Shown: piece by piece, positions 1 to 64,000 of the stretch
Layout: every line of letters starts with the position of its first letter
How positions within the stretch are numbered: position 1 is the first letter of the stretch
Assembly (NCBI GenBank): GCA_019973575.1
Contig: BPUI01000001.1
Span: forward strand, 992,001-1,056,000
DNA from: Gemmatimonadetes bacterium T265
GTDB taxonomy: Bacteria; Gemmatimonadota; Gemmatimonadetes; Gemmatimonadales; Gemmatimonadaceae
Length of the DNA: 64,000 nucleotides
Direction: 5' to 3'
Position numbers and translations under genes: made by a program
The notes under the pieces: model-generated
Seen by the model: the letters and a program-made list of their open reading frames with translations, nothing else
The model's database searches: none
What the model was told of the DNA's origin: nothing

Positions 1-547
1 CCGGCGGCGCGGGGGCGTGGTCAGCGGGGCGGCCGACCCGCGGGCGGCGTTCTACGCGAGCGCGTTCACGGTGCTGCTCGCGTTCGTGCTCTGCTACGCC
101 GTGTTCGTCGTGTTCCCCGTGCAGGGCCCGTGGTACACCTGGCACACGGGCGGGCCCGGCGGCCTGCCGCTCGCGGGGCCGGTGCGCGCGTTCGTGCAAG
201 GGCTGCTGGTCGCCGGCTCGTCGCGCGGGACGGCGTTCCCGTCGTCGCACGTGGCGGTGAGCGTCGCGCAAACGGTGGTGCTCGCGCGCGTGGCGCCGCG
301 GCTCGCGCGGGCCGCGGGGCCGGCGACGGCGCTGCTCGCGTTAGGCGCGGTGTACGGCGGCTACCACTACGGGGTCGACGCGCTCGCGGGCGCGGCGCTC
401 GGCGCGGCGGTCGGGTGGGCGGGGCCGCGGCTGCTGGCGTACGTCGCGGGGGGCCAGGGGCGGGAACGACAGGGGCGCGAGCGACGCGCGACGGAGGAGT
501 TTCGCCCCGCGGCGGGACGGGCGGCGCTGGAGCGGAGTGCGCAGTAG
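1..547 (+). CDS. PAP2-family (phosphatidic acid phosphatase-like) membrane protein, 5' truncated
   Basis: The frame is open to the left edge, so the true start probably lies outside the window; the first in-window start is a GTG at 17. Counting from it, there is a hydrophobic segment (residues 15-34), then the second PAP2 signature as SRGTAFPSSH (69-78) and the third as YHYGVD, with His117 and Asp121 in the usual H-x3-D spacing. The family's first signature (K-x6-RP) is not visible and would lie upstream. PAP2 enzymes remove phosphate from lipid phosphates or undecaprenyl pyrophosphate, with the active site facing the periplasm. The last 40 residues are Arg/Glu-rich and probably cytoplasmic. 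The substrate cannot be inferred. Confidence 0.8.
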   Translation, partial: RRRGGVVSGAADPRAAFYASAFTVLLAFVLCYAVFVVFPVQGPWYTWHTGGPGGLPLAGPVRAFVQGLLVAGSSRGTAFPSSHVAVSVAQTVVLARVAPRLARAAGPATALLALGAVYGGYHYGVDALAGAALGAAVGWAGPRLLAYVAGGQGRERQGRERRATEEFRPAAGRAALERSAQ

Positions 548-562
548 TCGAACTGTCGGAAG

Positions 563-939
563 GCGGGCCGGTCGGATCGTTCGCGGTGGTGCCGCTGACG
601 GTTGTGCTGCACCCGGGTCGGGGCCGTCCCGCCGGCCCATGAACGGCCGGGGTCGGTAACGCAGCTGGGGTGGTGCAGGGGATGGTACGGCTGGGGATGG
701 TGGGGCCGGGGTCTGGGCGAGGGCAGCGCGCCAGTCCCGGCGGGACTGACGACTGGAGACGCGGGCCCCGGCGGACCGAGGCCGTCCCCCGCCCCGGGTG
801 GACCGACCCCGGGTTCATCATCGCCTGCAGCATCCCCGCTGCCCCACCGACCCCGGCCGTTCACGGACCCGCGCAACGGGCCACCCCGGGTGCAGCACGA
901 CCGTCAGCGGCACCACCGCGAACCGTACGACCGGCCCGC
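563..939. repeat. Long imperfect inverted repeat between convergent genes
   Basis: This fills the gap between the PAP2 gene and the leftward SDR gene. The left arm (563-687) is complementary to the right arm (817-939) over about 120 bp with mismatches; 580-602 matches the complement of 900-922 over 23 bp and 640-657 matches the complement of 846-863 over 18 bp. The spacer is about 130 nt. Frames reading through it carry the same peptide pattern on both strands, which reflects the repeat and not coding. It could act as a bidirectional terminator-like hairpin or be a decayed mobile element; no transposase or flanking target duplication is seen. Confidence 0.75.
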
Positions 940-945
940 ATCCCC

Positions 946-1965
946 TCACACCAAACCTTGTGCCTTGTACCAGGCGTACGTCCGCCGCGTCCCTTCTGCC
1001 AGCCCGACTGTGGGGACCCACCCCAGTTCCAGCCGCGCCCGCGCCGCGGAGCAGCACCAGAAGCGTGGCCGCCCGAGGCGCAGCTTCTCGCGCGTGACGA
1101 GGACCTCGCGTCGGGTGAGGGCGGCCCAGGCGTCGCCGGCGAGGCCCGCCGCGGCGAGGACGACGGCGGGGGCGTCGAGGCCGAGGCGCACGCGGCGGCC
1201 GGCGGCCGCGGCGGCCGCGTCGTAGACCGCGGGCCACGGGACCCGCTCGTCCCCCGCGACGAAGAACGTCCCGCCGACCGCCTGGGGCGCGGTGGCCGCG
1301 AGGACGAGGGCGCGGGCGAGGTCGCCGACGTAGACCATCGACAGCCACGCGTCGCGCGTGCCGGGGTAGAGGGCCATCCCGCGCGCCGCGTGGCGGAAGA
1401 CGGGGAGGAAGTCGCGGTCGCGCGGGCCGTAGACCGCCGACGGGCGGACGATCGTCCACGGGAGGCCGCCCGGGTGCGCCATCAGCAGGCGCTCCGCCTC
1501 GCGCTTGCTGTGGCCGTAGGCGCCGACCGGCTCGGCGGGGTCCCGCTCGGTGCGCGGGCGGTCGGGGGAGCGCGCCGCGCCCGCGGCGGCCTGCGACGAG
1601 ACGAGGACGAAGCGCGCGGGCGGGGCGCCGCCGCCCGCCCCGCGGGCGGCGAGCGCGTCGAGCAGCGCGGCCGTCGGCGCGACGTTGCCCGCGCGGAACT
1701 CGGCGAGCGTGCGCCGCTTCGTCACCCCCGCGAGGTGGAACACCGCGTCCACCCCGTCGAGCGCGGGCGAGCGGCCTAACGCGTCGGCGTCGGCGAGCGG
1801 CGCGGCGACCGTCTCGACGCGGCGGGCGAGCGCGTCGGGGAGGGCCGGGGGCGCGGGCGCGCTCTCGGGGCGGACGAGGCGCCGCACGGTCCACCCCGCG
1901 CCCGCGAGGGCCTCGACGAGGTGCGAGCCGACGAACCCCGAGCTGCCGGTGACGAGGGCGAGCAC
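946..1965 (-). CDS. NAD(P)-dependent extended SDR epimerase/dehydratase-like protein
   Basis: A 339-residue protein starting at a GTG. It has the Rossmann nucleotide motif TGSSGFVGSH at residues 6-15, the HLAG block at 77-80 and the catalytic YGHSK (Tyr150, Lys154) of extended short-chain dehydrogenases. PSAVYGPRD follows, as in sugar-nucleotide epimerases and related reductases. These enzymes act on sugar nucleotides or other oxidised substrates in the cytoplasm; the substrate here is unknown. It starts 6 nt after the upstream GNAT gene, so the M28 peptidase, GNAT and SDR genes are probably one leftward transcript ending in the inverted repeat at 563-939. Confidence 0.85.
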   Translation of the reverse strand: MLALVTGSSGFVGSHLVEALAGAGWTVRRLVRPESAPAPPALPDALARRVETVAAPLADADALGRSPALDGVDAVFHLAGVTKRRTLAEFRAGNVAPTAALLDALAARGAGGGAPPARFVLVSSQAAAGAARSPDRPRTERDPAEPVGAYGHSKREAERLLMAHPGGLPWTIVRPSAVYGPRDRDFLPVFRHAARGMALYPGTRDAWLSMVYVGDLARALVLAATAPQAVGGTFFVAGDERVPWPAVYDAAAAAAGRRVRLGLDAPAVVLAAAGLAGDAWAALTRREVLVTREKLRLGRPRFWCCSAARARLELGWVPTVGLAEGTRRTYAWYKAQGLV

Positions 1966-1971
1966 GCCGGG

Positions 1972-2517
1972 CTACCGCCGCGCGCCGCGCCGCGCGGGGG
2001 CGGGGCGCACCCCGGCGGGGCGTCCCCCGGGGCGGCGGTCGTCGGCGCCGAGCCGCTTCGTAAAGAGGAACTTCTTCCCGATCGAGAGCTCCGAGCGCGA
2101 GATCGCGGCGTAGCGCGCGGTCTTCTCCGGGTAGCGCGCGATGCTCGAGTGGCGGAAGCCCGCGGCCTCGAAGAGCGTGTCGGCGAGCGAGACGGCGAAC
2201 AGTTCGGGGTAGCCGCGCTGGCGGGCGAGCGCCTCGGCGGCGGCGATGAGGCGCCGGCCGAGGCCGCGCCCCTGCGCCTCGGGCGCGACGGCGAGCGAGA
2301 CGAGTTCGGCCAGCGAGGGCGCGTACTCGTCGATCGCGACGCAGCCGAGGAGCGGGCCCGCGGCGTCGCGCGCGACGCGGTAGCTCTCGATGCGCACGGC
2401 GACGAAGGCCGGGGTGCGCGGGAGCGTCAGGCCGTCGGGCGCGTAGCGGTTGTTGAGCGCGGCGATCGCCTCCGCGTCGTCGGGGCGGGCGGGGGTGATC
2501 GGGGGCGGCTCGTTCAC
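1972..2517 (-). CDS. GNAT-family N-acetyltransferase, possibly a short ArgA-like enzyme
   Basis: 181 residues. The start is a GTG overlapping the TGA of the upstream M28 gene (GTGA overlap), the coupling seen elsewhere in this window. The acetyl-CoA loop is APEAQGRGLGRRL (residues 78-90), preceded by ELVSLAV. The opening NNRYAPDGLTLPR and the order VAIDEYAPSLAELVSLAV resemble short stand-alone N-acetylglutamate synthases of arginine synthesis; that is a resemblance judged by eye. The last 25 residues are Arg/Pro-rich and look disordered. A generic GNAT is certain; the arginine role is an inference. Confidence 0.8.
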   Translation of the reverse strand: MNEPPPITPARPDDAEAIAALNNRYAPDGLTLPRTPAFVAVRIESYRVARDAAGPLLGCVAIDEYAPSLAELVSLAVAPEAQGRGLGRRLIAAAEALARQRGYPELFAVSLADTLFEAAGFRHSSIARYPEKTARYAAISRSELSIGKKFLFTKRLGADDRRPGGRPAGVRPAPARRGARR

Positions 2518-4217
2518 TTCCCCACCCCGGCCGCGGCATGGTGCGGCGGCGGGAGCGGCACGCGGGGCATGCGCTCCGGCAGGTTGGCGGCGCCGTAGAG
2601 GACCGTCGCGGTCACGACCGCCGCCTGGCGGAGGTCGTCGGGGGCGAGGTTGGCCGCGACGTCCGCATTCGTGTGGTGCGTGCGCGTCTCGTAGTCGAGC
2701 GGGTCCTGGAGGAAGGTGAACGCGGGGACGCCGACGCCGGTGAACGGCATGTGGTCGGTGCTCCCGGTGTTCGCGATCGTCAGCGTCGTCGGCCCGAGGT
2801 CGGCGATGGGGGCGAGCAGGCGCCGGAAGACGGGGCGGGCGGCCGCGTTCCCCTGCAACCAGACGCCGCGGATGCGCCCGGTGCCGTTGTCGAAGTTGAG
2901 GTAGGCCGAGAGCCGCGCGTGCTCGGGCTTGAGGCGCATCGTCTCGGGGTCGCCGAGGTGGGCGCGCACCCAGCCTAACGAGCCGAAGTAGTCCTCGTGC
3001 TCCTCGCCGTCCCAGAGCGCGACGCGGACGGTGCGGCGCGGGCGCGCGCCGGCCGCCGTGAGCAGCCGCACGGCCTCGATTGCCACGGCGGCGCCGGCCG
3101 CGTTGTCGGTCGCGCCGGTGCCCGCGGGCCACGAGTCGAAGTGCCCGCCGACCATCACCGCCTCGGCCGCGAGCGCGGGGTCGCTCCCCGGCAGCTCGGC
3201 GACGACGTCGTAGCCGGTCGAGTCGGCGCGCGTGCGCGGCGGGTCGAGGCGCGCGCGGATGCCGAACGCCACCTCCGGCGCGGGGCGCCCCGCGCGCCCG
3301 GCGAGGCGCACGAGGTTGGCGAGGCGCGCGTAGTCGTCGCGCGAGACGCTCATCGCGGGCACGGCCTCGCGCAGGTCGGTGTCGTAGGCCTGGTACGCGC
3401 CGACCATCGTCGCGAGCGGGTTGCGGCTCGGCGAGAGCACGGCGAGCGCGCCCGCCTGCGCCAGCGCGACGTAGACGGCCTGCCGCCGCGCGACCATCGC
3501 GGGGTAGTCGCCCGCGTCGTCCCAGTAGTCCCGCGGCGAGCCCGGGTCGGTGAGCCGGGCGAGCGAGTCGAGCTGCGCGTCGGTCCAGCGGTGCACGAGC
3601 GGGTCGGCGTGCGGGTCGCGCGTGCGGTCGGCGGGCACCTCGCCGAGCATGACGATGCGGCCGCGCACGCGCTCGGCGAGGTGCCCGCCTTCCGCGCGTG
3701 CCACGTCCGGCGCGGAGTCGAGTCGCTCGGTGACGAGCACCGGCGTGCCGCGGACGACGGCCCCGTCGCGCGCGGCGCCGGTCGCGGGGCTCCATGCGAA
3801 CGGGTAGGCGACGAGGCGCGCGTAGTAGGGCGCGGTGAGTTCGAGCGAGTAGGACTCGAGCGTCCAGCGGTTGCCGCGCCGCGTCCCCCACGGCTCGAGG
3901 CGCGCGTTCAGCCCGTAGCCCGCGAGCGTACGCCGCGCCCACTCGGCCGCCTCACCGTAGTTGGCCGACCCCGCGAGGCGCGCCCCGAACACGTCGGAGA
4001 GGATCGTCGCCGTCTCGGCGACCTGCGAGCGCGTCAGCCCTTCGTCGCGCACGCGGGCGAGCACGCGCGCGTCGGTCGCGGAGTCGCCGCCGCGGGCGGC
4101 GGCGGCAGACGCCCCACGCGTGGCCGCCCGCGCGGGCCGCACGGCTTGCGACCGGGCCGCGGGGGCGACGAGCGAGGCGAGGAGGCAGAGCGTGACGGAC
4201 GACGAACGGAGGCGCAT
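2514..4217 (-). CDS. Secreted M28-family zinc aminopeptidase/carboxypeptidase
   Basis: 567 residues from the ATG at 4217, chosen because a signal peptide (basic start, Leu-rich core, ending near ARSQA) follows it at once. Zinc-site motifs of M28 peptidases are present in order: GGHFDSWPAGTGATDNA (about residue 359 on, His and Asp ligands), WDGEEHEDYFG (general base and ligand Glu), STDHMPF and THHTNAD (final His). The long region before the catalytic domain suits the Q-type (plasma glutamate carboxypeptidase-like) subgroup. It would cleave terminal residues from peptides in the periplasm or outside the cell. A good -10 lies 50 nt upstream. Confidence 0.92.
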   Translation of the reverse strand: MRLRSSSVTLCLLASLVAPAARSQAVRPARAATRGASAAAARGGDSATDARVLARVRDEGLTRSQVAETATILSDVFGARLAGSANYGEAAEWARRTLAGYGLNARLEPWGTRRGNRWTLESYSLELTAPYYARLVAYPFAWSPATGAARDGAVVRGTPVLVTERLDSAPDVARAEGGHLAERVRGRIVMLGEVPADRTRDPHADPLVHRWTDAQLDSLARLTDPGSPRDYWDDAGDYPAMVARRQAVYVALAQAGALAVLSPSRNPLATMVGAYQAYDTDLREAVPAMSVSRDDYARLANLVRLAGRAGRPAPEVAFGIRARLDPPRTRADSTGYDVVAELPGSDPALAAEAVMVGGHFDSWPAGTGATDNAAGAAVAIEAVRLLTAAGARPRRTVRVALWDGEEHEDYFGSLGWVRAHLGDPETMRLKPEHARLSAYLNFDNGTGRIRGVWLQGNAAARPVFRRLLAPIADLGPTTLTIANTGSTDHMPFTGVGVPAFTFLQDPLDYETRTHHTNADVAANLAPDDLRQAAVVTATVLYGAANLPERMPRVPLPPPHHAAAGVGK

Positions 4218-4271
4218 CGACGGGTGGACGAGGAGCGCACCGCGGCCGCCGGGGACCGCGGAACGCGACGG

Positions 4272-4277
4272 ATCATA
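4272..4277 (-). promoter_or_regulatory. Candidate -10 element TATGAT for the M28 gene
   Basis: On the minus strand TATGAT matches five of six bases of the sigma-70 -10 consensus, rare in DNA this GC-rich. It lies 55 nt before the M28 ATG and overlaps the stop codon of the membrane-protein gene upstream. No convincing -35 hexamer is found 17 nt further upstream, so this is suggestive only. Confidence 0.4.
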
Positions 4278-5232
4278 CACCCGCACGCGGTTCGAAGGCG
4301 ACGGTCCCGACGAGCGGGACGGCGCGGGCCCGCTCGTACGCGACGCTCACGGCCACCGCGTAGGCGGCCGCGCCGACCGCGATCGCCGCGTTCAAGTACG
4401 GCGGTGCGGTGAGCGCGAGGCGGATCATCAGCGTCGACGCCGCGTAGGCCGAGTTGCGGAAGACGACGCGGTGGTCCGCGCTCGCCGCGAGCGAGAGCAG
4501 GACGAGCAGCACGTCGGTGAAGATCAGCACCGTGAAGCAGACCTCGAAGAACGTCGGCTGCCCCACGACCGGCAGGTGCGCCGCCGCGTCCGCGGCCCCG
4601 ACGGCGAGGGCGGCGAGCAGGGCGAGCGCGACGAGCTTCTTGGCGGCGATGAACGCGGCCTGGTCGTCCGCGCTCGTGATCGCGCGGTGGCGCTGCACGC
4701 GCGCGTGCGCCTCGGCCAGTATGAAGACGACGAGCGCGCCGGCCATGTCGGCGAGGGCCACGGGGACGTGGGGGGCGGCGCCGAGCCAGGCGATCGGCTC
4801 GCCGACGTGCGCGACTTCCAGGATGGCCTTGCGCAGGAGGATGAGCGCGAGGAGCTCGAACTGCTTCGCCACCGACGCCCCGACCGAGCGCGCGAGCGCG
4901 AGAACGAGCGCGACGAGTTCGAGGAAGAGGAGCAGCGAGAAGGCGACGTCGACGGCCCAGAAGTGCGAGCGCGACACACGGCCGGCCAGGCCCGCGGGCA
5001 GCCACCCGCGCCGTCCCAGCTCGACGGTGACGAGCGCGGCGAGGAACGCCGCCACGAGCAGCAGCCCGAGCGCGTGTTGCGTGCTCGGGCGCTCCCACGC
5101 GCGTTCGACGGCGTCGAACAGGCGCGCCGGCGGCCCGAGGGCGCGCCAAAGCAACCGTCGCGGGCGCGGCGGCGACGCGGCCGGCGGGGCGGCCGCGAGG
5201 GCGGGCGCGGCGAGGCGTGCGGACTCGGACAC
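4273..5232 (-). CDS. Multi-pass membrane protein of unknown function
   Basis: About 319 residues from a GTG at 5232, preferred because GGAGGG lies about 8 nt upstream; a GTG 9 nt earlier would sit too close to it. After an Ala/Pro-rich cytoplasmic start there are roughly seven hydrophobic helices, including HALGLLLVAAFLAALVTVEL, VDVAFSLLLFLELVALVLAL and VCFTVLIFTDVLLVLLSLAA. Charged loops contain a Lys/Arg/His-rich stretch (AEAHARVQRHRAI). No family is recognised. The gap to the downstream M28 gene is 55 nt and contains that gene's likely promoter region. Confidence 0.7.
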   Translation of the reverse strand: MSESARLAAPALAAAPPAASPPRPRRLLWRALGPPARLFDAVERAWERPSTQHALGLLLVAAFLAALVTVELGRRGWLPAGLAGRVSRSHFWAVDVAFSLLLFLELVALVLALARSVGASVAKQFELLALILLRKAILEVAHVGEPIAWLGAAPHVPVALADMAGALVVFILAEAHARVQRHRAITSADDQAAFIAAKKLVALALLAALAVGAADAAAHLPVVGQPTFFEVCFTVLIFTDVLLVLLSLAASADHRVVFRNSAYAASTLMIRLALTAPPYLNAAIAVGAAAYAVAVSVAYERARAVPLVGTVAFEPRAGV

Positions 5233-5352
5233 GGCACACACCCTCCGGCGCCGACCGGGGCGCCCGTGCGGGGACGTGGCCGCGCCGCCGCGGCCTGGAT
5301 GGTGCCTTAATGTGGCGCGAACCCCTCTCGCGCGCACCGTCCGGCACCCGCC

Positions 5353-5691
5353 ATGTCCTCCATTTCCGCGATCACCCGCCTTGCCCCGCTCACGCTGGCC
5401 GACCGGCCGGCGGGGCGGAGCGCGCCCCCTGCGGACCGGCCGGCGGAGCGTTCACCCGCGTCCGAACGGCCGTGGGCCGATAGGGCCGAGTGGCCGGGTG
5501 CGCCCAAGTACGGCGTCGCGGCCTACCTCTCGGCGGGGCGCTTGGCGGCCGACCGCTTGGCGCCCGGGGCGGCGGACCGCGAGGCGCGCTTGGAGCTGTC
5601 GGCGCGCGTGCTCGCCGACGGCGCGCGGGTGAGCGTGGCGCGCCGGCTCGAGGCCGGGCGCACGGTCGGGATCGAAGCCGTCGTCGACTGA
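5353..5691 (+). CDS. Small hypothetical protein overlapping the M61 gene tail
   Basis: 112 residues from an ATG, divergent from the membrane-protein gene. The first half is Pro/Ala/Arg-rich; the second half (APKYGVAAYLSAGRLAADRL onward) looks like an ordinary folded or helical segment, and third codon positions are strongly G/C. Its last 169 nt overlap the 3' end of the convergent M61 gene on the other strand. No clear ribosome binding site precedes it. It may be real, with the M61 tail being an incidental extension, or it may be a shadow. No function is proposed. Confidence 0.4.
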   Translation: MSSISAITRLAPLTLADRPAGRSAPPADRPAERSPASERPWADRAEWPGAPKYGVAAYLSAGRLAADRLAPGAADREARLELSARVLADGARVSVARRLEAGRTVGIEAVVD

Positions 5692-7733
5692 TCGGCGGGC
5701 GGGGGGCCGGCGAGCGCGGCCATCGCGTCCTCCCCCGCCCCCTCCGGACCGCGGAGCCAGACGCGCCGGAGGGCCTGCTGGCGCTCGCTCGGGTCGTCGA
5801 GGTCGGTGAGGCGGACGTGCAACACGTCGTAGCCTTCGATCCCCACCACGACGCGTAGTGTCGCGGGTTCGGAGGCGCCGGGCGTCGGGCGCAGTACGTC
5901 GACGGCGACCGAGTCGCCGATCTTCGCGCCGGCGATCGCGCGCGTGAAGGCGGCGGCGTCGTTGACCGGCGCGTCGTTCACCGCGACGACGAGGTCGCCG
6001 CCGCGGAGGCCGGCCTGGTACCACGCGCCGGTGAGCACGGGGGGCGCGAGGCGCGGGCGCGTGCCGGCCGCGCCACCCGCGCTGCCGATGCCGGCGAAGG
6101 GCAGCACGGAGACGCGCAGGTCGGGGCGCGGCCGGCCGGCCGAGTCGGCGGCCGCCTCGCGGGTCGTGTCGAGCTGCCAGCCGGCGGTGGCGAGGCGCGG
6201 CGCCCAGTCGATCGGCCGCGCGGCGTGCACGTAGGCGGCGAAGAAGGGCGTCATGTTACAGCCGCACACCTCGCTCGCGGCCTTCTCGACGTCGGGCGGG
6301 GTGAAGCCGACGGGGCCCGAAAAGCGGTCGTAGAGCAGCCGCACGAGGTCGTCCATGCCGCGGCGGCCGCCGGTGGCGTTGCGGAGGCGGAGCTCGAGCA
6401 GCTCGCCTAACAGTCGGCCCTGCAGGTAGTACGAGATGCTGTAGCCGCCGTTGACCGACGGCGGGTCCCAGGCGGTGAGGCTGGAGCGCTCGGGGCTCAC
6501 GCGCGCGCTCCCGGGGTTGTTGAGGAACTCCTCGATCGCGGCGGCGAAGTCGCGCGCCGCGGTCGCGGAGTCGCGGAGCCCGGCGCGGCGGAGCAGCTCG
6601 CCCGCGAAGTAGTCGGTGACGCCCTCGCTCCACCAGAGCGACGGCGTGCGCACGGCGCGGCCGTAATCGAAGGGGCCGAGCTCGCGGGGGCGGAGGCGCT
6701 TGACGTTCCAGAGGTGGAAGAACTCGTGCGCCGTGACGGCGGCAGCGGCGGTCGGGTCGCGCGCGAGGCGGGCGGCGGCGACGCCGATCGTCGTCGAGTT
6801 GAGGTGTTCGAGGCCGCCGCCGGGGCCGTCGACGAAGAGGAAGGCGTACTCGCGGTAGGGCAGTTCGCCCATCACGCGGCGCGCGGCGCGCACCACCGTC
6901 CCGACGTTCGAGACGAAGCGCGCCGAATCGAACGCCGGCGCGGCCGACGAGCGCCAGTAGGCGACGCGGTGCGGGGCGCCGTCGACGTCGAAGCGCGAAA
7001 CGCGGAGCGACGCCGCGGGCCCGGCAAGGATCGGGCTGTCGAGCAGCACGTCCACGCTCGGCGCGAAGTAGTGGTGCGGCTCGGAGGTCGGGACGAGGCC
7101 GGTGACGACCTGCCAGCCCGCGGGCACGTCGAGGTGGACGCGCGCCGGCAGGCGCTCGCCGCCGGAGGGGAAGGCGAAGGTGAGCGGGCCGTCGAGGAGC
7201 GCGCCGTCGCGGCGGACGAAGCTGCGGTTGTTAGGCGCGGCGGCCGCGGCGGCGGAGGGGAAGGCGACGCGGTAGCTGACGCGGAGGGCGGTCGTGTCCT
7301 CGGGGAGGCGGCGGGCCGAGTCGGGGGTGACGTCGTCGGGCAGGGGCGGGGCGGTGACGATGCGCCACGTGCTGTCGGGCTGCTTGGTGACCGTGAGCGT
7401 GCGGCCGCCGCGGGTGGCCGTGAGGTCCTCGGCGTACTGGCCGAAGTCGGCGATGCGGTAGGCGCCGGGCGCCCACCGCGCGAAGCCGAGGCGGACGGCC
7501 GGGAGGGTCGGGCGGCGGACGACGAGGGTGACGCGCCAGCCGGTGAGGTCGGCGGTGTCGACGCGCACGGTGTAGTCGAGCTGCGGGTCGGTGCGCGCGC
7601 GGCGGACTTCGAAGGCGTCGGAGTAGGCGCGGGTGGGGACCTGGGCGTGGGCGGCAGGCGGCAGAGCGCCGAGGGCGAGTGCGGCCGGCAGGAGCGCGGC
7701 GCGCACGGGACGTCGGGGGCAGCGGGGCGGCAT
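5523..7733 (-). CDS. M61-family (glycyl aminopeptidase-like) peptidase with PDZ domain
   Basis: 736 residues from the ATG at 7733; an earlier TTG is less likely and a signal peptide ending near AAHAQ fits this start. It has the family N-terminal beta region, then the zinc motif HEFFHLWNVKRL (about 336-347), the downstream WWSEGVTDYFAGE with the third ligand Glu, and a C-terminal PDZ-like region (GLRGGDLVVAVNDAPV). M61 enzymes are secreted or periplasmic aminopeptidases. The final 55 residues are Ser/Thr/Arg/Lys-rich low complexity, unlike the family, and lie opposite a convergent small frame; this tail may be a read-on after loss of an earlier stop. Confidence 0.9.
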   Translation of the reverse strand: MPPRCPRRPVRAALLPAALALGALPPAAHAQVPTRAYSDAFEVRRARTDPQLDYTVRVDTADLTGWRVTLVVRRPTLPAVRLGFARWAPGAYRIADFGQYAEDLTATRGGRTLTVTKQPDSTWRIVTAPPLPDDVTPDSARRLPEDTTALRVSYRVAFPSAAAAAAPNNRSFVRRDGALLDGPLTFAFPSGGERLPARVHLDVPAGWQVVTGLVPTSEPHHYFAPSVDVLLDSPILAGPAASLRVSRFDVDGAPHRVAYWRSSAAPAFDSARFVSNVGTVVRAARRVMGELPYREYAFLFVDGPGGGLEHLNSTTIGVAAARLARDPTAAAAVTAHEFFHLWNVKRLRPRELGPFDYGRAVRTPSLWWSEGVTDYFAGELLRRAGLRDSATAARDFAAAIEEFLNNPGSARVSPERSSLTAWDPPSVNGGYSISYYLQGRLLGELLELRLRNATGGRRGMDDLVRLLYDRFSGPVGFTPPDVEKAASEVCGCNMTPFFAAYVHAARPIDWAPRLATAGWQLDTTREAAADSAGRPRPDLRVSVLPFAGIGSAGGAAGTRPRLAPPVLTGAWYQAGLRGGDLVVAVNDAPVNDAAAFTRAIAGAKIGDSVAVDVLRPTPGASEPATLRVVVGIEGYDVLHVRLTDLDDPSERQQALRRVWLRGPEGAGEDAMAALAGPPPADQSTTASIPTVRPASSRRATLTRAPSASTRADSSKRASRSAAPGAKRSAAKRPAER

Positions 7734-7833
7734 GGGAGCCAATCTACCGCGGGTCGGACGGGCGTTCGGGGCCGAGTCGCGGCGGGGCGGGACCGTTTGT
7801 ATGCTACGTCATCCCCGAACGTGCGAGGCGTGA

Positions 7834-8097
7834 ATGGTCGACGACGAGATCACCGCGACGCTCTCGATGGACGCCGACGATCAGCTGGTGCGGCTTCCGA
7901 GCGGGTGGCATCTGCCGGGCACCCGGGTACGCGTTCGCCGCGAGGGAGAGCGCGTCGTGCTCGAGCCCGTGTACCCGCCGGCGCACCCGAGCTGGCCGCC
8001 CGAGTACGTCGCGTGGCTGCGCGACCCGGAGAACGCGTTCGACGCCGGGGACCCCGACGAGCTCCGGCGGGCGTTCGACGACCCGACGCCGCCGTGA
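7834..8097 (+). CDS. VapB-type antitoxin (AbrB/MazE-like)
   Basis: 87 residues. The middle (LVRLPSGWHLPGTRVRVRRE) fits a swapped-hairpin AbrB-type DNA-binding domain, followed by an acidic C-terminal tail (WLRDPENAFDAGDPDELRRA) that would bind and mask the toxin. Its stop codon overlaps the GTG of the downstream PIN-domain gene, the translational coupling typical of VapBC pairs. Such antitoxins bind their own promoter. A TATGCT hexamer about 35 nt upstream of the ATG could be the -10. The assignment rests on fold pattern and context rather than a long motif. Confidence 0.75.
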   Translation: MVDDEITATLSMDADDQLVRLPSGWHLPGTRVRVRREGERVVLEPVYPPAHPSWPPEYVAWLRDPENAFDAGDPDELRRAFDDPTPP

Positions 8098-8492
8098 ACT
8101 GGGTGCTCGACACGAACGTGTTGATTCACCTCGCGCGTCGACACCCGACGTCGGTGGTCGCGCGGTACACCGCGGTTCCGGTCGAGCGCCTGGCCGTGTC
8201 GAGCGTGTCCGTCGCCGAGCTGTGGTACGGTGCGGCCGGCGACGCTCGTCCCGAGGCGCGTCGGGCGAAGTTGGACCACCTCCTCGCGCCCTTGCGGGTC
8301 CCCGACCTCGACCGGCGCGCGGCGGAAATCGCGGGGCAGCTGCGGTACACGCTGCGGCATGCGCCGGTCGGCCAGAACGACGTGTACATCGCCGCGACCG
8401 CCCTCGCGCACGGCTGCGGCGTGGTGACCGCCAACGTCCGCGAGTTCTCGCGCGTGCCGGGGCCCGCCGTCGAGGACTGGACGGCGGCGTGA
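8094..8492 (+). CDS. VapC-type PIN-domain ribonuclease toxin
   Basis: 132 residues, GTG start within a GTGA overlap with the antitoxin. PIN acidic residues are in place: LDTNVLIHL (first Asp), SVAELWYGA (Glu) and GQNDVYIAATAL (Asp), then TANVREFSRVPG near the end. VapC toxins are magnesium-dependent RNases that cut tRNA or rRNA when freed from the antitoxin. The length is standard and no key residue is missing, so it should be active. The gene ends just before a perfect inverted repeat that fills the gap to the convergent gene. Confidence 0.9.
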   Translation: MNWVLDTNVLIHLARRHPTSVVARYTAVPVERLAVSSVSVAELWYGAAGDARPEARRAKLDHLLAPLRVPDLDRRAAEIAGQLRYTLRHAPVGQNDVYIAATALAHGCGVVTANVREFSRVPGPAVEDWTAA

Positions 8493-8494
8493 CG

Positions 8495-8531
8495 GCGGAT
8501 CTGCCTAACGCGATTCGTTAGGCAGATCCGC
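8495..8531. terminator. Perfect 16-bp hairpin between two convergent stop codons
   Basis: The arms 8495-8510 and 8516-8531 are exact complements around a 5-nt loop. The hairpin starts 2 nt after the stop of the PIN gene and ends immediately before the stop of the leftward small gene, so it fills the gap and should serve both transcripts. Each arm contains the 7-mer GTTAGGC/GCCTAAC that is over-represented across the window. There is no T-tract. Confidence 0.75.
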
Positions 8532-8723
8532 TCAGAACTCCCGCCGCCGCATCTCCTTGAACATCTGCTCGCGCTCGACGCCGGCGTCGTCGGTGTGCGG
8601 GTCGCCGGCCGAGCGGGTGGCGTCGAGGGTCGGGTCGAAGCCCTTGGGCTTGCGCGCCTTGGCCGCCTGCTCCGCCTTCTGCTGCGTCTGCCGCATCAGT
8701 TTCGCGAACTGCTTGTCGTTCAT
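8532..8723 (-). CDS. Small conserved-looking hypothetical protein
   Basis: 63 residues from an ATG, with GAGAG about 6 nt upstream as a weak ribosome binding site. It begins MNDKQFAKLMRQTQQKAEQ, an amphipathic basic helix rich in Gln and Lys, continues with a polar linker (KGFDPTLDATRSAGDPHTDD) and ends in another charged helix (EREQMFKEMRRREF). It is cytoplasmic, without Cys and without a recognised domain. It lies 58 nt downstream of the YhaM-like gene and may share its transcript. The function is unknown. Confidence 0.65.
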   Translation of the reverse strand: MNDKQFAKLMRQTQQKAEQAAKARKPKGFDPTLDATRSAGDPHTDDAGVEREQMFKEMRRREF

Positions 8724-8781
8724 CGCGCTCTCCGAGAGACCGCCGCGGCTCCCCCGCGGCAGGGTGCGTCTGCCCGCCCCG

Positions 8782-9783
8782 CTACGACCAGTCGTGCGGG
8801 CGCTTCCAGAGTTGACGCCCGAGTTGCCAGGAGCGTTTCGAGACCTCGCCTCCCTCGGCCCACAGGTCGGGGTCGTCGAGCGCGTCGAGGAAGTCGGTGG
8901 CCTTGGCGCTCGCGTCGTCGGCGTGGTGGACGATCTGCGCCTCGACCGTCATCGGCACGACGGGCGAGCCGTACTCGAGCTTGCCGTGGTGCGAGAGGAT
9001 CATGTGGCGCAGTTCGAGCATCTGGCCCTCGCTGCAGGGCATCTCGCCGAGCGCCTGCAGGCAGCGTTCGAGGCGGAGGACGCCGAGCACGACGTGGCCG
9101 ACGAGCAGGCCGCAGGGGGTCGCGGCGAAGCCGGCGGGGGAGACCTCGTACGCCTCGACCTTGCCGACGTCGTGGAGCAGGGCGCCGGCGACGACGAGGT
9201 CCTCGTTGACGCGGCGCACGGCCTTGGCGGACATCTTGGCGATCGCCGCCACCTCGACCGTGTGCTGCAGGAGGCCGCCGACCTTCGCGTGGTGCCCCTT
9301 GGTGGAGCCCGGGGCGCGCTCGAACTGGACGCGGAACGCGTCGTCGCCGAAGACGGCGCCGAGCACCGTGCCTAACGATTCGGACTGGACGGCCTGGCGG
9401 GCGCGGTCGAGCCGGTCCCAGAGCTTCTCGACGTCCTCGTCGACGTGGGGGAGGAAGTCGGCGGCGGAGAAGTGCGCGTCGGGGAGGACGCGGAGCGGGG
9501 CCGTGACGGTCAGCTGCCGTTTGGCGGCGCCGTTGTAGGCGGCGAGCTTGACGTCGCCGATCACCTGGACGACGCGCCCCTGGTCGGCGCCGTCGACCCA
9601 GTCGAGGCGCTCGAACCAGAAGGGCGCGCACTCGATCACGCCCGACCGGTTGCCGAGGACGAGGACGACGTAGGGCTTGCCGTCCTTCGTGACCTTTTCG
9701 GCCCGCTCGCGCACGAGGAGCTCGTGCTGGACGCGGGCGCCGGGGGCGAGCCCGGGGAGGTGGAGCGGCGCGGCGGCGCTCAT
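8782..9783 (-). CDS. YhaM-like OB-fold/HD-domain 3'-5' exoribonuclease
   Basis: 333 residues, close to the usual 310-330 of YhaM. An N-terminal OB-fold nucleic-acid-binding region (about 10-110, with VLGNRSGVIECAPFW) is followed by an HD domain: LLQHTVEVA, LLHDVGKVEAY (about 200-210), and the YhaM-typical ILSHHGKLEYGSP (about 259-271), then HHADDASAK. YhaM degrades single-stranded RNA or DNA from the 3' end in the cytoplasm using metal ions. The ATG overlaps the stop of the upstream NUDIX gene (ATGA), so the two are probably co-translated nucleotide/RNA turnover genes. Confidence 0.85.
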   Translation of the reverse strand: MSAAAPLHLPGLAPGARVQHELLVRERAEKVTKDGKPYVVLVLGNRSGVIECAPFWFERLDWVDGADQGRVVQVIGDVKLAAYNGAAKRQLTVTAPLRVLPDAHFSAADFLPHVDEDVEKLWDRLDRARQAVQSESLGTVLGAVFGDDAFRVQFERAPGSTKGHHAKVGGLLQHTVEVAAIAKMSAKAVRRVNEDLVVAGALLHDVGKVEAYEVSPAGFAATPCGLLVGHVVLGVLRLERCLQALGEMPCSEGQMLELRHMILSHHGKLEYGSPVVPMTVEAQIVHHADDASAKATDFLDALDDPDLWAEGGEVSKRSWQLGRQLWKRPHDWS

Positions 9784-10334
9784 GATCCGGGGAAACTCGG
9801 GCCGGGCGTCGAGTTAGGCAAGTCCCGGCCGGGGCCGCCGTCGAACGCACGCCCGTCGGGCGCGCTCCCGTCGAGCGCGTGCTCGAGCCGCGCCACGAAC
9901 GCGGCCTGCGCCGGGTTGAGCTTCTCGCGCGCCGCGTCGGGCGCGAACCAGCCGTAGCGGTCGACCTCGGGGTAGGTGAGCCAGCGCCCCGAACCGCGCG
10001 GCCACTCGGCCCTCGTCGTGTTGCTGGTGGCGGCGTCGGGGTCGGCGTCGCCCTCCCAGGCCCAGGCGTGCACGCGCTTGCCGGCGCGCTGGCGCACGTG
10101 GCCGAGCGGGAGGTAGGGCGGGCGCGCCTCGACGCCGGTCTCCTCGCGGAACTCGCGGCACGCGGCGTCGAGCAGCTCCTCGCCCGGGTGGACGACGCCC
10201 TTGGGGATGGTCCACGCGCCGGCGTCGCGGCCGCGCCAGAACGGACCGCCCGGGTGGGCCAGGAAGAGCACGAGCTGCCCGGCCGTGCGGCGGAACAGGA
10301 TGAGGCCCGCGCTCACCTGCGCCCGCCCCGTCAC
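9780..10334 (-). CDS. NUDIX hydrolase
   Basis: 184 residues from a GTG. The NUDIX box is complete: GVVHPGEELLDAACREFREETGV matches G-x5-E-x7-R-E-x2-E-E-x-G (written in part here), preceded by WTIPKG. The flanks LILFRRTAGQLVLFLAHPGGPFW and a Trp-rich WAWEGDADPD region resemble the small NUDIX proteins that act on diadenosine polyphosphates or oxidised nucleotides. The last 25 residues are Gly/Pro-rich. It overlaps the YhaM-like gene by 4 nt. The substrate cannot be told from sequence. Confidence 0.88.
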   Translation of the reverse strand: MTGRAQVSAGLILFRRTAGQLVLFLAHPGGPFWRGRDAGAWTIPKGVVHPGEELLDAACREFREETGVEARPPYLPLGHVRQRAGKRVHAWAWEGDADPDAATSNTTRAEWPRGSGRWLTYPEVDRYGWFAPDAAREKLNPAQAAFVARLEHALDGSAPDGRAFDGGPGRDLPNSTPGPSFPGS

Positions 10335-10509
10335 GGCGCCGGGGGCGCGGGGGCCGGCGTCGCGGCGGCGCGCGCCGCGGCGCGCACGGGGTGGGGCGGG
10401 ACGGCGGAAGGGCGCATGGCGGACCGGTGGAGGGCCGGAAGGGGGCGCCGCGCAGTGTACGCCGCGGACGCGGGATCGGGCAACCGTGGGGCCAGGCTAA
10501 CCGCTCAGT

Positions 10510-10538
10510 TTGGTCCAACAAAGGTCGGCCCGGACATT
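10510..10538 (+). promoter_or_regulatory. Candidate sigma-70-like promoter for the Crp/Fnr gene
   Basis: TTGGTC (10510-10515) and GACATT (10533-10538) are separated by 17 nt and lie about 60 nt before the GTG start. The surroundings are less GC-rich than the rest of this 260-nt gap, which otherwise shows nothing recognisable. Confidence 0.4.
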
Positions 10539-10596
10539 GCGCTACCCGGCGGGGTCTGTCGTTCCCGTCGTTCCGCAGCCCTTAGGAGCTGTCGTC

Positions 10597-11343
10597 GTGG
10601 AGTCCTTACGTCCCCTCGCGCGCCTGTCGGCCGACGTGCGCGCCATGCTCGCCCCGTACGGCGCCAAGGCCACCTGGCCCGCCGGATTCACCATCTACCA
10701 GCGCGGCGCGGGCGCCGACGGCCTGTTCGTCGTGCTCGCCGGCCGCGTCGTGCTCCGCAGCCGCGTCAAGGCCGGGCGGGGCTTCGTGCCCGCGGTCGCC
10801 GTGGCCGGCGAGACGTTCGGCGCCGAGGGGCTCGTGCCCCGCGGCGCGTACGCCACCGACGCCCGCGCCGAGGAGGCGAGCGAGACGCTCCACGTGCGCG
10901 GCCCGCAGCTGCGCACGTTCCTGCGCGAGCAGCCGCTCTACGGCCAGGCGCTCTTGGGCCAGGTGATGGCTGAGCGCACGGAGCTGCTCGACAAGCTGCG
11001 CGAGGTCGCGACGCTCTCGGTCGAGGACCGGCTGATCGCGGCGATGCTCCGCCTGGCCGCGCAGCGCCCGCGCGGCACGGCGCCCGGGGACGCGCTCGTC
11101 CTGGGCCCCAACGAGTACCGCCTGCTCTGCGAGCTGGTCGGGGCGACGCGCGAGAGCGTGTCGCTCGTCTTCAACCGCTTCGCGGCGGGCGGGCTCGTCG
11201 ACCGCGACGGGACGACGTACACGGTCACCGACATGGGCGCGCTCGCCGACCGGCTCGGCTCGACGTGGGCGGAGGCCGACGCGCCGCTCGTCGTCGAGCG
11301 GGAGCCCGGCGTCGCCGGGGTCGGGCGCGCGGTGCGCGCCTAA
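10597..11343 (+). CDS. Crp/Fnr-family transcription regulator
   Basis: 248 residues from the GTG at 10597, chosen because AGGAG lies 8 nt upstream; the frame is open further up but has no such site. A cyclic-nucleotide-binding-like beta roll (about 5-120, GADGLFVVLAGRVVL and GETFGAEGLV) is followed by a long dimer helix (LLDKLREVATLSVEDRLIAAML) and a winged helix with ELVGATRESVSLVFNRFAAGGLV. No Cys ligands of Fnr type are visible, so oxygen sensing by an Fe-S cluster is unlikely. The effector is unknown. A 30-residue acidic tail follows the DNA-binding domain. It stands alone between divergent and convergent neighbours. Confidence 0.9.
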   Translation: MESLRPLARLSADVRAMLAPYGAKATWPAGFTIYQRGAGADGLFVVLAGRVVLRSRVKAGRGFVPAVAVAGETFGAEGLVPRGAYATDARAEEASETLHVRGPQLRTFLREQPLYGQALLGQVMAERTELLDKLREVATLSVEDRLIAAMLRLAAQRPRGTAPGDALVLGPNEYRLLCELVGATRESVSLVFNRFAAGGLVDRDGTTYTVTDMGALADRLGSTWAEADAPLVVEREPGVAGVGRAVRA

Positions 11344-11389
11344 CAGCCCGCCGGATCCGGGGGCAGGCCGCGCGTCGGGACGCGGCGCG

Positions 11390-12274
11390 TCAGGCGTCTA
11401 ACGGCCCGGAGGTCAGGCGCTGCGCGCCCGCCCACCGGCCGCCGGGCGCGACGACGACCGGCTCGCCGGCCGCGGCCGCCTCGACGCAGACGAAGCGGCG
11501 CCACCCGTCGGGCTCGAGGTCGGCGAGGGACGCCCCGCGCACGGGGCCCGGGTTCCAGACGACGACGTCGCGGAAGCCCGTCTGGTCGACGCGCGTCGCG
11601 CGGCCGAGGGCGGGGTCGTCGAGCGTGACCGGGCCGGGCACGTGGACGTAGAGGTGGTCGACCTCGCCGCCGAAGCCGAGCGGCGCGCCCGCCGGGGCGA
11701 GCGGCGCGCCGCCCGCGGCGGTGTCGGACCCCGCCGCCGCTTCGAGCCCGCGCACGCGCGCCCGGGCCGCGTCGCCGACGCGGAGGTAGGTGTGGAGCGC
11801 GGCCGTGAAGGGGAGCGGCGCCACGCCCGTGTTCTCGACCTCGAGCGTGAGGGCGAGCGCGGCGCCCGCGACGCGCACGGTGAGCTCGGCGCGGAACGGG
11901 TGCGGCCACCGGGCGCGGGTCTCCGCGTCGAGGTCCGCGTCGGCGAGGGCGAGCACCGCCTCTGCGGTGCCGTCGCTCGCGTGCGCGGCGCGCACGACAC
12001 GCCACGGGCGCGTGCGCGCGAAGCCGTGGCGGATGGACGGCCCCGGGCCGGCGACGCGGTCGCCGAACTGCGGGAAGATCACGGGCACCCCCCCGCGCAC
12101 GGCCGCGCCGGCGCGGTACTCGGCGCGCGCGCTCACGAACAGGCGCTCGTCGCCGCCGCCCGGGGTGGCGGGCGCGGGGGTCCAGCCCACGACGTGGGCG
12201 CCGTAGGGGAGGACCGTGGCGTGGGCGCCGTCGGTCGCGGTGAGGACGAGGGGGGTGAAGGGCGCGTCCGTCAT
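11390..12274 (-). CDS. YeaD-like D-hexose-6-phosphate mutarotase (aldose-1-epimerase family)
   Basis: 294 residues, ATG start. Family blocks are visible in order: GYAH-like YGAHVVGW, AVRGGVPVIFPQFGDR, RHGFARTRPWRVV, FTAALHTYLRVGD (catalytic His region) and VVWNPGPVRGASLADLEPDGWRRFVCVEAA near the end with the acidic base. YeaD-type enzymes interconvert alpha and beta anomers of glucose-6-phosphate in the cytoplasm, feeding glycolysis. It is a single gene convergent with the Crp/Fnr regulator. Two short gaps at its ends contain nothing else. Confidence 0.88.
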   Translation of the reverse strand: MTDAPFTPLVLTATDGAHATVLPYGAHVVGWTPAPATPGGGDERLFVSARAEYRAGAAVRGGVPVIFPQFGDRVAGPGPSIRHGFARTRPWRVVRAAHASDGTAEAVLALADADLDAETRARWPHPFRAELTVRVAGAALALTLEVENTGVAPLPFTAALHTYLRVGDAARARVRGLEAAAGSDTAAGGAPLAPAGAPLGFGGEVDHLYVHVPGPVTLDDPALGRATRVDQTGFRDVVVWNPGPVRGASLADLEPDGWRRFVCVEAAAAGEPVVVAPGGRWAGAQRLTSGPLDA

Positions 12275-12332
12275 GAGGTGCGCGTGTGGGTGGTGAGGGG
12301 CGTGATGGGGCGCGCGCGAGTTCGCAGGGACC

Positions 12333-12360
12333 TTGCCGGGGGCACGCTCCCGATTAGGTT
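12333..12360 (+). promoter_or_regulatory. Candidate promoter for the cold-shock leader
   Basis: TTGCCG (12333-12338) and TAGGTT (12355-12360) are 16 nt apart, pointing toward the cold-shock gene. The same TAGGTT is found in the candidate promoter at 60627-60656. Transcription from here would cross the hairpin with T-tract at 12408-12439 before reaching the gene at 12525. Confidence 0.45.
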
Positions 12361-12407
12361 ACGGACTGCGACACATGCGCACCGCGCATCCACCGCCGAC
12401 GGACAGG

Positions 12408-12439
12408 GGCCCTCGCTCTCGCGAGGGCCTTTTGTGTTT
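12408..12439 (+). terminator. Intrinsic terminator inside the cold-shock gene leader
   Basis: A 9-bp perfect stem (12408-12416 with 12421-12429) closes a 4-nt loop and is followed by TTTTGTGTTT, the best T-tract in the window. A smaller 6-bp hairpin (12375-12380 with 12384-12389) precedes it. Placed between a likely promoter and the cold-shock gene, this could end a small RNA of about 70 nt or act as an attenuator. The mutarotase gene runs the other way, so it is not its terminator. Confidence 0.7.
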
Positions 12440-12524
12440 CGGGCGGTGAGCCCCGCGGTTCGTCGTGTCGCGCCGCGTCGTCCCACGTTGGGGCGCCGCC
12501 CTCATACAGGATCAGGATCAGCAC

Positions 12525-12731
12525 ATGCGTACGACCGGCACCGTCAAGTGGTTCAACGACACCAAGGGCTTCGGCTTCATCACGCCCGAGAACGGCACGA
12601 AGGACTGCTTCGTCCATCACTCGGCCATCCAGAAGCAGGGCTACAAGAGCCTCGCCGAGGGTGAGCGTGTGGAGTTCGACGTCGTGCAGGGCCAGAAGGG
12701 CCCCGCCGCCGAAAACGTGGTCACGATCTGA
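12525..12731 (+). CDS. CspA-family cold-shock protein
   Basis: 68 residues, the standard size. The RNA-binding motifs are intact: KGFGFITP (RNP1) and DCFVHHSAI (RNP2), with GTVKWFND at the start. GKK-type proteins of this family are single OB-fold RNA chaperones in the cytoplasm. The ATG is preceded by AGGATCAGGATCAG, a possible ribosome binding region. The leader of more than 160 nt from the likely promoter has two hairpins, one a terminator, which suggests post-initiation control. A 17-bp terminator follows. Confidence 0.95.
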
Positions 12732-12766
12732 CCACGCGCCGTCGCCCTTTCGGGTGGCGACTGCTG

Positions 12767-12804
12767 CGACGGGCCGGGGCGACGTGGGTCGCCCCGGCCC
12801 GTCG
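12767..12804 (+). terminator. Strong 17-bp terminator hairpin after the cold-shock gene
   Basis: The arms 12767-12783 and 12788-12804 are perfect complements around a GTGG loop, followed by CGTTTCTG. It begins 35 nt after the stop codon. A smaller imperfect hairpin (about 12741-12761) precedes it. Confidence 0.8.
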
Positions 12805-12837
12805 CGTTTCTGCCCCACTTCTCATCGGTCACGAGTC

Positions 12838-13158
12838 ATGTCCGAGATGCCGCAGGAGTTCGCCTTCACCGACGGCGACCGCACGTTCACGTGTCGCGTC
12901 GAGGCCTCGCGCGCGGCGCGGACCGACGCCTGGTGGTGGTTCGACGTGTCGACCGAGCGGCACCAGCGGCACGCGCCGTTCCGGGCGGCCGCGGGCGACA
13001 CGCTGCACGACGTCGCGACGCGGGTGGTCGCGTACTACGACGACCTGCTGGCCCGGCGCGCGGCGCCGCCGGTGACGCGATGGCAGCGCCGGCCCGTGGG
13101 CGCGGCGGCGGAGGTCGCCGCGACGCCGGGCGCCGACCCGGTCGTCCCCGCGTCGTAG
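12838..13158 (+). CDS. Small hypothetical protein
   Basis: 106 residues from an ATG directly after the cold-shock terminator. The first 75 residues read as a compact alpha/beta domain: FAFTDGDRTFTCRVEASRAA, then WWWFDVSTERHQRHAPF and an amphipathic helix DTLHDVATRVVAYYDDLLARR. The rest is an Ala/Pro-rich tail. It is cytoplasmic, with no signal or membrane segment. No family is recognised. A gap of about 136 nt separates it from the radical SAM gene downstream, so a shared transcript is possible but not shown. Confidence 0.65.
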   Translation: MSEMPQEFAFTDGDRTFTCRVEASRAARTDAWWWFDVSTERHQRHAPFRAAAGDTLHDVATRVVAYYDDLLARRAAPPVTRWQRRPVGAAAEVAATPGADPVVPAS

Positions 13159-13294
13159 ACTCGGCGGGCGCAGGGTTTGCTCAGTGGGACGAGAAGTTTC
13201 GTCCCAAATCTTTCCGCGGTCGTGCGACGGCCGCCCGCGTACGGCGTCGCCCGCGTCGCGGCCACGCCCCCGCTCTTCCAGCATCAGGTACGCC

Positions 13295-14962
13295 ATGCGT
13301 CGTCTGCGCGTCGGGATCCTCGACCTCGTCACGAACGGCCCGACCCGGGCGCTGTACGCGCGGGTGATGAACGCGAACATGGCGAGCATCATGCCCCAGG
13401 TGCTCGCCGTCTGGTGCGAGCGCCTGGGGCACGACGTGCGCCTGGTGGTCTACACCGGCTTCGAGGACCTCGCCGCCGAGCTGCCGGCCGACATGGACGT
13501 GCTGATGGTCGGCGCGTTCAGCGAGACGGCGCAGCTCGCCTACGCGATCAGCGCGATGTATCGCGCGCGGGGCACGACGACGGTGCTCGGCGGGCCGCAC
13601 GCGCGCTGCTACCCGGAGGACGCGCGGCGGTACTTCGACTACGTGCTGGGCTTCACCGACGAGGCCCTCGTCGCGGAGGTGCTCGCGGCGTGCGCGGCCG
13701 ACCGGCCGGCCGAGTCGCGCCCCCGCGGCCGGGCGCCCCGCCCCGCGGCGGCCGCCGAGGCCCCGCCGTTAGGCGTACACCTGAGCGCGCTGCGCCAGCC
13801 CGCGGGGCTCCCCGGGGTGCGCGAGCGCTGGCCGCACATCGCCGCCACGCTCCGGAAGGCGCCCGCGCTCAAGATCGTGCCGATGCTCGCCTCGCTCGGC
13901 TGCCCGTACACGTGCGCGTTCTGCATCGACTCCACCGTCGAGCACCAGCCGTTCGGCCCCGAGCAGATGCGCGAGGACCTGCAGTTCCTGCTCACGCAGA
14001 TGAAACGCCCGCGCGTGGCGTGGCACGACCCGAACTTCGCCGTGCGCTTCGACGAGACGATGGACGCGATCGAGGCGGCCGTGCCGCCCGGGCGGGTCGA
14101 CTTCATCGCCGAGAGCTCGCTGTCGCTGCTGTCGGAGGCGCGGATGCCGCGGCTCGCGCGGAACGGCTTCAAGGCGCTGCTGCCGGGGGTGGAGTCGTGG
14201 TTCGCGTTAGGCAACAAGTCGCGGACGGGGAAGTCCGAGGGGATCGACAAGGTGCGGCAGGTGGCGGACCACGTGAACATGGTGATGCGCCACGTGCCCT
14301 ACCTCCAGGCGAACTTCGTCCTCGGGCTCGACACCGACGAGGGCGACGAGCCGTTCGAGCTGACGAAGCGCTTCGTCGACCTCGCGCCAGGGGCGTTCCC
14401 GGGCTACTCGCTTCTCTCGGCGTTCGGGCGTGCGGCGCCGCTCAACCTGGAGCTGCAGCGCGCGGGGCGGGTGCTGCCCTTCCCGCACCACTTCCTGAAC
14501 AACAACCTGGCGATGAACGTGCGGCCCAAGAACTACGCGTGGGCGCCGTTCTACGACCGGGTGATCGACCTGGTCACGTACACGTTCTCGAAGACGGCGG
14601 TGGCGCGGCGGTTCGCGGCCAACAGCCGCTCACGCGGCGGGGCGATCCCGAGCACGATGAACGTGGTGCGCGCGCTCTCGAGCGAGGGGACGGGGCGCCG
14701 GCGCTACTACACCGCGGTGCGCGGGCTGCTCGACACGGACCCGGTGGTGCGCGGCTACTTCGAGCAGGAACACACCGAGCTGCCGGCATTCTACCGCGAG
14801 CGCGTGCGGCGCGACCTGGGGCCGCTGTGGGACGAACTGCCCGCCGGCGCCCTCACCCACGACCCGACGGCCTACCTGAAGGCGGAGACCGCGCGGGCGG
14901 CGGCCGGGGGCGAGGCGCCCGTGCTGCCGACCCCGCGGCGGCGGGTGCAGCCAGCGGCGTAA
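13295..14962 (+). CDS. B12-binding-domain radical SAM protein of unknown function
   Basis: 555 residues from the ATG at 13295; the frame is open upstream but the family-like opening VGILDLVTNGPTRALYARVM starts here. Residues 1-130 resemble a cobalamin-binding Rossmann domain (LVVYTGFEDLAAELPADMDVLMVGAFSE, VLGGPHARCYPED), though the usual D-x-H-x2-G is not obvious. A Pro/Ala-rich linker leads to the radical SAM core, whose cluster motif is GCPYTCAFC (about 202-210), C-x3-C-x2-C. Asn/Tyr-rich C-terminal regions follow. Such proteins often methylate or rearrange inert carbons. No biosynthetic cluster surrounds it, so the product cannot be guessed. Confidence 0.85.
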   Translation: MRRLRVGILDLVTNGPTRALYARVMNANMASIMPQVLAVWCERLGHDVRLVVYTGFEDLAAELPADMDVLMVGAFSETAQLAYAISAMYRARGTTTVLGGPHARCYPEDARRYFDYVLGFTDEALVAEVLAACAADRPAESRPRGRAPRPAAAAEAPPLGVHLSALRQPAGLPGVRERWPHIAATLRKAPALKIVPMLASLGCPYTCAFCIDSTVEHQPFGPEQMREDLQFLLTQMKRPRVAWHDPNFAVRFDETMDAIEAAVPPGRVDFIAESSLSLLSEARMPRLARNGFKALLPGVESWFALGNKSRTGKSEGIDKVRQVADHVNMVMRHVPYLQANFVLGLDTDEGDEPFELTKRFVDLAPGAFPGYSLLSAFGRAAPLNLELQRAGRVLPFPHHFLNNNLAMNVRPKNYAWAPFYDRVIDLVTYTFSKTAVARRFAANSRSRGGAIPSTMNVVRALSSEGTGRRRYYTAVRGLLDTDPVVRGYFEQEHTELPAFYRERVRRDLGPLWDELPAGALTHDPTAYLKAETARAAAGGEAPVLPTPRRRVQPAA

Positions 14963-14974
14963 GGCGCTAACGCC

Positions 14975-15766
14975 TCACCGCGCCGCCACCTCTTCGGCCG
15001 TCGAGTCGCGCTCGGCCGGGGCCTCGCCCATCGAGACGCGGAGCGGCGCGGCGACGCAGCCCTCGTAGCCCGCGGCGCCGCACTGCACCGAGGCGTACTG
15101 CTCGACGTTCCGGCGCACGACGCCGGGGTAGCGCCGGCAGCCGTTCTTGTTCGTGCCGCGGACGCACCCGTTGTAGCGCAGCAGTCCCTCGACCACCGCG
15201 CGGTCGGCCGTGGCCGCCTGCTCCGCGCTCGTGTAGAGGTAGTGGCTGAGGATGTGGACGCCGTACTGCAGGTTCGTCTCGTCGCGCGTGACGTTGCGGC
15301 CGAAGAGCTTGGCGAGCGTCGGTACCCAGACGCGCGGGACGATCTGCATGAGTCCGACGGCGCCGTAGCTCGAGCGCGCGGTCGAACGGAAGTCGCGGTT
15401 CTCGGTCAGCAGGACGCCGAAGACGAGGGCGGGCGGGAGGCGGTGCTTGTACGCCTCGCGGACCGCGTAGGTGGCGACCGACTGCGCGCGCGTCGAGTCG
15501 ATGCGGCCGGTGTTCAGCAGGTCCTGCACGAACGCGACGCGGTCGATCTCGAAGCGGGGCGTGCGAATCGCGGAGTCGGGGTCGGATGTCGAGGCCCAAG
15601 GGGCGCGGGCGGCGATCGAATCGCGCGACGTCCCCCCGGCGATGAGCCCGGCCAGTCCGGGCGCGCGCCCCACGTAGACGGGGCGGACCGACGAGACGGC
15701 GGCGGCCATCGAGACGACGGCGCCGGCGGCGAGGGTGAGTTGGTGGGTCAGCCTGGACGCGCGCAT
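14975..15766 (-). CDS. Lytic transglycosylase-like (SLT) periplasmic protein
   Basis: 263 residues from the ATG at 15766, which is followed by a signal or anchor helix (LTLAAGAVVSMAAAV). The SLT fold is recognised by GVLLTENRDFRSTARSSYGAVGLMQIVP, written here in part: the catalytic Glu is in LTENRDF and the GAVGLMQIVP block follows, then NLQYGVHILSHYL and LLRYNGC. These enzymes cleave peptidoglycan with formation of anhydro-muramyl ends. Four Cys in the C-terminal third (NGC, KNGC, VQCG, EGCV) could form disulfides, which is uncommon. It is convergent with the radical SAM gene, 12 nt apart. Confidence 0.85.
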   Translation of the reverse strand: MRASRLTHQLTLAAGAVVSMAAAVSSVRPVYVGRAPGLAGLIAGGTSRDSIAARAPWASTSDPDSAIRTPRFEIDRVAFVQDLLNTGRIDSTRAQSVATYAVREAYKHRLPPALVFGVLLTENRDFRSTARSSYGAVGLMQIVPRVWVPTLAKLFGRNVTRDETNLQYGVHILSHYLYTSAEQAATADRAVVEGLLRYNGCVRGTNKNGCRRYPGVVRRNVEQYASVQCGAAGYEGCVAAPLRVSMGEAPAERDSTAEEVAAR

Positions 15767-16381
15767 GGCACGCAGTCGCGCGGCAAAGCCGGACAGCCGG
15801 ATTGAGCGGAAGAACAAATGGACGCGTCTCCTCACGCGGCCCGGCCACTCGGGGCGCATCGACCGGTTGCACGCACGGTCGTCGCGCCCCGCCGGACGGG
15901 CGGGTCGTCGGTCTGGGACGTGGCCGGCGGGAACGCGCCGCGCGGACAGCGCCACCGAAGGTGGCGTGCGCGGTGCGCATGCCGGCCGCGAGGGGCCGAT
16001 GCCGCAACCGACCTTCCGGGTCGGCGTCGTGCGGCGTGCCGTCCGTGGAGCCGGCGCGCGACGACGTCCGCAGGACGTCGTCGCGCGCCGTGGGCGGCGA
16101 GGTTGGGGGTGCGACCGGTCGGCGTTCGGCGCGCGTCGCACACAGCGCAGTCCGTCGGCGTCCCGGTCGCGTGGGCCTTATGTCACGTCGGCCCGCGTCG
16201 ATGTGGGGCTGAACCTAGCCCCGCCGATTTGGGGCGCGACCGACCGGCGTCATGCGTTTCCAAGTAGCCTTGACCGCCCGGTCAGGTCCGCCGAAATCGA
16301 GGGAGAGCGGGCCGGTTGCGGGGTACTTTCCCGAGGCGTCGGGCGCGTAGACTGGCCCGACCGCCCCGTTCACCCGACCCG
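15767..16381. other. 615-nt divergent intergenic region
   Basis: No convincing gene is seen between the leftward transglycosylase and the rightward O-antigen-ligase-like gene. It holds an exceptional hairpin (16052-16090), a smaller one around 15951-15968 and a -10-like TACTTT at 16324-16329, 58 nt before the downstream ATG. It may contain a non-coding RNA. Confidence 0.6.
16052..16090. ncRNA. 18-bp perfect hairpin with GCA triloop (RNA element or terminator)
   Basis: Bases 16052-16069 are exactly complementary to 16073-16090, leaving a 3-nt GCA loop. It is not at the 3' end of either flanking gene: the two genes diverge from this region. There is no T-tract. It may end a small RNA or be a protein-binding palindrome; typing it as RNA is an inference from structure alone. 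Confidence 0.35.
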
Positions 16382-18181
16382 ATGCCCACGTTCGCCGCGC
16401 GTTCCCTCTCCGTCGACGCGTTCCCGCCCGACCGCCCGGCCCGCGTGGTCCCGGGCTCGCCGGCCGCGGCGCGCGACGCCCGCCGCGTGGCGCGCTGGAT
16501 CGCGGGCGGGGCGATGGTCGCGATGCTCGCCGCCGCGCCGTACCGCGCGTTCGAACTGGACCGGTTTTTCGTCCCGAAGGAAATCGTCCTGCTGCTCGTC
16601 GCCGCGGGCGCGTGCTGGATGACGGGGACACTCCTCCAGGACGACGGCTCGGACCTCGGTCAGCGCCGCGGCCCCGCGCTCGAGCGGCTCGTCGACGTCG
16701 CGCTCGCCGCCTACCTGGTCGGGAGTGTGGCGAGCGCGGTGCTGGCGCCGAGTGGGTGGCTGGCCGCGCGGGCACTGGCGATCACGGGGGCGGGCGCGGG
16801 ATTGTTCTGGGCGGCGCGGGCGGCCGCCGGGCGCGGCGCGGCGCGTCCGATCCTCGGCGCGCTCGTGGCGGCCGTGGCGCTCGCCGCGGCGACCGCGCTG
16901 CTGCAGGCGTACGGCGTGCGGTCGGACTACTTCAGCGTGAACCGCGCGCCGGGCGGCACGTTTGGCAACCGGAACTTCGTCGCCCACCTCTGCGCGATCG
17001 GACTTCCGCTCGCGGCGTATGCGGCGTTGCACGTGCGGCGCTTCGTCGCCGCGCTCGGGGCGGTGCTCACCATCCTCGCGCTCGGGGCGATGCTCGTGCT
17101 GTCGCGCAGCCGCGGCGCGTGGATCGCGGGGGCGGTCGCGGGCGTGCCGTTCGCGATCGGCCTTCTGCGGGCCGTGGTGCTCGCGCGCGCGCAGGGCGCG
17201 GCCGGCGCACCCGGACGCTGGCGCCCGCGGCCCGGGCGCGTCGCGCTCCTGCTCCTGGCCCTCGGGTTGGGCACGGCGGCCGCGGTCAGCCTCCCGAACG
17301 CGCTCGACTGGCGGAGCGACTCGCCCTACCTCGACTCGGTCAAGGGTGTCGTGGACTATAAGGGGGGCAGCGGGCGCGGGCGCCTCGAGCAGTGGCGGAA
17401 CTCGGTGCGCCTGCTGGCCGCGGACCCGGTGCTCGGCGTCGGCCCGGGCAACTGGTCGGTGCGCTATCCCGTAGTCGCGCCCGCGGGCGACCCGTCGCTC
17501 ACCGAGGACCGGACGACGGCGAACCCGTGGCCGAGCAGCGACCCGGTGGCGGTCGGGAGCGAGCGGGGGGTGCTGGGGCTGCTCGCGCTCGGGCTGGTCG
17601 CCGTCGGGCTGCTGCTGACGGCGCATCGCGCGGTGTGGGGCGCGGCCGCGGCCGACGTGCAGGCGGGGCGGGCGCCGGACGCCGCCGCGCGCGCACTCGC
17701 CGGGGGCGCGCTCGGCGGGGTGCTCGCGGCGACGCTCGTCGCGGGCGCGTTCGACGCGGTGCTGCTGCTCGCCGCGCCGACGATCGTCGTGTGGCCGGCG
17801 CTCGGGGCGCTCTCGGCGCTCGCGGCCGACGGCGGGGCGCGGTCGGCCGGGGATGGCAGACGACGGGGGCTCGCACGCCCCGCGGTCGCGCGCCCCGCGG
17901 TGGCACGCGCGGGGGCGGGGGTGCTCGCGCTCGGGGCGGCGCTGGCAGTGGGGCGCGCGGCGGCGATGCCGCTCTACGAGGAAGGCGGCGCGGCCGGGGT
18001 CCGGCTCGCGGCGCGGCTCGCGCCGGGCGATTACCGCGTCCGGCTGCGGGCCGCGACGCTCGCCCTCGGCCGCGGGGACTGCGCGGACGCGCGCGCGCAC
18101 GCGGAGGCGGCGCACACGCTCGCGCCGACCGCGGGGGCGCCGCGGCGCGTGCTCGCGGCGTGCGCGCGGCGGGGACGTTAG
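16382..18181 (+). CDS. O-antigen ligase/polymerase-like membrane protein (Wzy/WaaL type)
   Basis: 599 residues from the ATG at 16382. About eleven hydrophobic helices span residues 40-500. Family blocks are APGGTFGNRNFVAHLCAIGLPL and LVLSRSRGAWIAG, with a large periplasmic loop (LPNALDWRSDSPYLDSVKGV... GRLEQWRNSVRLLAADPVLGVGPGNW) that holds the usual Arg/Gly-rich signature. The last 80 residues form a TPR-like soluble tail (RLRAATLALGRGDCADARAHAEAA). Such proteins join or polymerise polyprenyl-linked glycans at the inner membrane. No sugar-transferase genes are adjacent, so its glycan is unknown. Confidence 0.82.
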   Translation: MPTFAARSLSVDAFPPDRPARVVPGSPAAARDARRVARWIAGGAMVAMLAAAPYRAFELDRFFVPKEIVLLLVAAGACWMTGTLLQDDGSDLGQRRGPALERLVDVALAAYLVGSVASAVLAPSGWLAARALAITGAGAGLFWAARAAAGRGAARPILGALVAAVALAAATALLQAYGVRSDYFSVNRAPGGTFGNRNFVAHLCAIGLPLAAYAALHVRRFVAALGAVLTILALGAMLVLSRSRGAWIAGAVAGVPFAIGLLRAVVLARAQGAAGAPGRWRPRPGRVALLLLALGLGTAAAVSLPNALDWRSDSPYLDSVKGVVDYKGGSGRGRLEQWRNSVRLLAADPVLGVGPGNWSVRYPVVAPAGDPSLTEDRTTANPWPSSDPVAVGSERGVLGLLALGLVAVGLLLTAHRAVWGAAAADVQAGRAPDAAARALAGGALGGVLAATLVAGAFDAVLLLAAPTIVVWPALGALSALAADGGARSAGDGRRRGLARPAVARPAVARAGAGVLALGAALAVGRAAAMPLYEEGGAAGVRLAARLAPGDYRVRLRAATLALGRGDCADARAHAEAAHTLAPTAGAPRRVLAACARRGR

Positions 18182-18312
18182 GCGCGACGCGGCCGTCGGG
18201 GGACGCGCGCGGTCCGACGTCGGCCGGTCCAGCGGGTACATTCGGCGTCGTGCGGGCGGTCGAGGTCGACGTGCCCGCGCGCCCGATCCGCCACCCTCCG
18301 GAGGACGCCCAC

Positions 18313-19203
18313 ATGTGGACCCGCCGCATTTCGTGCCTAACTTTCGCCGGCGCGCTGGTGCTCGGCACGACCGACTGCCGCCCGCGCGACGCCGCCGCCG
18401 CGTCGCGCGCGCCCGGCGACTTCCGCGCGCCGCTCGGCGTGCAGCTGTGGAGCTACCGCGCGCAGGCGCAGGCCGACCTCCCGGCGGCGCTGGCGACGGT
18501 TCGCCGCGCGGGCTTCACGCACGTCGAGACGGCGGGGCTCTACGGGATGTCCGCGCCGCAGTTCGCGCAGACGCTCCGCGCCGCCGGCCTGCACGCCACC
18601 TCGATGCACGTCTCGTACGACGCGCTCAAGCAGCACCCGGAGAGCGTGATCGCGGACGCGAAGGGCCTCGGCGCGCGTTACGTGGGGATCGCCTGGTACC
18701 CGCACGACTCCGCGGGCTTTACCGAGGCCAACGCCCGTCAGGCCGTTCAGGATTTCAACGCATTCGGGCGCACGCTCAAGGCGGCGGGGCTCACCTTCTT
18801 CTACCACAACCACGGCTACGAGCCGGTCCCCCACGGCGACGGCACGCTGCTGGATCTGCTCATCCAGCAGACCGACCCGGCGCTCGTCGCCTTCGAGATG
18901 GACGTGCTCTGGACGTGGCTGCCGAACCAGGACCCGGTGGGGCTGATCCGCAAGTACCCGGGCCGCTTCAAGCTCATGCACATCAAGGACATGCAGCCTG
19001 GCGTCGCGCGCGGCTCGCTCGCCGGCGGGCTGCCGGCCGACCAGCAGGCGGTGATCGGGCGTGGGCAGGTGGACTGGCCCGCGCTGCTCAAGGTGGCGCA
19101 GCAGGACGGGATGGCGGAATACTACGTCGAGGACGAGACGCCGGACCCCGTCCGCAACGCCCCGCAGAGCGTCGCGTACCTCACAACGCTCCGGTACCGC
19201 TAA
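18313..19203 (+). CDS. Secreted TIM-barrel sugar isomerase/epimerase-like protein
   Basis: 296 residues. The ATG at 18313 starts a signal sequence (ISCLTFAGALVLGTTDC) that may be a lipobox ending at Cys22. The mature part opens LGVQLWSYRAQAQADL and has AGFTHVETAGLYG, MHVSYDALKQHPESV, YHNHGYEP, VAFEMDVLWTW, LMHIKDMQPG and YYVEDETPDP, the metal-ligand pattern (Glu, Asp/His, Glu) of xylose-isomerase-like TIM barrels. Homologous exported proteins act on sugars or keto-sugars. A -10-like TACATT lies at 18237-18242. It stands alone; no sugar operon adjoins it. Confidence 0.85.
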   Translation: MWTRRISCLTFAGALVLGTTDCRPRDAAAASRAPGDFRAPLGVQLWSYRAQAQADLPAALATVRRAGFTHVETAGLYGMSAPQFAQTLRAAGLHATSMHVSYDALKQHPESVIADAKGLGARYVGIAWYPHDSAGFTEANARQAVQDFNAFGRTLKAAGLTFFYHNHGYEPVPHGDGTLLDLLIQQTDPALVAFEMDVLWTWLPNQDPVGLIRKYPGRFKLMHIKDMQPGVARGSLAGGLPADQQAVIGRGQVDWPALLKVAQQDGMAEYYVEDETPDPVRNAPQSVAYLTTLRYR

Positions 19204-19246
19204 GAAGGCGGCAGAGCGGCTTGGGAGCCGTTGCGTGGGGCGCGGT

Positions 19247-22200
19247 ATGGCGTCCGTGCCACAGACGCGCCCGCTGTTACCGCGTCCCTACCTCGCTCCC
19301 CGCCCACCGCACGCGCTCGTGACGTCCCGAGCTTCCACCCCCGTCGCGCTGCCCGGCGCCGCCCCGCTCACACGTCCCGAGCGACTGGACGCCGTGCGCG
19401 CGACCGGCGTCCCGGACGCGCCCGCCGACGCCGCACTCGATCGCCTCGCTCGACTCACCGCGCGCGTGCTCGGCGCGCCGACCGCGCTCGTCTCGCTCGT
19501 CGACGCGGACCGGCAGGTCTTCGGCGGATGCGTCGGGCTGGCCGAGCCGTGGGCGACGGCGCGCGAGACCCCGCTCTCGCACTCGTTCTGTGAGCACGTC
19601 GTGACGACCGGGGCGCCGTTCGTGGTCACGGACGCCCGCGAGGACCCGCGCGTGTGCGACAACCTCGCGATTCCGGAGTTGGGGGTGGTGGCCTACGCCG
19701 GGGCGCCCCTGGTCACGGCGGACGGCGAGGTGCTCGGGAGTTTGTGCGTGATCGACGGCGCGCCGCGCGCCTGGACGCCCGCCGAGCTCGCCACGCTGGA
19801 GGACCTCGCCCAGGGAGCCGCGGCCGAGCTGGCGTTGCGTGCCACGACGCGTCGCCTCGACGCCCAACGGGCCGCGCTCGGCGGGCTGTTGGACCACACC
19901 GAGGAACTCGCCTGCTGCACGAGCGCCGACGGCCGCTTCACCCTCGTCAACGCCGCGTGGCAGCGGACGCTCGGGTACTCGGCGGCTGAAGCCGCGCAGC
20001 TCGATCCGCTCGATCTCGTCGCGCCCGAGGACCAGGGACGGTACCGGGCCGTCGCGCGCCAACTGCGCCGCGGCGAGTCGGTCGTCGACTTCGAGGCGGT
20101 GCTCATCGCGCGGGACGGGGCCCGGGTCGCGTGCCGCGGGTGGGCGGTCCCCGAGATGGCGCCCGGCGCGGACGGCGTTTCCGTTTACGGCGGCGCACGG
20201 GTCGGATTCCGCGACGTCACGGCCGAGCGCCGGGCGGAGGCGGCGCGGGCGCGGCTCGCGGCCGCCCTCGACACCTCTCCCGATTTCGCGGCGCTCGTCG
20301 GGCCGAAGAGCACGCTCGTCTACATCAATCGCGCCGGTCGCCGTCTGGTCGGGCTTCCGGAGGACGCCGACCTCGCCGCGATCACGATGGGCGACCTGCA
20401 CCCGCCTCTCGAACACGCGCGCATCCTGCGTGAGGCGGTCCCGGCGGCGCGACGCGACGGCGCGTGGTCGGGCGACTCCGTGTTGCTCGGCTCTGGCGGC
20501 GAGCGGGTGCCGGTTTCGATCACGATGGTCCCGCACCTCGCGCCCGCGGGGACCGAGGGCGTGGGCCCTCCGCTCGTGTTCTCCGTCGTCGCGCGTGACG
20601 TGCGGGAGCGCGTTCGCGCGGAGGCCGCGCTCCGGGCCAGCGAGGCGCGCGCGCGGCAGGCGGAGGCGCGGTTTCGGGCCGCGCTCCACGCCGCGCCCGA
20701 CGCGGGGTACCTGCTGGAAGTGGAGCGCGACCCCGCGGGGCACGTCGTCGACTTCACCTTCGTCGAGGTGAACGCGGCCGGCGGGGCGCTGTACGGGATG
20801 CCTCCGGACGATCTGGTGGGGCACTCGCTCGGTACGCTGTTCCCCGTGGCACACGAAGTCGGCTCGTCGTTCCAGCTTTTCCGCACGGCTGCCGAATGCG
20901 GGACGGGGTACGAGGGCGAGTACCAGACGCGCGACCCCCGTGCGACGACGGCGTGGTTGTGGCTCCAGGTCGTGCCGATCCGGGTCGGCGACGACGCCGT
21001 GACCGGGCTCGCGGTGACTGCGCGCGACATCACGGCCCGGAAGCGCGCGGAGAGCGAGTCGCGGCTCCTGCACGAGGTCACGGTGGCCCTCGCCACCGCC
21101 GCTGACGCGGACGACGCGCTCACCGCCGCCCTCGGCGCGATGTGCCGAGCGGCGGCCATGCCGTACGGCGAGGTGTGGACGCCGGACCCGTCGGCCGGAT
21201 CGCCCGACGTTGCGCGGTTCGTGCGCGGGCCGGCGACGTACGACCCGGGCGACGCGCGGCTCGCGCGGTTCGCGGCCGAGAGCTGTGCCTTCACGTTCCC
21301 GTCGGGGTCGGGGATGCCGGGCCGCGCCGCGGCCGAGCGGACGCCGGTGTGGCTGCCCGACCTGAGCGCGCCGGACGCGGACTACGCGCGTGCGGCACTC
21401 GCGCGCCGGGCGGGGCTGTGCACCGGGCTGGCGGTGCCGGTGGTCGCGGACGGTGCGGTCGTGGCCGTACTGGCGTTCCACGCGCGCCGCGCCGAGGCGT
21501 TCGACGCCGCCGTGCGCGCGCTCCTCGCCGCGGTCGGCGCGCAGGCGGGGGCCGCCGTGCGCCGACTGCAGGCCGAGGCGGCGCTCCGGGAGCGGGCGGC
21601 CGAGCTGCGCCTCACGCAGGACGCGGGCGGGCTGCGCGGCTGGACGCTCGACTTCGCGGCCGACGTGCTGCGGCTCGCCCCGGGCACGCATCAAGTCGTC
21701 GCGTTCGACGCGGCGGGCGGCCGTCTGCCTAACGACTTCGAGCCTAACGGCCGAGGGTCGTACGCGGCGGACGTCGTCCCCGGCGCCGTCGCGCGCGCCG
21801 CGATCCACCCGGACGACCGGGCGCGGGCGCAGGCGGACCTCGCGGCCGCGTGCGCCGACCCCGACGGGCACTACACGTCCACGTACCGGGCGGCGGGGCC
21901 GGACGGGAGCATGCGGTGGGTGCGCGCCACCGGCCGCGTCGAGCGCGACGGCGCGGGGCAGGCGCGCTGGCTGCGCGGCGTGAGCGTGGACGTGACCGAG
22001 GAGCGGGCGTTGCGCGATCGGGCCGAACGCTCCGAAGCGGAGCTCCGCGCGCTGTTCGCCGCGATGCGTGACGTCGTGCTCGTGCTCGACGCCGACGGCA
22101 CCTACGTCGAGGTCGTGCCGACCGCCCCGGACCTGCTTTACCAGCCGGCGCCCACGATGCTGGGGCGCCGGATGCAGGACGTGCTGCCGGCTGCGGACGC

Positions 22201-22918
22201 CGACCCGCTGCTGGCGGTCATCCGGCGGGTGCTCGCGACCCGCACCCCGGAGGCGGTCGAGTACGCGTTGGACCGCGGGGGCGCGGGGCGGACGTGGTTC
22301 GCCGCGATCGTGTCGCCCCTGGACGCGGGCGACGCGGGCCGGGGCGGGCCGGGGCAGGTGCTCTGGGTGGCGCGCGACGTGAGCGCGCAGAAGCGCGCCG
22401 AGCAGGCGCTGCGCGAGCTGAGCACGCAGGACGAGCTGACCGGGCTGCTCAACCGCCGCGGCTTCCGGCCGCTCGTGGAGCAGTCACTGAAGGTGTCGCG
22501 GCGGTCGGGGCAGCGGAACGCCTTGCTGTACCTCGACCTGGACGGGTTCAAGCCGATCAACGACACGTACGGGCACGCGGCGGGCGACGCCGCGCTGCAG
22601 GCGGTCGCCCGCCTGCTGCGCACCACGGTGCGCGAGGGCGACCTCGTCGCGCGGCTCGGCGGGGACGAGTTCGCCGTCTTCGCCGGGCGGCTCGCGCACC
22701 CCGGCGAGGGGCACGTCCTCACGGCCCGGCTGCAGGCGGCGCTGGCCGCGCACAACGCCGAGGCGGAGGCTGCGGGGCGGCCGTGGCGGATCGGGATGAG
22801 TGTGGGGGTGGGCGAGGCGGAGCCGGGGGACGACCTCGACGGGCTACTCGCGCGGGCCGACGCCGCGCTGTATGCGGTCAAAGTCGGCCGCCGGGCGGGC
22901 GCGCGGGGCGGACCCTAA
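19247..22918 (+). CDS. Multi-sensor diguanylate cyclase (GAF/PAS/GGDEF)
   Basis: 1223 residues if started at the ATG at 19247; a GTG at 19319 is an alternative. In order: GAF (about 45-190, with SLVDADRQVFGGC and SFCEHVV), PAS (215-330), PAS (335-460), PAS (470-600), GAF (610-790), PAS (800-920), PAS (930-1050) and GGDEF (1060-1155). The active site RLGGDEF is intact at about 1135, and REGD five residues before it matches the product-inhibition I-site. It should make c-di-GMP in response to several small-molecule or redox signals. No EAL domain, no membrane segment. It has no partner in the window. Confidence 0.92.
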   Translation: MASVPQTRPLLPRPYLAPRPPHALVTSRASTPVALPGAAPLTRPERLDAVRATGVPDAPADAALDRLARLTARVLGAPTALVSLVDADRQVFGGCVGLAEPWATARETPLSHSFCEHVVTTGAPFVVTDAREDPRVCDNLAIPELGVVAYAGAPLVTADGEVLGSLCVIDGAPRAWTPAELATLEDLAQGAAAELALRATTRRLDAQRAALGGLLDHTEELACCTSADGRFTLVNAAWQRTLGYSAAEAAQLDPLDLVAPEDQGRYRAVARQLRRGESVVDFEAVLIARDGARVACRGWAVPEMAPGADGVSVYGGARVGFRDVTAERRAEAARARLAAALDTSPDFAALVGPKSTLVYINRAGRRLVGLPEDADLAAITMGDLHPPLEHARILREAVPAARRDGAWSGDSVLLGSGGERVPVSITMVPHLAPAGTEGVGPPLVFSVVARDVRERVRAEAALRASEARARQAEARFRAALHAAPDAGYLLEVERDPAGHVVDFTFVEVNAAGGALYGMPPDDLVGHSLGTLFPVAHEVGSSFQLFRTAAECGTGYEGEYQTRDPRATTAWLWLQVVPIRVGDDAVTGLAVTARDITARKRAESESRLLHEVTVALATAADADDALTAALGAMCRAAAMPYGEVWTPDPSAGSPDVARFVRGPATYDPGDARLARFAAESCAFTFPSGSGMPGRAAAERTPVWLPDLSAPDADYARAALARRAGLCTGLAVPVVADGAVVAVLAFHARRAEAFDAAVRALLAAVGAQAGAAVRRLQAEAALRERAAELRLTQDAGGLRGWTLDFAADVLRLAPGTHQVVAFDAAGGRLPNDFEPNGRGSYAADVVPGAVARAAIHPDDRARAQADLAAACADPDGHYTSTYRAAGPDGSMRWVRATGRVERDGAGQARWLRGVSVDVTEERALRDRAERSEAELRALFAAMRDVVLVLDADGTYVEVVPTAPDLLYQPAPTMLGRRMQDVLPAADADPLLAVIRRVLATRTPEAVEYALDRGGAGRTWFAAIVSPLDAGDAGRGGPGQVLWVARDVSAQKRAEQALRELSTQDELTGLLNRRGFRPLVEQSLKVSRRSGQRNALLYLDLDGFKPINDTYGHAAGDAALQAVARLLRTTVREGDLVARLGGDEFAVFAGRLAHPGEGHVLTARLQAALAAHNAEAEAAGRPWRIGMSVGVGEAEPGDDLDGLLARADAALYAVKVGRRAGARGGP

Positions 22919-22920
22919 CG

Positions 22921-22938
22921 CGCCGGGGCACCCCGGCG
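22921..22938 (+). terminator. Hairpin after the diguanylate cyclase gene
   Basis: An 8-bp perfect stem (22921-22928 with 22931-22938) begins 2 nt after the stop codon. It has a short loop and no T-tract. Confidence 0.55.
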
Positions 22939-22959
22939 GCGGCCCGGGACGGCCGCGCG

Positions 22960-23154
22960 CTACGGTGCGCCGTGGGCTGATTCTCCCGGCCGGACGACCT
23001 GCGTCCAGCCGAGCTCGGTCCAGTCAAGCTCTTCCCGAACGCGCTGGAACGCGGCGTCTCCGATCGTGCCGTTGCCCCGCAGCCCGACGAGCCGCCGCGG
23101 CTGCGCTGCATAGCGCTGGCGCACGCACGCCGCCTCCCGGTCGACCGCGGCGGT
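22960..23154 (-). pseudogene. Degenerate C-terminal fragment resembling a Na+/H+ antiporter
   Basis: On the minus strand the frame reads AAVDREAACVRQRYAAQPRR then LVGLRGNGTIGDAAFQRVRE and ELDWTELGW. This follows the cytoplasmic tail of CPA1-type Na+/H+ antiporters, where a charged helix leads to an L-x2-L-R-x2-G-x-I-x-D-x3-R-x4-ELD-x-E pattern. No start codon, membrane part or in-frame upstream antiporter sequence exists, so it is a remnant. It sits beside the acquired-looking TetR/SDR pair. The match is by eye and short. Confidence 0.4.
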
Positions 23155-23312
23155 CATCGGCGCGAGACCAGACGCCAGACGGCGTCGGTCACTCGGCTTG
23201 GTCGTGCGCGATGGACGACAACCCGCCGGCGTTCTCGAGGTCGCGCGGGTGACGAGGCCCGCTTCGATCCGGAAGACGTGACGGGCCACCTCGTCAAGCA
23301 GCAGATGCCGGG

Positions 23313-23879
23313 TTAGTCGCTTTCGGCAACCAGTGCCTTCAGCTCGCGGAGGGCGAAGTCGAGACGCGCCCCGAGCCCCGGCCCCGGGTCGTTGAGCCAA
23401 GCGATTGTCGCGTGGACGAAGGCCGCCATGCCGGTCCGCGCCGCGAGCACCGCCCGCAGCTCCGCGACTCCGCGCGCCTGCAACGCGGCGGCCAGCGCGT
23501 CGGCCAGCGCGGCCGTTTTTGCTAGTTCGCGCTCGTGCAGCGCGGGCGTGTTGGCAATGACCTCCTGTCGTGGCTCCGAGAACGGCCGGTTGGCTTCGAG
23601 CGCCGGCTGCACCGACCGGAACGCCCGGAAGAGCGTGTCGAGGGGGCCGAGTCCCCCGGGCGCGTCGGCGATTGCGGCCGTTAGTGCTGCGCGCAGCGTG
23701 GTCTCGCCGTCGAACAGGACCTCCCGCTTATCCGGGAAGTACCGAAAGAAGGTCCGCTCCGTGACGCCGGCGCGCGCGGCGATCTCGGCGGCCGTGGTCC
23801 GGTCGTACCCTCGCTCGCGAAACAGCTCCAGCGCCGTCCGCTGCAGACGCACGCGCACGCCATCCTCGGTTCTCACCAC
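23313..23879 (-). CDS. TetR-family repressor
   Basis: 188 residues from a GTG at 23879 (a second GTG follows at once). The N-terminal helix-turn-helix is typical: FRERGYDRTTAAEIAARAGVTERTFFRYF, given here in part as AAEIAARAGVTERTFFRYF. The rest is an all-helical ligand domain with a Pro/Gly-rich loop, ending LDFALRELKAL. It is divergent from an SDR gene, and two near-identical palindromes fill the gap, so it very likely represses both. None of the window-wide GTTAGGC motifs occurs in this gene or its partner, in keeping with recent acquisition. Confidence 0.92.
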   Translation of the reverse strand: MVRTEDGVRVRLQRTALELFRERGYDRTTAAEIAARAGVTERTFFRYFPDKREVLFDGETTLRAALTAAIADAPGGLGPLDTLFRAFRSVQPALEANRPFSEPRQEVIANTPALHERELAKTAALADALAAALQARGVAELRAVLAARTGMAAFVHATIAWLNDPGPGLGARLDFALRELKALVAESD

Positions 23880-23897
23880 CAGAATGCCAGTTGCTGT

Positions 23898-23937
23898 TGT
23901 CAGCGACTGACAGATTGACTATTGTCAGCCACTGACA
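23898..23937. promoter_or_regulatory. Tandem TetR operators in the divergent promoter
   Basis: Two palindromes with TGTCAG/CTGACA half-sites around a 3-nt centre lie at 23898-23912 (centre CGA) and 23923-23937 (centre CCA). Their centres are 25 bp apart. TTGACT between them (23915-23920) could be a -35 for the SDR gene. The arrangement points to autoregulation and control of the divergent gene. Confidence 0.8.
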
Positions 23938-23979
23938 CGACGGTAGCCCGTTTCCACCAGTATTGGCGCGGAGGGTAGC

Positions 23980-24870
23980 ATGCGTGTGTTTCTGACGGGA
24001 GCGAACGGCTGGATCGGATCGGCGATCGCTCGCGAGTTGCTCGACGCGGGTCACTCGGTGGTCGGCCTGGTGCGCTCGAACGACAAGACCGAGGCGCTGA
24101 CGGCCGCCGGCATCACGCCGCTCGTCGGCTCGCTCACCAATCTGGACGTAATCCGGGAGGGGGCCAGCAACGCCGACGGAATCATCCACACGGCATTCGG
24201 TCTCGACATTTCCAAGATTGAAGAGCTGGCCAAGGAGGACCGCGAGGCGATCGAGACTTTCGGCGAAGTGTTCGCCGGCTCGGACCGGCCGATCGTCGTG
24301 ACGGGCGGGGTCGGCCTCGCACCTGCTGGAGAACGCTTCACGGAAGACGCACGGCCGCCCATCATCCCGAGCTTCCCGCGCGCGTCGGAACAGACGGCGT
24401 TCGCGCTCGCCGAGCGCGGGCTGCGGGCGTCCGTGGTGCGGAACCCGCGCTCGGTTCACGGGCAGGGGGAGAATCATGGCTTCGTTCCCATGCTCGCCAA
24501 AGTGGCCCGCGAGAAGGGTGTGTCCGCCTACGTCGGCGACGGGCAGAACCTCTGGCCGTCCGTGCACCGGCTCGACTCGGCGCGCGTGTACCGCCTCGCG
24601 CTCGAACGCGGGGCCCGGAACGAGGCCTTCCACGCCATCGCCGAGGAGGGTGTGCCCTACCGGCAGATCGCCGAGGCGATCGGCCGGCAGGTCGGCGTGC
24701 CCGCGACGTCGTTGACGCCCCGGGAGGCCGAGGCGCACTTCGGCGGCCTCGCCGTGTGGGTTGGGGGCAACGGCCCCGCTTCCAGCCAAAAGACCAGGGC
24801 GGCGCTCGGCTGGGAGCCGCGAGAGGTTGGCCTCATCGCGGATGCCGAGCGGCCGGACTACTCCAAGTAA
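23980..24870 (+). CDS. Atypical SDR-family NAD(P)-binding oxidoreductase
   Basis: 296 residues. The nucleotide motif [13 protein letters not shown] is at the N-terminus and the fold continues as an extended/atypical SDR ([33 protein letters not shown]). The canonical catalytic Tyr-x3-Lys is absent; the equivalent region reads [12 protein letters not shown], a feature of the NmrA-like or atypical SDR group. It is controlled, by inference, by the divergent TetR gene through the twin operators. Substrate is unknown; such pairs often handle toxic carbonyl or aromatic compounds. Confidence 0.85.
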
Positions 24871-24951
24871 CGCTTCGTTACCACGGGCAAGAAGCTGATC
24901 CTCTACCACGGGGCCAGCGATCCGCTGGAATCGCACCCTCTGCTGGAGTGA
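24871..24951 (+). pseudogene. 3' fragment resembling a tannase/feruloyl esterase gene
   Basis: Directly after the SDR stop codon, an open stretch reads RFVTTGKKLILYHGASDPLE and ends SHPLLE-stop. The block G-x-KLI-x-YHG-x-x-DP is the hallmark near the catalytic Asp of the tannase/feruloyl esterase family. There is no start codon, no body of the gene, and the next residues of the family (S/T-P) are changed. It looks like the cut end of an esterase gene left at an insertion or deletion boundary. Confidence 0.5.
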
Positions 24952-25124
24952 TCAGGCGATTCGACCCGCGTCCTCGACAAACGTCCTGGACCGTCGCATT
25001 GTGGGGTGAGCCGTGGGACGCGTGGTACGCGAGACGAAGCCGGACGCGGGGGCGGGAGGCCCGCGTGACACACTGGTGACGTGCGAGGGTCGGTGCTGCG
25101 GTGCTGGCGCCGGCCAGGCGATCC

Positions 25125-25130
25125 TACCTT
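25125..25130 (+). promoter_or_regulatory. Candidate -10 element TACCTT
   Basis: TACCTT lies 40 nt before the receptor start, inside a direct repeat of an 11-nt GC-rich unit (before and after it). It matches the TACNNT pattern also seen upstream of five other genes here. No clear -35 is seen. Confidence 0.3.
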
Positions 25131-25169
25131 GCTGGCGCCGGATCCTCTCACCCTCCCAGGACGACGTCC

Positions 25170-28100
25170 ATGTCTGCTTCGCGCCGACGCTGGGCCGCCG
25201 CGCCCGTAGCCCTCGCTGCCGCCGCCGTCGCGGCCCCGCGCCTCGCCGCCCAGGTGACCACCACCGCCACCCTTGCCGGCCGCGTCACGACGACCGGCGC
25301 GGCGGCCGCCGGCCCCCCGCCCGCCGCGCAGGTCATCGCGGTACACCGCCCCTCGGGCACCACGTACCGGGCGACGGCGCGCGCCGACGGCCGCTTCGTC
25401 ATCCCCGGCATGCGCGTCGGCGGCCCGTACGCGGTCACCGTCCGCGCGCTCGGCTACGCGCCGTTCACGCGCGACGACATCGTCCTGCAGTTAGGCACCC
25501 AGGCCGACCTCGCCGTCGCGCTCAGCCCGACGGCGGCGCGGCTCAGCGCGGTCACGGTGGAGGCGGCGCCCACGGGCACGCTGAGCGCCGCGCGCACCGG
25601 GGCCGCGACGAGCGTCGGGCGCGCCGCGCTGCAGACCCTCCCGACGATCAGCCGCACGATCGGCGACTTCGTGCGCCTCACGCCGCAGGCCGTCGTGTCG
25701 GGGAGCCAGCTCTCGTTCGCGGGCCAAGACACGCGCTACAACAACATCCTCGTCGACGGGGCGTCGTTCAACAACTCGTTCGGGCTCCAGGGGCAGCCCG
25801 GCGCGCGCACCGGCGTCGCGCCCATCCCGATCGACGCGATCGACCAGATCCAGGTCAACATCGCGCCCTACGACGTGCGCCAGGGGAGCTTCACCGGGGC
25901 GAGCGTGAACACCGTCACGCGCTCGGGGACCAACAACCTCGAGGGCTCGGCGTACTTCTACACGCGGAACCAGAGCTACGTCGGCACCGTCGCCAACGGC
26001 CTCGCCTACAACCCGGGCACGTTCAAGTTCGGCCAGTTCGGAGCCCGGCTCGGCGGGCCGGTGCTGCAGAACCGCCTGTTCTTCTTCGCGAACTACGAGA
26101 CCGACCGGCTCACGCAGCCGGGCACCTCGTTCGTGCCCAACGCGGGCGGCCAGTCCGTCGGCGGCAACGTCACGCGCGTGCTGCAGGGCGACGTCACGCA
26201 GCTCCAGCAGTTCCTGCAGTCCAAGTTCAACTACAACACCGGCCCGGTCACCGGCTACAACTTCGCGACGCCCTCGGACCGGCTGCTCGCGAAGCTCGAC
26301 TTCAACGCCGACGACCACAACAAGCTCTCGCTCCGCTACACGCTGCTCAACTCGTCGGCCGACTTCCCCGAGTCCAACTCCAACTCGCTCGGCTTCGGCA
26401 ACCGGCAGGGGACGATCAACGCGCTCTCGTTCGCCAACTCGGGCTACACGATCAACGAGAACATCCGCTCGCTCGTCGGCGAGTGGAACTCGCAGATCGG
26501 CGGCGGCCGCATGGCGAACAACGTCATCGCCGGCTACACGACCAACGACGAGAGCCGCAGCTACAAGGGCGCGCTCTTCCCGACGGTCGACGTGCTCGAC
26601 CCGACCACGCAGACGACCTACCTGGCCTTCGGGTTCGAGCCGTTCACGCCCGACAACCAGCTGCGCTACAAGACGCTGCAGGCGCAGGACAACTTCTCGG
26701 TCTTCACCGACCGGCACGACCTCACGTTCGGCGCCGCGTACGAGCGCTTCCGCTCGGAGAACGTCTTCTTCCCGGGCTCGCAGAGCGTCTACGTCTACAA
26801 CTCGCTCGGCGACTTCTACGCCGACGCGCAGGGCTACCTCGACAACCCGGGCCGCACGACCTCGGCGGTGCCGGTGCGGCTGTTCCAGCTCCGCTACAAC
26901 AACATCCCCGGGCAGACCGAGCCGCTGCAGCCGCTCAAGGTCAACTCGTACTCGGCCTACGCGCAGGACGTCTGGCGCGCCGCGCGCGGACTGCAGCTGA
27001 CGTTAGGCCTGCGCGCGGACGTCCCGGTGTTCAGCCCGACGGGCTTCACCAACCCGCAGGCGAACGCGCTGACCTTCCGCGACGAGCACGGCGACGCGGT
27101 CCGGTACCAGACGCAGAAGCTCCCCGACGCCAACCTGCTCTTCTCGCCGCGGCTCGGCTTCAACTGGGACGTGACGTCGGACCGGTCGACGCAGCTGCGC
27201 GGCGGCACGGGGGTGTTCAGCGGGCGCCCGGCGTACGTGTGGATTTCGAACCAGGTCGGGCAGAACGGCATCCAGACGGGCTTCCAGCAGCTCGCCAACA
27301 CCTCCGCGCGGCCGTTCAACCCCAACCCGACGGCGTACGCGCCGGCGACGGTGACGGGCGCGCCGGCCGCGACGTACGAGGTCGACTACACCGACAAGGG
27401 GTTCCGCTTTCCGCAGCAGTGGCGGAGCAACCTCGCCGTCGACCAGCGCCTGCCGTTCGGCGTCGTCGGCACCGCGGAGGTGCTCTACGGGCGCGACGTG
27501 AACGGCGTGTACTACATCAACGCCAACCTGCCGGCGCCGCCGTCGGCGTTCACCGGGCCCGACGCGCGCCCGCGCTGGCTGTCGGCGACGCCGGGCGTCG
27601 ACGCGACGCGCCTCAACCCGAACATCACCGCGGCCTACGTGCTCAAGAACGAGAGCGTCGGCTACAACTACAACCTCTCGGGCTCGCTGGAGAAGAGCTT
27701 CCGCAACGGCCTCTTTGCGAAGGCCGGGTACAACTACGGCGTGTCGAAGAACACGGTCGACGCGGGCTCGATCGCCTCGGGTTCGTTCACCGGAAACGCG
27801 ATCTCGGGGAACCCGAATAACGCCCCGCTCGCCAACTCGGCGTACTACCCGGGATCGCGCTTCTTCGCGGCGCTCGCCTACCGCCGCGAGTACTTCCACT
27901 TCGGCGCGACGACGCTGTCGCTGTTCGCCGAGAACATCACGAGCGGCGTGGCGAGCTACACGATCGCGGGGGACATGAACGGCGACGGCGCGACGGGAAA
28001 CGACCTGGTCTACATCCCGCGCAACAGGACGGAGACGAACTTCGTGGCGATCGCCGCGACGTCGACCCGTCCGGGCTTCACGGTGCAGCAGCAGCAGGAC

Positions 28101-28490
28101 GCGTGGGCCGCGTTCATCAACCAGGACGGCTATCTGAGCAAGCACCGCGGGCAGTACGCCGAGCGCAACGCGGTCATCCTGCCGAAGGTCTTCCGCGCGG
28201 ACGCGAGCGTGGCGCAGGAGATCTTCCGCCCGGGCCTGGGCAAGCGGAACAGCGTGCAGGTGCGTCTCGACGCGTTCAACGTCGGGAACCTGATCAACAG
28301 CCGCTACGGCGTCGGCCGCCGCCTCGTGACGACGCAGCCGCTCGCCTACGCGGGCGCGGACGCGAACGGGGGGCCGCTGTACCGTCTGGCGGTCGTAAAC
28401 AACCAGCTGATCTCGGCCAGCACGCAGGGGTCGGCGAGCGTGACCGACGTGTACCGGTTGCAGCTGTCGTTGCGGTACTCGTTCCAGTAG
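25170..28490 (+). CDS. TonB-dependent outer-membrane receptor with carboxypeptidase-regulatory-like domain
   Basis: 1106 residues from the ATG at 25170, with AGGA 7-10 nt upstream and a signal peptide ending near RLAAQ. An N-terminal carboxypeptidase-regulatory-like beta domain (about 30-115, with GRVTTTG and FVIPGMRVGGPYAVTVRALGY) is followed by the plug (NILVDGASFNNSFG, IDQIQVNIAPYDVRQGSFTG, VNTVTRSGTNNLEGSAYFY) and a 22-strand-type barrel ending RLQLSLRYSFQ. These import large or scarce substrates using TonB energy. No SusD-like or enzyme gene adjoins it, so the substrate is unknown. A TonB-like gene is at 46051. Confidence 0.92.
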   Translation: MSASRRRWAAAPVALAAAAVAAPRLAAQVTTTATLAGRVTTTGAAAAGPPPAAQVIAVHRPSGTTYRATARADGRFVIPGMRVGGPYAVTVRALGYAPFTRDDIVLQLGTQADLAVALSPTAARLSAVTVEAAPTGTLSAARTGAATSVGRAALQTLPTISRTIGDFVRLTPQAVVSGSQLSFAGQDTRYNNILVDGASFNNSFGLQGQPGARTGVAPIPIDAIDQIQVNIAPYDVRQGSFTGASVNTVTRSGTNNLEGSAYFYTRNQSYVGTVANGLAYNPGTFKFGQFGARLGGPVLQNRLFFFANYETDRLTQPGTSFVPNAGGQSVGGNVTRVLQGDVTQLQQFLQSKFNYNTGPVTGYNFATPSDRLLAKLDFNADDHNKLSLRYTLLNSSADFPESNSNSLGFGNRQGTINALSFANSGYTINENIRSLVGEWNSQIGGGRMANNVIAGYTTNDESRSYKGALFPTVDVLDPTTQTTYLAFGFEPFTPDNQLRYKTLQAQDNFSVFTDRHDLTFGAAYERFRSENVFFPGSQSVYVYNSLGDFYADAQGYLDNPGRTTSAVPVRLFQLRYNNIPGQTEPLQPLKVNSYSAYAQDVWRAARGLQLTLGLRADVPVFSPTGFTNPQANALTFRDEHGDAVRYQTQKLPDANLLFSPRLGFNWDVTSDRSTQLRGGTGVFSGRPAYVWISNQVGQNGIQTGFQQLANTSARPFNPNPTAYAPATVTGAPAATYEVDYTDKGFRFPQQWRSNLAVDQRLPFGVVGTAEVLYGRDVNGVYYINANLPAPPSAFTGPDARPRWLSATPGVDATRLNPNITAAYVLKNESVGYNYNLSGSLEKSFRNGLFAKAGYNYGVSKNTVDAGSIASGSFTGNAISGNPNNAPLANSAYYPGSRFFAALAYRREYFHFGATTLSLFAENITSGVASYTIAGDMNGDGATGNDLVYIPRNRTETNFVAIAATSTRPGFTVQQQQDAWAAFINQDGYLSKHRGQYAERNAVILPKVFRADASVAQEIFRPGLGKRNSVQVRLDAFNVGNLINSRYGVGRRLVTTQPLAYAGADANGGPLYRLAVVNNQLISASTQGSASVTDVYRLQLSLRYSFQ

Positions 28491-28510
28491 GCGCGGGGCG
28501 GGCGGGGGCG

Positions 28511-31282
28511 TCAGCGCCGGGCCGCCCCGCACGCCGCCGCCGCCGCGCGCAGGTGGGCGGGCAGCGTGTCGCCCGGCGCGGCGCCCGCGGGCGCGGGGTG
28601 CCGGGCGAGGTAGGCGGCCAGCGCCCGCCGGGCGAGCGGGGCGGCGTGCCGGCAGTCGCCGCCGTCGCGCAGCAGCGCGCCTAACGCGTCGAGCGGCTGC
28701 GCGACCGGGTCCCACACGGGGACGCGCCGCGCCGCGAGCAGGCGGGCGGTCACGGCGAGCGCGTCCGCCTCGTGCCCCCGCTCGGCCTCGGCCGGGGCCA
28801 GGACCTCGCGTACCGTGTTCACGTCGGGGTTGTCGGGGCCGAGCAGCCGCGCGTACCCGGCGATCGCGCGGCGGTAGAAGTCGACCGCACCCGCGAAGTC
28901 GCCCTGCCGGGCGCGCAGGTCGCCGAGGGCGTACAGGGTGGCGGCGTGGTCGCGGCTCTCCGGCGCTGTTCGTTCGCGGACGCGGAGCACGTGCCGCAGG
29001 ATGCGATCGGCCTCGGCGTACGCGCCCGCCTCGATCAGGACGACGCCGAGCTCGTTCTCCACCTGCAGCAGGTGCGGGTGCTCGGCGGGGAGGCGCCGGC
29101 GCTGGATCGCGAGCGCCCGCCGGATGGCGCGTTCGGCCGGCGGGATGTGGTGGCCGTTACGCAGCGCGACGGAGAGGCGCATGTAGGCCAGCGCGACCGA
29201 GAGGTGCTCGGGCCCCTCCAGGCGCTCGCGGAGGGCGACGGCCTGCCGGGCGATCGTCGCCGCGCTGTCGGCGTCGCGCAGTTCGATGCGGACGGCGGCG
29301 AGCTGGTCGAGGGCGTCGGCGAGCGTGGGCCCGGGCGTGTCGGCCTCGGCCGCGATCACGGACTCGAGCAGGCGCGCGGCCTCGGCGAAGCGCCCCTGCA
29401 GGCGGCGCACGCCGCCGACCTGAAACAACGTGGCGTCCAGATCGGCGCGGCTGACCCGCAGCGCCTGGCGGATCGCGAGCGCCTGGGTCAGGAGCGTGTC
29501 GGCGCCGGTGAGATCCGTTTCGAGACGCCGGACGCTGCCGAGCTCGTAGAGGAGCGTGCCGAGTTCGGCATCGTGCGTGACGCCCGGGCCGATGAGCGCC
29601 CGACGGGCCGCGATGCCGCGGCGGAAGAGCGCGTCGGCGGCGGCGTAGCGGCCGAGGTTGCGCTGTACCATGCCCAGGGTGCCGAGCAGTTCGACGCGCG
29701 CGGCGGGCTGGCGGGCGAGCTCGCGTTCGATCCGCACGGCCCCGATCCCGAGCAGCGCGTCCGCCGCCCCGCCGGTCGGGGTCGCGGCCGGCCCGTTCGC
29801 GCCTGCCGCCGCGCGGGTCCCCGTCCGGTAGGGGTCGGCGTCCTGGAAGAGCGTGGCGACGAACCGGGTGACCTCGCGCGCCTTGGCCGCCTCGGCGGTC
29901 GCCCGCGCGAGCGCGGTGGCCGTGCGCGCCTGGGCCACCGCGAGCGCGGCGGCGGTGCCCGCGAGCAGCGCGACGGCGCCGGCCGCCGCGCCCACGCCCC
30001 ACCGGTTGCGGCGAACGAACAGCCGCGCGCGGTAGGCGGCGCCGTCCGGGCGCGCGCGCACCGGGAACCCCGTGCGCTGCCGGCGCAGGTCGTCGAGCAA
30101 CTCGGCCGCGGAGGCGTAGCGGCGCGCGGGGTCGGGGTCGAGCGCCGTGAGGACGATCGCGTCGAGGTCGCCGGCGAGCTGGCGGGTGAGCTGGGCGGGC
30201 GTGGCGCCGCGGGCGGCCGCGACCTCGGCGGGCGTTGCCGCGCCGCGCCGCGCGGCGCGGGCGGCCGCCGACGGCCGCGTCGGCAGCCGGTCGCCGGCGC
30301 CTAACGCACCGCGGCCGGGGCGGCTCCCGGCGAGCAACTCGTAGGCGATTACGCCTAACGCGTAGACGTCGGTCGCGGTGGTCACGGGCCCGCCGCCCGC
30401 CTGCTCCGGCGCGGCGTACTCCGGCGTCATCCACCGCACGCCGGCCTCGGTGAGCGGCGGCGCGGCGGGCGTGCCGTCGGCGGGCGTGTCGGGGCCGGGC
30501 GCGTCGGGGGCGAGGAGCTTGGCGATGCCGAAGTCGAGCAGCCGCACCTCGCCCGACGCGGTGACGAGGAGGTTGCCGGGCTTGAGGTCGCGGTGGACGA
30601 CGAGGTTGCGGTGGGCGAAGGCGACGGCCGCGCACGCCTGCTCGACGAGCCGGAGGCGGGCCGCGACGGGGAGCCGGTGCCGGTCGCAGTAGCGGTCGAT
30701 CGGCTCGCCGTCGACGTACTCCATCGCGAAGAACGGCGTGCCGTCGTCGGCCACGCCGGCGTCGAAGAGGCGGGCGATGTGGGGATGGTCGAGCCGGGCG
30801 AGCACGCGCTGCTCGACGCGGAAGCGCGCCACGCGGTCGGGCGCGGCGAGCCCGCCGCGCACGAGCTTGAGCGCGACGCGGCGCGCGACGTCGGGGCGTT
30901 CGGCGAGGTAGACGGTGCCCATGCCGCCGCGGCCGAGTTCGCGGAGGAGCCGGTAAACGCCGACCTGACGGCCGGCGCACGCGGTCGGGTCGGCGGCGTG
31001 CGGGTCGTCGGGCGCACCGCCGGTCCCGACGAGCGGCCCGAGCGCGGCCGGGAGGGCGCCGAGCGCGGCCGACGCGTGGGCGTCGGCGTCGAGCATGTGC
31101 TCGACCATCCGGCGCAGCGCGTCGTCGCCGGCGCAGGCGGCGGCGAGCGCGGCGGCGCGCGACGCCGGGGCGCGGTCGACGGCGTCGTAGAAGGCCGCCT
31201 GCGCGCGGCGCCAGCGCGCGGCCGTCAGCGCGTCGGGCGGGGGCGGGCCGAGGGGCGGCGCGTCGGGCGCGACGTTAGGCAC
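28511..31282 (-). CDS. Membrane-anchored Ser/Thr protein kinase with TPR tail
   Basis: 923 residues, GTG start lying inside the end of the upstream sigma-factor gene (8-nt overlap). A helical N-terminal region is followed by a Hanks-type kinase: GRGGMGTVY, ALKLV (Lys), HRDLKPGN (about 222-229) and LLDFGIAKLL, then WMTPEYAAPEQ. A single membrane helix (VGAAAGAVALLAGTAAALAV, about 430-450) separates it from a long periplasmic tetratricopeptide array (about 480-860). All catalytic residues are present. The pairing with an ECF sigma factor is common in Planctomycetota, Acidobacteriota and Gemmatimonadota. Confidence 0.93.
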   Translation of the reverse strand: MPNVAPDAPPLGPPPPDALTAARWRRAQAAFYDAVDRAPASRAAALAAACAGDDALRRMVEHMLDADAHASAALGALPAALGPLVGTGGAPDDPHAADPTACAGRQVGVYRLLRELGRGGMGTVYLAERPDVARRVALKLVRGGLAAPDRVARFRVEQRVLARLDHPHIARLFDAGVADDGTPFFAMEYVDGEPIDRYCDRHRLPVAARLRLVEQACAAVAFAHRNLVVHRDLKPGNLLVTASGEVRLLDFGIAKLLAPDAPGPDTPADGTPAAPPLTEAGVRWMTPEYAAPEQAGGGPVTTATDVYALGVIAYELLAGSRPGRGALGAGDRLPTRPSAAARAARRGAATPAEVAAARGATPAQLTRQLAGDLDAIVLTALDPDPARRYASAAELLDDLRRQRTGFPVRARPDGAAYRARLFVRRNRWGVGAAAGAVALLAGTAAALAVAQARTATALARATAEAAKAREVTRFVATLFQDADPYRTGTRAAAGANGPAATPTGGAADALLGIGAVRIERELARQPAARVELLGTLGMVQRNLGRYAAADALFRRGIAARRALIGPGVTHDAELGTLLYELGSVRRLETDLTGADTLLTQALAIRQALRVSRADLDATLFQVGGVRRLQGRFAEAARLLESVIAAEADTPGPTLADALDQLAAVRIELRDADSAATIARQAVALRERLEGPEHLSVALAYMRLSVALRNGHHIPPAERAIRRALAIQRRRLPAEHPHLLQVENELGVVLIEAGAYAEADRILRHVLRVRERTAPESRDHAATLYALGDLRARQGDFAGAVDFYRRAIAGYARLLGPDNPDVNTVREVLAPAEAERGHEADALAVTARLLAARRVPVWDPVAQPLDALGALLRDGGDCRHAAPLARRALAAYLARHPAPAGAAPGDTLPAHLRAAAAACGAARR

Positions 31283-31871
31283 CGGCGGCGTCGCCGAGCT
31301 GGGCGGCGATCCACGCGCGGGCGACGCGCCAGTCGCGCTTGACGGTCGGCGCGGAGACGCCGAGGACCGCGGCCGTCTCCTCGACCGAGAGGCCGGCGAA
31401 GAAGCGGTACTCGATGACGCGCGCCTGGCGCGGGTCGGCGGCCGCGAGCCGGTCGAGCGCCTCGTCGAGCGCGACGAGCCGCTCGGGGCGGAGCGGCGCG
31501 GCGACCGCGCCGGCGATGGCGTGGTCGTCGAGGGTGACGAGGAGGTCGGCGTTGCGCTTGGCGGCGAGCCGCTGGCGCGCGGCGTCGACGAGCACCTGGC
31601 GCATGGCGCGGGCGGCGACGGCGAAGAAGTGGGCGCGACTGCGCCACTCGACCGCGCCGCCCGGGACGAGCTTGAGGTAGGCCTCGTGGACGAGCGCGGT
31701 GCTGGAGAGCGTCGCGCCGGCGCGCGCGCGGCGCACCCAATGGGCGAGGCGGCGCAGCTCCTCGTAGACGAGGGCGAACACCGCGTCGAGCGCCTCGGCG
31801 TCGCCCGCGCCGGCCTCGTTGAGCAGGGCGGTCACGGTGCCCGGCGGGCCGCCGTCGGCCGGTGCCGTCAT
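31275..31871 (-). CDS. ECF-type RNA polymerase sigma factor
   Basis: 198 residues from the ATG at 31871. Region 2 has FALVYEELRRLAHWVRR and STALVHEAYLKL, and region 4 reads EYRFFAGLSVEETAAVLGVSAPTVKRDWRVARAWI (in part: FAGLSVEETAAVLGVSAPTV). The VHEAYLKLV and RDWRVARAWL-like blocks suit the TIGR02999-type subgroup, which typically adjoins Ser/Thr kinases and lacks a classical anti-sigma gene. The stop codon overlaps the kinase start, so the pair is co-translated; phosphorylation of the sigma factor or a partner is a plausible link but not shown. Confidence 0.9.
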   Translation of the reverse strand: MTAPADGGPPGTVTALLNEAGAGDAEALDAVFALVYEELRRLAHWVRRARAGATLSSTALVHEAYLKLVPGGAVEWRSRAHFFAVAARAMRQVLVDAARQRLAAKRNADLLVTLDDHAIAGAVAAPLRPERLVALDEALDRLAAADPRQARVIEYRFFAGLSVEETAAVLGVSAPTVKRDWRVARAWIAAQLGDAAGA

Positions 31872-32013
31872 CGGGGCGTCATCGCGGATGATCCCTGCCG
31901 GGCGGGTTTTGCGTAGGGTCCAACTGCCACAAGCGCGCGCCTGCACAACATGGACGCGCGGCTGTGGAAGTCAAACCCACCCCGCCCCGGCGCGCGCCGG
32001 GGCACCCGCCACC

Positions 32014-34449
32014 ATGCCCCGATTGATGCCCCTCTCGTTCCTGTCCTGCGGGCCGCGGACGCTCCGCGCCGCGTGGCGCGCCATCACGCGCGTCGTTAGC
32101 GGCGCGCTCGTGGTCGGCCTCGCGGCGTGCGCCGACCAGCCCACGGCCCCCACGACCGAGGCGGCGCCGGGCGCCTTGCGCCGCCTCGTCGTCAGTACGC
32201 CCCGGCAGTTCACGCAGGTGAGCGCCGGCTTTCTCCACACCTGCGCGGTGAACCCGGATGGCACCGTCACGTGCTGGGGAGACAACACCTACGGCCAGAC
32301 GACCGTGCCGGCCGGCCTGACTGGCGTCACGCAGGTGGACGCGGGCGACTACCACACGTGCGTCGTGACGAACGCCGGGGGGGTGGTCTGTTGGGGCGCC
32401 GTCGGTAGCGACGTCAACTCCGGCCAGACGACCGTGCCGACCGCCGCCCAGAGCGGGGTCACGCAGGTGAGCGCCGGCGCGTACCACACGTGCGCCGTGA
32501 CCGTCGCGGGCACGGTGATTTGCTGGGGCGCCAACGACTACGGGCAGACGGCCGTGCCCGCCGGTCTGACCGGCGTCACGCAGGTGAGTGCCGGGACGTC
32601 CGCGACCTGCGCCGTGACGGCCGCCGGCGGCGTGAGCTGTTGGGGCTACGCCATCGGCGTGCCGGCCGACCTGCCGCACCTCACGCAGGTGAGCGCCGGC
32701 AGGCTGTACGCCTGCGGCGTGACCACGGCCGGCGCGGCCGTCTGCTGGGGGTCTGTTTACGCGAACGACTACGGCGAGAAGATCGTGCCGGCCGCCGCCC
32801 AGAGCGGCGTCACTCAGGTGGGTGCGGGCTACACCCACAGCTGCGCGCTGACGGCGGCCGGCGGGGTCGTCTGCTGGGGCAATGACAACTACGGCGAGAC
32901 GGACGTCCCGCCCGCCGCGCAGAGCGGGGTCACGCAGCTGACCGTCGGCGCGTACCACACGTGCGCGCTCACGGCCGGGGGCACGGTCAGCTGCTGGGGC
33001 TACAACGGCAACTTCATGGGAGGCGGTCAGCTGAACGTGCCGGTCACGACGACGCACGTCGCCCCGAGCGCGACGTTCAACGCGCCGTCGTCGGCGACCG
33101 CGGGGCAGGCGTTCACGCTCGCGCTGACCGGCGCGCAGGTGCCCGGCCACCCCGAAGCCACCGCGTTCACCTACGCCTTCGACTGCGGGACGGGCAGCTA
33201 CGGCGCGGCGTCGAGCACGCCTAACGCGAGCTGCCCCGCCGCCGTCGCGGGCACGCTTGCCGTGCGTGGCAAAGTGATCGACCAGGACGGCGACTCCGCG
33301 TCCTACCTCGCCAGGGTGACCGTGGGTAAGGCCGCCCAGACGATCACCTTCACCACCGCCGCGCCGAGTCCGGCGTACGTCGGCACTTTCTACGCCGCGA
33401 CCGCCGCGGCTACGTCGGGCCGCCCGGTCACGCTCAGCTCCCGCACCCCCGCGACGTGCACGGTCGCGGCGGGCGCCACCTCCCCTGCGAGCGTTCGCTT
33501 CGCCGCGGCCGGGCCGTGTACGCTCGCGGCCGACCAGGGAGGTGACAGCACGTACGCGGCCGCGCCCACCGCGCTGCAGACCGTCACGGTCGCGCTCCGG
33601 TTGCAGACGATCACGTTCACCTCCACGCCGCCGAGCCCGGCGCGGGTGGGTGGGACGTACACGGTGAGTGCGGCGGTCAGCTCCGACTACGCGCCCACGT
33701 ACGCCTCCCTCACGCCCGCGACGTGCACGGTCGCGACCGCCTACGTCGGCGCGCCCACCGCCACCGTCGCGTTCACGGCGGCCGGCACGTGCACCGTCGC
33801 GGCGGACGAGACCGCGAGCGGCGCGTACGCCGCCGCCCCGGAGGTCACGCAGACGATCCCGGTCGTCGCGAGCTTCCCGGCCACGCCGGTGCTCGACGCC
33901 TTCACCCGCGCCGACGGCGCGCTCGGGAGTAACTGGGGCGGGTTCGCGGCCCCGCGCTTCTTCCGCGTCAGCCAACAGCACGGCGCCGTGGGCCTCGGCG
34001 GCGGCATCGGCTGGGCGCCGGCCGCGTTCGGCACGACGCAGGAGGCGTTCGTCACGCTGACGAGCCTCGGGGCGAACGGCGGCGCGGGCGCGCAGGGGCT
34101 GGTGCTCAAGGGGCAGGACCCGGAGAATCAGGCGCTCGGCGCGCTCACCGTGACCTACGCGCCCCAGCGCGGCACCGTCACCGTGGCCGCGGTCCACGCG
34201 CCGCCCGCGGCCGGCACGGCCTACCCCGCGCTCGCGGTGCGCTTCGCGGCGGGCGACCAGCTCGGGGCGCGGGCGACCGCGGCCGGGGTGGTCACCGTGT
34301 ACCGGAACGGCGCCCTCGTCGGCACCGTCACGCTGAGCGCGTCCGACCAGGCGTACTTCGCGGGCCGGGGCGGCTACATCGGCCTCGTCGACGTCGCGGC
34401 TCCCGGGGCCCTGTTCGACGACTTCGGCGGCGGCACCACGACGCCGTAG
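32014..34449 (+). CDS. RCC1-repeat lipoprotein with Ig-like and C-terminal lectin-like domains
   Basis: 811 residues. The ATG at 32014 begins a signal peptide with a lipobox (VVGLAAC). About eight RCC1-like repeats follow (residues 65-350), each near Q-V-x-A-G-x-x-HTCAVT-x-x-G-x-V-x-CWG-x-N-x-YGQT-x-VP, with conserved Cys pairs. Then come three beta-sandwich repeats with ATCTVA blocks (about 350-620) and a C-terminal domain opening VLDAFTRADGALGSNWGGF, as in concanavalin-like domains. It is probably an outer-surface binding or adhesion protein. It is divergent from the ECF sigma gene across a 140-nt gap. Confidence 0.85.
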   Translation: MPRLMPLSFLSCGPRTLRAAWRAITRVVSGALVVGLAACADQPTAPTTEAAPGALRRLVVSTPRQFTQVSAGFLHTCAVNPDGTVTCWGDNTYGQTTVPAGLTGVTQVDAGDYHTCVVTNAGGVVCWGAVGSDVNSGQTTVPTAAQSGVTQVSAGAYHTCAVTVAGTVICWGANDYGQTAVPAGLTGVTQVSAGTSATCAVTAAGGVSCWGYAIGVPADLPHLTQVSAGRLYACGVTTAGAAVCWGSVYANDYGEKIVPAAAQSGVTQVGAGYTHSCALTAAGGVVCWGNDNYGETDVPPAAQSGVTQLTVGAYHTCALTAGGTVSCWGYNGNFMGGGQLNVPVTTTHVAPSATFNAPSSATAGQAFTLALTGAQVPGHPEATAFTYAFDCGTGSYGAASSTPNASCPAAVAGTLAVRGKVIDQDGDSASYLARVTVGKAAQTITFTTAAPSPAYVGTFYAATAAATSGRPVTLSSRTPATCTVAAGATSPASVRFAAAGPCTLAADQGGDSTYAAAPTALQTVTVALRLQTITFTSTPPSPARVGGTYTVSAAVSSDYAPTYASLTPATCTVATAYVGAPTATVAFTAAGTCTVAADETASGAYAAAPEVTQTIPVVASFPATPVLDAFTRADGALGSNWGGFAAPRFFRVSQQHGAVGLGGGIGWAPAAFGTTQEAFVTLTSLGANGGAGAQGLVLKGQDPENQALGALTVTYAPQRGTVTVAAVHAPPAAGTAYPALAVRFAAGDQLGARATAAGVVTVYRNGALVGTVTLSASDQAYFAGRGGYIGLVDVAAPGALFDDFGGGTTTP

Positions 34450-34450
34450 C

Positions 34451-34473
34451 GGCGGCCGGCCCGCCCGGCCGCC
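34451..34473 (+). terminator. 9-bp hairpin after the RCC1 lipoprotein gene
   Basis: Bases 34451-34459 pair with 34465-34473 around CCCGC, starting 1 nt after the stop codon. No T-tract. The next 180 nt show nothing recognisable. Confidence 0.5.
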
Positions 34474-34654
34474 CCGCGCCCGGACGGCGCCCCCGCCCGC
34501 TCCAACGCCGCGGGTCGCCCGCTTCCGCAGGTCGGGCGGACGTCTACCTGTCGTGCGCGCGCAGCCGCGCGAAACACTCCGACGTCGTCGCGGACCGCGA
34601 GTGCGGCCTCGTGCGGCGGCGCGTCACGACGGCGCGGGTGGGTCGGAGGTACGG

Positions 34655-34708
34655 TTGTCCGGGCGCGGCGCGGCGAATATATCCCGGTATATCCGGACAG
34701 CATACCGG
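34655..34708 (+). promoter_or_regulatory. Promoter and operator-like palindromes upstream of the second VapBC pair
   Basis: TTGTCC (34655-34660) and TATATC (34678-34683) are 17 nt apart, the most AT-rich promoter-like site in the window. Overlapping its 3' side is an inverted repeat CCGGTAT/ATACCGG (34684-34690, 34702-34708) and a shorter ATATA/TATAT pair. VapB-type antitoxins bind such palindromes at their own promoter. The gene starts 138 nt downstream, after a dispersed repeat. Confidence 0.5.
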
Positions 34709-34736
34709 AGGTTGCGTTCGCATGTCGCGCGGGTGG

Positions 34737-34795
34737 CCCCGCTTCCGCGAGGGTGACGGCACGCCCCGTGTCGTCGTTCCCACGAAAGCGGGAAT
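34737..34795. repeat. REP-like inverted pair (TTCCCACGAAAGCGGGAA type)
   Basis: The right half (34768-34795) closely follows the dispersed bacterial repeat with TCCCGCGAAAGCGGGA core, itself a small hairpin. The left half (34737-34759) is an inverted, diverged copy. Together they lie in the leader of the VapBC pair. Only one such pair was seen. Confidence 0.6.
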
Positions 34796-34846
34796 CCATA
34801 GCCGCTCGACACAAGCGCAACTTGCGCCAGCCCGCGGAGAGCTCCG

Positions 34847-35086
34847 ATGCCCGTCGCACGCAGCCGCACATTTCGCAGTGGGAACAGCGAGGCCGTTCGC
34901 CTGCCCCGGGACGTCGCGTTCGGTGAAGACGTCGAACTGCTGCTGGTGCGGTCGGGCGACGTGCTGACCGTCTACCCGGCCGCGACGACGATCCCGGAAA
35001 TGATCGCCCGGCTGCGGGCGCTGCCCGCGCCGCCGTCGGTCGAGGCGCGCGACGTCGACGAACTGCCCGAGCGGCCGCGGCTGTAG
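34847..35086 (+). CDS. VapB-type antitoxin (AbrB-like)
   Basis: 79 residues from an ATG. The first half is a swapped-hairpin AbrB-type domain as in the VagC/VapB group: ARSRTFRSGNSEAVRLPRDV then VELLLVRSGDVLTVYP. The acidic C-terminal half (ARDVDELPERPRL) should bind the toxin. The downstream PIN gene begins 3 nt after its stop codon. Unlike the first pair (7834-8492), the antitoxin here has the N-S-x-A-V-R-L-P signature, so the two modules are not recent copies of each other. Confidence 0.9.
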   Translation: MPVARSRTFRSGNSEAVRLPRDVAFGEDVELLLVRSGDVLTVYPAATTIPEMIARLRALPAPPSVEARDVDELPERPRL

Positions 35087-35089
35087 CGC

Positions 35090-35470
35090 GTGGCGTACGT
35101 GCTCGACACGAACGTCGCGACCCACGTGCGCGACGGCGACGCCGCGGTGACTGCACGCGTCGCCGCGCTCGACGGGGCGGTGCTCCTCTCCGTCATCACG
35201 CGGGTCGAACTGGAAGGCGGCGTGCATCGCGAGCCCGCGCACGCCGCGGTACGCCGGGCGCGGCTGGACGTGATGCTGGGCGCGATTCCGACGCTCGCGT
35301 TCGACGCGGCGGCCGCCGACGCGTACGCTGCGATCGTGGCGCACGCGGGCGACTCGCGGCGCAAGCTGCTGGATCGCATGATCGCCGCGCTGGTGCACCG
35401 GGCGACGGTCGTGACGCGCAACGCCGACGATTTCGCGGACGTGCCCGGGCTGCAGCTGCTCGCCTGGTAG
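35090..35470 (+). CDS. VapC-type PIN-domain ribonuclease toxin
   Basis: 126 residues from a GTG 3 nt after the antitoxin stop. The acidic residues of the PIN domain are present: LDTNVATHV (Asp), ITRVELEGG (Glu), LLDRMIAALVH (Asp) and VTRNADDFADVPGL (Asn/Asp). This matches the FitB/VapC subgroup that cleaves tRNA. Length and key residues are standard, so an active toxin is expected. The downstream gene is separated by 90 nt. Confidence 0.93.
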   Translation: MAYVLDTNVATHVRDGDAAVTARVAALDGAVLLSVITRVELEGGVHREPAHAAVRRARLDVMLGAIPTLAFDAAAADAYAAIVAHAGDSRRKLLDRMIAALVHRATVVTRNADDFADVPGLQLLAW

Positions 35471-35561
35471 GCGGGTCCGGCCCGCCCGCGCGGCGCCGGG
35501 TGTACATTCGCGCCGCGACACCCGGGCGCGCGACGGCACCTCTCACCAGGCACGGCAGGCG

Positions 35562-36164
35562 GTGGCGATGATGGCAGACGGCCGGGAGGCGGCGCACGCC
35601 GCGCTCGCCGCGTGGGCGACCTACTACGAGATCACGGGGTCGGCGGCGGCCGCGCTGACGGGGCTGCAGTTCGTCGTCCAGACGCTCATCGCGCAGGGCG
35701 ACGTGCCGGCGCCCGGCCCGGCCGCGGCGGAGAGCACGGTCGCCGCGTTCGGGACGCCGACCGTGGTGCACTTCGCGGCGGCGCTCCTGACCTCGGCCGG
35801 CCTGAGCGCGCCGTGGCCGTCGCTCGCCGCGCTGCGCGTCGTGTTAGGCACGGCGGGCGCGGCCGGGCTCGCGTACGCGGGCGTGGTGCTCCGCCGCGCG
35901 CGCCGGCAGACGAGCTACCGGCCCGTGCTGGAGGACTGGGTGTGGCACGTCGTGCTCCCCGCGGCCGCGTACGCCGGCCTCGCGCTCGCCGCGTGGTGGC
36001 TGCGCGAGCCCGGGGCGGGGCTGTTCGTCGTCGGGGCGACGACGCTGCTGCTGCTCTGCGTCGGCATCCACAACGCGTGGGACAGCGTCTCGTACCTCAC
36101 CGCCCGCCGGCGGTCCCCGCCCGCGCCCGGCGGCGCGCCCGGCGACGCCCCGGGCGACGCCTAA
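35562..36164 (+). CDS. Four-helix membrane protein of unknown function
   Basis: 200 residues; ATG at 35562 with nearby in-frame ATGs at 35568 and 35571. Hydrophobic helices are about residues 20-42, 68-90, 93-112 and 125-165 (VLPAAAYAGLALAAWWL, GLFVVGATTLLLLCVGIH). NAWDSVSYLT precedes a Pro/Gly-rich cytoplasmic tail. No family is recognised. A -10-like TACATT is at 35503-35508. Its stop codon overlaps the stop of the convergent Fe-S protein gene. Confidence 0.7.
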   Translation: MAMMADGREAAHAALAAWATYYEITGSAAAALTGLQFVVQTLIAQGDVPAPGPAAAESTVAAFGTPTVVHFAAALLTSAGLSAPWPSLAALRVVLGTAGAAGLAYAGVVLRRARRQTSYRPVLEDWVWHVVLPAAAYAGLALAAWWLREPGAGLFVVGATTLLLLCVGIHNAWDSVSYLTARRRSPPAPGGAPGDAPGDA

Positions 36165-37177
36165 CGAATCGCGGCGTGGGGCGGCCGCGCCGCCGCGCGT
36201 CCGTCGCCTAACGCATCCCGGCGCGCGGCGAGCTTGCGCACGAGGTTCGGGGCCACGCCCGGGTGGTTCCACGGGCAGACCGAGAGGCACACCGCGCAGC
36301 CCTGGTGCTCGTTGAAGAAGGGCAGGCAGCGGTCGAAGTCGACGTACCAGCGCTGCTCGCCGCGGACGAGGCGCTTGTCCGGCCCGATCGCCTGCGGCGG
36401 GCAGGCGTTGGTGCAGGCCTGGCAGCGCGCGCAGAAGTCGTCGGCCGCGAAGTCGTCCGGGCGGTCGGCGAGGAGCGGGACGTCGGTCAGCACGCAGGCG
36501 AGGCGCAGGTTGGATCCGAGCGCGCGGTTGATGAGCGAGCCGTGCTTGCCTAACTCGCCGAGCCCGGCGGCGATCGCCGCGGGGACGAGCAGCATCGGGT
36601 AGGCCATCGGGCCGCCGTGCGGCACGGCGTCGTGGCCCTGCCGGCGGAGCGCCCCGGCCACCCCTTTCGCGGCCCGGATGCCCCGCGCGTACTGCCGGAT
36701 GACCTCGGCCGCGGCGGCCTCCGCGGGCGCCGTGCGGAGCGCCTCCCAGTCGTGCGCGACGGCGAGCATGATCGCCCACCGCTGCGGGACCGCGTGCCCC
36801 TCGAACACCCACTGCGGCTGCACCGCGGTGATCCCGACCGCGTCGGCCCCGGCGGCGAACGCCGCGACCTTCACGTCGTGCGACCACGCCGCCGCGCTCC
36901 GCTCCACCGCCGCGTCGGCCACGGGCGGCAGGGGCTCCTCGATCGCCTGCTGGCGCTGCTGCCGCGCGGCCTGCACCAGTGGCGTGGTCCGCTGGATGAA
37001 CCAGAGCTGGAGCGGCCCGTGCGGGGTGGCGTCGGGCGCGTGCCAGTAGACGGGCGACGGGCGGCGCACCTCGCGCTCGCCGACGCCGTTGATCGTGTTG
37101 CCGGAGACGGGGGGCCAGAGCGCGGCCTGCTCGGCGCTCGGGGTCCAGCGGGGGGCACGCTTCGTCGGGTGGGCCAT
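36161..37177 (-). CDS. Two-[4Fe-4S] ferredoxin-like reductase (QueG/reductive-dehalogenase-like)
   Basis: 338 residues, ATG start. The C-terminal third carries CARCQACTNACP (about 250-261) and a second set, CLPFFNEHQGCAVCLSVCP (about 283-301), the double-cluster pattern shared by epoxyqueuosine reductase and reductive dehalogenases. The middle (AGADAVGITAVQPQWVFEG, ELGKHGSLINRALGSNLRLACVLTD) matches the corrinoid-binding reductase fold. There is no Tat signal and no membrane-anchor (RdhB) gene nearby, so it looks cytoplasmic. Whether it binds B12 and what it reduces are unknown. Confidence 0.82.
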   Translation of the reverse strand: MAHPTKRAPRWTPSAEQAALWPPVSGNTINGVGEREVRRPSPVYWHAPDATPHGPLQLWFIQRTTPLVQAARQQRQQAIEEPLPPVADAAVERSAAAWSHDVKVAAFAAGADAVGITAVQPQWVFEGHAVPQRWAIMLAVAHDWEALRTAPAEAAAAEVIRQYARGIRAAKGVAGALRRQGHDAVPHGGPMAYPMLLVPAAIAAGLGELGKHGSLINRALGSNLRLACVLTDVPLLADRPDDFAADDFCARCQACTNACPPQAIGPDKRLVRGEQRWYVDFDRCLPFFNEHQGCAVCLSVCPWNHPGVAPNLVRKLAARRDALGDGRAAARPPHAAIR

Positions 37178-37417
37178 TGCGAGGAGGCTGCTACCGGGGG
37201 GCGACGCGGGCGGGGGCGGGGCGTGCGCGGCGCCGATTCCGCTTCAGTACGCTTCAGTATGTGATGGCGCACGGCGACGCGCCACGCGCACGCGGCGCGT
37301 CACTACGGCGACAGCTCCCGACGCGGGGTGCTGAGCGCGGCACTTTGCGCCGGCCGCGTCGTCTGGCCATCCTGCTCGGGCGCCACGTTTCCGCGCCATC
37401 CCCCCAACGCATCCCCC

Positions 37418-37798
37418 GTGGACCACACCCCCGGCTTCCTCCGCCTCGTCGAGTCCGTCCGTCCCCGCGTGCGCGAGATCTCCGTCCCGGACGCCCGCGC
37501 GCGCATCGCCGCGGGCGCGCGCCTGCTCGACGTGCGCGAGGACGCCGAGTGGGCGGTCGGGCACGCGGCGGGGGCCGAACACCTCGGCAAGGGCGTGCTC
37601 GAGCGCGACATCGAGACGCGCGTGCCCGACCCGACCACGGAGCTGTTGCTCTACTGCGGCGGCGGCTTTCGCTCCACGCTCGCGGCGGACGCGCTGCAGC
37701 GGATGGGCTACACGAACGTCTGGTCCGTCGAGGGCGGCTGGCGCGGCTGGCACGCGGCGGGCGCGCCGATCGTGGGGGCGCCGCCCGAGCTGCCGTGA
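37418..37798 (+). CDS. Rhodanese-like sulfurtransferase
   Basis: 126 residues from the GTG at 37418; the frame is open upstream but the protein-like part begins here. The fold runs through ARLLDVREDAEWAVGHAAGA (substrate-side helix) to the active-site loop LLLYCGGGFRSTLAA with the catalytic Cys, then MGYTNVWSVEGGWRGWHAAG. Single-domain rhodaneses carry sulfur as a persulfide in the cytoplasm. The GTGA overlap at its end leaves open translational coupling to the next gene. Confidence 0.88.
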   Translation: MDHTPGFLRLVESVRPRVREISVPDARARIAAGARLLDVREDAEWAVGHAAGAEHLGKGVLERDIETRVPDPTTELLLYCGGGFRSTLAADALQRMGYTNVWSVEGGWRGWHAAGAPIVGAPPELP

Positions 37799-37851
37799 GC
37801 AATGCGCTGGCCTCGCGTGCGGCGGCCGGCTCCTTGCGCCAATTTGGGGGC

Positions 37852-38178
37852 GTGAGCGCGCCGACCCCCGACGACCTGCACACCGTGCCCGCGTGGCTTT
37901 TCGGCCGCTGGCGCCTCTTGCGCGCCGAGGCCGGGCTCGACTTCGCGCCCGGGGTGGCGATGGAGTTCCTGAGCGGCGGGCGGCTCCGCTACTCGTTCGA
38001 CGTCGGCGACCGGACGCAGACGCTCGCGCTCGTCTACCAGGTCGAGGGGAACGTGCTGCGCACCGACAACCCGCGCGCGCCCCATGCGGTCGAAACACAC
38101 TACCGGCTCGGCGAGGCCGGCGTGCTGGAGTTCGACTTCTCGGGGGTGCGCGCGTGGTTCGTGAAGGAGACCGGGTAG
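37852..38178 (+). CDS. Small beta-rich (lipocalin-like) hypothetical protein
   Basis: 108 residues from the GTG at 37852, where GGGGG lies upstream; a GTG overlapping the rhodanese stop (37795) would add 19 residues. The sequence alternates as strands: LFGRWRLLRAEAGLDFAPGV, AMEFLSGGRLRYSFDVGDRT, LALVYQVEGNVLRTDNPRA and LEFDFSGVRAWFVKETG. WRL near the start and the strand pattern suggest a small lipocalin-like barrel. No signal peptide. The stop codon lies inside a perfect palindrome shared with the convergent M16 gene. Confidence 0.7.
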   Translation: MSAPTPDDLHTVPAWLFGRWRLLRAEAGLDFAPGVAMEFLSGGRLRYSFDVGDRTQTLALVYQVEGNVLRTDNPRAPHAVETHYRLGEAGVLEFDFSGVRAWFVKETG

Positions 38179-38199
38179 GGCCTACGGCGTAGGCCCTAC
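38175..38199. terminator. Perfect 11-bp palindrome containing both convergent stop codons
   Basis: Bases 38175-38185 pair exactly with 38189-38199 around GGC. The TAG of the rightward gene (38176-38178) lies in the left arm and the TAG of the leftward M16 gene (38196-38198) in the right arm. It should form the same hairpin at the 3' end of both mRNAs. Confidence 0.75.
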
Positions 38200-41033
38200 G
38201 GCGTGAGCAGCGGCCGGCCGCGCGGGTCGAGGAGGACGACGGGGCCGAGGTTGAGGGAGCGCACGCCGGGCTCGATCTTGGCACGGTCGCCGACGAGGAC
38301 GAGGACGCCGTGCGCGGGGTCGGCGTACTTGCTCGCGACCGCGTTCACGGCGTCGAGCGACGCGGCGCCGAGGGCCTCGGGCTCGTGGCGCAGCTCGGTC
38401 ATCGGCAGCCCCGTGGCCCAGAGCGTCGCGACCTGGCCCGCGACGCGCGACCCGGCCTCGAAGGCCTGCGCGTAGCCGCGCACGCGCGCCGCCTTCGCGT
38501 CGGCCAGCTCCTGCGGGGTGATCGGGCGCGCGCCGGCGAGGTTTTTCTCTTCCTGCACAAATTCGACGACGCTCTCCTTCGTCTTGTCGGTCTGCACGCC
38601 GCCGCGCGCGACCCAGGTCCCGCCTTCCGTGTAGTAGCGCGGGGTCGAGAAGATGCCGTACGAGTAGCCCTTGTTCTGGCGGAGGTTCAGGTTGAGGCGC
38701 GTGCCGTAGCCGCCGCCCCACACCGCGTCGGCGAGCGAGAGCGCGTAGTAGTCCGGCGACGTACGCGGGATGCCGGGGAGCACCTGCGCGACGACCGTCT
38801 GGGCCGCGTCCTGCCGGTCGACGAGGTAGATCTGCCCGGCGGCGAGTCCGCGCGCCCGCGGCACCGGCGCGCGGCGCGCGGCGGCGCCGCCGCTCCAGCC
38901 GCCGAACGCCGCCTGCGCGAGCCGCGTCGCGTCGGCGAGGGAGACGTCGCCGACGAGGACGAGCGCGGAGCTCCCGGGCTTCCAGCGGCGGTCGTGCCAC
39001 TGGGCGAGGTCGTCGCGGGTGATCCCGGGCACCGTCTCGGGGGTGCCCTCCTCGGGGCGCCCGTAGGGGTGGTCGGCGCCGAACGCGGCGACGTTCGCGA
39101 CGACGCGGGCGATCGCGTTGGGCTCGACCGCCTCCTGCGCGAGCCGGTCGAGGCGCACCTTGCGCTCGCGCTCCAGCTCGGCCGGCGCCCACGCCGGGTG
39201 CTCGGCGACGTCGGCGAGGAGGGTGAGCGCGGGGGCGAGGTCGCCCGAGCGGACCTCGAGGCCGAGCGTCGACTGCTCGCGGCCGGCGTTCGCGTCGAGC
39301 GAGGTGCCGAGGTCGCCTAACGCATCCTCGAGCCGCAGCGCGTCGCGGGTCGCCGTGCCGCGGCGCATGACCTGGGCGGCGAGGCTCGCCGTGCCCTCCT
39401 TCCCCGCGGGGTCGTCGACGGTGCCGGCGCGCGTGACGAGCGTGGCCGCCACCTTGGGCACGTCGCGCCGCGAGACGACGTACACCGCGAGCCCGTTCGC
39501 CAGCCGGGTCGAGTCGACGGTCGGCGGGGTGAAGGGGCGGTCGGCGGCGAGCGGCGGCTCGCGCGTGCGGTCGAGCGGCGCGGCCGCCGCGACCGTCCGT
39601 TCGGACGGCTCGGGGAAGAAGCGCACGACGACGCGGTTGCGCGTGTCGAGGTACTGCGCGACGGCGCCCCGCACCTGCTCGGCCGTCGCGTTGCGGTGCC
39701 GCGCGAGGTCCTCGGCGAAGTGGTCGGGGGAGCCGAGCCAGGTGTTGTACTGGTTGAGCAGGTCGGACACGCCGCCGAAGCCGCCGATGCGTTCGAGCCC
39801 GGTGAGGTAGCCCAACTCCCACTTCGCCTTGGCGCGCGCGAGCTCCTCGGCCGTCGGGCCGGTACGCGCGAGGCGCGCGATCTCCGCACTCGTTAGGCGT
39901 TCGACCGAGTCGAGCGACGCGCCCGGGCGCGCGGTGGCCTGGACGACGAACACGCCGTTGCGTTCCAGCGAATACTGGAACGCGTAGAGGTCGCCGACGA
40001 GCTGCCGGTCGTAGCGCAGCGCGCGCTGCAGGCGCGACGTGAGCCCGTCCGCGAGCACGAGTCCGGCCAGGTCCAGCTCGGCGTCGCCGGCGTCGAAGAA
40101 CGCGGGCGAGGGCCACGCGAGGTAGCTGCGCGCGAGCGGCACGCGGTCGTTCGCGACGACGACGCGCTCGCCGCTCAGCGCGACCGGCATGCGCTTGGGG
40201 CGGTCGAGCGCGGGGCCGGGCGGGATGGGGCCGAAGTACTTCGCGACGAGCCGCTTCGCCTCGGCCGGCTCGAAGTCGCCGGCGACGACGAGCGAGAGGT
40301 TGTTAGGCGTGTAGTACGTGCGGAAGAACGCCCGCACGTCCTCGAGCGACGCCGCGGTCAGGTCTTCCTGCGAGCCGATGACGTCGTGCCCGTACGGGTG
40401 GTTGACCGGGAACATCGTCTCGAAGATCAGCTTGAACGCGCGGCCGTAGGGCTGGTTCTCGAGCCCCTGGCGCCGCTCGTTCTTCACGACGTCGCGCTGG
40501 TTGTCGAGCTTGTGCCTGTCGATCGCGTCGGCGAGCGTGGCGAGGCGGTCGGACTCGGCCCAGAGCACCGATTCGAGGCTGCCCGACGGCACGGTCTCGA
40601 AGTAGTTCGTGCGGTCGAAGCTCGTCGTGCCGTTGACGCCGCCCTCGAACAGGTTGGCGCCGGCGCGCTCCATGTACTGCAGGTAGTCCTTGCCCGCGTT
40701 GGTCGAGCCCTGGAACATCAGGTGCTCGTAGAGGTGCGCGAAGCCGCTGCGGCCGAGGCGCTCGTCGGCGGAGCCGACGTGGTACCAGAGGTTGACGTGG
40801 GCGACGGGGAGCTTGCGGTCCTGGTGCAGGATCACGCGCAGGCCGTTCGGCAGGGTGTACTGCTCGAAGGCGATGCGGGGGGCGGCGGCCGGGGCCGCAG
40901 CGGGCGCCTGCGCGCGGGCGGCGGGCGGCGCGACGTGGAGCGCGGCGGCGGCGGCCGCGGCGAGGAGCACGGCGCGCGCGCGCCGGACGGGGTGACGGGC
41001 GCGGCGCGCGGCGGACGGTGAGTATGCGGGCAT
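38196..41033 (-). CDS. Secreted M16-family zinc peptidase, two-domain
   Basis: 945 residues from the ATG at 41033; a signal peptide (VLLAAAAAAALHVAPPAARAQ) follows. The N-terminal M16 domain has the inverted zinc motif HLYEHLMFQG (about 98-107) and a downstream Glu in the usual place (NERRQGLEN). A second M16 domain (about 500-900) has lost the motif, as usual in this family, and closes the chamber. Such enzymes degrade short peptides in the periplasm. The full two-domain form in one chain is typical. It is divergent from the MATE gene. Confidence 0.92.
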   Translation of the reverse strand: MPAYSPSAARRARHPVRRARAVLLAAAAAAALHVAPPAARAQAPAAAPAAAPRIAFEQYTLPNGLRVILHQDRKLPVAHVNLWYHVGSADERLGRSGFAHLYEHLMFQGSTNAGKDYLQYMERAGANLFEGGVNGTTSFDRTNYFETVPSGSLESVLWAESDRLATLADAIDRHKLDNQRDVVKNERRQGLENQPYGRAFKLIFETMFPVNHPYGHDVIGSQEDLTAASLEDVRAFFRTYYTPNNLSLVVAGDFEPAEAKRLVAKYFGPIPPGPALDRPKRMPVALSGERVVVANDRVPLARSYLAWPSPAFFDAGDAELDLAGLVLADGLTSRLQRALRYDRQLVGDLYAFQYSLERNGVFVVQATARPGASLDSVERLTSAEIARLARTGPTAEELARAKAKWELGYLTGLERIGGFGGVSDLLNQYNTWLGSPDHFAEDLARHRNATAEQVRGAVAQYLDTRNRVVVRFFPEPSERTVAAAAPLDRTREPPLAADRPFTPPTVDSTRLANGLAVYVVSRRDVPKVAATLVTRAGTVDDPAGKEGTASLAAQVMRRGTATRDALRLEDALGDLGTSLDANAGREQSTLGLEVRSGDLAPALTLLADVAEHPAWAPAELERERKVRLDRLAQEAVEPNAIARVVANVAAFGADHPYGRPEEGTPETVPGITRDDLAQWHDRRWKPGSSALVLVGDVSLADATRLAQAAFGGWSGGAAARRAPVPRARGLAAGQIYLVDRQDAAQTVVAQVLPGIPRTSPDYYALSLADAVWGGGYGTRLNLNLRQNKGYSYGIFSTPRYYTEGGTWVARGGVQTDKTKESVVEFVQEEKNLAGARPITPQELADAKAARVRGYAQAFEAGSRVAGQVATLWATGLPMTELRHEPEALGAASLDAVNAVASKYADPAHGVLVLVGDRAKIEPGVRSLNLGPVVLLDPRGRPLLTP

Positions 41034-41250
41034 CCGAAGCACTCGACGGGGGACGGACGTCGGAGCGCGCTTGGCCGCGGGCCGACGCGCGAGTGTGCGG
41101 CGCGCGCCGCGGGCGCGCAAGAGGCGGGGGGCCGGGCGATCGGCGCCCGCGCGAACTGCGGCGTCCCGGCGCGCGATTGGTACTGTGGCAGTCCGGATGC
41201 GGCACCGCGGCCGGCTCCTCGACGCGCCGCCGCGGGATCAGGTGTTTGTC

Positions 41251-41279
41251 TTGACGGACGCCCCGGGCGGCCGTAGCGT
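41251..41279 (+). promoter_or_regulatory. Candidate sigma-70-like promoter for the MATE gene
   Basis: TTGACG (41251-41256) and TAGCGT (41274-41279) are separated by exactly 17 nt and point to the MATE gene, whose ATG is about 295 nt downstream. Confidence 0.5.
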
Positions 41280-41467
41280 GGCAGAGCTCCCGCAGGTGAG
41301 TTCCTGTACACCCCGCCGGTTGGTGTTTGATGAAGTCCGTCTCTGTCACCGTCTCCGCCGCCCTCCCACGCCCGGCCCTCGTGGCCGGGGGGACGCGCGC
41401 ATGACGAGGTCGCACAGGGACTAGCGCGCGCCGGACGGCGCCGCCTTCGCCGGACGCCGCAGGGCGC

Positions 41468-41514
41468 CGCGAAACGCCCCACCTGTGCCCGACCGGCCGG
41501 TGGGGCGTTTCGCG
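41468..41514 (+). promoter_or_regulatory. 16-bp perfect hairpin in the MATE leader
   Basis: Bases 41468-41483 pair perfectly with 41499-41514 across a 15-nt loop, 60 nt before the MATE ATG. It lies downstream of the likely promoter and not at the end of any gene, so it may be an attenuator. No classical T-tract follows (TTCGG only). Confidence 0.5.
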
Positions 41515-41573
41515 TTCGGCCCGCGCGCGCGGCGCGCGTGCCGCCCCTCTTACCACTCCGCAGGAGCCGCGGC

Positions 41574-43067
41574 ATGCCCGCTTTGGACCAACTAGAGACG
41601 AACCCGATCGGGACGCCCCCGCCGGGCGCGGCGTCGCTCGCGGGCGCGCCGCTGCCCGACGCCCCCGCCCCGCCCGTCCCGACGCCCGCGTTCTGGGCCT
41701 CGGTGCGCGAGGCGCTCGCGGGCAGCCACCACGACTTCAGCACCGGCCCGCTCGGCCGCGCCATCCTCCTGCTCGCCGTGCCGATGGTGCTCGAGATGGC
41801 GATGGAGAGCGTGTTCGCCGTGACCGACGCGTACTTCGTCGGCCGGCTCGGCGCGGACGCGCTCGCCACCGTCGGCCTCACCGAGTCGATGCTCGCCGTC
41901 GTCTACGCGCTCGCGATGGGCCTGGGCGTCGGCGCGACGGCGGTCGTCGCGCGGCGCACGGGCGAAAAGGACCCGGCCGGCGCGGCGCGCGCGGGCGCGA
42001 CGGCCGTCGCGATGGGCGTCGCGCTGTCGCTCGTGTTAGGCACCGCGGGCGCGCTGCTCGCCCCGCGGCTGCTCGCGCTCATGGGCGCGCCGCCGGGGGT
42101 GCTCGCGACCGGCACCTCGTACGCGCGCGTCATGCTCGGCGGTGAGGCGAGCATCATCCTGCTCTTCGTCGCGAACGCGATCTTCCGCGGCGCGGGCGAC
42201 GCGGCGATCGCGATGCGCACGCTCTGGCTCGCCAACGGGATCAACATCGTGCTCGGGCCGCTGCTCATCTTCGGCCCGGGCCCGTTCCCCGCGCTCGGCG
42301 TGACCGGGGCCGCGGTCGCGACGACGATCGGGCGGAGCACGGGCGCGCTCTACGCGCTCTGGCGGCTCACCCGGCCGACGAGCCGCGTGCGCGTGGCGCG
42401 GCGCGACTTTGCCTTCGACCGCGCGGTCGTCGGGCGGATCGTCGAGGTGTCGGGCGCGGCGGCGGCGCAGTCGATGATCGGCACGGCGAGCTGGATCGGG
42501 CTCGTGCGCGTGATGGCGACGTTCGGCGCGCCGGCCCTCGCGGGCTACACGATCGCGATGCGGATCATCGTCTTCGCGATCCTCCCCGCGTTCGGGATGA
42601 GCAACGCCGCCGCGACGCTCGTCGGCCAGGCGTTGGGCGCGCGCGACCCGGCGCGGGCGGAGCGCGCGGTGTGGACGACGGGGCACTACAACGCGGCGTT
42701 CCTCGGCGCGCTGGCCGTGGTCTTCGTCGTCGCCGCGCCGGCGCTCGTCGGCGTCTTCACGCGCGACCCGGCGGTGCTGCACTACGCGACCAACGGGCTG
42801 CGGGTCGACGCGCTCGGGTTCCCGCTCTACGCCTACGGCCTGGTACTCGCGGCGGCGTTCAACGGCGCGGGCGACGCGCGCACGCCGACCGTGCTCAACC
42901 TGCTGGTGTTCTGGGCGTTCGAGATCCCGGTCGCGTACGGGCTGGCGGTCGGGCTCGGGATGGGGCCGCAGGGGGTGTTCGTCGCGATCGCGCTGGCGTT
43001 TTCGATGCTGGCGGTGGCGAGTGGGGGGGTGTTTCGGAGGGGGAGGTGGAAGACGCAGGTGGTGTAA
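41574..43067 (+). CDS. MATE-family multidrug/metabolite exporter
   Basis: 497 residues from the ATG at 41574, with AGGAG 8 nt upstream. After a 50-residue polar start there are 12 hydrophobic helices in two similar halves: PLGRAILLLAVPMVLEMAME, VTDAYFVGRLGADALATVGL, then FRGAGDAAIAMR and, in the second half, GAAAAQSMIGTASW and FNGAGDARTPTVLNL. These are MATE family marks (FVGRLG and GAGDA-x-x-A/P). It would expel cationic drugs or metabolites using H+ or Na+. Its long structured leader suggests regulation. The end faces a very long inverted repeat. Confidence 0.93.
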   Translation: MPALDQLETNPIGTPPPGAASLAGAPLPDAPAPPVPTPAFWASVREALAGSHHDFSTGPLGRAILLLAVPMVLEMAMESVFAVTDAYFVGRLGADALATVGLTESMLAVVYALAMGLGVGATAVVARRTGEKDPAGAARAGATAVAMGVALSLVLGTAGALLAPRLLALMGAPPGVLATGTSYARVMLGGEASIILLFVANAIFRGAGDAAIAMRTLWLANGINIVLGPLLIFGPGPFPALGVTGAAVATTIGRSTGALYALWRLTRPTSRVRVARRDFAFDRAVVGRIVEVSGAAAAQSMIGTASWIGLVRVMATFGAPALAGYTIAMRIIVFAILPAFGMSNAAATLVGQALGARDPARAERAVWTTGHYNAAFLGALAVVFVVAAPALVGVFTRDPAVLHYATNGLRVDALGFPLYAYGLVLAAAFNGAGDARTPTVLNLLVFWAFEIPVAYGLAVGLGMGPQGVFVAIALAFSMLAVASGGVFRRGRWKTQVV

Positions 43068-43076
43068 CGCCGTTGT

Positions 43077-43622
43077 CGTCCCGCTGTTATCGTCCCGCGG
43101 TAGCCGTCCGCGCCCGGGGGAGGGCGGGGCGGGTGGCTCAGAGACCCGGTGGTGCAGGGGCGGGTGGGGCGACGGGGCGGGCGGGACGTCGCGGGGCGTG
43201 TACGTCGGGGGCGCAGCGGGACGTGCGAGATGGCGCGGCATGGGTGGGGCATTCCGGGGAGAACCGTGCGAGTGCCACGACGCGAGTAGGGCGGCGGGTT
43301 GGGCGAAAGGGGCGGGCGGCGGGTACGGCGCGGCGGGTACCGCGGGGCGGGCCGGCGCCCGCCCCCCGCCCGTCTCGTCCCGCCGTGAGGCCCCGGCGAA
43401 CCGCCCGTTCCGTCTCGTCGTGCCCGTCGCGCTCCACCCGGGGTGCCTTACCCGCCACGCGCCATCTCGCACTTTCCGCTGCGCCCCCCGACGTACACGC
43501 CCGCCGACGGCCCGCCCGCCCCGTCGCCCCACCCGCCCCTGCACCACCGGGTCTCTGAGCCACCCGCCCCGCCCTCCCCCCGGGCGACGACCGCTGCCGC
43601 GGGACGATAAAGGCGGGACGGA
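43077..43622. repeat. Very long inverted repeat between convergent genes
   Basis: Left arm about 43077-43320, right arm about 43370-43622. Bases 43118-43185 are perfectly complementary to 43511-43578 (68 bp), and similarity continues on both sides with mismatches. It fills the 565-nt gap between the MATE and outer-membrane-protein genes. Frames crossing it give near-identical peptides from both arms on opposite strands, which is explained by the repeat. No transposase, target duplication or palindromic end is seen. Confidence 0.9.
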
Positions 43623-43632
43623 TACAGCGGCC

Positions 43633-44871
43633 TCACCTCCTCTTCCCCACCCTCCCCGCACTCGTCACCACCCCCGCGTACCACGCGTGCGCCTGCGGCC
43701 CCGTCACCGGCACGATCGTCCCGAAGTCCACCGCCAACTCCGGCCGCACTACGAACGTCGGCCCCGTGAGCACCGCGACGACCGGCGCGCTCCCGGCCGG
43801 CCCGCTCGTCCCCGGGTAGCCGTAGGTCTCGAGCGCCCAGCCGAGGCCCCCGCGTACCGGGATGCCCGCGGCCGCTGCCCACAGCGTGGAAGTCCGCGGT
43901 GCCCGGGTCCCGTCGCCCGTGCGCCACGTCGCGCCGAGGTTGAGGTCGAGGCTCGCCGGGCCGAGGGTGCGCGAGTTGATGAGCAGGAGGCTCGCGTCGG
44001 TGGTGCCCGTGCCGCGCGCGCCGCCCGTGGCGAATTTGATCGACGGGAGGAGTGCGACGTCCTGGAGGCGCGGCCGGTCCTCGCTCACCCGCCACTTGAG
44101 GCCGACCGCGACGTCGCCGACTCCGAACGCGGTACCGGTCGCCGCGGCGGCGGGCAGTTGCAGGGCGAGCTGGGTGCGCGGGCCGAGGCCGAGCTTGAGG
44201 AGCGTGGGGACCGAGACGGCGTGCGTGCCGTCGCCGGGCGCGTCGCGTTCGACGCCGCTCTCCACCTCCGCGTACCCCGGCGCGACCGTGCCCGCGTGCG
44301 TCGCCACGCTCGGCCGCTCGGGCTGGACGGCGCGCGGGTGGAAGGCGCCGGCAGACGCGGGGCTGGGGGCGGCGGGCGACGGGGCGGGCGGCGGGGCGGG
44401 GGCGGGCGGTGCGCCTAACGGAGCGGGCGGTGCGCCTAACGATGCGGGCGGCGCGGCGGGCCCGCGCTCCAGCAGCACGCGGCCGCCCGTGTGGTGCTGC
44501 CCGGCGTAGCCGCGCAGGACGAGCCGCCGCCGCGGGACGTCGGGCGCGCCGGCCTCTCCCGCGCCGCCGGCCCGCACGGTGTCGACGACGAACGCCGCGC
44601 ACGAGGCCGCGTCGCGCCCGGGGCGGCGCACGAAGCAGAGGGCGGGGGCGCCGTCGGCCGTCGCGCCGAGCGACCAGCGGCCGAAGTAGCGCCGCTCCTC
44701 GCGGCGGCGGCCGTCGGGGCCGACCCGCACGCGGAGGAGCGCGTCGGCGCCGTCGGGGGCGAGCACCCAGACGCTCGTGTCGCCGGAGGCGGTCTTCGCG
44801 AGGTCGACCCACTGCCCCGCCGCGGCGGGGCGCGGCGGGGAGACGCGCGGCGGTACGCCGATCGGTCTCAT
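43633..44871 (-). CDS. Outer-membrane beta-barrel-like protein with N-terminal extra domain
   Basis: 412 residues from the ATG at 44871. Residues 20-140 form a Cys-containing beta region (SVWVLAPDGADALLRVRVG, GRWSLGATADGAPALCFVR). A Pro/Ala linker (PAPPPAPSPAAPSPAS) leads to a C-terminal barrel opening YAEVESGVERDAPGDGTHAV with LKLGLGPRTQLALQLP, VGDVAVGLKWRV and LLPSIKFATG, the pattern of the MetA-pathway phenol-degradation-type transporter family. No signal peptide is seen at this start, which is odd for an outer-membrane protein; the gene starts 17 nt after the previous one, so the true start is unsure. Confidence 0.65.
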   Translation of the reverse strand: MRPIGVPPRVSPPRPAAAGQWVDLAKTASGDTSVWVLAPDGADALLRVRVGPDGRRREERRYFGRWSLGATADGAPALCFVRRPGRDAASCAAFVVDTVRAGGAGEAGAPDVPRRRLVLRGYAGQHHTGGRVLLERGPAAPPASLGAPPAPLGAPPAPAPPPAPSPAAPSPASAGAFHPRAVQPERPSVATHAGTVAPGYAEVESGVERDAPGDGTHAVSVPTLLKLGLGPRTQLALQLPAAAATGTAFGVGDVAVGLKWRVSEDRPRLQDVALLPSIKFATGGARGTGTTDASLLLINSRTLGPASLDLNLGATWRTGDGTRAPRTSTLWAAAAGIPVRGGLGWALETYGYPGTSGPAGSAPVVAVLTGPTFVVRPELAVDFGTIVPVTGPQAHAWYAGVVTSAGRVGKRR

Positions 44872-44888
44872 GCCTAACGGGGGCACGT

Positions 44889-45845
44889 CTAACGGCCCTC
44901 GCGGCGCGGCGCCGCGTTGCCGGCGTCGGCGGCGACGCGCCACGCGCCGTCGGCGGCCCCCGCGGCGGTGGCACCCGCGGCGCGGCGCCAGACGGTGAGG
45001 TACTTCGAGTACGACGCGTCCGCCCCGTCGCGCACCGTCGCGGTCCCCACGGTCATGCCGAGGTCGCCGCTCGTCGCCGCGTCCGCGTCGGTCGGCGCCC
45101 AGACGAGCGCGCCGGGGCCGAGGTCGCGGAGCAGGGCGCCGGCCGCGGCGGGGCCGCACGTCATCCCCGGCGAGCCGCCGACGACGAGGCCGTCGGGCGC
45201 GAGCGCGGCGGCGAAGGCCGGGCCCGCGCCGTCGCGGGCGGAGCGCGCGGAGAAGGCCGAATCGGCGGCGCGGAGCTCGCGGGCGGCCGCGGCCGGCGTG
45301 CCGGGGCGGAGAGCGCCGGCCGCGGGCGTGGCGCAGGGCACGGCGAGCCGTGGCGGCGTGGCGCCGGCCTTCGCCGCCGCGCCGCGGGCGAGCACCCACG
45401 CCGCGACGTGCCAGGCCCCGGCCGGGGTGCGGCGCCAGTACGCGAGGTAGCGCACCGGCGTCGCAGAATCGCCGGCCAGCGCCGTGCCGTAGCCGAGCGT
45501 GTAGCCGCGCAGCCCGTCGGCGGCGAGTTCGGCGAGCGCGGGCGCCCAGCGGAGCGCGCGGTGCGGGGCGTCGGGGAGGGCGCGGAGCAGCGACTCCGCC
45601 GCCGCGCGGCCGCGCACGACCGGCGCATTCGGGTAGAGCAGGACCACGTCGCGGTCGAGCGCGGTCGGGAAGCCGGTCGTGAGGGAGCGGGCGCTGCGGG
45701 CCGCGTGCGCGCGGTCGGCGGCGAGCAGCGACGCACGGGCTGCGGCGTGGGCGGGCGACGGCCCGCGCGCCGCGTGTGGCGCGCGAGCGCCGAGCCCGCC
45801 GGCGACGAGCAGGAGGGTGGCGGTGCGGGCGCGCGGGTGGGGCAT
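44889..45845 (-). CDS. Secreted protein with two SnoaL/NTF2-like domains
   Basis: 318 residues from the ATG at 45845, followed by a signal sequence (RTATLLLVAGGLGARAPHAA). Two NTF2-like domains follow: residues 50-175 (LDRDVVLLYPNAPVVRGRAA, YLAYWRRTPAGAWHVAAWVL) and 205-310 (LAPDGLVVGGSPGMTCGPAA, YLTVWRRAAG). The repeat of Y-L-x-x-WRR shows an internal duplication. Such domains are binding or isomerase folds; this protein is probably periplasmic. The downstream outer-membrane gene starts 17 nt later, so they form a likely two-gene operon. Confidence 0.72.
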   Translation of the reverse strand: MPHPRARTATLLLVAGGLGARAPHAARGPSPAHAAARASLLAADRAHAARSARSLTTGFPTALDRDVVLLYPNAPVVRGRAAAESLLRALPDAPHRALRWAPALAELAADGLRGYTLGYGTALAGDSATPVRYLAYWRRTPAGAWHVAAWVLARGAAAKAGATPPRLAVPCATPAAGALRPGTPAAAARELRAADSAFSARSARDGAGPAFAAALAPDGLVVGGSPGMTCGPAAAGALLRDLGPGALVWAPTDADAATSGDLGMTVGTATVRDGADASYSKYLTVWRRAAGATAAGAADGAWRVAADAGNAAPRREGR

Positions 45846-45910
45846 GCGAGGGGGCGGGCGGGAGAGGCGGCGGAGCGGGACGTGGCGGCGGGCGCCGCGC
45901 GGGCGCCCGG

Positions 45911-45916
45911 TACTCT
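45911..45916 (+). promoter_or_regulatory. Candidate -10 element TACTCT
   Basis: TACTCT lies in the 205-nt divergent gap, 135 nt before the TonB-like gene. It follows the TACNNT pattern seen elsewhere here. No clear -35 was found. Confidence 0.25.
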
Positions 45917-46050
45917 TGCGCGGCGCACGACACCGCCGCAATGTCCAGTCGGGGCTCGCACGGAGCCGGCGCGCGTCGCATGGGGCGACGCGCCCGAGGC
46001 CCTGTGCCCGCCGAGCTATCGGCGCCCCGGAGAAGTCGGGAGGGAGCACC

Positions 46051-46731
46051 ATGTTGCTCAAGTTGCTCGAGTCGCGCCGCGCCCGCGTGCTCGCGGGGTG
46101 GGCACTCACGGCGAGCCTCGCCGTGCACACCACGGGCGTCGTCGGGACGCTCGTCGAGGCGGCGGGGGCCGACCGCAACGCCGTCAAACCCGAGGGCCTG
46201 ATCTCGGTCCGCTACCTGCTGCCGCCCGACCACGTCGAGCACGTGGTGGGCGAGCGCATCCAGTGGGTCGCCCCGGGCACGGGCGCCACGGGCTTCGCGC
46301 GGGGCACCGGGCCCGGCCTGGCCGCGGCGAAGCGCACGGTCGGCGACGAGCCGCCCCCCCAGGCCACGCGCCCGGCCCCGGTCCCCGAGGGCGATCTTCC
46401 CGACGAGACGCGGATCTTCTCGTCGGAGGACGTCGACACGGCGGCGACGCGCGACCCGGCGAGCGACGGGCCGCACTACCCGGACGCGCTGCGCGCAAAG
46501 GGGGTACAGGGCGAGGTGCTCGTCGAGTTCACGGTCGACACCACGGGCCGCGCCGACACGACCACGTTCACCGTGGTCGAGACCTCGCACCCGCTCTTCA
46601 CGCAGAGCGTGCGCGAGGCGCTGCCGCTCATGCGCTTCACGCCCGCCGTCGCCCACGGCCGCCACGTGCGCCAGCTCGTGCGCCTGCCGATGAAGTTCAA
46701 GCTGCTGGAGGGCGAGAAGGCGTCGATCTGA
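46051..46731 (+). CDS. TonB-like energy-transducer protein
   Basis: 226 residues; the ATG follows GGAGG by 8 nt. An N-terminal membrane helix (RVLAGWALTASLAVHTTGVV) is followed by a Pro-rich, mostly unstructured stretch and a C-terminal TonB domain: YPDALRAKGVQGEVLVEFTV, VVETSHPLFTQSVREALPLM and RFTPAVAHGRHVRQLVRLP. TonB links the inner-membrane proton motive force to outer-membrane receptors such as those at 25170 and 50287. No ExbB/ExbD genes adjoin it, so they must be elsewhere. Confidence 0.88.
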   Translation: MLLKLLESRRARVLAGWALTASLAVHTTGVVGTLVEAAGADRNAVKPEGLISVRYLLPPDHVEHVVGERIQWVAPGTGATGFARGTGPGLAAAKRTVGDEPPPQATRPAPVPEGDLPDETRIFSSEDVDTAATRDPASDGPHYPDALRAKGVQGEVLVEFTVDTTGRADTTTFTVVETSHPLFTQSVREALPLMRFTPAVAHGRHVRQLVRLPMKFKLLEGEKASI

Positions 46732-46755
46732 CCGGGGCCGACCGGCCGGGCGGGG

Positions 46756-47649
46756 TCAGCCTGCCTCGGCCATCATCCCCATCGCGTGGTAGCCCTTGTC
46801 GACGTACACCGTCGCGCCGGTGATCCCCCGCGCGAGGTCCGAGGCGAGGAACGCCGCCACGCCGCCGACCTCCTCGGGGCGCGTCGGCTCGGGGAGCGGG
46901 GTGTTGGCCGCCGCGTAGCGCACCATCCGGTCGATGATCCCGATCGCGCTCGCCGCCCGGCTCGCGAGCGGGCCGGCCGAGATCGTGTTCACGCGCACCC
47001 CGTACTTCCGCCCCGCCTCGTAGGCGAGGAGCCGCGTGTCGCTCTCGAGCGCGGCCTTCGCGCTCGACATCCCGCCGCCGTAGCCCGGGACCGCGCGCTC
47101 GCTCGCGAGGTAGGTGAGCGACGCGAACGAGCCGCCGTCGCGCAGCACGGGGCCGAGCCGCTGGACCATGCTGACGAGCGAGTAGGCGCTCGTGCTCACC
47201 GCGGCCAGGTACCCCGCGCGGCTCGTCTCGAGCAGCGGCTTCTTCACCTCGGGGCCGTTGGCGAGCGAGTGCACGACGACGTCGAGCGGGCGCTCGCCGA
47301 AGTCGGCGACGAGGCGGTCGGCCATCCCCTGCACCGAGAAGTCGCCGGTCTCCTTGTACCGCTTCGACTCGCGCACGTCTTCGGGCGCGTCGTCGAGCGT
47401 GTCGTACATGGCGTCGAGCGGGTAGATGCGCTCGAACTCGAGGAGCGAGCCGTCGGCCAGGCGCCGCGACTCGTCCATCTTGCCGCGCTCGAGCAGGTTG
47501 CGGAAGATCGTCAGCGCGGGGGGCCAGGTGGCGACGCACACCGTCGCCCCGGCGGCGGCGAGGGCCTTGGCGATCGCGAAGCCGTAGCCGTTGTCGTCGG
47601 CGACGCCCGCGACGAGGGCGCGGCGGCCGGAGAGGTCGATAGGGAGCAT
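46756..47649 (-). CDS. fabI: Enoyl-ACP reductase FabI, long (plant/Chlamydia-like) form
   Basis: 297 residues from the ATG at 47649; a TTG 9 nt upstream is less likely. It opens [20 protein letters not shown] (NADH site) and carries [14 protein letters not shown] and the catalytic [13 protein letters not shown] with the Tyr-x6-Lys pattern (about 186-196), then [13 protein letters not shown]. The insertion around [20 protein letters not shown] is shared with plant and some bacterial long-form enzymes. FabI makes the last reduction of fatty-acid elongation and is the target of triclosan. It is convergent with the TonB-like gene. Confidence 0.93.
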
Positions 47650-47705
47650 GGGAGACAAAGTAAGGGTGGCGGGGGAGAGGATGCGGTCGGGGCGGTACGG
47701 CCGGT

Positions 47706-47902
47706 GGGGCGGCGGGGACGGCGCTGTTAATGCGACAGCGGTTGGTCGGGCGCTGTTGATCCGGCTGCGGTTGGTGAGGCGGCCCGCTCGGCCTGACTTC
47801 CCCGGCCTTCCCGCCGTTCCAACCGCCGTCTCACCAACAGCCGTCTCACCAACAGCTGCCCCATCAACCGCGCCCGATCAGCAGCGCCGTCCTCGCCGCC
47901 CC
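47706..47902. repeat. Long imperfect inverted repeat
   Basis: Left arm 47706-47782, right arm 47826-47902, 77 nt each with about 80 % complementarity and a 43-nt spacer. The right arm also has a 15-nt direct repeat (CCGTCTCACCAACAG twice). It lies between two leftward genes, downstream of the Sua5 gene and upstream of fabI, so fabI's promoter must be within or just after it. Confidence 0.7.
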
Positions 47903-47927
47903 CGCCCGCCGTTCCGATCCCCCGCCC

Positions 47928-49001
47928 TCACCGCGCCGCCCGCATCAGCCGGTCGCGCACCCCCGCCCACTCCGGTCCGTCCGGCGGCCGCTCGACGAGC
48001 ACCACCTCGCACTCCGCCTCGTCCATCGCGTGCAGCGCGGCGTAGAGCCGCCGCGCGTAGCCGGCCGGGTCGGCCGGGAGCACCTCGACCGCGTCGGGGA
48101 CGCCGCCTAACGTCTCGCCCCAGGGCGCGAGGAGCAGCGCCCCCGCCCGCCCCGCCGGTCGCCCCGCGCGCCACGCGGCGAGCCGCGCCGCCGCGGGCGC
48201 GCGCGCGTCCGCGTCGAAGGCCCACACCGCGGCCCGCGGCGCGTAGTGCCGCTCGACCATCCCCGGCGCGAGGCGGGGCGCGTCGCCGCGCGGCGCGTCG
48301 GCCGCGGCGACCGGCGTGCCTAACACCGCGCCCAGCCGCGCGGCGTCGAGCGTGCCCGGGCGCAGGAGCCGCGGCGGGCCGTCGCCGCGCGCGACGCCCG
48401 TGAGGTCGACGACGGTGCTCTCGATGCCGACCGCGGTCGGCCCGCCGTCGAGCACGAGGTCGACGGGCACGCCGGACGTGCCCGCACCGAGCCCGCGCAC
48501 GACGTGCGCCGCCGTGGTCGGCGAGAGCTCGGTGTAGCGGTTGGCGCTCGGCGCCGCGACCGGCACCCCGGCCGCGCGCACGAGGGCGAGCGCGACGGGG
48601 TGCGCGGGGACGCGGAGCGCGACCGCGGGGAGCCCCGCGGTGAGCGCGTCGGGCACGTGCCCGCGCTTGGGGAGGACGAGCGTGAGCGGCCCGGGCCAGA
48701 AGGCCTGTGCGAGCCGCTCGGCCGCGTCGGGCCACGCGGCGGCGAGGGCGCGCGCCGCGTCGGCGTCGGCGACGTGCGCGATGACGGGGTTGAAGCTCGG
48801 CCGCCCCTTTGCGGCAAAGATGCGGCGGACGGCGTCCGCGTCGAGCGCGTCGGCGCCGAGGCCGTAGACGGTTTCGGTCGGGAAGGCGACGAGGCCGCCG
48901 CGGCGGATGATCGCGGCCGCCTCGCGGATCGCGGCCGCGCCCCCGTCGCGGTCCACCGCGGCCGGGTCAACGACGAGGAGGCGGGGGCGCGGGCCGTCCA
49001 T
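47928..49001 (-). CDS. Threonylcarbamoyl-AMP synthase, long Sua5 form
   Basis: 357 residues, ATG start. The YrdC domain (about 15-210) shows RRGGLVAFPTETVYGLGADAL, FAAKGRPSFNPVIAHV, PGPLTLVLPKR and AAPSANRYTELSPTTAAHV; the Sua5 domain follows a linker with SPGM-like LAPGMVERHYAPRA and runs to the end. The enzyme makes threonylcarbamoyl-AMP for t6A37 of ANN-decoding tRNAs in the cytoplasm. The C-terminal domain distinguishes it from the short TsaC. It is divergent from the LacI-type gene. Confidence 0.93.
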   Translation of the reverse strand: MDGPRPRLLVVDPAAVDRDGGAAAIREAAAIIRRGGLVAFPTETVYGLGADALDADAVRRIFAAKGRPSFNPVIAHVADADAARALAAAWPDAAERLAQAFWPGPLTLVLPKRGHVPDALTAGLPAVALRVPAHPVALALVRAAGVPVAAPSANRYTELSPTTAAHVVRGLGAGTSGVPVDLVLDGGPTAVGIESTVVDLTGVARGDGPPRLLRPGTLDAARLGAVLGTPVAAADAPRGDAPRLAPGMVERHYAPRAAVWAFDADARAPAAARLAAWRAGRPAGRAGALLLAPWGETLGGVPDAVEVLPADPAGYARRLYAALHAMDEAECEVVLVERPPDGPEWAGVRDRLMRAAR

Positions 49002-49071
49002 GCGGCCAAGCTAGCCGCGCCCACCGGCCCGGTAACGGCCGTTCGATGGCGGCGCTCCAACGCCGCAACGC

Positions 49072-49103
49072 TTGACAGACGCTGGTCCCATGAAAACGTT
49101 TTC
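49072..49103 (+). promoter_or_regulatory. LacI-type promoter/operator (TTGACA plus GAAAACGTTTTC)
   Basis: A consensus -35 TTGACA (49072-49077) is followed 14 nt later by the perfect 12-bp palindrome GAAAACGTTTTC (49092-49103), which occupies the -10 region. Such CG-centred palindromes are classic LacI/GalR operators. The regulator's GTG start is 38 nt downstream, so autoregulation is likely. No second exact copy was seen in the window. Confidence 0.75.
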
Positions 49104-49140
49104 GCGCCATGTTCCGTCCTCGGCCGCGCTCCGTTCGCCC

Positions 49141-50244
49141 GTGACCGCCACCATCCGCGACGTCGCCCGGATGGCCGGCGTCTCCGTCGCGACGGTCTCC
49201 CGCGTGCTCACCGGCAGCGCGCCCGCCCGCGACGACACCCGCGCCCGTATCCTCGAGGCCGCCACCGCCCTCCGCTACACCCCCAACAGCGCCGCCCGCT
49301 CCCTCATCACCCGCCGCACCGGCGCCCTCGGCGTCATCCTCCCCGACCTCCACGGCGAGTTCTTCTCCGAGCTGCTCCGCGGCGCCGACCGCGCCGCCCA
49401 GGCCGAGCACCACCACCTGCTCGTGTCGAGCTCGCACCACGACCGGGAGGGGATCGAGGCCGCCCTGCGCTCGATGCGCGGCCGCGTCGACGCGCTGCTC
49501 GTGATGAGCCCCGAGCTCGACGCCGAGTCGCTCGCCGCCAACCTCCCGGCCGCGTTGCCCGTCGTGCTGCTCAACTGCGACGCGCCGGCCTCGGGAGCGG
49601 GCGGCGCGGAGGCGCGGCAGGTCGACGTGCTCGCGGCCGACAACTTCGGCGGCGCGCGCGCGATGGTGCGCCACCTCCTCGCGTTAGGTCACACGCGCGT
49701 CGCGCACGTCGCCGGCGCGGCGCGCAACCTCGACACGCGCGAGCGGCTCCGCGGCTACCGCGCCGCGCTGCGCGAGTCGGGCGTGGCGCGCCGGGCGGCG
49801 TACGAGGCGCCCGGCGACTTCACCGAGGCGGGGGGCCACCGCGCCGCGCTCGGGCTGCTCGCGCTCGCCGAGCCGCCGACGGCGATCTGTTGCGCGAACG
49901 ACGCGTCGGCGATCGGCGCGCTCTCCGCGGCCCGCGAACTCGGGCGCCGCGTGCCGGAGGACGTCGCCGTCGTGGGGTTCGACGACGTGCCGATGGCGCG
50001 CTACGTGACGCCGCCGCTCAGCACGGTGCGCGTCGCGATCGACCGGTTCGGCGCGCGGGCGGTGGAACTCGCGTTAGGCGCGGCGCGGCGCGCGGCCGCG
50101 GGCCTGCCGCCGCGGGCGCCGGTGCGCGAGACGGCACCCGCGGAGCTCGTCGTGAGAACGTCGTGCGGGGCGGGGTCGCGCGCGCCGCCCGACGCCGTGG
50201 CCGACACGTCGCGCGCATCCCTCGGCACGCGGCCGCACACCTGA
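49141..50244 (+). CDS. LacI-family transcription regulator of the beta-glucan locus
   Basis: 367 residues from the GTG at 49141, where the family's standard opening ATIRDVARMAGVSVATVSRV starts; earlier starts would run through the operator. The helix-turn-helix is residues 4-24, the hinge ends NSAARSLITRRT, and the periplasmic-binding-like sensor follows (LGVILPDLHGEFFSELLRGA, AVVGFDDVPMARYVTPPLST). LacI-type regulators usually respond to a sugar or oligosaccharide. It heads a row of a receptor, glucanase and beta-glucosidase genes, 42 nt before the receptor start. Its C-terminal 40 residues are an extra Ala/Arg tail. Confidence 0.92.
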   Translation: MTATIRDVARMAGVSVATVSRVLTGSAPARDDTRARILEAATALRYTPNSAARSLITRRTGALGVILPDLHGEFFSELLRGADRAAQAEHHHLLVSSSHHDREGIEAALRSMRGRVDALLVMSPELDAESLAANLPAALPVVLLNCDAPASGAGGAEARQVDVLAADNFGGARAMVRHLLALGHTRVAHVAGAARNLDTRERLRGYRAALRESGVARRAAYEAPGDFTEAGGHRAALGLLALAEPPTAICCANDASAIGALSAARELGRRVPEDVAVVGFDDVPMARYVTPPLSTVRVAIDRFGARAVELALGAARRAAAGLPPRAPVRETAPAELVVRTSCGAGSRAPPDAVADTSRASLGTRPHT

Positions 50245-50286
50245 CCACCGAACAGCCTCCCTCCCCTACCCCGCAGGAGTTCACGC

Positions 50287-53208
50287 ATGTCTCTCAGCTT
50301 CCCCCGCCGACGCCCCCCAGGCATCGCGTGCTATGCCGCGGCGGTCGCGGCGGCAGTTCTTCCTGGCGTACTCGGGGCGCAGACGTCGACGGGCAGCGTG
50401 CGCGGCTACGTGCGCAATCCCGCCGGCGTCCCGGTCGGCGACGCCCAAGTAAGCGCCCGCAACGTTGAGACGAATCAGCTACGAGGCGCGACCACCAGCG
50501 CGTCGGGCGCGTACACCCTCGGCGCCCTCCAACCGGGGACGTACGCCGTCACCGCCCGCCGGATCGGCTTCACGCCGCAGACGCGCACCCTCGTCGTCCA
50601 AGTCGGGCAGACGCTCGACATCAACTTCGCGATCGGCGAGGCCGCCACGCAGCTCACCGCCGTACAGGTGACCGGTACCCCGGCCGCGACCGCCGAGCGG
50701 CGCACGACCGAGGTGGCGACCAACGTGACGCAGGCGCAGGTCAACAACCTGCCGAGCCCGAGCCGCAACTTCCTCGACCTCGCCCAGCTGGCACCGGGCA
50801 CCCGCCTCTCGATCGACCGCATCGACGGCACGAGCAAGACCTTCGCGGCCGGCGCGCAGTCGGCCGAGCAGGTGAACGTGTTCATCGACGGCGCGAGCTA
50901 CAAGAACGACATCATCACCGGCGGCGTCGCGGGTCAAGACGCGAGCCGCGGTAACCCGTTCCCGCGGAACGCCGTCCAGGAGTTCCGCATCATCACGAAC
51001 AATTTCCGGGCCGAGTACCAGAAGGCATCGAGCGCGATCATCACCGCGGTGACCAAGTCGGGCACGAACACGTGGCAGGGCAACGCGTTCACCGAGTTGC
51101 AGAACCAGAACTTCGTCGCGCTCGACACGTTCTCCCGCGCCGCCCGCGTGGTACAGCCGAATTACAGCCGCTACCTCACGGGACTGAGCGTCGGAGGACC
51201 GGTCGTGCGCGACAAGCTGTTCTTCTTCGGCTCGTACGAGGGAAACTACCAGAACCGGGCGGCACTCACCCGCTTCCAAGGACCCGTCGACAGCTTTCCG
51301 TCCGCCGTGCAGGCGCTCAACAACGCATCGCACAACTCGCCTTTTCGTGAGAACCTCGGCTTCGGCAAGCTCACTTATGTCCCGAGTTCGAGCCAGCAGT
51401 TCGAGGTCTCCGGCGACATTCGCAACGAGGTCGACACGCGCGGTTTCGGCGGACAGTTCGGTGACGTGTTCCGGACGTACAGCGGCGGCGAGAATCACCG
51501 CAACAACGTTTACACCGGGCGTCTGAAGCACTCGTACTTCGGGAACAACTGGACGAACGAAGCGCTGTTCAGCTACCAGCACTACCTCTGGAACCAGGAC
51601 CCGATTGACTTCGCGAACCCGGTCCAGGAGTCGTACGGTCAGTACTGGATCGGCGGCGATGACGGGCAGCAGAACCTCACGCAGAACCGCGCGTCGCTCC
51701 GCAACGACTTCACCTACACCGGGTTCCACCAGGGCGGCGACCACGTCATCAAGGTCGGCGCCAACTACGACTTCACGCGCTACGATCTCGACAAGCAGCT
51801 CAACGAGAACCCGACGTTCATCTACAACTCCAGCAACAACTACCAGTTCCCCGTGCACGTGATCTACGGCATCGGGAACGGCAACATCAAGCAGAACAAC
51901 AACCAGTTCGGGGCGTACGCCCAGGACACGTGGAACCCGACACGCCGGCTCACGGTCGACATGGGGATCCGCTGGGACGTCGAGACGGGGATGTTCAACC
52001 GCAACTACGTGACGCCGCAGGCGGTGCGCGACTCGATCACCGCCTACAACAGCCAGCTGTTCGTGAAGGTCGACCCCAACCGCTACTTCACGAACGGCAC
52101 GCAGCGCAAGCTCTTCCTCGGCGGCTTCCAGCCGCGCATCGGCGCGTCCTACGCGCTCGACGAGGCGGGGCGCACGACCGTGTTCGCGAGCGCCGGCATC
52201 TTCTACGACCGCATCCCGTTCAACTCCACGCTCGACGAGACGTACCGCGCGCAGCACCCGATCTACAACGTCGATTTCAGCGCGACGGGCGCGCCCGGGA
52301 CGGTGAAGTGGGACACGACGCTGTTCACGCGGGCCGGGCTCAACGCGCTGCTTAACTCGAAGAACCCGCCCGCCCGCGAGGTCTACCTGCTGCCCAACGA
52401 CCTGCGGCCACCCCGGTCCGACATGGTCAGTGTAGGCGTCCGACACGACTTCGGGGCGGTCAACGGCTCGTTGACCTACAACGGCACGCGTAGCTACAAC
52501 GGGCTGAGCTTCGAGTGGGCGAACCTCGGCTACAACCCCGCCACCAACGACTGCTGCCTGTCCGCGAACCTGCCGGCTTACCAGAACGTCCTCGTCGGCA
52601 ACAACAGTGTGCGGACGTGGTACGATGCTCTGCTCGCGCGCATCGACAAGCCGTACCGGAATGTGAGCGGGTACGGCTGGGGCGCTGGCGTTGCGTACAC
52701 GTTCGCGAAGGCGGACCAGGAAGGAAACGACCTGTTCAGCTTCCCCCAGGTGGACGCTTATGGCAACACACGGCATCCTCTCTCCGACGACCGCAGGCAC
52801 CAGTTCGTCTTCAACTTCATCACCGACGTGCCGTACGCGTTCGGCATCCAGTTCAGCGGCGTCGCGCAGCTCGCCTCGGGGACGCCGTACCTGAAGACCG
52901 AATTCGTCCCGCTCACCGGCGGAAACGGTAATCAGCGCGTGATTCTCGGCCGCGAGCGGACGCCGTGGTTCAAGAACCTCGACATCCGACTGCGCAAGGA
53001 TTTCGTGAGCGTGCGCGGCAACCGCGTCGGCGTGACCGGCTCGCTCTTCAACGTGTTCAACACGCAGAACCTTGGCGGCTACGATGAGACGTACGCGAAT
53101 CCCGGCAAGACGCCGGGCTCGACGATCCTGAACCCGCATTTCGGCTCGGCGACGAACGTGATCGCCGACCCACGGCGGTTCCAACTCGGCCTGAACTACG
53201 ATTTCTAA
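50287..53208 (+). CDS. TonB-dependent receptor of the beta-glucan locus
   Basis: 973 residues; AGGAG lies 8 nt before the ATG. Signal peptide to about residue 30, then a carboxypeptidase-regulatory-like domain (GSVRGYVRNPAGVPVGDAQV), the plug (NNLPSPSRNFLDLAQLAPGT, VNVFIDGASYKND, NAVQEFRIITNNFRAEYQKA) and an outer-membrane barrel ending FQLGLNYDF with a terminal Phe. It lacks a SusD partner. Its position between the LacI regulator and the GH144-like gene, which starts 13 nt later, suggests that it imports glucan oligosaccharides. Substrate is inferred from context only. Confidence 0.92.
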   Translation: MSLSFPRRRPPGIACYAAAVAAAVLPGVLGAQTSTGSVRGYVRNPAGVPVGDAQVSARNVETNQLRGATTSASGAYTLGALQPGTYAVTARRIGFTPQTRTLVVQVGQTLDINFAIGEAATQLTAVQVTGTPAATAERRTTEVATNVTQAQVNNLPSPSRNFLDLAQLAPGTRLSIDRIDGTSKTFAAGAQSAEQVNVFIDGASYKNDIITGGVAGQDASRGNPFPRNAVQEFRIITNNFRAEYQKASSAIITAVTKSGTNTWQGNAFTELQNQNFVALDTFSRAARVVQPNYSRYLTGLSVGGPVVRDKLFFFGSYEGNYQNRAALTRFQGPVDSFPSAVQALNNASHNSPFRENLGFGKLTYVPSSSQQFEVSGDIRNEVDTRGFGGQFGDVFRTYSGGENHRNNVYTGRLKHSYFGNNWTNEALFSYQHYLWNQDPIDFANPVQESYGQYWIGGDDGQQNLTQNRASLRNDFTYTGFHQGGDHVIKVGANYDFTRYDLDKQLNENPTFIYNSSNNYQFPVHVIYGIGNGNIKQNNNQFGAYAQDTWNPTRRLTVDMGIRWDVETGMFNRNYVTPQAVRDSITAYNSQLFVKVDPNRYFTNGTQRKLFLGGFQPRIGASYALDEAGRTTVFASAGIFYDRIPFNSTLDETYRAQHPIYNVDFSATGAPGTVKWDTTLFTRAGLNALLNSKNPPAREVYLLPNDLRPPRSDMVSVGVRHDFGAVNGSLTYNGTRSYNGLSFEWANLGYNPATNDCCLSANLPAYQNVLVGNNSVRTWYDALLARIDKPYRNVSGYGWGAGVAYTFAKADQEGNDLFSFPQVDAYGNTRHPLSDDRRHQFVFNFITDVPYAFGIQFSGVAQLASGTPYLKTEFVPLTGGNGNQRVILGRERTPWFKNLDIRLRKDFVSVRGNRVGVTGSLFNVFNTQNLGGYDETYANPGKTPGSTILNPHFGSATNVIADPRRFQLGLNYDF

Positions 53209-53221
53209 AGGCTCGCCGGCG

Positions 53222-54700
53222 GTGCGGAATCGAACTACGGCGACGGCCGTCGCGGCTTTACTCGCCCTGGCGGCCGTCGCTGCCCCGACCCGCGGCCCCG
53301 CGCAAGCCGCCCCCGGGCCGCACGCACCTTACACCCCCGCCCCCGCCGAGCGCGCCTTCGCCGACACCCTCGAGCGCCGCACCTTCGACTGGTTCTGGGA
53401 GACCACCGACAGCACCACCGGCCTCACCCCCGACCGCTGGCCGACGCGGAGCTTCTCCAGCGTCGCCGCCGTCGGCTTCGCCCTCACCGCCTACCCGATC
53501 GGCGTCGCGCGCGGCTGGGTCGCGCGCGACGCCGCCCGCGCGCGCGTCCTCACCACCCTCCGCTTCCTCTGGACCGCCCCGCAGGGCCCCGCCCCCACGG
53601 GCACCGCCGGCGACCACGGCTTCTTCTACCACTTCCTCGACATGCAGACCGGCCGCCGCTTCGGCCGCGTCGAGCTGTCGACGATCGACACCGCCCTCCT
53701 CCTCGCCGGCGCCCTCGCCTGCCGCGAGTACTTCGACCGCCCCGACCCCGGCGAGCGCGAGGTCCGCGCCCTCGCCGACTCGCTCTACCGCCGCGTCGAC
53801 TGGGACTGGGCGCGCGACGGCCGGCCGCTCGTCGCGATGGGGTGGCTCCCCGACTCCGCGCCCGGCCGCAAGGACGTCAACGCGCGCGGCTTCATCACGA
53901 GCTCCTGGTACGGCTACACCGAGGCGATGCTGCTCTACGCGATGGCGTTAGGCAGCCCCACGCACCCCGTCCCGGCGTCGGCCTGGCCCGCCTTCGCGGG
54001 CACGTACAAGTGGGACCGCTTCCACGGCCAGCAGTACCTGCAGTTCGCCCCCCTCTTCGGCCACCAGTACTCGCACGTCTGGATCGACTTCCGCGGCATT
54101 CGGGACGCCTACACCCGCGGCCGCGGGATCGACTACTTCGAGAACTCGCGCCGCGCCGTGCTCGCCCAGCGCGCCTACGCGACCGCCAACCCCGGCGGCT
54201 GGCGCGGCTACGGGCCCGGCGCCTGGGGCCTCACCGCGAGCGACGGCCCGCTCGACTCCACGTTCGCCGTGGACGGGCGCGCGCGCACCTTCCACACCTA
54301 CTGGGCGCGCGGCGCGGGCACCGACGAGCTGAACGACGACGGCACCCTCGCCCCGACCGCGGTCGGCGGCAGCGTGCCGTTCGCGCCCGAGGTCGCGCTG
54401 CCGACGCTCGTCGCGATGCGCCGCGCGTACGGCGAGCCGCTGTTCGGGCGCTACGGCTTCGTCGACGCGTTCAACCCCACGCTCCGCGCGCCCGGGCCCG
54501 CGCTGCACCACGGGCGCATCGTCCCCGGCGTGGGCTGGTTCGACACCGACTACCTCGGCATCGACCAGGGGCCGGTCGTCGCGATGCTCGAGAATTATCG
54601 TTCGGGGCTCGTCTGGCAGCTCATGCGGCGGAACCCGGACGTGACGCGCGGGCTGTGTCGGGCGGGGTTCGCGGGCGGCTGGCTGGTGGGGCGGTGTTGA
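53222..54700 (+). CDS. GH144-like glucoamylase-domain enzyme (probable endo-beta-1,2-glucanase)
   Basis: 492 residues from a GTG 13 nt after the receptor; a signal peptide (TAVAALLALAAVAAPTRGPA) is present. The (alpha/alpha)6 glucoamylase-type domain is clear: RRTFDWFWETTDSTTGLTPD, VGFALTAYPIGVARGWV, ELSTIDTALLLAGALACREY, GHQYSHVWIDFRGIRDAYTR and DYFENSRRAVLAQRAYATAN then GAWGLTASDGP. This is the family classified as GH144, whose studied members are endo-beta-1,2-glucanases. The enzyme is probably periplasmic or surface-exposed. The specificity is an inference from family and neighbours. Confidence 0.85.
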   Translation: MRNRTTATAVAALLALAAVAAPTRGPAQAAPGPHAPYTPAPAERAFADTLERRTFDWFWETTDSTTGLTPDRWPTRSFSSVAAVGFALTAYPIGVARGWVARDAARARVLTTLRFLWTAPQGPAPTGTAGDHGFFYHFLDMQTGRRFGRVELSTIDTALLLAGALACREYFDRPDPGEREVRALADSLYRRVDWDWARDGRPLVAMGWLPDSAPGRKDVNARGFITSSWYGYTEAMLLYAMALGSPTHPVPASAWPAFAGTYKWDRFHGQQYLQFAPLFGHQYSHVWIDFRGIRDAYTRGRGIDYFENSRRAVLAQRAYATANPGGWRGYGPGAWGLTASDGPLDSTFAVDGRARTFHTYWARGAGTDELNDDGTLAPTAVGGSVPFAPEVALPTLVAMRRAYGEPLFGRYGFVDAFNPTLRAPGPALHHGRIVPGVGWFDTDYLGIDQGPVVAMLENYRSGLVWQLMRRNPDVTRGLCRAGFAGGWLVGRC

Positions 54701-54791
54701 CTCACGACCGGAGGACGCGGATGGGCGGGAGGAGAAGAAGCACGGCTCGCGTCGCCCGTCGCGTCGCCTCCCGCGTCGCCCGCGGCCGCAT

Positions 54792-54922
54792 GTGTCATCC
54801 TGAGCGCGGCGAAGGATCTTGCGTGCGGACCGGAGAGCTGTGAGCCGTCAGGCCGACGCCGTCCCACCCCGGACGGCTCCGCAGCGAGGACGCAAGATCC
54901 TTCGCTGCGCTCAGGATGACAC
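54792..54922. repeat. Dispersed inverted repeat, CATCCTGAGCG family
   Basis: Arms 54792-54824 and 54890-54922 are complementary over 33 bp with one mismatch; the spacer is 65 nt. The core CATCCTGAGCG...GAAGGATC is a repeat found in many bacterial phyla. It lies between the GH144-like and GH3 genes and may terminate or stabilise the upstream transcript. Confidence 0.85.
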
Positions 54923-55011
54923 GGCGCTGGACGACGCACCGCCAGCCGACGCCGCGCTCCTCGTTATCCCGGCGTTCGTGTTCGGACGAGCGCCCACGCA
55001 CTCCGCACCCC

Positions 55012-55037
55012 GATCCTTCGCTCCGCTCAGGATGACA
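55012..55037 (+). repeat. Half copy of the CATCCTGAGCG repeat carrying the GH3 start codon
   Basis: GATCCTTCGCTCCGCTCAGG followed by ATGACA repeats the right arm of the previous element with one change. The ATG used for the GH3 gene (55032) is part of this repeat. No partner arm was found in the next 100 nt. Confidence 0.8.
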
Positions 55038-57341
55038 GCCCGCGCCACCGCGCTCACGCTCGGCCTCTCCGCCCTCGCCCTCGGCGCGCCCGCCGCCCGC
55101 GCGCAAGAGCGCCCCGTCACCCCCGCGCGCGCCGACCGCATCGCCGACTCGGTGCTCGCCCTCCTCTCGCTCGACGAGAAGGTCGGCCAGCTCATCCAGA
55201 TGCCGGGCGGCCGCGACCAGACCGGGCCCACCGTCCCGGCCGGCGGCGAGGACGCCGTCCGCACCGGGCGCATCGGCTCGTTCCTCAGCTTCTGGGGCGC
55301 CGACGCGACACGGCGCATGCAGCGCGCCGCCGTCGAGCAGTCGCCGCACCACGTCCCGCTCCTCTTCGCGCTAGACGTCATCCACGGCTTCCGCACGATC
55401 TTCCCGGAACCGTTAGGCGAGGCGGCGAGCTTCGACCCCGCGACGGCCGAGCGCGACGCGCGCGCCGCGGCCGTGGAGGCGAGCGCGGCCGGGATCCACT
55501 GGACGTTCGCGCCGATGGTCGACATCGCGCGCGACCCGCGCTGGGGGCGTGTCGTCGAGGGCGCGGGCGAGGACCCGTACCTCGGCGCCCGCTTCGCGGA
55601 AGCGCGCGTGCGCGGGTTCCAGGGCGACAGCGGCTTCACGGCGCCGACCGCGCTGCTCGCCACCGCCAAGCACTTCGTCGGCTACGGCGCGAGCGAGGGG
55701 GGCCGTGACTACAACACCGGCGAGATCGGCGAGCGCACGCTCTGGGACGTGTACCTGCCGCCGTTCGAGGCCGCGGAGCGCGCGGGGGTGGCGACGTTCA
55801 TGGCCGGGTTCAGCGCCGTCGACGGCACGCCCCCGCACGCGAACCGCTGGCTGCTCACCGACGTCCTCCGCGACCGCTGGCACTTCGGCGGGCTCGTGGT
55901 GAGCGACTGGGAGGGGATCCGCGAGCTGATGCCGCACGGGATCGCGGCCACGCGCGCCGACGCGGCGCTCCGCGCCGTCACGGCGGGCGTCGACGTCGAC
56001 ATGTCGGACAACGTCTACGGCACCGACCTCGCCGCGCTCGTGCGCGCCGGGCGCGTGCCGCAGGCGGCCGTCGACTCCGCCGCCCGCCGCGTGCTGCGCG
56101 CCAAGGCGCTGCTCGGGCTCTTCGACGACCCGTACCACGGCGTCACCGCGGAGCGCGAGCGGCGCGACGTGCTCGCCCCCGCGCACCGCGCGCTCGCCCG
56201 GGCGAGCGGGCGCGCGTCGGTCGTGCTGCTCGAAAACCGGGACAATACGCTGCCGCTCTCCAAGGCGGTCCGCTCCCTCGCCGTGATCGGCCCCCTCGCC
56301 GACGACCGCCGCTCGTCGTTAGGCAACTGGCTGCTCGCGGCGGAGGACCGGGACGCGGTGACCGTGCTCGCGGGGCTCCGCGCCGCGCTCCCCGGCGCGC
56401 GCGTCTCGTACCTCGCCGGCGTGCCGGCCGACACCGTCGACGCCCGCGTCGGCCCGGGGATCGACAGCGCCGTCGCGCTCGCCCGCGCGGCCGACGCGAC
56501 GGTGCTCGTCCTCGGCGAGCGCGAGTACATGAGCGCGGAGGCGTCGAGCCGGAGCACGCTCGACCTGCCGGGCGCGCAGCTCGCGCTCGCGCAGGCGGTC
56601 GTGCGCGCGGCGCGCGCGGCGGGGAAGCCGGCCGCGGTCGTGCTCATGAACGGCCGCCCGCTCTCGACCCCCTGGCTCGCCGACAGCGCCGGCGCGCTCG
56701 TCGAGTCGTGGTTCCTCGGCGTCGAGCACGGGAACGCGGTGGCCGACGTGCTGTTCGGCGACTACAACCCCGCGGGGCGGCTGCCGATGACGGTCCCGCG
56801 CGCCGTCGGACAGGTCCCGCTCTACTACAACCACGCCAACACCGGCCGCCCCGCCGTCGCCGCCGACCACTTCACGAGCAAGTACCTCGACGTGCCGTGG
56901 ACGCCGCTCTACCCGTTCGGCTACGGGCGGAGCTACACCACGTTCGCCTACCGCGCGCTCCGGCCGTCGGCCGACACGGTGCGCTTCGGGTCCGCGCGCG
57001 ACACGTTAGGCGTTTCGGTCGAGGTGACCAACACCGGCGCGCGCGCGGGCGACGAGGTCGTGCAGCTCTACGTGCGCGACGACGCGGCGAGGGTGGTGCG
57101 CCCCGTGCGCGAGCTCAAGGGGTTCCGCCGCGTGTCGCTGCGCCCGGGCGAGACGCGGACCGTGCGCTTCACGCTCCGGGCCGAGGACCTCGCGTTCTAC
57201 GGGCTCGACATGCGGCGCGTGGTCGAGCCGGGGACGTTCACGCTCTGGGCCGGCGGGAGCTCGGCGGCGGCGCTCGAGGCGAAGTTCGCGGTCGCGGGCG
57301 ACACGCTCGTCGTCGCGCCGGCGCCGCCGCCGTACCGGTGA
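55032..57341 (+). CDS. GH3-family beta-glucosidase
   Basis: 769 residues from the ATG at 55032, which lies in a repeat; a signal peptide (LTLGLSALALGAPAARAQ) follows it at once, and earlier in-frame sequence is repeat-derived. The GH3 barrel has VGQLIQMPGG, ALDVIHGFRTIFPEPLGEAA and the nucleophile region GGLVVSDWEGIRELMPHG (Asp about 290). The second domain and a C-terminal fibronectin-III-like domain (VEVTNTGARAGDEVVQLYVRD) are present, as in BglX-type enzymes. It would cleave oligosaccharides to glucose in the periplasm. No ribosome binding site is obvious. Confidence 0.92.
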   Translation: MTARATALTLGLSALALGAPAARAQERPVTPARADRIADSVLALLSLDEKVGQLIQMPGGRDQTGPTVPAGGEDAVRTGRIGSFLSFWGADATRRMQRAAVEQSPHHVPLLFALDVIHGFRTIFPEPLGEAASFDPATAERDARAAAVEASAAGIHWTFAPMVDIARDPRWGRVVEGAGEDPYLGARFAEARVRGFQGDSGFTAPTALLATAKHFVGYGASEGGRDYNTGEIGERTLWDVYLPPFEAAERAGVATFMAGFSAVDGTPPHANRWLLTDVLRDRWHFGGLVVSDWEGIRELMPHGIAATRADAALRAVTAGVDVDMSDNVYGTDLAALVRAGRVPQAAVDSAARRVLRAKALLGLFDDPYHGVTAERERRDVLAPAHRALARASGRASVVLLENRDNTLPLSKAVRSLAVIGPLADDRRSSLGNWLLAAEDRDAVTVLAGLRAALPGARVSYLAGVPADTVDARVGPGIDSAVALARAADATVLVLGEREYMSAEASSRSTLDLPGAQLALAQAVVRAARAAGKPAAVVLMNGRPLSTPWLADSAGALVESWFLGVEHGNAVADVLFGDYNPAGRLPMTVPRAVGQVPLYYNHANTGRPAVAADHFTSKYLDVPWTPLYPFGYGRSYTTFAYRALRPSADTVRFGSARDTLGVSVEVTNTGARAGDEVVQLYVRDDAARVVRPVRELKGFRRVSLRPGETRTVRFTLRAEDLAFYGLDMRRVVEPGTFTLWAGGSSAAALEAKFAVAGDTLVVAPAPPPYR

Positions 57342-57364
57342 GGGGGGTGGACGGCGCGGGCGGG

Positions 57365-58873
57365 ATGAAAGACATGTTGCGGAGGCCCGTCATCCTGACC
57401 CGGAGCGAAGCGGAGGGGAAGGATCGCTGTCCGAGGCGACCACCCCCACGGACCGTGGCGCGGCGGGGGGCCGTCCCCGGGACAGCGATCCCTCGCTGCG
57501 CTCCGGATGACGCGTGCGCACGCGACGCCCGCCGGGCCGGCGGGCGACTCCGCGCCGTCGCCCGCGCCGCCCTCGTCCTCCTCGCCGCCTGCGCCCGCCC
57601 CCCCGCCCCGCCCACGCTCGACTTCTGGGCGTTAGGCACCGAGGGCGAGAGCGTCGCGCCGCTCGTCCGCGACTTCGAGCGCGCCCACCCGGGCGTCCGC
57701 GTCCGCCTGCAGGCGGTCGCCTTCTCGGCCGCCCACGAGAAGCTCCTCACCGCCGTCGTCGGCGACGCGACGCCCGACGTCGCGCAGCTCGGCAACACGT
57801 GGATCCCGGAGTTCGCCGCCCTCCGCGCGCTCGAGCCCCTGGACCCGCGCCTCGCCCGCTCGGCCGTGGTGCACCGCGCCGACTACTTCCCGGGCGCGTG
57901 GGCGACCAACGTCGTCGACGGGCGGACGTTCGGCATCCCCTGGTACGTCGACACCCGCCTCGTCTTCTACCGGAGCGACCTGATGGCCCGCGCCGGCGTT
58001 GCACGCGCGCCCGAGAGCTGGGCCGAGTGGACGGACGCGATGCGCCGCCTGCGACGCGTGCAGCCCGCGGGGGGCGCGCCCGCGCTGCTGCCGCTCAACG
58101 AGTTCGAGCCGCCACTCATCATCCTCTCGCAGAGTGGCGCGCCGCTGCTCCGCGACCACGACACGCGCGGCAACTTCCGCGACCCGCGCGTGCGCGCGGC
58201 GTTCGCGTGGTACGTGGGCCTCTTCCGCGACGGGCTCGCCCCGCCGGTCGCGAGCACGCAGGTCAGCAACGTCGCGCAGGAGTTCGGCGCGGGGCGCTAC
58301 GCGATGTATGTGACCGGCCCGTGGAACGTCGGCGAGTTCCGGCGCTGGATGCCCGACACGCTGCCGCCCGCGCGACGGCCGGCCGGCCCGCGGTGGGCGA
58401 CGATGGCGATGCCCGGGCCCACGGGCGCGGCGAGCGGGACGTCGCTCGCCGGCGGGTCGAGCCTCGTGCTCTTCCGGGGGCCGGGGCACGACGACCCCGC
58501 GCGGCGCGCGCTCGCCTGGCAGTTCGTCGAGTTCCTGAGCACGACCGCGGCGCAGGCGCGCTTCGCCCAGCTCAGCAGCGACCTCCCCGCGCGGGCCGAC
58601 GCGTGGGCGCCCGCGGGGTTCGGGGCCGACCCGCAGCTCGCGCCCTTCCTCACTCAGCTGCGGCGCCTCACGCCGCTGCCGAGCGTGCCCGAGTGGGAGT
58701 CGATCGCGACGCGGGTGACGCACGCGGTCGAGCGCGCCGCGCGCGGCACGATGACCGTCGACGCCGCGCTCGCCGCGCTCGACGCGGAGGTCGACGACAT
58801 CCTCGAGAAGCGGCGCTGGCTGCTCGCGCGGCGGGCGGCGGCCGCGGCGCCCACGCACCTCTCCGCCCGATGA
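57365..58873 (+). CDS. ABC sugar-importer substrate-binding lipoprotein
   Basis: About 502 residues if started at the ATG at 57365; a GTG at 57455 is an alternative. Both place repeat-derived sequence in the leader, and no start codon lies between the repeat and the clear signal peptide GRLRAVARAALVLLAACARP with its lipobox Cys. The mature part is a family-1 solute-binding protein: LDFWALGTEGESVAPLVRDF, DVAQLGNTWIPEFAAL, GIPWYVDTRLVFYRSDLMAR and GRYAMYVTGPWNVGEFRRW. It should deliver a sugar or oligosaccharide to the permeases, the first of which overlaps its stop by 4 nt. Confidence 0.85.
   Translation: MKDMLRRPVILTRSEAEGKDRCPRRPPPRTVARRGAVPGTAIPRCAPDDACARDARRAGGRLRAVARAALVLLAACARPPAPPTLDFWALGTEGESVAPLVRDFERAHPGVRVRLQAVAFSAAHEKLLTAVVGDATPDVAQLGNTWIPEFAALRALEPLDPRLARSAVVHRADYFPGAWATNVVDGRTFGIPWYVDTRLVFYRSDLMARAGVARAPESWAEWTDAMRRLRRVQPAGGAPALLPLNEFEPPLIILSQSGAPLLRDHDTRGNFRDPRVRAAFAWYVGLFRDGLAPPVASTQVSNVAQEFGAGRYAMYVTGPWNVGEFRRWMPDTLPPARRPAGPRWATMAMPGPTGAASGTSLAGGSSLVLFRGPGHDDPARRALAWQFVEFLSTTAAQARFAQLSSDLPARADAWAPAGFGADPQLAPFLTQLRRLTPLPSVPEWESIATRVTHAVERAARGTMTVDAALAALDAEVDDILEKRRWLLARRAAAAAPTHLSAR
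57388..57512. repeat. Dispersed inverted repeat inside the ABC binding-protein leader
   Basis: Left arm 57388-57431 (CGTCATCCTGAC... GGATCGCTGTC) and right arm 57481-57512 (GACAGCGATCCCTCGCTGCG, CTCCGGATGACG) are inverted and imperfect. They belong to the same family as the elements at 54792 and 55012. The element covers most of the candidate start region of the next gene. Confidence 0.8.
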
Positions 58874-59768
58874 CGGCCCGCCCCGCGGCGACCGGCCGCG
58901 CCGGGTGGTGGTTCGTCGCCCCGGCGCTCGCCCTCCTCGCGGTCTTCTTCGTGCTGCCGGTGCTCGCCGGGCTCGCGCTCAGCGTCACCGACTTCGACCT
59001 GTACGCCGTGGCCGACCCGGGCGCGACGCGGCTCGTCGGGCTCCGCAACTACGCGCGGCTGTTCGCGGACCCGGCTTTCCGCACGGCGGTCCGCAACACG
59101 CTCTACTTCGCCGCCGTCGGCGGGCCGCTCACCGTGGCCGCGTCGCTCGGCGCGGCACTGCTCGTCAACGCGCGGCTCGTGCGGTGGAAGGCGTTCTGGC
59201 GCACGGTGTTCTTCACGCCCTTCGTGACGACGCTCGTCGCCGTCGCGATCGTCTGGCGCTACCTGTACCACCCGCGCTACGGGCTCGTCAACTACGCGTT
59301 AGGCGCCGTCGGGGTCCCGCCGGTCGACTGGCTCGGCGACCCGCGCTGGGCGATGCCGGCGATCATCCTGCTCGCGGTGTGGAAGAACTTCGGCTACAAC
59401 ATGCTGATCTTCGTCGCCGGCCTGCAGGCGATCCCGGCGGAGCTGTACGAGGCCGCCGCGCTCGACGGCGCGGCGCCGTGGCAGCGCTTCCGCCACGTCA
59501 CGCTCCCCGGGCTCGCGCCGACGACGCTGTTCGTCGTCGTCGTGACGATGATCGGCTACTTCCAGCTCTTCGCCGAGCCGTTCGCGATGACGCAGGGCGG
59601 GCCGCTCGAGAGCACGACGAGCGTGGTGCTGCTGCTGTACGCCGAGGGGTTCCGGTTCTGGCGGATGGGGAACGCGGCCGCGATCGCCTTCGTGCTCTTC
59701 GCGCTCGTCGTCACGCTCGCGCTGCTGCAGCGCGTGGTGCAGCGCTCCGCGCGGCAGCGGTCGGCCGC

Positions 59769-59772
<4 letters not shown>
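58870..59772 (+). CDS. ABC sugar-importer permease, MalF/UgpA-type
   Basis: 300 residues; its ATG overlaps the binding-protein stop (ATGA). Six hydrophobic helices, the first being WWFVAPALALLAVFFVLPVL. The ATPase-docking EAA loop reads EAAALDGAAPWQRFRHVTLP with the family G at the correct distance. It pairs with the next permease in the inner membrane; the next gene overlaps it by 4 nt. Together with the binding protein and a MalK-type ATPase (63265) it completes a carbohydrate importer. Confidence 0.93.
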
Positions 59773-60608
<836 letters not shown>

Positions 60609-60626
60609 CGCACGGGCAACCCGCGG

Positions 60627-60656
60627 TTGACCACGTCGCCGAGCGCGCCGTAGGTT
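60627..60656 (+). promoter_or_regulatory. Candidate promoter for the Uma2 genes
   Basis: TTGACC (60627-60632) and TAGGTT (60651-60656) are separated by 18 nt and lie 30 nt before the first Uma2 start. It suggests that the Uma2 genes are transcribed separately from the importer genes. Confidence 0.5.
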
Positions 60657-60685
60657 CCGAACGTCCCACAGCCGCGGGGGAGCGG

Positions 60686-61273
60686 ATGACGACAGCGATC
60701 GCGCCGGTCACGGAAGAGGAGTTCTTCGCGCGCTACGGCCCGAAGGACCGGGTCGAGCTCGTCGACGGCGAGGTGGTGCCCAAGTACGGAGCCGACGGAC
60801 CCTTGTCACCCACGAGCAACGCGCACGGCCGGATCGTCGTGAAGCTGGTCCTCCGGCTCGGCGTGTACGTCGAGCGGCACGCGCTCGGCGAGATCTACAC
60901 CGACCCGGCGTGCTTCATCATCTCGGAGCAGCCGAAGCGCATCCGCTGTCCCGACGTCGCGTTCCTGAGCAGCGCCCGCGCTCCCGCGGTGATTCACCCC
61001 GGCGAGTTCCTGCGCCTCGCCCCCGACCTCGCCGCGGAAGTGATTTCCCCGTCCGAGCCGCGGGCGTACACGGACCGCAAGATCCAGCACTATTTGGACG
61101 CGGGCGTGCGCCTCGTCTGGCGGATCGACATGCGGCGGCGCGACGTGACGGCGTACGCGCCCGACGGCACGACCACGCACCTGGCCGAATCCGACACGCT
61201 CGACGGCGGCGACGTGGTCCCGGGCTTCGCGATCTCCGTGGCCGAGCTGTTCGCGGGCGTGGCGGCGGACTAA
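60686..61273 (+). CDS. Uma2-family (DUF820) putative restriction-like nuclease, copy 1
   Basis: 195 residues; GGGGGAG precedes the ATG. Family blocks: VTEEEFFARYGPKDRVELVD, GEVVPKYGADGPLSPTS, RIRCPDVAFLSSARAP, APDLAAEVISPSEPRAYTDR with the Asp/Glu-x-Ile pattern, and KIQHYLDAGVRLVWRID. This is the PD-(D/E)xK-type fold of the Uma2 family, whose role is unknown; it is multiplied in several soil and cyanobacterial genomes. Copy 2 starts 29 nt downstream and is about two-thirds identical. Confidence 0.88.
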   Translation: MTTAIAPVTEEEFFARYGPKDRVELVDGEVVPKYGADGPLSPTSNAHGRIVVKLVLRLGVYVERHALGEIYTDPACFIISEQPKRIRCPDVAFLSSARAPAVIHPGEFLRLAPDLAAEVISPSEPRAYTDRKIQHYLDAGVRLVWRIDMRRRDVTAYAPDGTTTHLAESDTLDGGDVVPGFAISVAELFAGVAAD

Positions 61274-61302
61274 CGGGTCATCAATCGACGGAGGGAACGC
61301 GC

Positions 61303-61893
61303 ATGACGCTCACGACGCGGGCGCCGGTCACCGAAGAAGAGTTCGCCGCCCGCTACGGCCCGAAGGACCGCGTCGAGCTGGTGGACGGGGAAGTCGTACC
61401 CAAATACGGAGTCGAAGGACCCTTGTCACCCACGAGCGGCGGCCACGGCGCGGTCGTCTCCAACCTCTCGTTCGCGCTCGAGTCGCACGTCCGGCCGCGG
61501 CGGCTCGGACGGGTTTTCACCGACCCTTCGACGTTCGTCATCTCGGAAGTCCCGAAGCGCATCCGGTGTCCTGACGTGGCGTTCGTCCGCTCGGACCGCT
61601 TGACGGCGGGACTCCGCATGAAGGGATTCATCCGGCTCGCACCCGACCTGGCCGCCGAGGTGATTTCGCCGTCGGAGCCGACGAAGAACATCGAGCGGAA
61701 AATTGCGCAGTACCTCGAAGCGGGGGTCCGCCTGGTGTGGCGGGTCGACCCGCGGCCCCGAGACGTGACCGTGTACACGCCGGACGGCGCCGTCGTCCGC
61801 CTCACAGATTCCGGCACCCTCGACGGCGGGGCCGTCCTCCCCGGCTTCGCCCTGCCCGTCGCCGAGCTGTTCGTCGACGTCGAAGCCGAGTAG
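61303..61893 (+). CDS. Uma2-family (DUF820) putative restriction-like nuclease, copy 2
   Basis: 196 residues; GGAGGGA lies 8-14 nt before the ATG. The same blocks as copy 1 appear (VTEEEFAARYGPKDRVELVD, RIRCPDVAFVRSDRLTAG, APDLAAEVISPSEPTKNIER, KIAQYLEAGVRLVWRVD). The two genes share a 20-nt exact stretch (60797-60816 and 61417-61436) and are a tandem duplication that has since diverged. It is convergent with the GH1 gene, the stops being 3 nt apart, in the middle of the sugar-use locus. Confidence 0.88.
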   Translation: MTLTTRAPVTEEEFAARYGPKDRVELVDGEVVPKYGVEGPLSPTSGGHGAVVSNLSFALESHVRPRRLGRVFTDPSTFVISEVPKRIRCPDVAFVRSDRLTAGLRMKGFIRLAPDLAAEVISPSEPTKNIERKIAQYLEAGVRLVWRVDPRPRDVTVYTPDGAVVRLTDSGTLDGGAVLPGFALPVAELFVDVEAE

Positions 61894-61896
61894 CGC

Positions 61897-63264
61897 CTAA
61901 CGATCCGCCAGCGCCGCCCCGTTCGTCCGGACCACCTCGCGGAAGAACCGCGCGCTCGCCTTCGGCGTGCGCCGCTGCGTGGCGTAGTCCACGTGCACGA
62001 GCCCGAAGCGCTTCGCGAAGCCGAGGCTCCATTCGAAGTTGTCGAGCAGGCTCCACGCGTAGTAGCCGCGCAGGTCGACCCCCGCGGCGAGCGCGTCGTG
62101 CGCCGCCCGGAGGTGCTCGCGGTAGTACCAGACGCGGAGCGGGTCGTCCACGCGCGGGCCGTCCGGCCCCTCCACCGCGTGCGGCGGGTCGTAGAACGCC
62201 GCCCCGTTCTCGGTCACGTAGAGCGGCACGCGGCCGTAGCGTTCCGTCACCCAGCGGAGCGCCCGCGTCAGCGCCGGCGGGTACACCTCCCACCCCGTCT
62301 CGGTGTAGGCGTGCCCCGGCTGCCTAACCGTCGCGGCGCGAACCGGCAGCACGCCCGGCCCGTCCTGCGTCACCGCGCGCGTGTAGTAGTTGACGCCGAT
62401 CCAGTCGACCGGCGCGCGGATCACGTCGAAGTCGGCGTCCGGCCACGCGGGCCACGCCGCGCCGAACACCTCCGCCAGCTCCTCCGGGTAGTGCCCGAGA
62501 AAGACGGGGTCGAGGTACTGCCGGTTCATGTACGCGTCGGCCCGCCGCGCGGCCGCGAGGTCCTCCTCCCGGTCGGTCGCCGGGTCCTTGGGCTCGAGGT
62601 TGACGACGAGCCCCACCTGCCCCGCCCCTGCCGGCGCCTCGGCGCGGTACGCCTGCACGCCGAGGCCGTGCGCGCGCAGCAGGTTGTGCGCCGCGATCGG
62701 CGCCTCGTACAGGTTGCGGTGCCCCGGCGCGATCACGCCGTGCAGGTAGCCCCCGTCGGTCACGACCCACGGCTCGTTGAGCGTCGCCCACAGCGGCACG
62801 CGGTCGCCGAGCGCGCGCACGACGACGCGCGCGTAGTCGGCGAACCACTCGGCCACGTCGCGGTTGAGCCACCCGCCGCGGTCGTCGAGCGCCGCCGGCA
62901 GGTCCCAGTGGAAGAGCGTGAGGTTGGGGCGGATCCCCCGCGCGAGCAGCGCGTCGACGAGCCGCTCGTAGAAGCCCAGCCCGGCCGGGTTGACGCGCCC
63001 CGTCCCCGCGGGCAGGATACGACTCCAGCTCACCGAGAAGCGGTACGACTGCAGCCCGAGGTCGGCCATCAGGGCGACGTCGTCCGCCCACCGGCGGTAG
63101 TGGTCGCAGGCGACGTCGCCGGTGTCGCCGCCCGCGGTGAGGCCCGGCGAGTGCGTGAAGCGCTGCCAGATGCTCGGGCCCGCGCCGTCGGCCAGCGGCG
63201 AGCCCTCGATCTGGTAGGCCGAGGTCGACGCGCCCCACACGAACCCGTCGGGAAAACGATACGA

Positions 63265-63273
<9 letters not shown>
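61897..63273 (-). CDS. GH1-family beta-glucosidase
   Basis: 458 residues starting at a GTG. The family signature [16 protein letters not shown] opens the protein, the acid/base Glu is in ATLNEPWVV (about 166) and the nucleophile Glu in LYVTENGAA (about 352), with [20 protein letters not shown] near the end. No signal peptide, so it acts in the cytoplasm on imported disaccharides or oligosaccharides. No ribosome binding site precedes the GTG. Its 5' end overlaps the 5' end of the divergent ATPase gene by a few bases. Confidence 0.94.

Positions 63274-64000
<727 letters not shown>

Follow-up and report, generated by a model that had tools for sequence, protein, structure and literature searches.

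The window analysed here is a whole stretch of 64,000 nt from contig BPUI01000001.1 of Gemmatimonadetes bacterium T265 (positions 992,001 to 1,056,000). In it, a gap of 565 nt (43068-43632) separates two convergent genes: a MATE efflux gene on the plus strand (41538-43067; PF01554, E 6.6e-53), whose stop codon (43065-43067) borders the element on its left side, and a minus-strand gene on the right (43633-44871; composition-based gene call), whose stop lies at 43633. The initial annotation had described this gap as filled by an inverted repeat with similarity over roughly 240 nt per side and no transposase, and each of these points was confirmed. The palindrome is 544 nt long (43077-43620) and contains no ORF; its alignment with the reverse complement covers 564 columns at 80%. 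Its perfect arms, given in the initial annotation as 68 bp (43118-43185 and 43511-43578), are indeed exact but slightly longer, at 70 bp (43116-43185 and 43511-43580). They belong to a 5' arm of 99 nt on the plus strand (43113-43211) and a 3' arm on the minus strand (43485-43583), which are 96% complementary and enclose the inner halves of the palindrome (43212-43484). The outer left end (43068-43109, plus strand) follows directly after the MATE stop and consists of three directly repeated 14-nt (2x7) units, CGCCGTT-GTCGTCC, CGCTGTT-ATCGTCC and CGCGGTA-GCCGTCC. The outer right end (43584-43632, minus strand) is made of degenerate inverted 14-nt units that run as far as the stop codon of the minus-strand gene. 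Ten randomised versions of the window (order-2 Markov) contained perfect inverted repeats of at most 15-18 bp, compared with 70 bp in the real sequence. The earlier view that perfect arms of such length need a reason to persist was upheld. RNA folding, proposed at that time as a check, gave -543.9 kcal/mol for the palindrome and -347 ± 7.5 kcal/mol for shuffled sequences (z -26). No Rfam match was found in the window, and the palindrome had no match in the plasmid collection.

We used the gap as a BLASTN query against the strain's own genome (5.63 Mb, 6 contigs). Results showed that the palindrome is not the lone repeat it had seemed: it is one of five dispersed copies of a family, here called F1, and another copy carries an S23/IVP gene and no transposase. 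The other copies were located at C1:964450-965008, C1:1512941-1513434, C1:2787408-2788345, where other sequence separates two F1 arms, and C1:1934433-1934643, which is a single arm only. An assembly artefact was rejected and is very unlikely, because diverged copies (88%, 84%, 84% and 84% identical) exist at other loci of the same genome, three of them inverted repeats themselves. The window copy and the copy at L017 are close sisters, and the inner halves of F1 fall into a left and a right type common to several copies (both with L017 and L018, the right type partly with the copy at C1:2787408-2788345). The boundary of the aligned flanks was not clear on inspection, and the aligned copies allowed neither exact ends nor a target-site duplication to be assigned. 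A plain heptamer periodicity was sought within the F1 arms and not found; only a weak signal at 14 was seen, and the core is not an array. Among 59 genomes belonging to the strain's family and order, F1 gave only three short matches (~60 nt), none of comparable length.

The copy at C1:2787408-2788345 (L019) lies between nadB and nadA and is the fuller one. Its arms, 98.3% identical over 177 nt, enclose a 130-codon ORF of family PF05635 (23S rRNA IVP / S23; E 2e-25). The AlphaFold model of this protein is a four-helix bundle (pLDDT 94), and its nearest PDB structures were 2gsc (TM 0.8-0.9) and 2rld, both of the S23/IVP family, followed by the Avd rings of DGRs (TM about 0.7 to 4dwl and 8ub7); the similarity between IVP and Avd was likewise pointed out in PMC10053308. 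The adjoining nadB ends RSDYPQARLVRSAP and has lost the conserved C-terminus, which in relatives reads RSDFP..KWxGKHIEW; in some relatives nadA lies within a few dozen bases of nadB. Insertion of the element into the end of nadB would be expected to cause such a loss. At the level of sequence, these comparisons showed that F1 is dispersed and that one copy with an intact IVP gene coincides with the loss of the nadB C-terminus. Because this copy carries an intact IVP gene, the window copy is best read as an ORF-less, MITE-like derivative. The IVP gene is present in just one of five F1 copies, so the link between F1 and IVP depends on that single copy and could reflect a chance nested insertion. 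Different palindromes occupy the nadB-nadA gap in two other genera (L099 and L105); in one of the two, the palindrome is a GAGCGTC heptamer array without an ORF. With three palindromes in three genera, and none in others, the gap appears to be a recurrent insertion site. One of the genome's four IVP genes (L027, C1:852873-853175) has an in-frame TAG, which indicates that IVP genes are decaying in this genome.

IVP genes (PF05635) were found in 79 of 99 relatives, with up to 14 copies each. Direct reading of their flanks revealed units of 7 nt or 8 nt, repeated in tandem on one side of the gene and present as the complement on the other. At a threshold of >= 30 bits, an inverted repeat flanked the gene in 22 of 28 full loci of relatives and in 0 of 45 control nadA/MATE loci of the same set; since these were the best-scoring IVP loci, and the controls came from the same genomes by a different selection, the percentages for IVP flanks do not represent a random sample. 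When GTDB genomes were scanned, 80 IVP loci from many phyla were obtained. Among the 71 tested, 44 had inverted-repeat flanks, compared with 5 of 213 positions elsewhere in these loci, and 38% had none at the threshold used. When relatives and many phyla were taken together (99 loci), a strongly periodic stretch was present in 127 of 198 IVP flanks (64%) and in 7 of 99 control stretches (7%). The period was 7 in 85 of these flanks, 14 in 19 and 8 in 13, and the arrays were typically inverted across the gene. In a member of the Planctomycetota (L161), an IVP gene lies between 244-nt arms, 87% identical, of degenerate CGGTGGA-like units; this is a long-armed form resembling F1 in another phylum.

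An occupied and an empty site could be compared in another genus. In G066, GAGCGTC arrays stand on both sides of an IVP gene. The orthologous site is empty in G015, a member of the same genus whose flanks are 85% identical, as well as in G016 and G014, of other genera: only some 60 nt separate the two neighbouring genes there, and both the arrays and the IVP gene are missing. The alignments thus showed an array-IVP-array unit in one species that is absent at the relatives' orthologous site. From this we infer that such a unit inserts as a whole and is mobile. Doubled GAGCGTC occurred at 74 sites in G015 and 198 in G066; the reversed control gave 0, as did the forward motif in two other genera. 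Inverted pairs made up 12 of 34 and 20 of 28 of the GAGCGTC clusters listed for the two species, the remainder being single exact arrays. Most of the inverted pairs among the sites listed span 40-170 nt and could not accommodate an IVP gene, which is found in a single pair of 507 nt. In G015, an unrelated 144-nt palindrome (L115:2953-3096) was seen directly behind the MATE orthologue (70% identical).

In the strain's own genome, CGCTGTT-N7-CGCTGTT occurred at 90 sites, mostly in inverted clusters, with 0 for the reversed control, and one cluster adjoins the IVP gene of L027. At both of its outermost ends, the window palindrome resembles this 14-nt unit, with 1 mismatch at 43068, 2 at 43082 and 3 at 43609-43629 (minus strand). 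Loose matches in the whole window numbered 11 against 6.3 expected, a count not above chance, so the weight rests on the position of the matches at both ends of the palindrome. A degenerate inverted array of CGCTGTT-type 14-nt units was also observed at 47693-47916 of the window, upstream of a fabI-like gene (46756-47649, minus strand), and is probably a further ORF-less array pair of the same kind.

Taken together, we consider it probable that the window palindrome is an ORF-less, MITE-like copy of the dispersed element F1, whose fuller form carries an S23/IVP gene between its arms, and that F1 represents, in this genome, a wide class of elements whose IVP gene is flanked by inverted arrays, most often of 7-nt units. 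The window copy would have arisen by loss of the IVP gene or by insertion without it. Spread may proceed via a folded hairpin, of RNA or single-stranded DNA, which a pentameric Avd-like IVP ring might bind, and joining would be done by host or other enzymes. Copies would then persist mainly where they are least harmful, beside stop codons and in convergent gaps, where F1 may also end or insulate transcription.

The placement of the copies bears on the strongest rival. A second family of large palindromes, F2, is present in the window (563-939), where it measures ~377 nt and is 74% self-complementary. The genome holds four more full-length F2 copies, a partial one on C2 and fragments, mostly in convergent gaps; no IVP gene was seen in F2. 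A common family of F1 and F2 was rejected, as the ~60% similarity in a permissive alignment was not convincing. Convergent gaps held 8 of 11 F1/F2 copies, compared with 32 of 186 adjacent gene pairs (17%; p 8e-5, composition-based gene finder), and most F1/F2 ends lie 0-20 nt from a stop codon; plain arrays had no such bias. A role as a transcription barrier or double-stranded RNA, raised in the initial annotation, is compatible with this placement. F1, with F2, could accordingly be an independent palindromic repeat that serves as a giant bidirectional terminator or an RNase III/dsRNA barrier and has an IVP gene as a passenger, and the extreme RNA fold of the window palindrome also speaks for it. 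However, no T-run was read at 43060-43080 or 43615-43635 on either strand, so the palindrome is not a canonical intrinsic terminator, and F1 also sits in two tandem gaps, one of them nadB-nadA within a gene cluster. Moreover, the convergent bias would arise both from purifying selection against other insertions and from use as a barrier. We regard this rival as unlikely.

Far less probable is an ordinary MITE moved in trans by a resident DDE transposase. F1 is non-coding, with terminal inverted repeats and dispersed copies, as such an element would be, but the aligned copies showed neither sharp common ends nor a target duplication on inspection, the arms are 100-240 nt long, and the fuller copy encodes IVP and no transposase. 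Other mobilising enzymes were sought as well. Neither reverse transcriptase (PF00078, RVT_1) nor Y1 transposase (PF01797, Y1_Tnp; RAYT) had a match in the own genome or in the IVP-rich relatives G019, G006, G004 and G009; among the 99 relatives, PF00078 was found in 14, compared with 79 for IVP. Both enzymes were rejected as mobilisers, and the data lend no support to RAYT-type movement or to retrotransposition by an enzyme of the genome itself. To our knowledge, no catalytic activity has been described for the four-helix-bundle proteins of the IVP family.

Arm homogenisation by gene conversion, one of the reasons for persistence put forward earlier, was borne out in part, as the two arms differ at 0, 2, 10 and 10 positions within one F1 element and at a mean of 15 between elements (outer 116 alignment columns). 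A palindrome formed in situ by template switching, kept identical by gene conversion and not mobile, would fit the tendency of arms to resemble each other more closely within one element than across elements, as well as a palindrome that reaches beyond the part common to all copies, but we find it hardly credible given homologous copies at five unrelated loci and the insertion signature in nadB.

The preferred reading, an F1 element with an IVP-bearing fuller form, has partial counterparts among known systems. The 23S rRNA IVS of Coxiella and Leptospira carry S23p, replace hairpin loops and were described as sporadic and selfish (Warrier 2016, PMC4990558). F1 is likewise a stem-loop with complementary ends, with a PF05635 ORF between the arms of the fuller copy and none in the window copy; unlike the IVS, it lies in intergenic gaps of protein genes (MATE/protein gene; nadB/nadA) rather than in an rRNA gene, and it is multi-copy, with large arms and ORF-less derivatives. 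Like MITEs and REP-BIME with RAYT, F1 is palindromic, intergenic and dispersed, with ORF-less copies beside rarer coding ones, but it has no transposase in its fuller copy, no Y1/RAYT in its genome, and is far longer than REPs (20-40 bp). The IVP fold resembles Avd of DGRs, whereas the reverse transcriptase of DGRs (PF00078) is missing from this genome. Heptamers near stop codons, GGGAATC and GGGGA(T/C)T, were reported from Xanthomonas and Nostoc, two Xanthomonas genomes having about 70 inverted pairs each, and were interpreted as quadruplex-forming SSRs without mobile-element association (Rehm 2015, PMC4692102). In our set, IVP genes of Luteimonas (L214), Nostoc (L180) and Anabaena (L220) are flanked by closely similar heptamers; in contrast to the present reading, Rehm 2015 nowhere mentions IVP genes (term search). 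For TAACTGA direct repeats, a mobile origin was speculated (MacGregor, PMC4679880). Our literature search, of incomplete coverage and hence no basis for a priority claim, returned no paper that connects IVP genes with heptamer arrays or with inverted repeats in intergenic regions.

A broader proposal is quite possible, though it falls short of probable: IVP (S23) genes may be the hallmark of a class of mobile inverted-repeat elements that occurs throughout bacteria and has no recognised recombinase or reverse transcriptase, with the heptamers of Xanthomonas, Nostoc and others, together with giant palindromes, as their ORF-less derivatives. As far as we know, S23/IVP proteins have for decades been seen only as passengers of insertions in 23S rRNA, and heptamer repeats between genes have counted as unexplained SSRs. 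If IVP genes are generally flanked by inverted heptamer arrays and insert together with them as one unit, the two puzzles become one testable question, namely how an element whose sole gene encodes a small, non-enzymatic-looking four-helix ring spreads through bacterial genomes, and giant palindromes in convergent gaps would gain a named source. In the present genome, all F1 copies and all 90 exact (CGCTGTT-N7)2 sites lie on contig C1 (2.99 of 5.63 Mb), which may be a separate replicon or have a history different from that of C2-C6.
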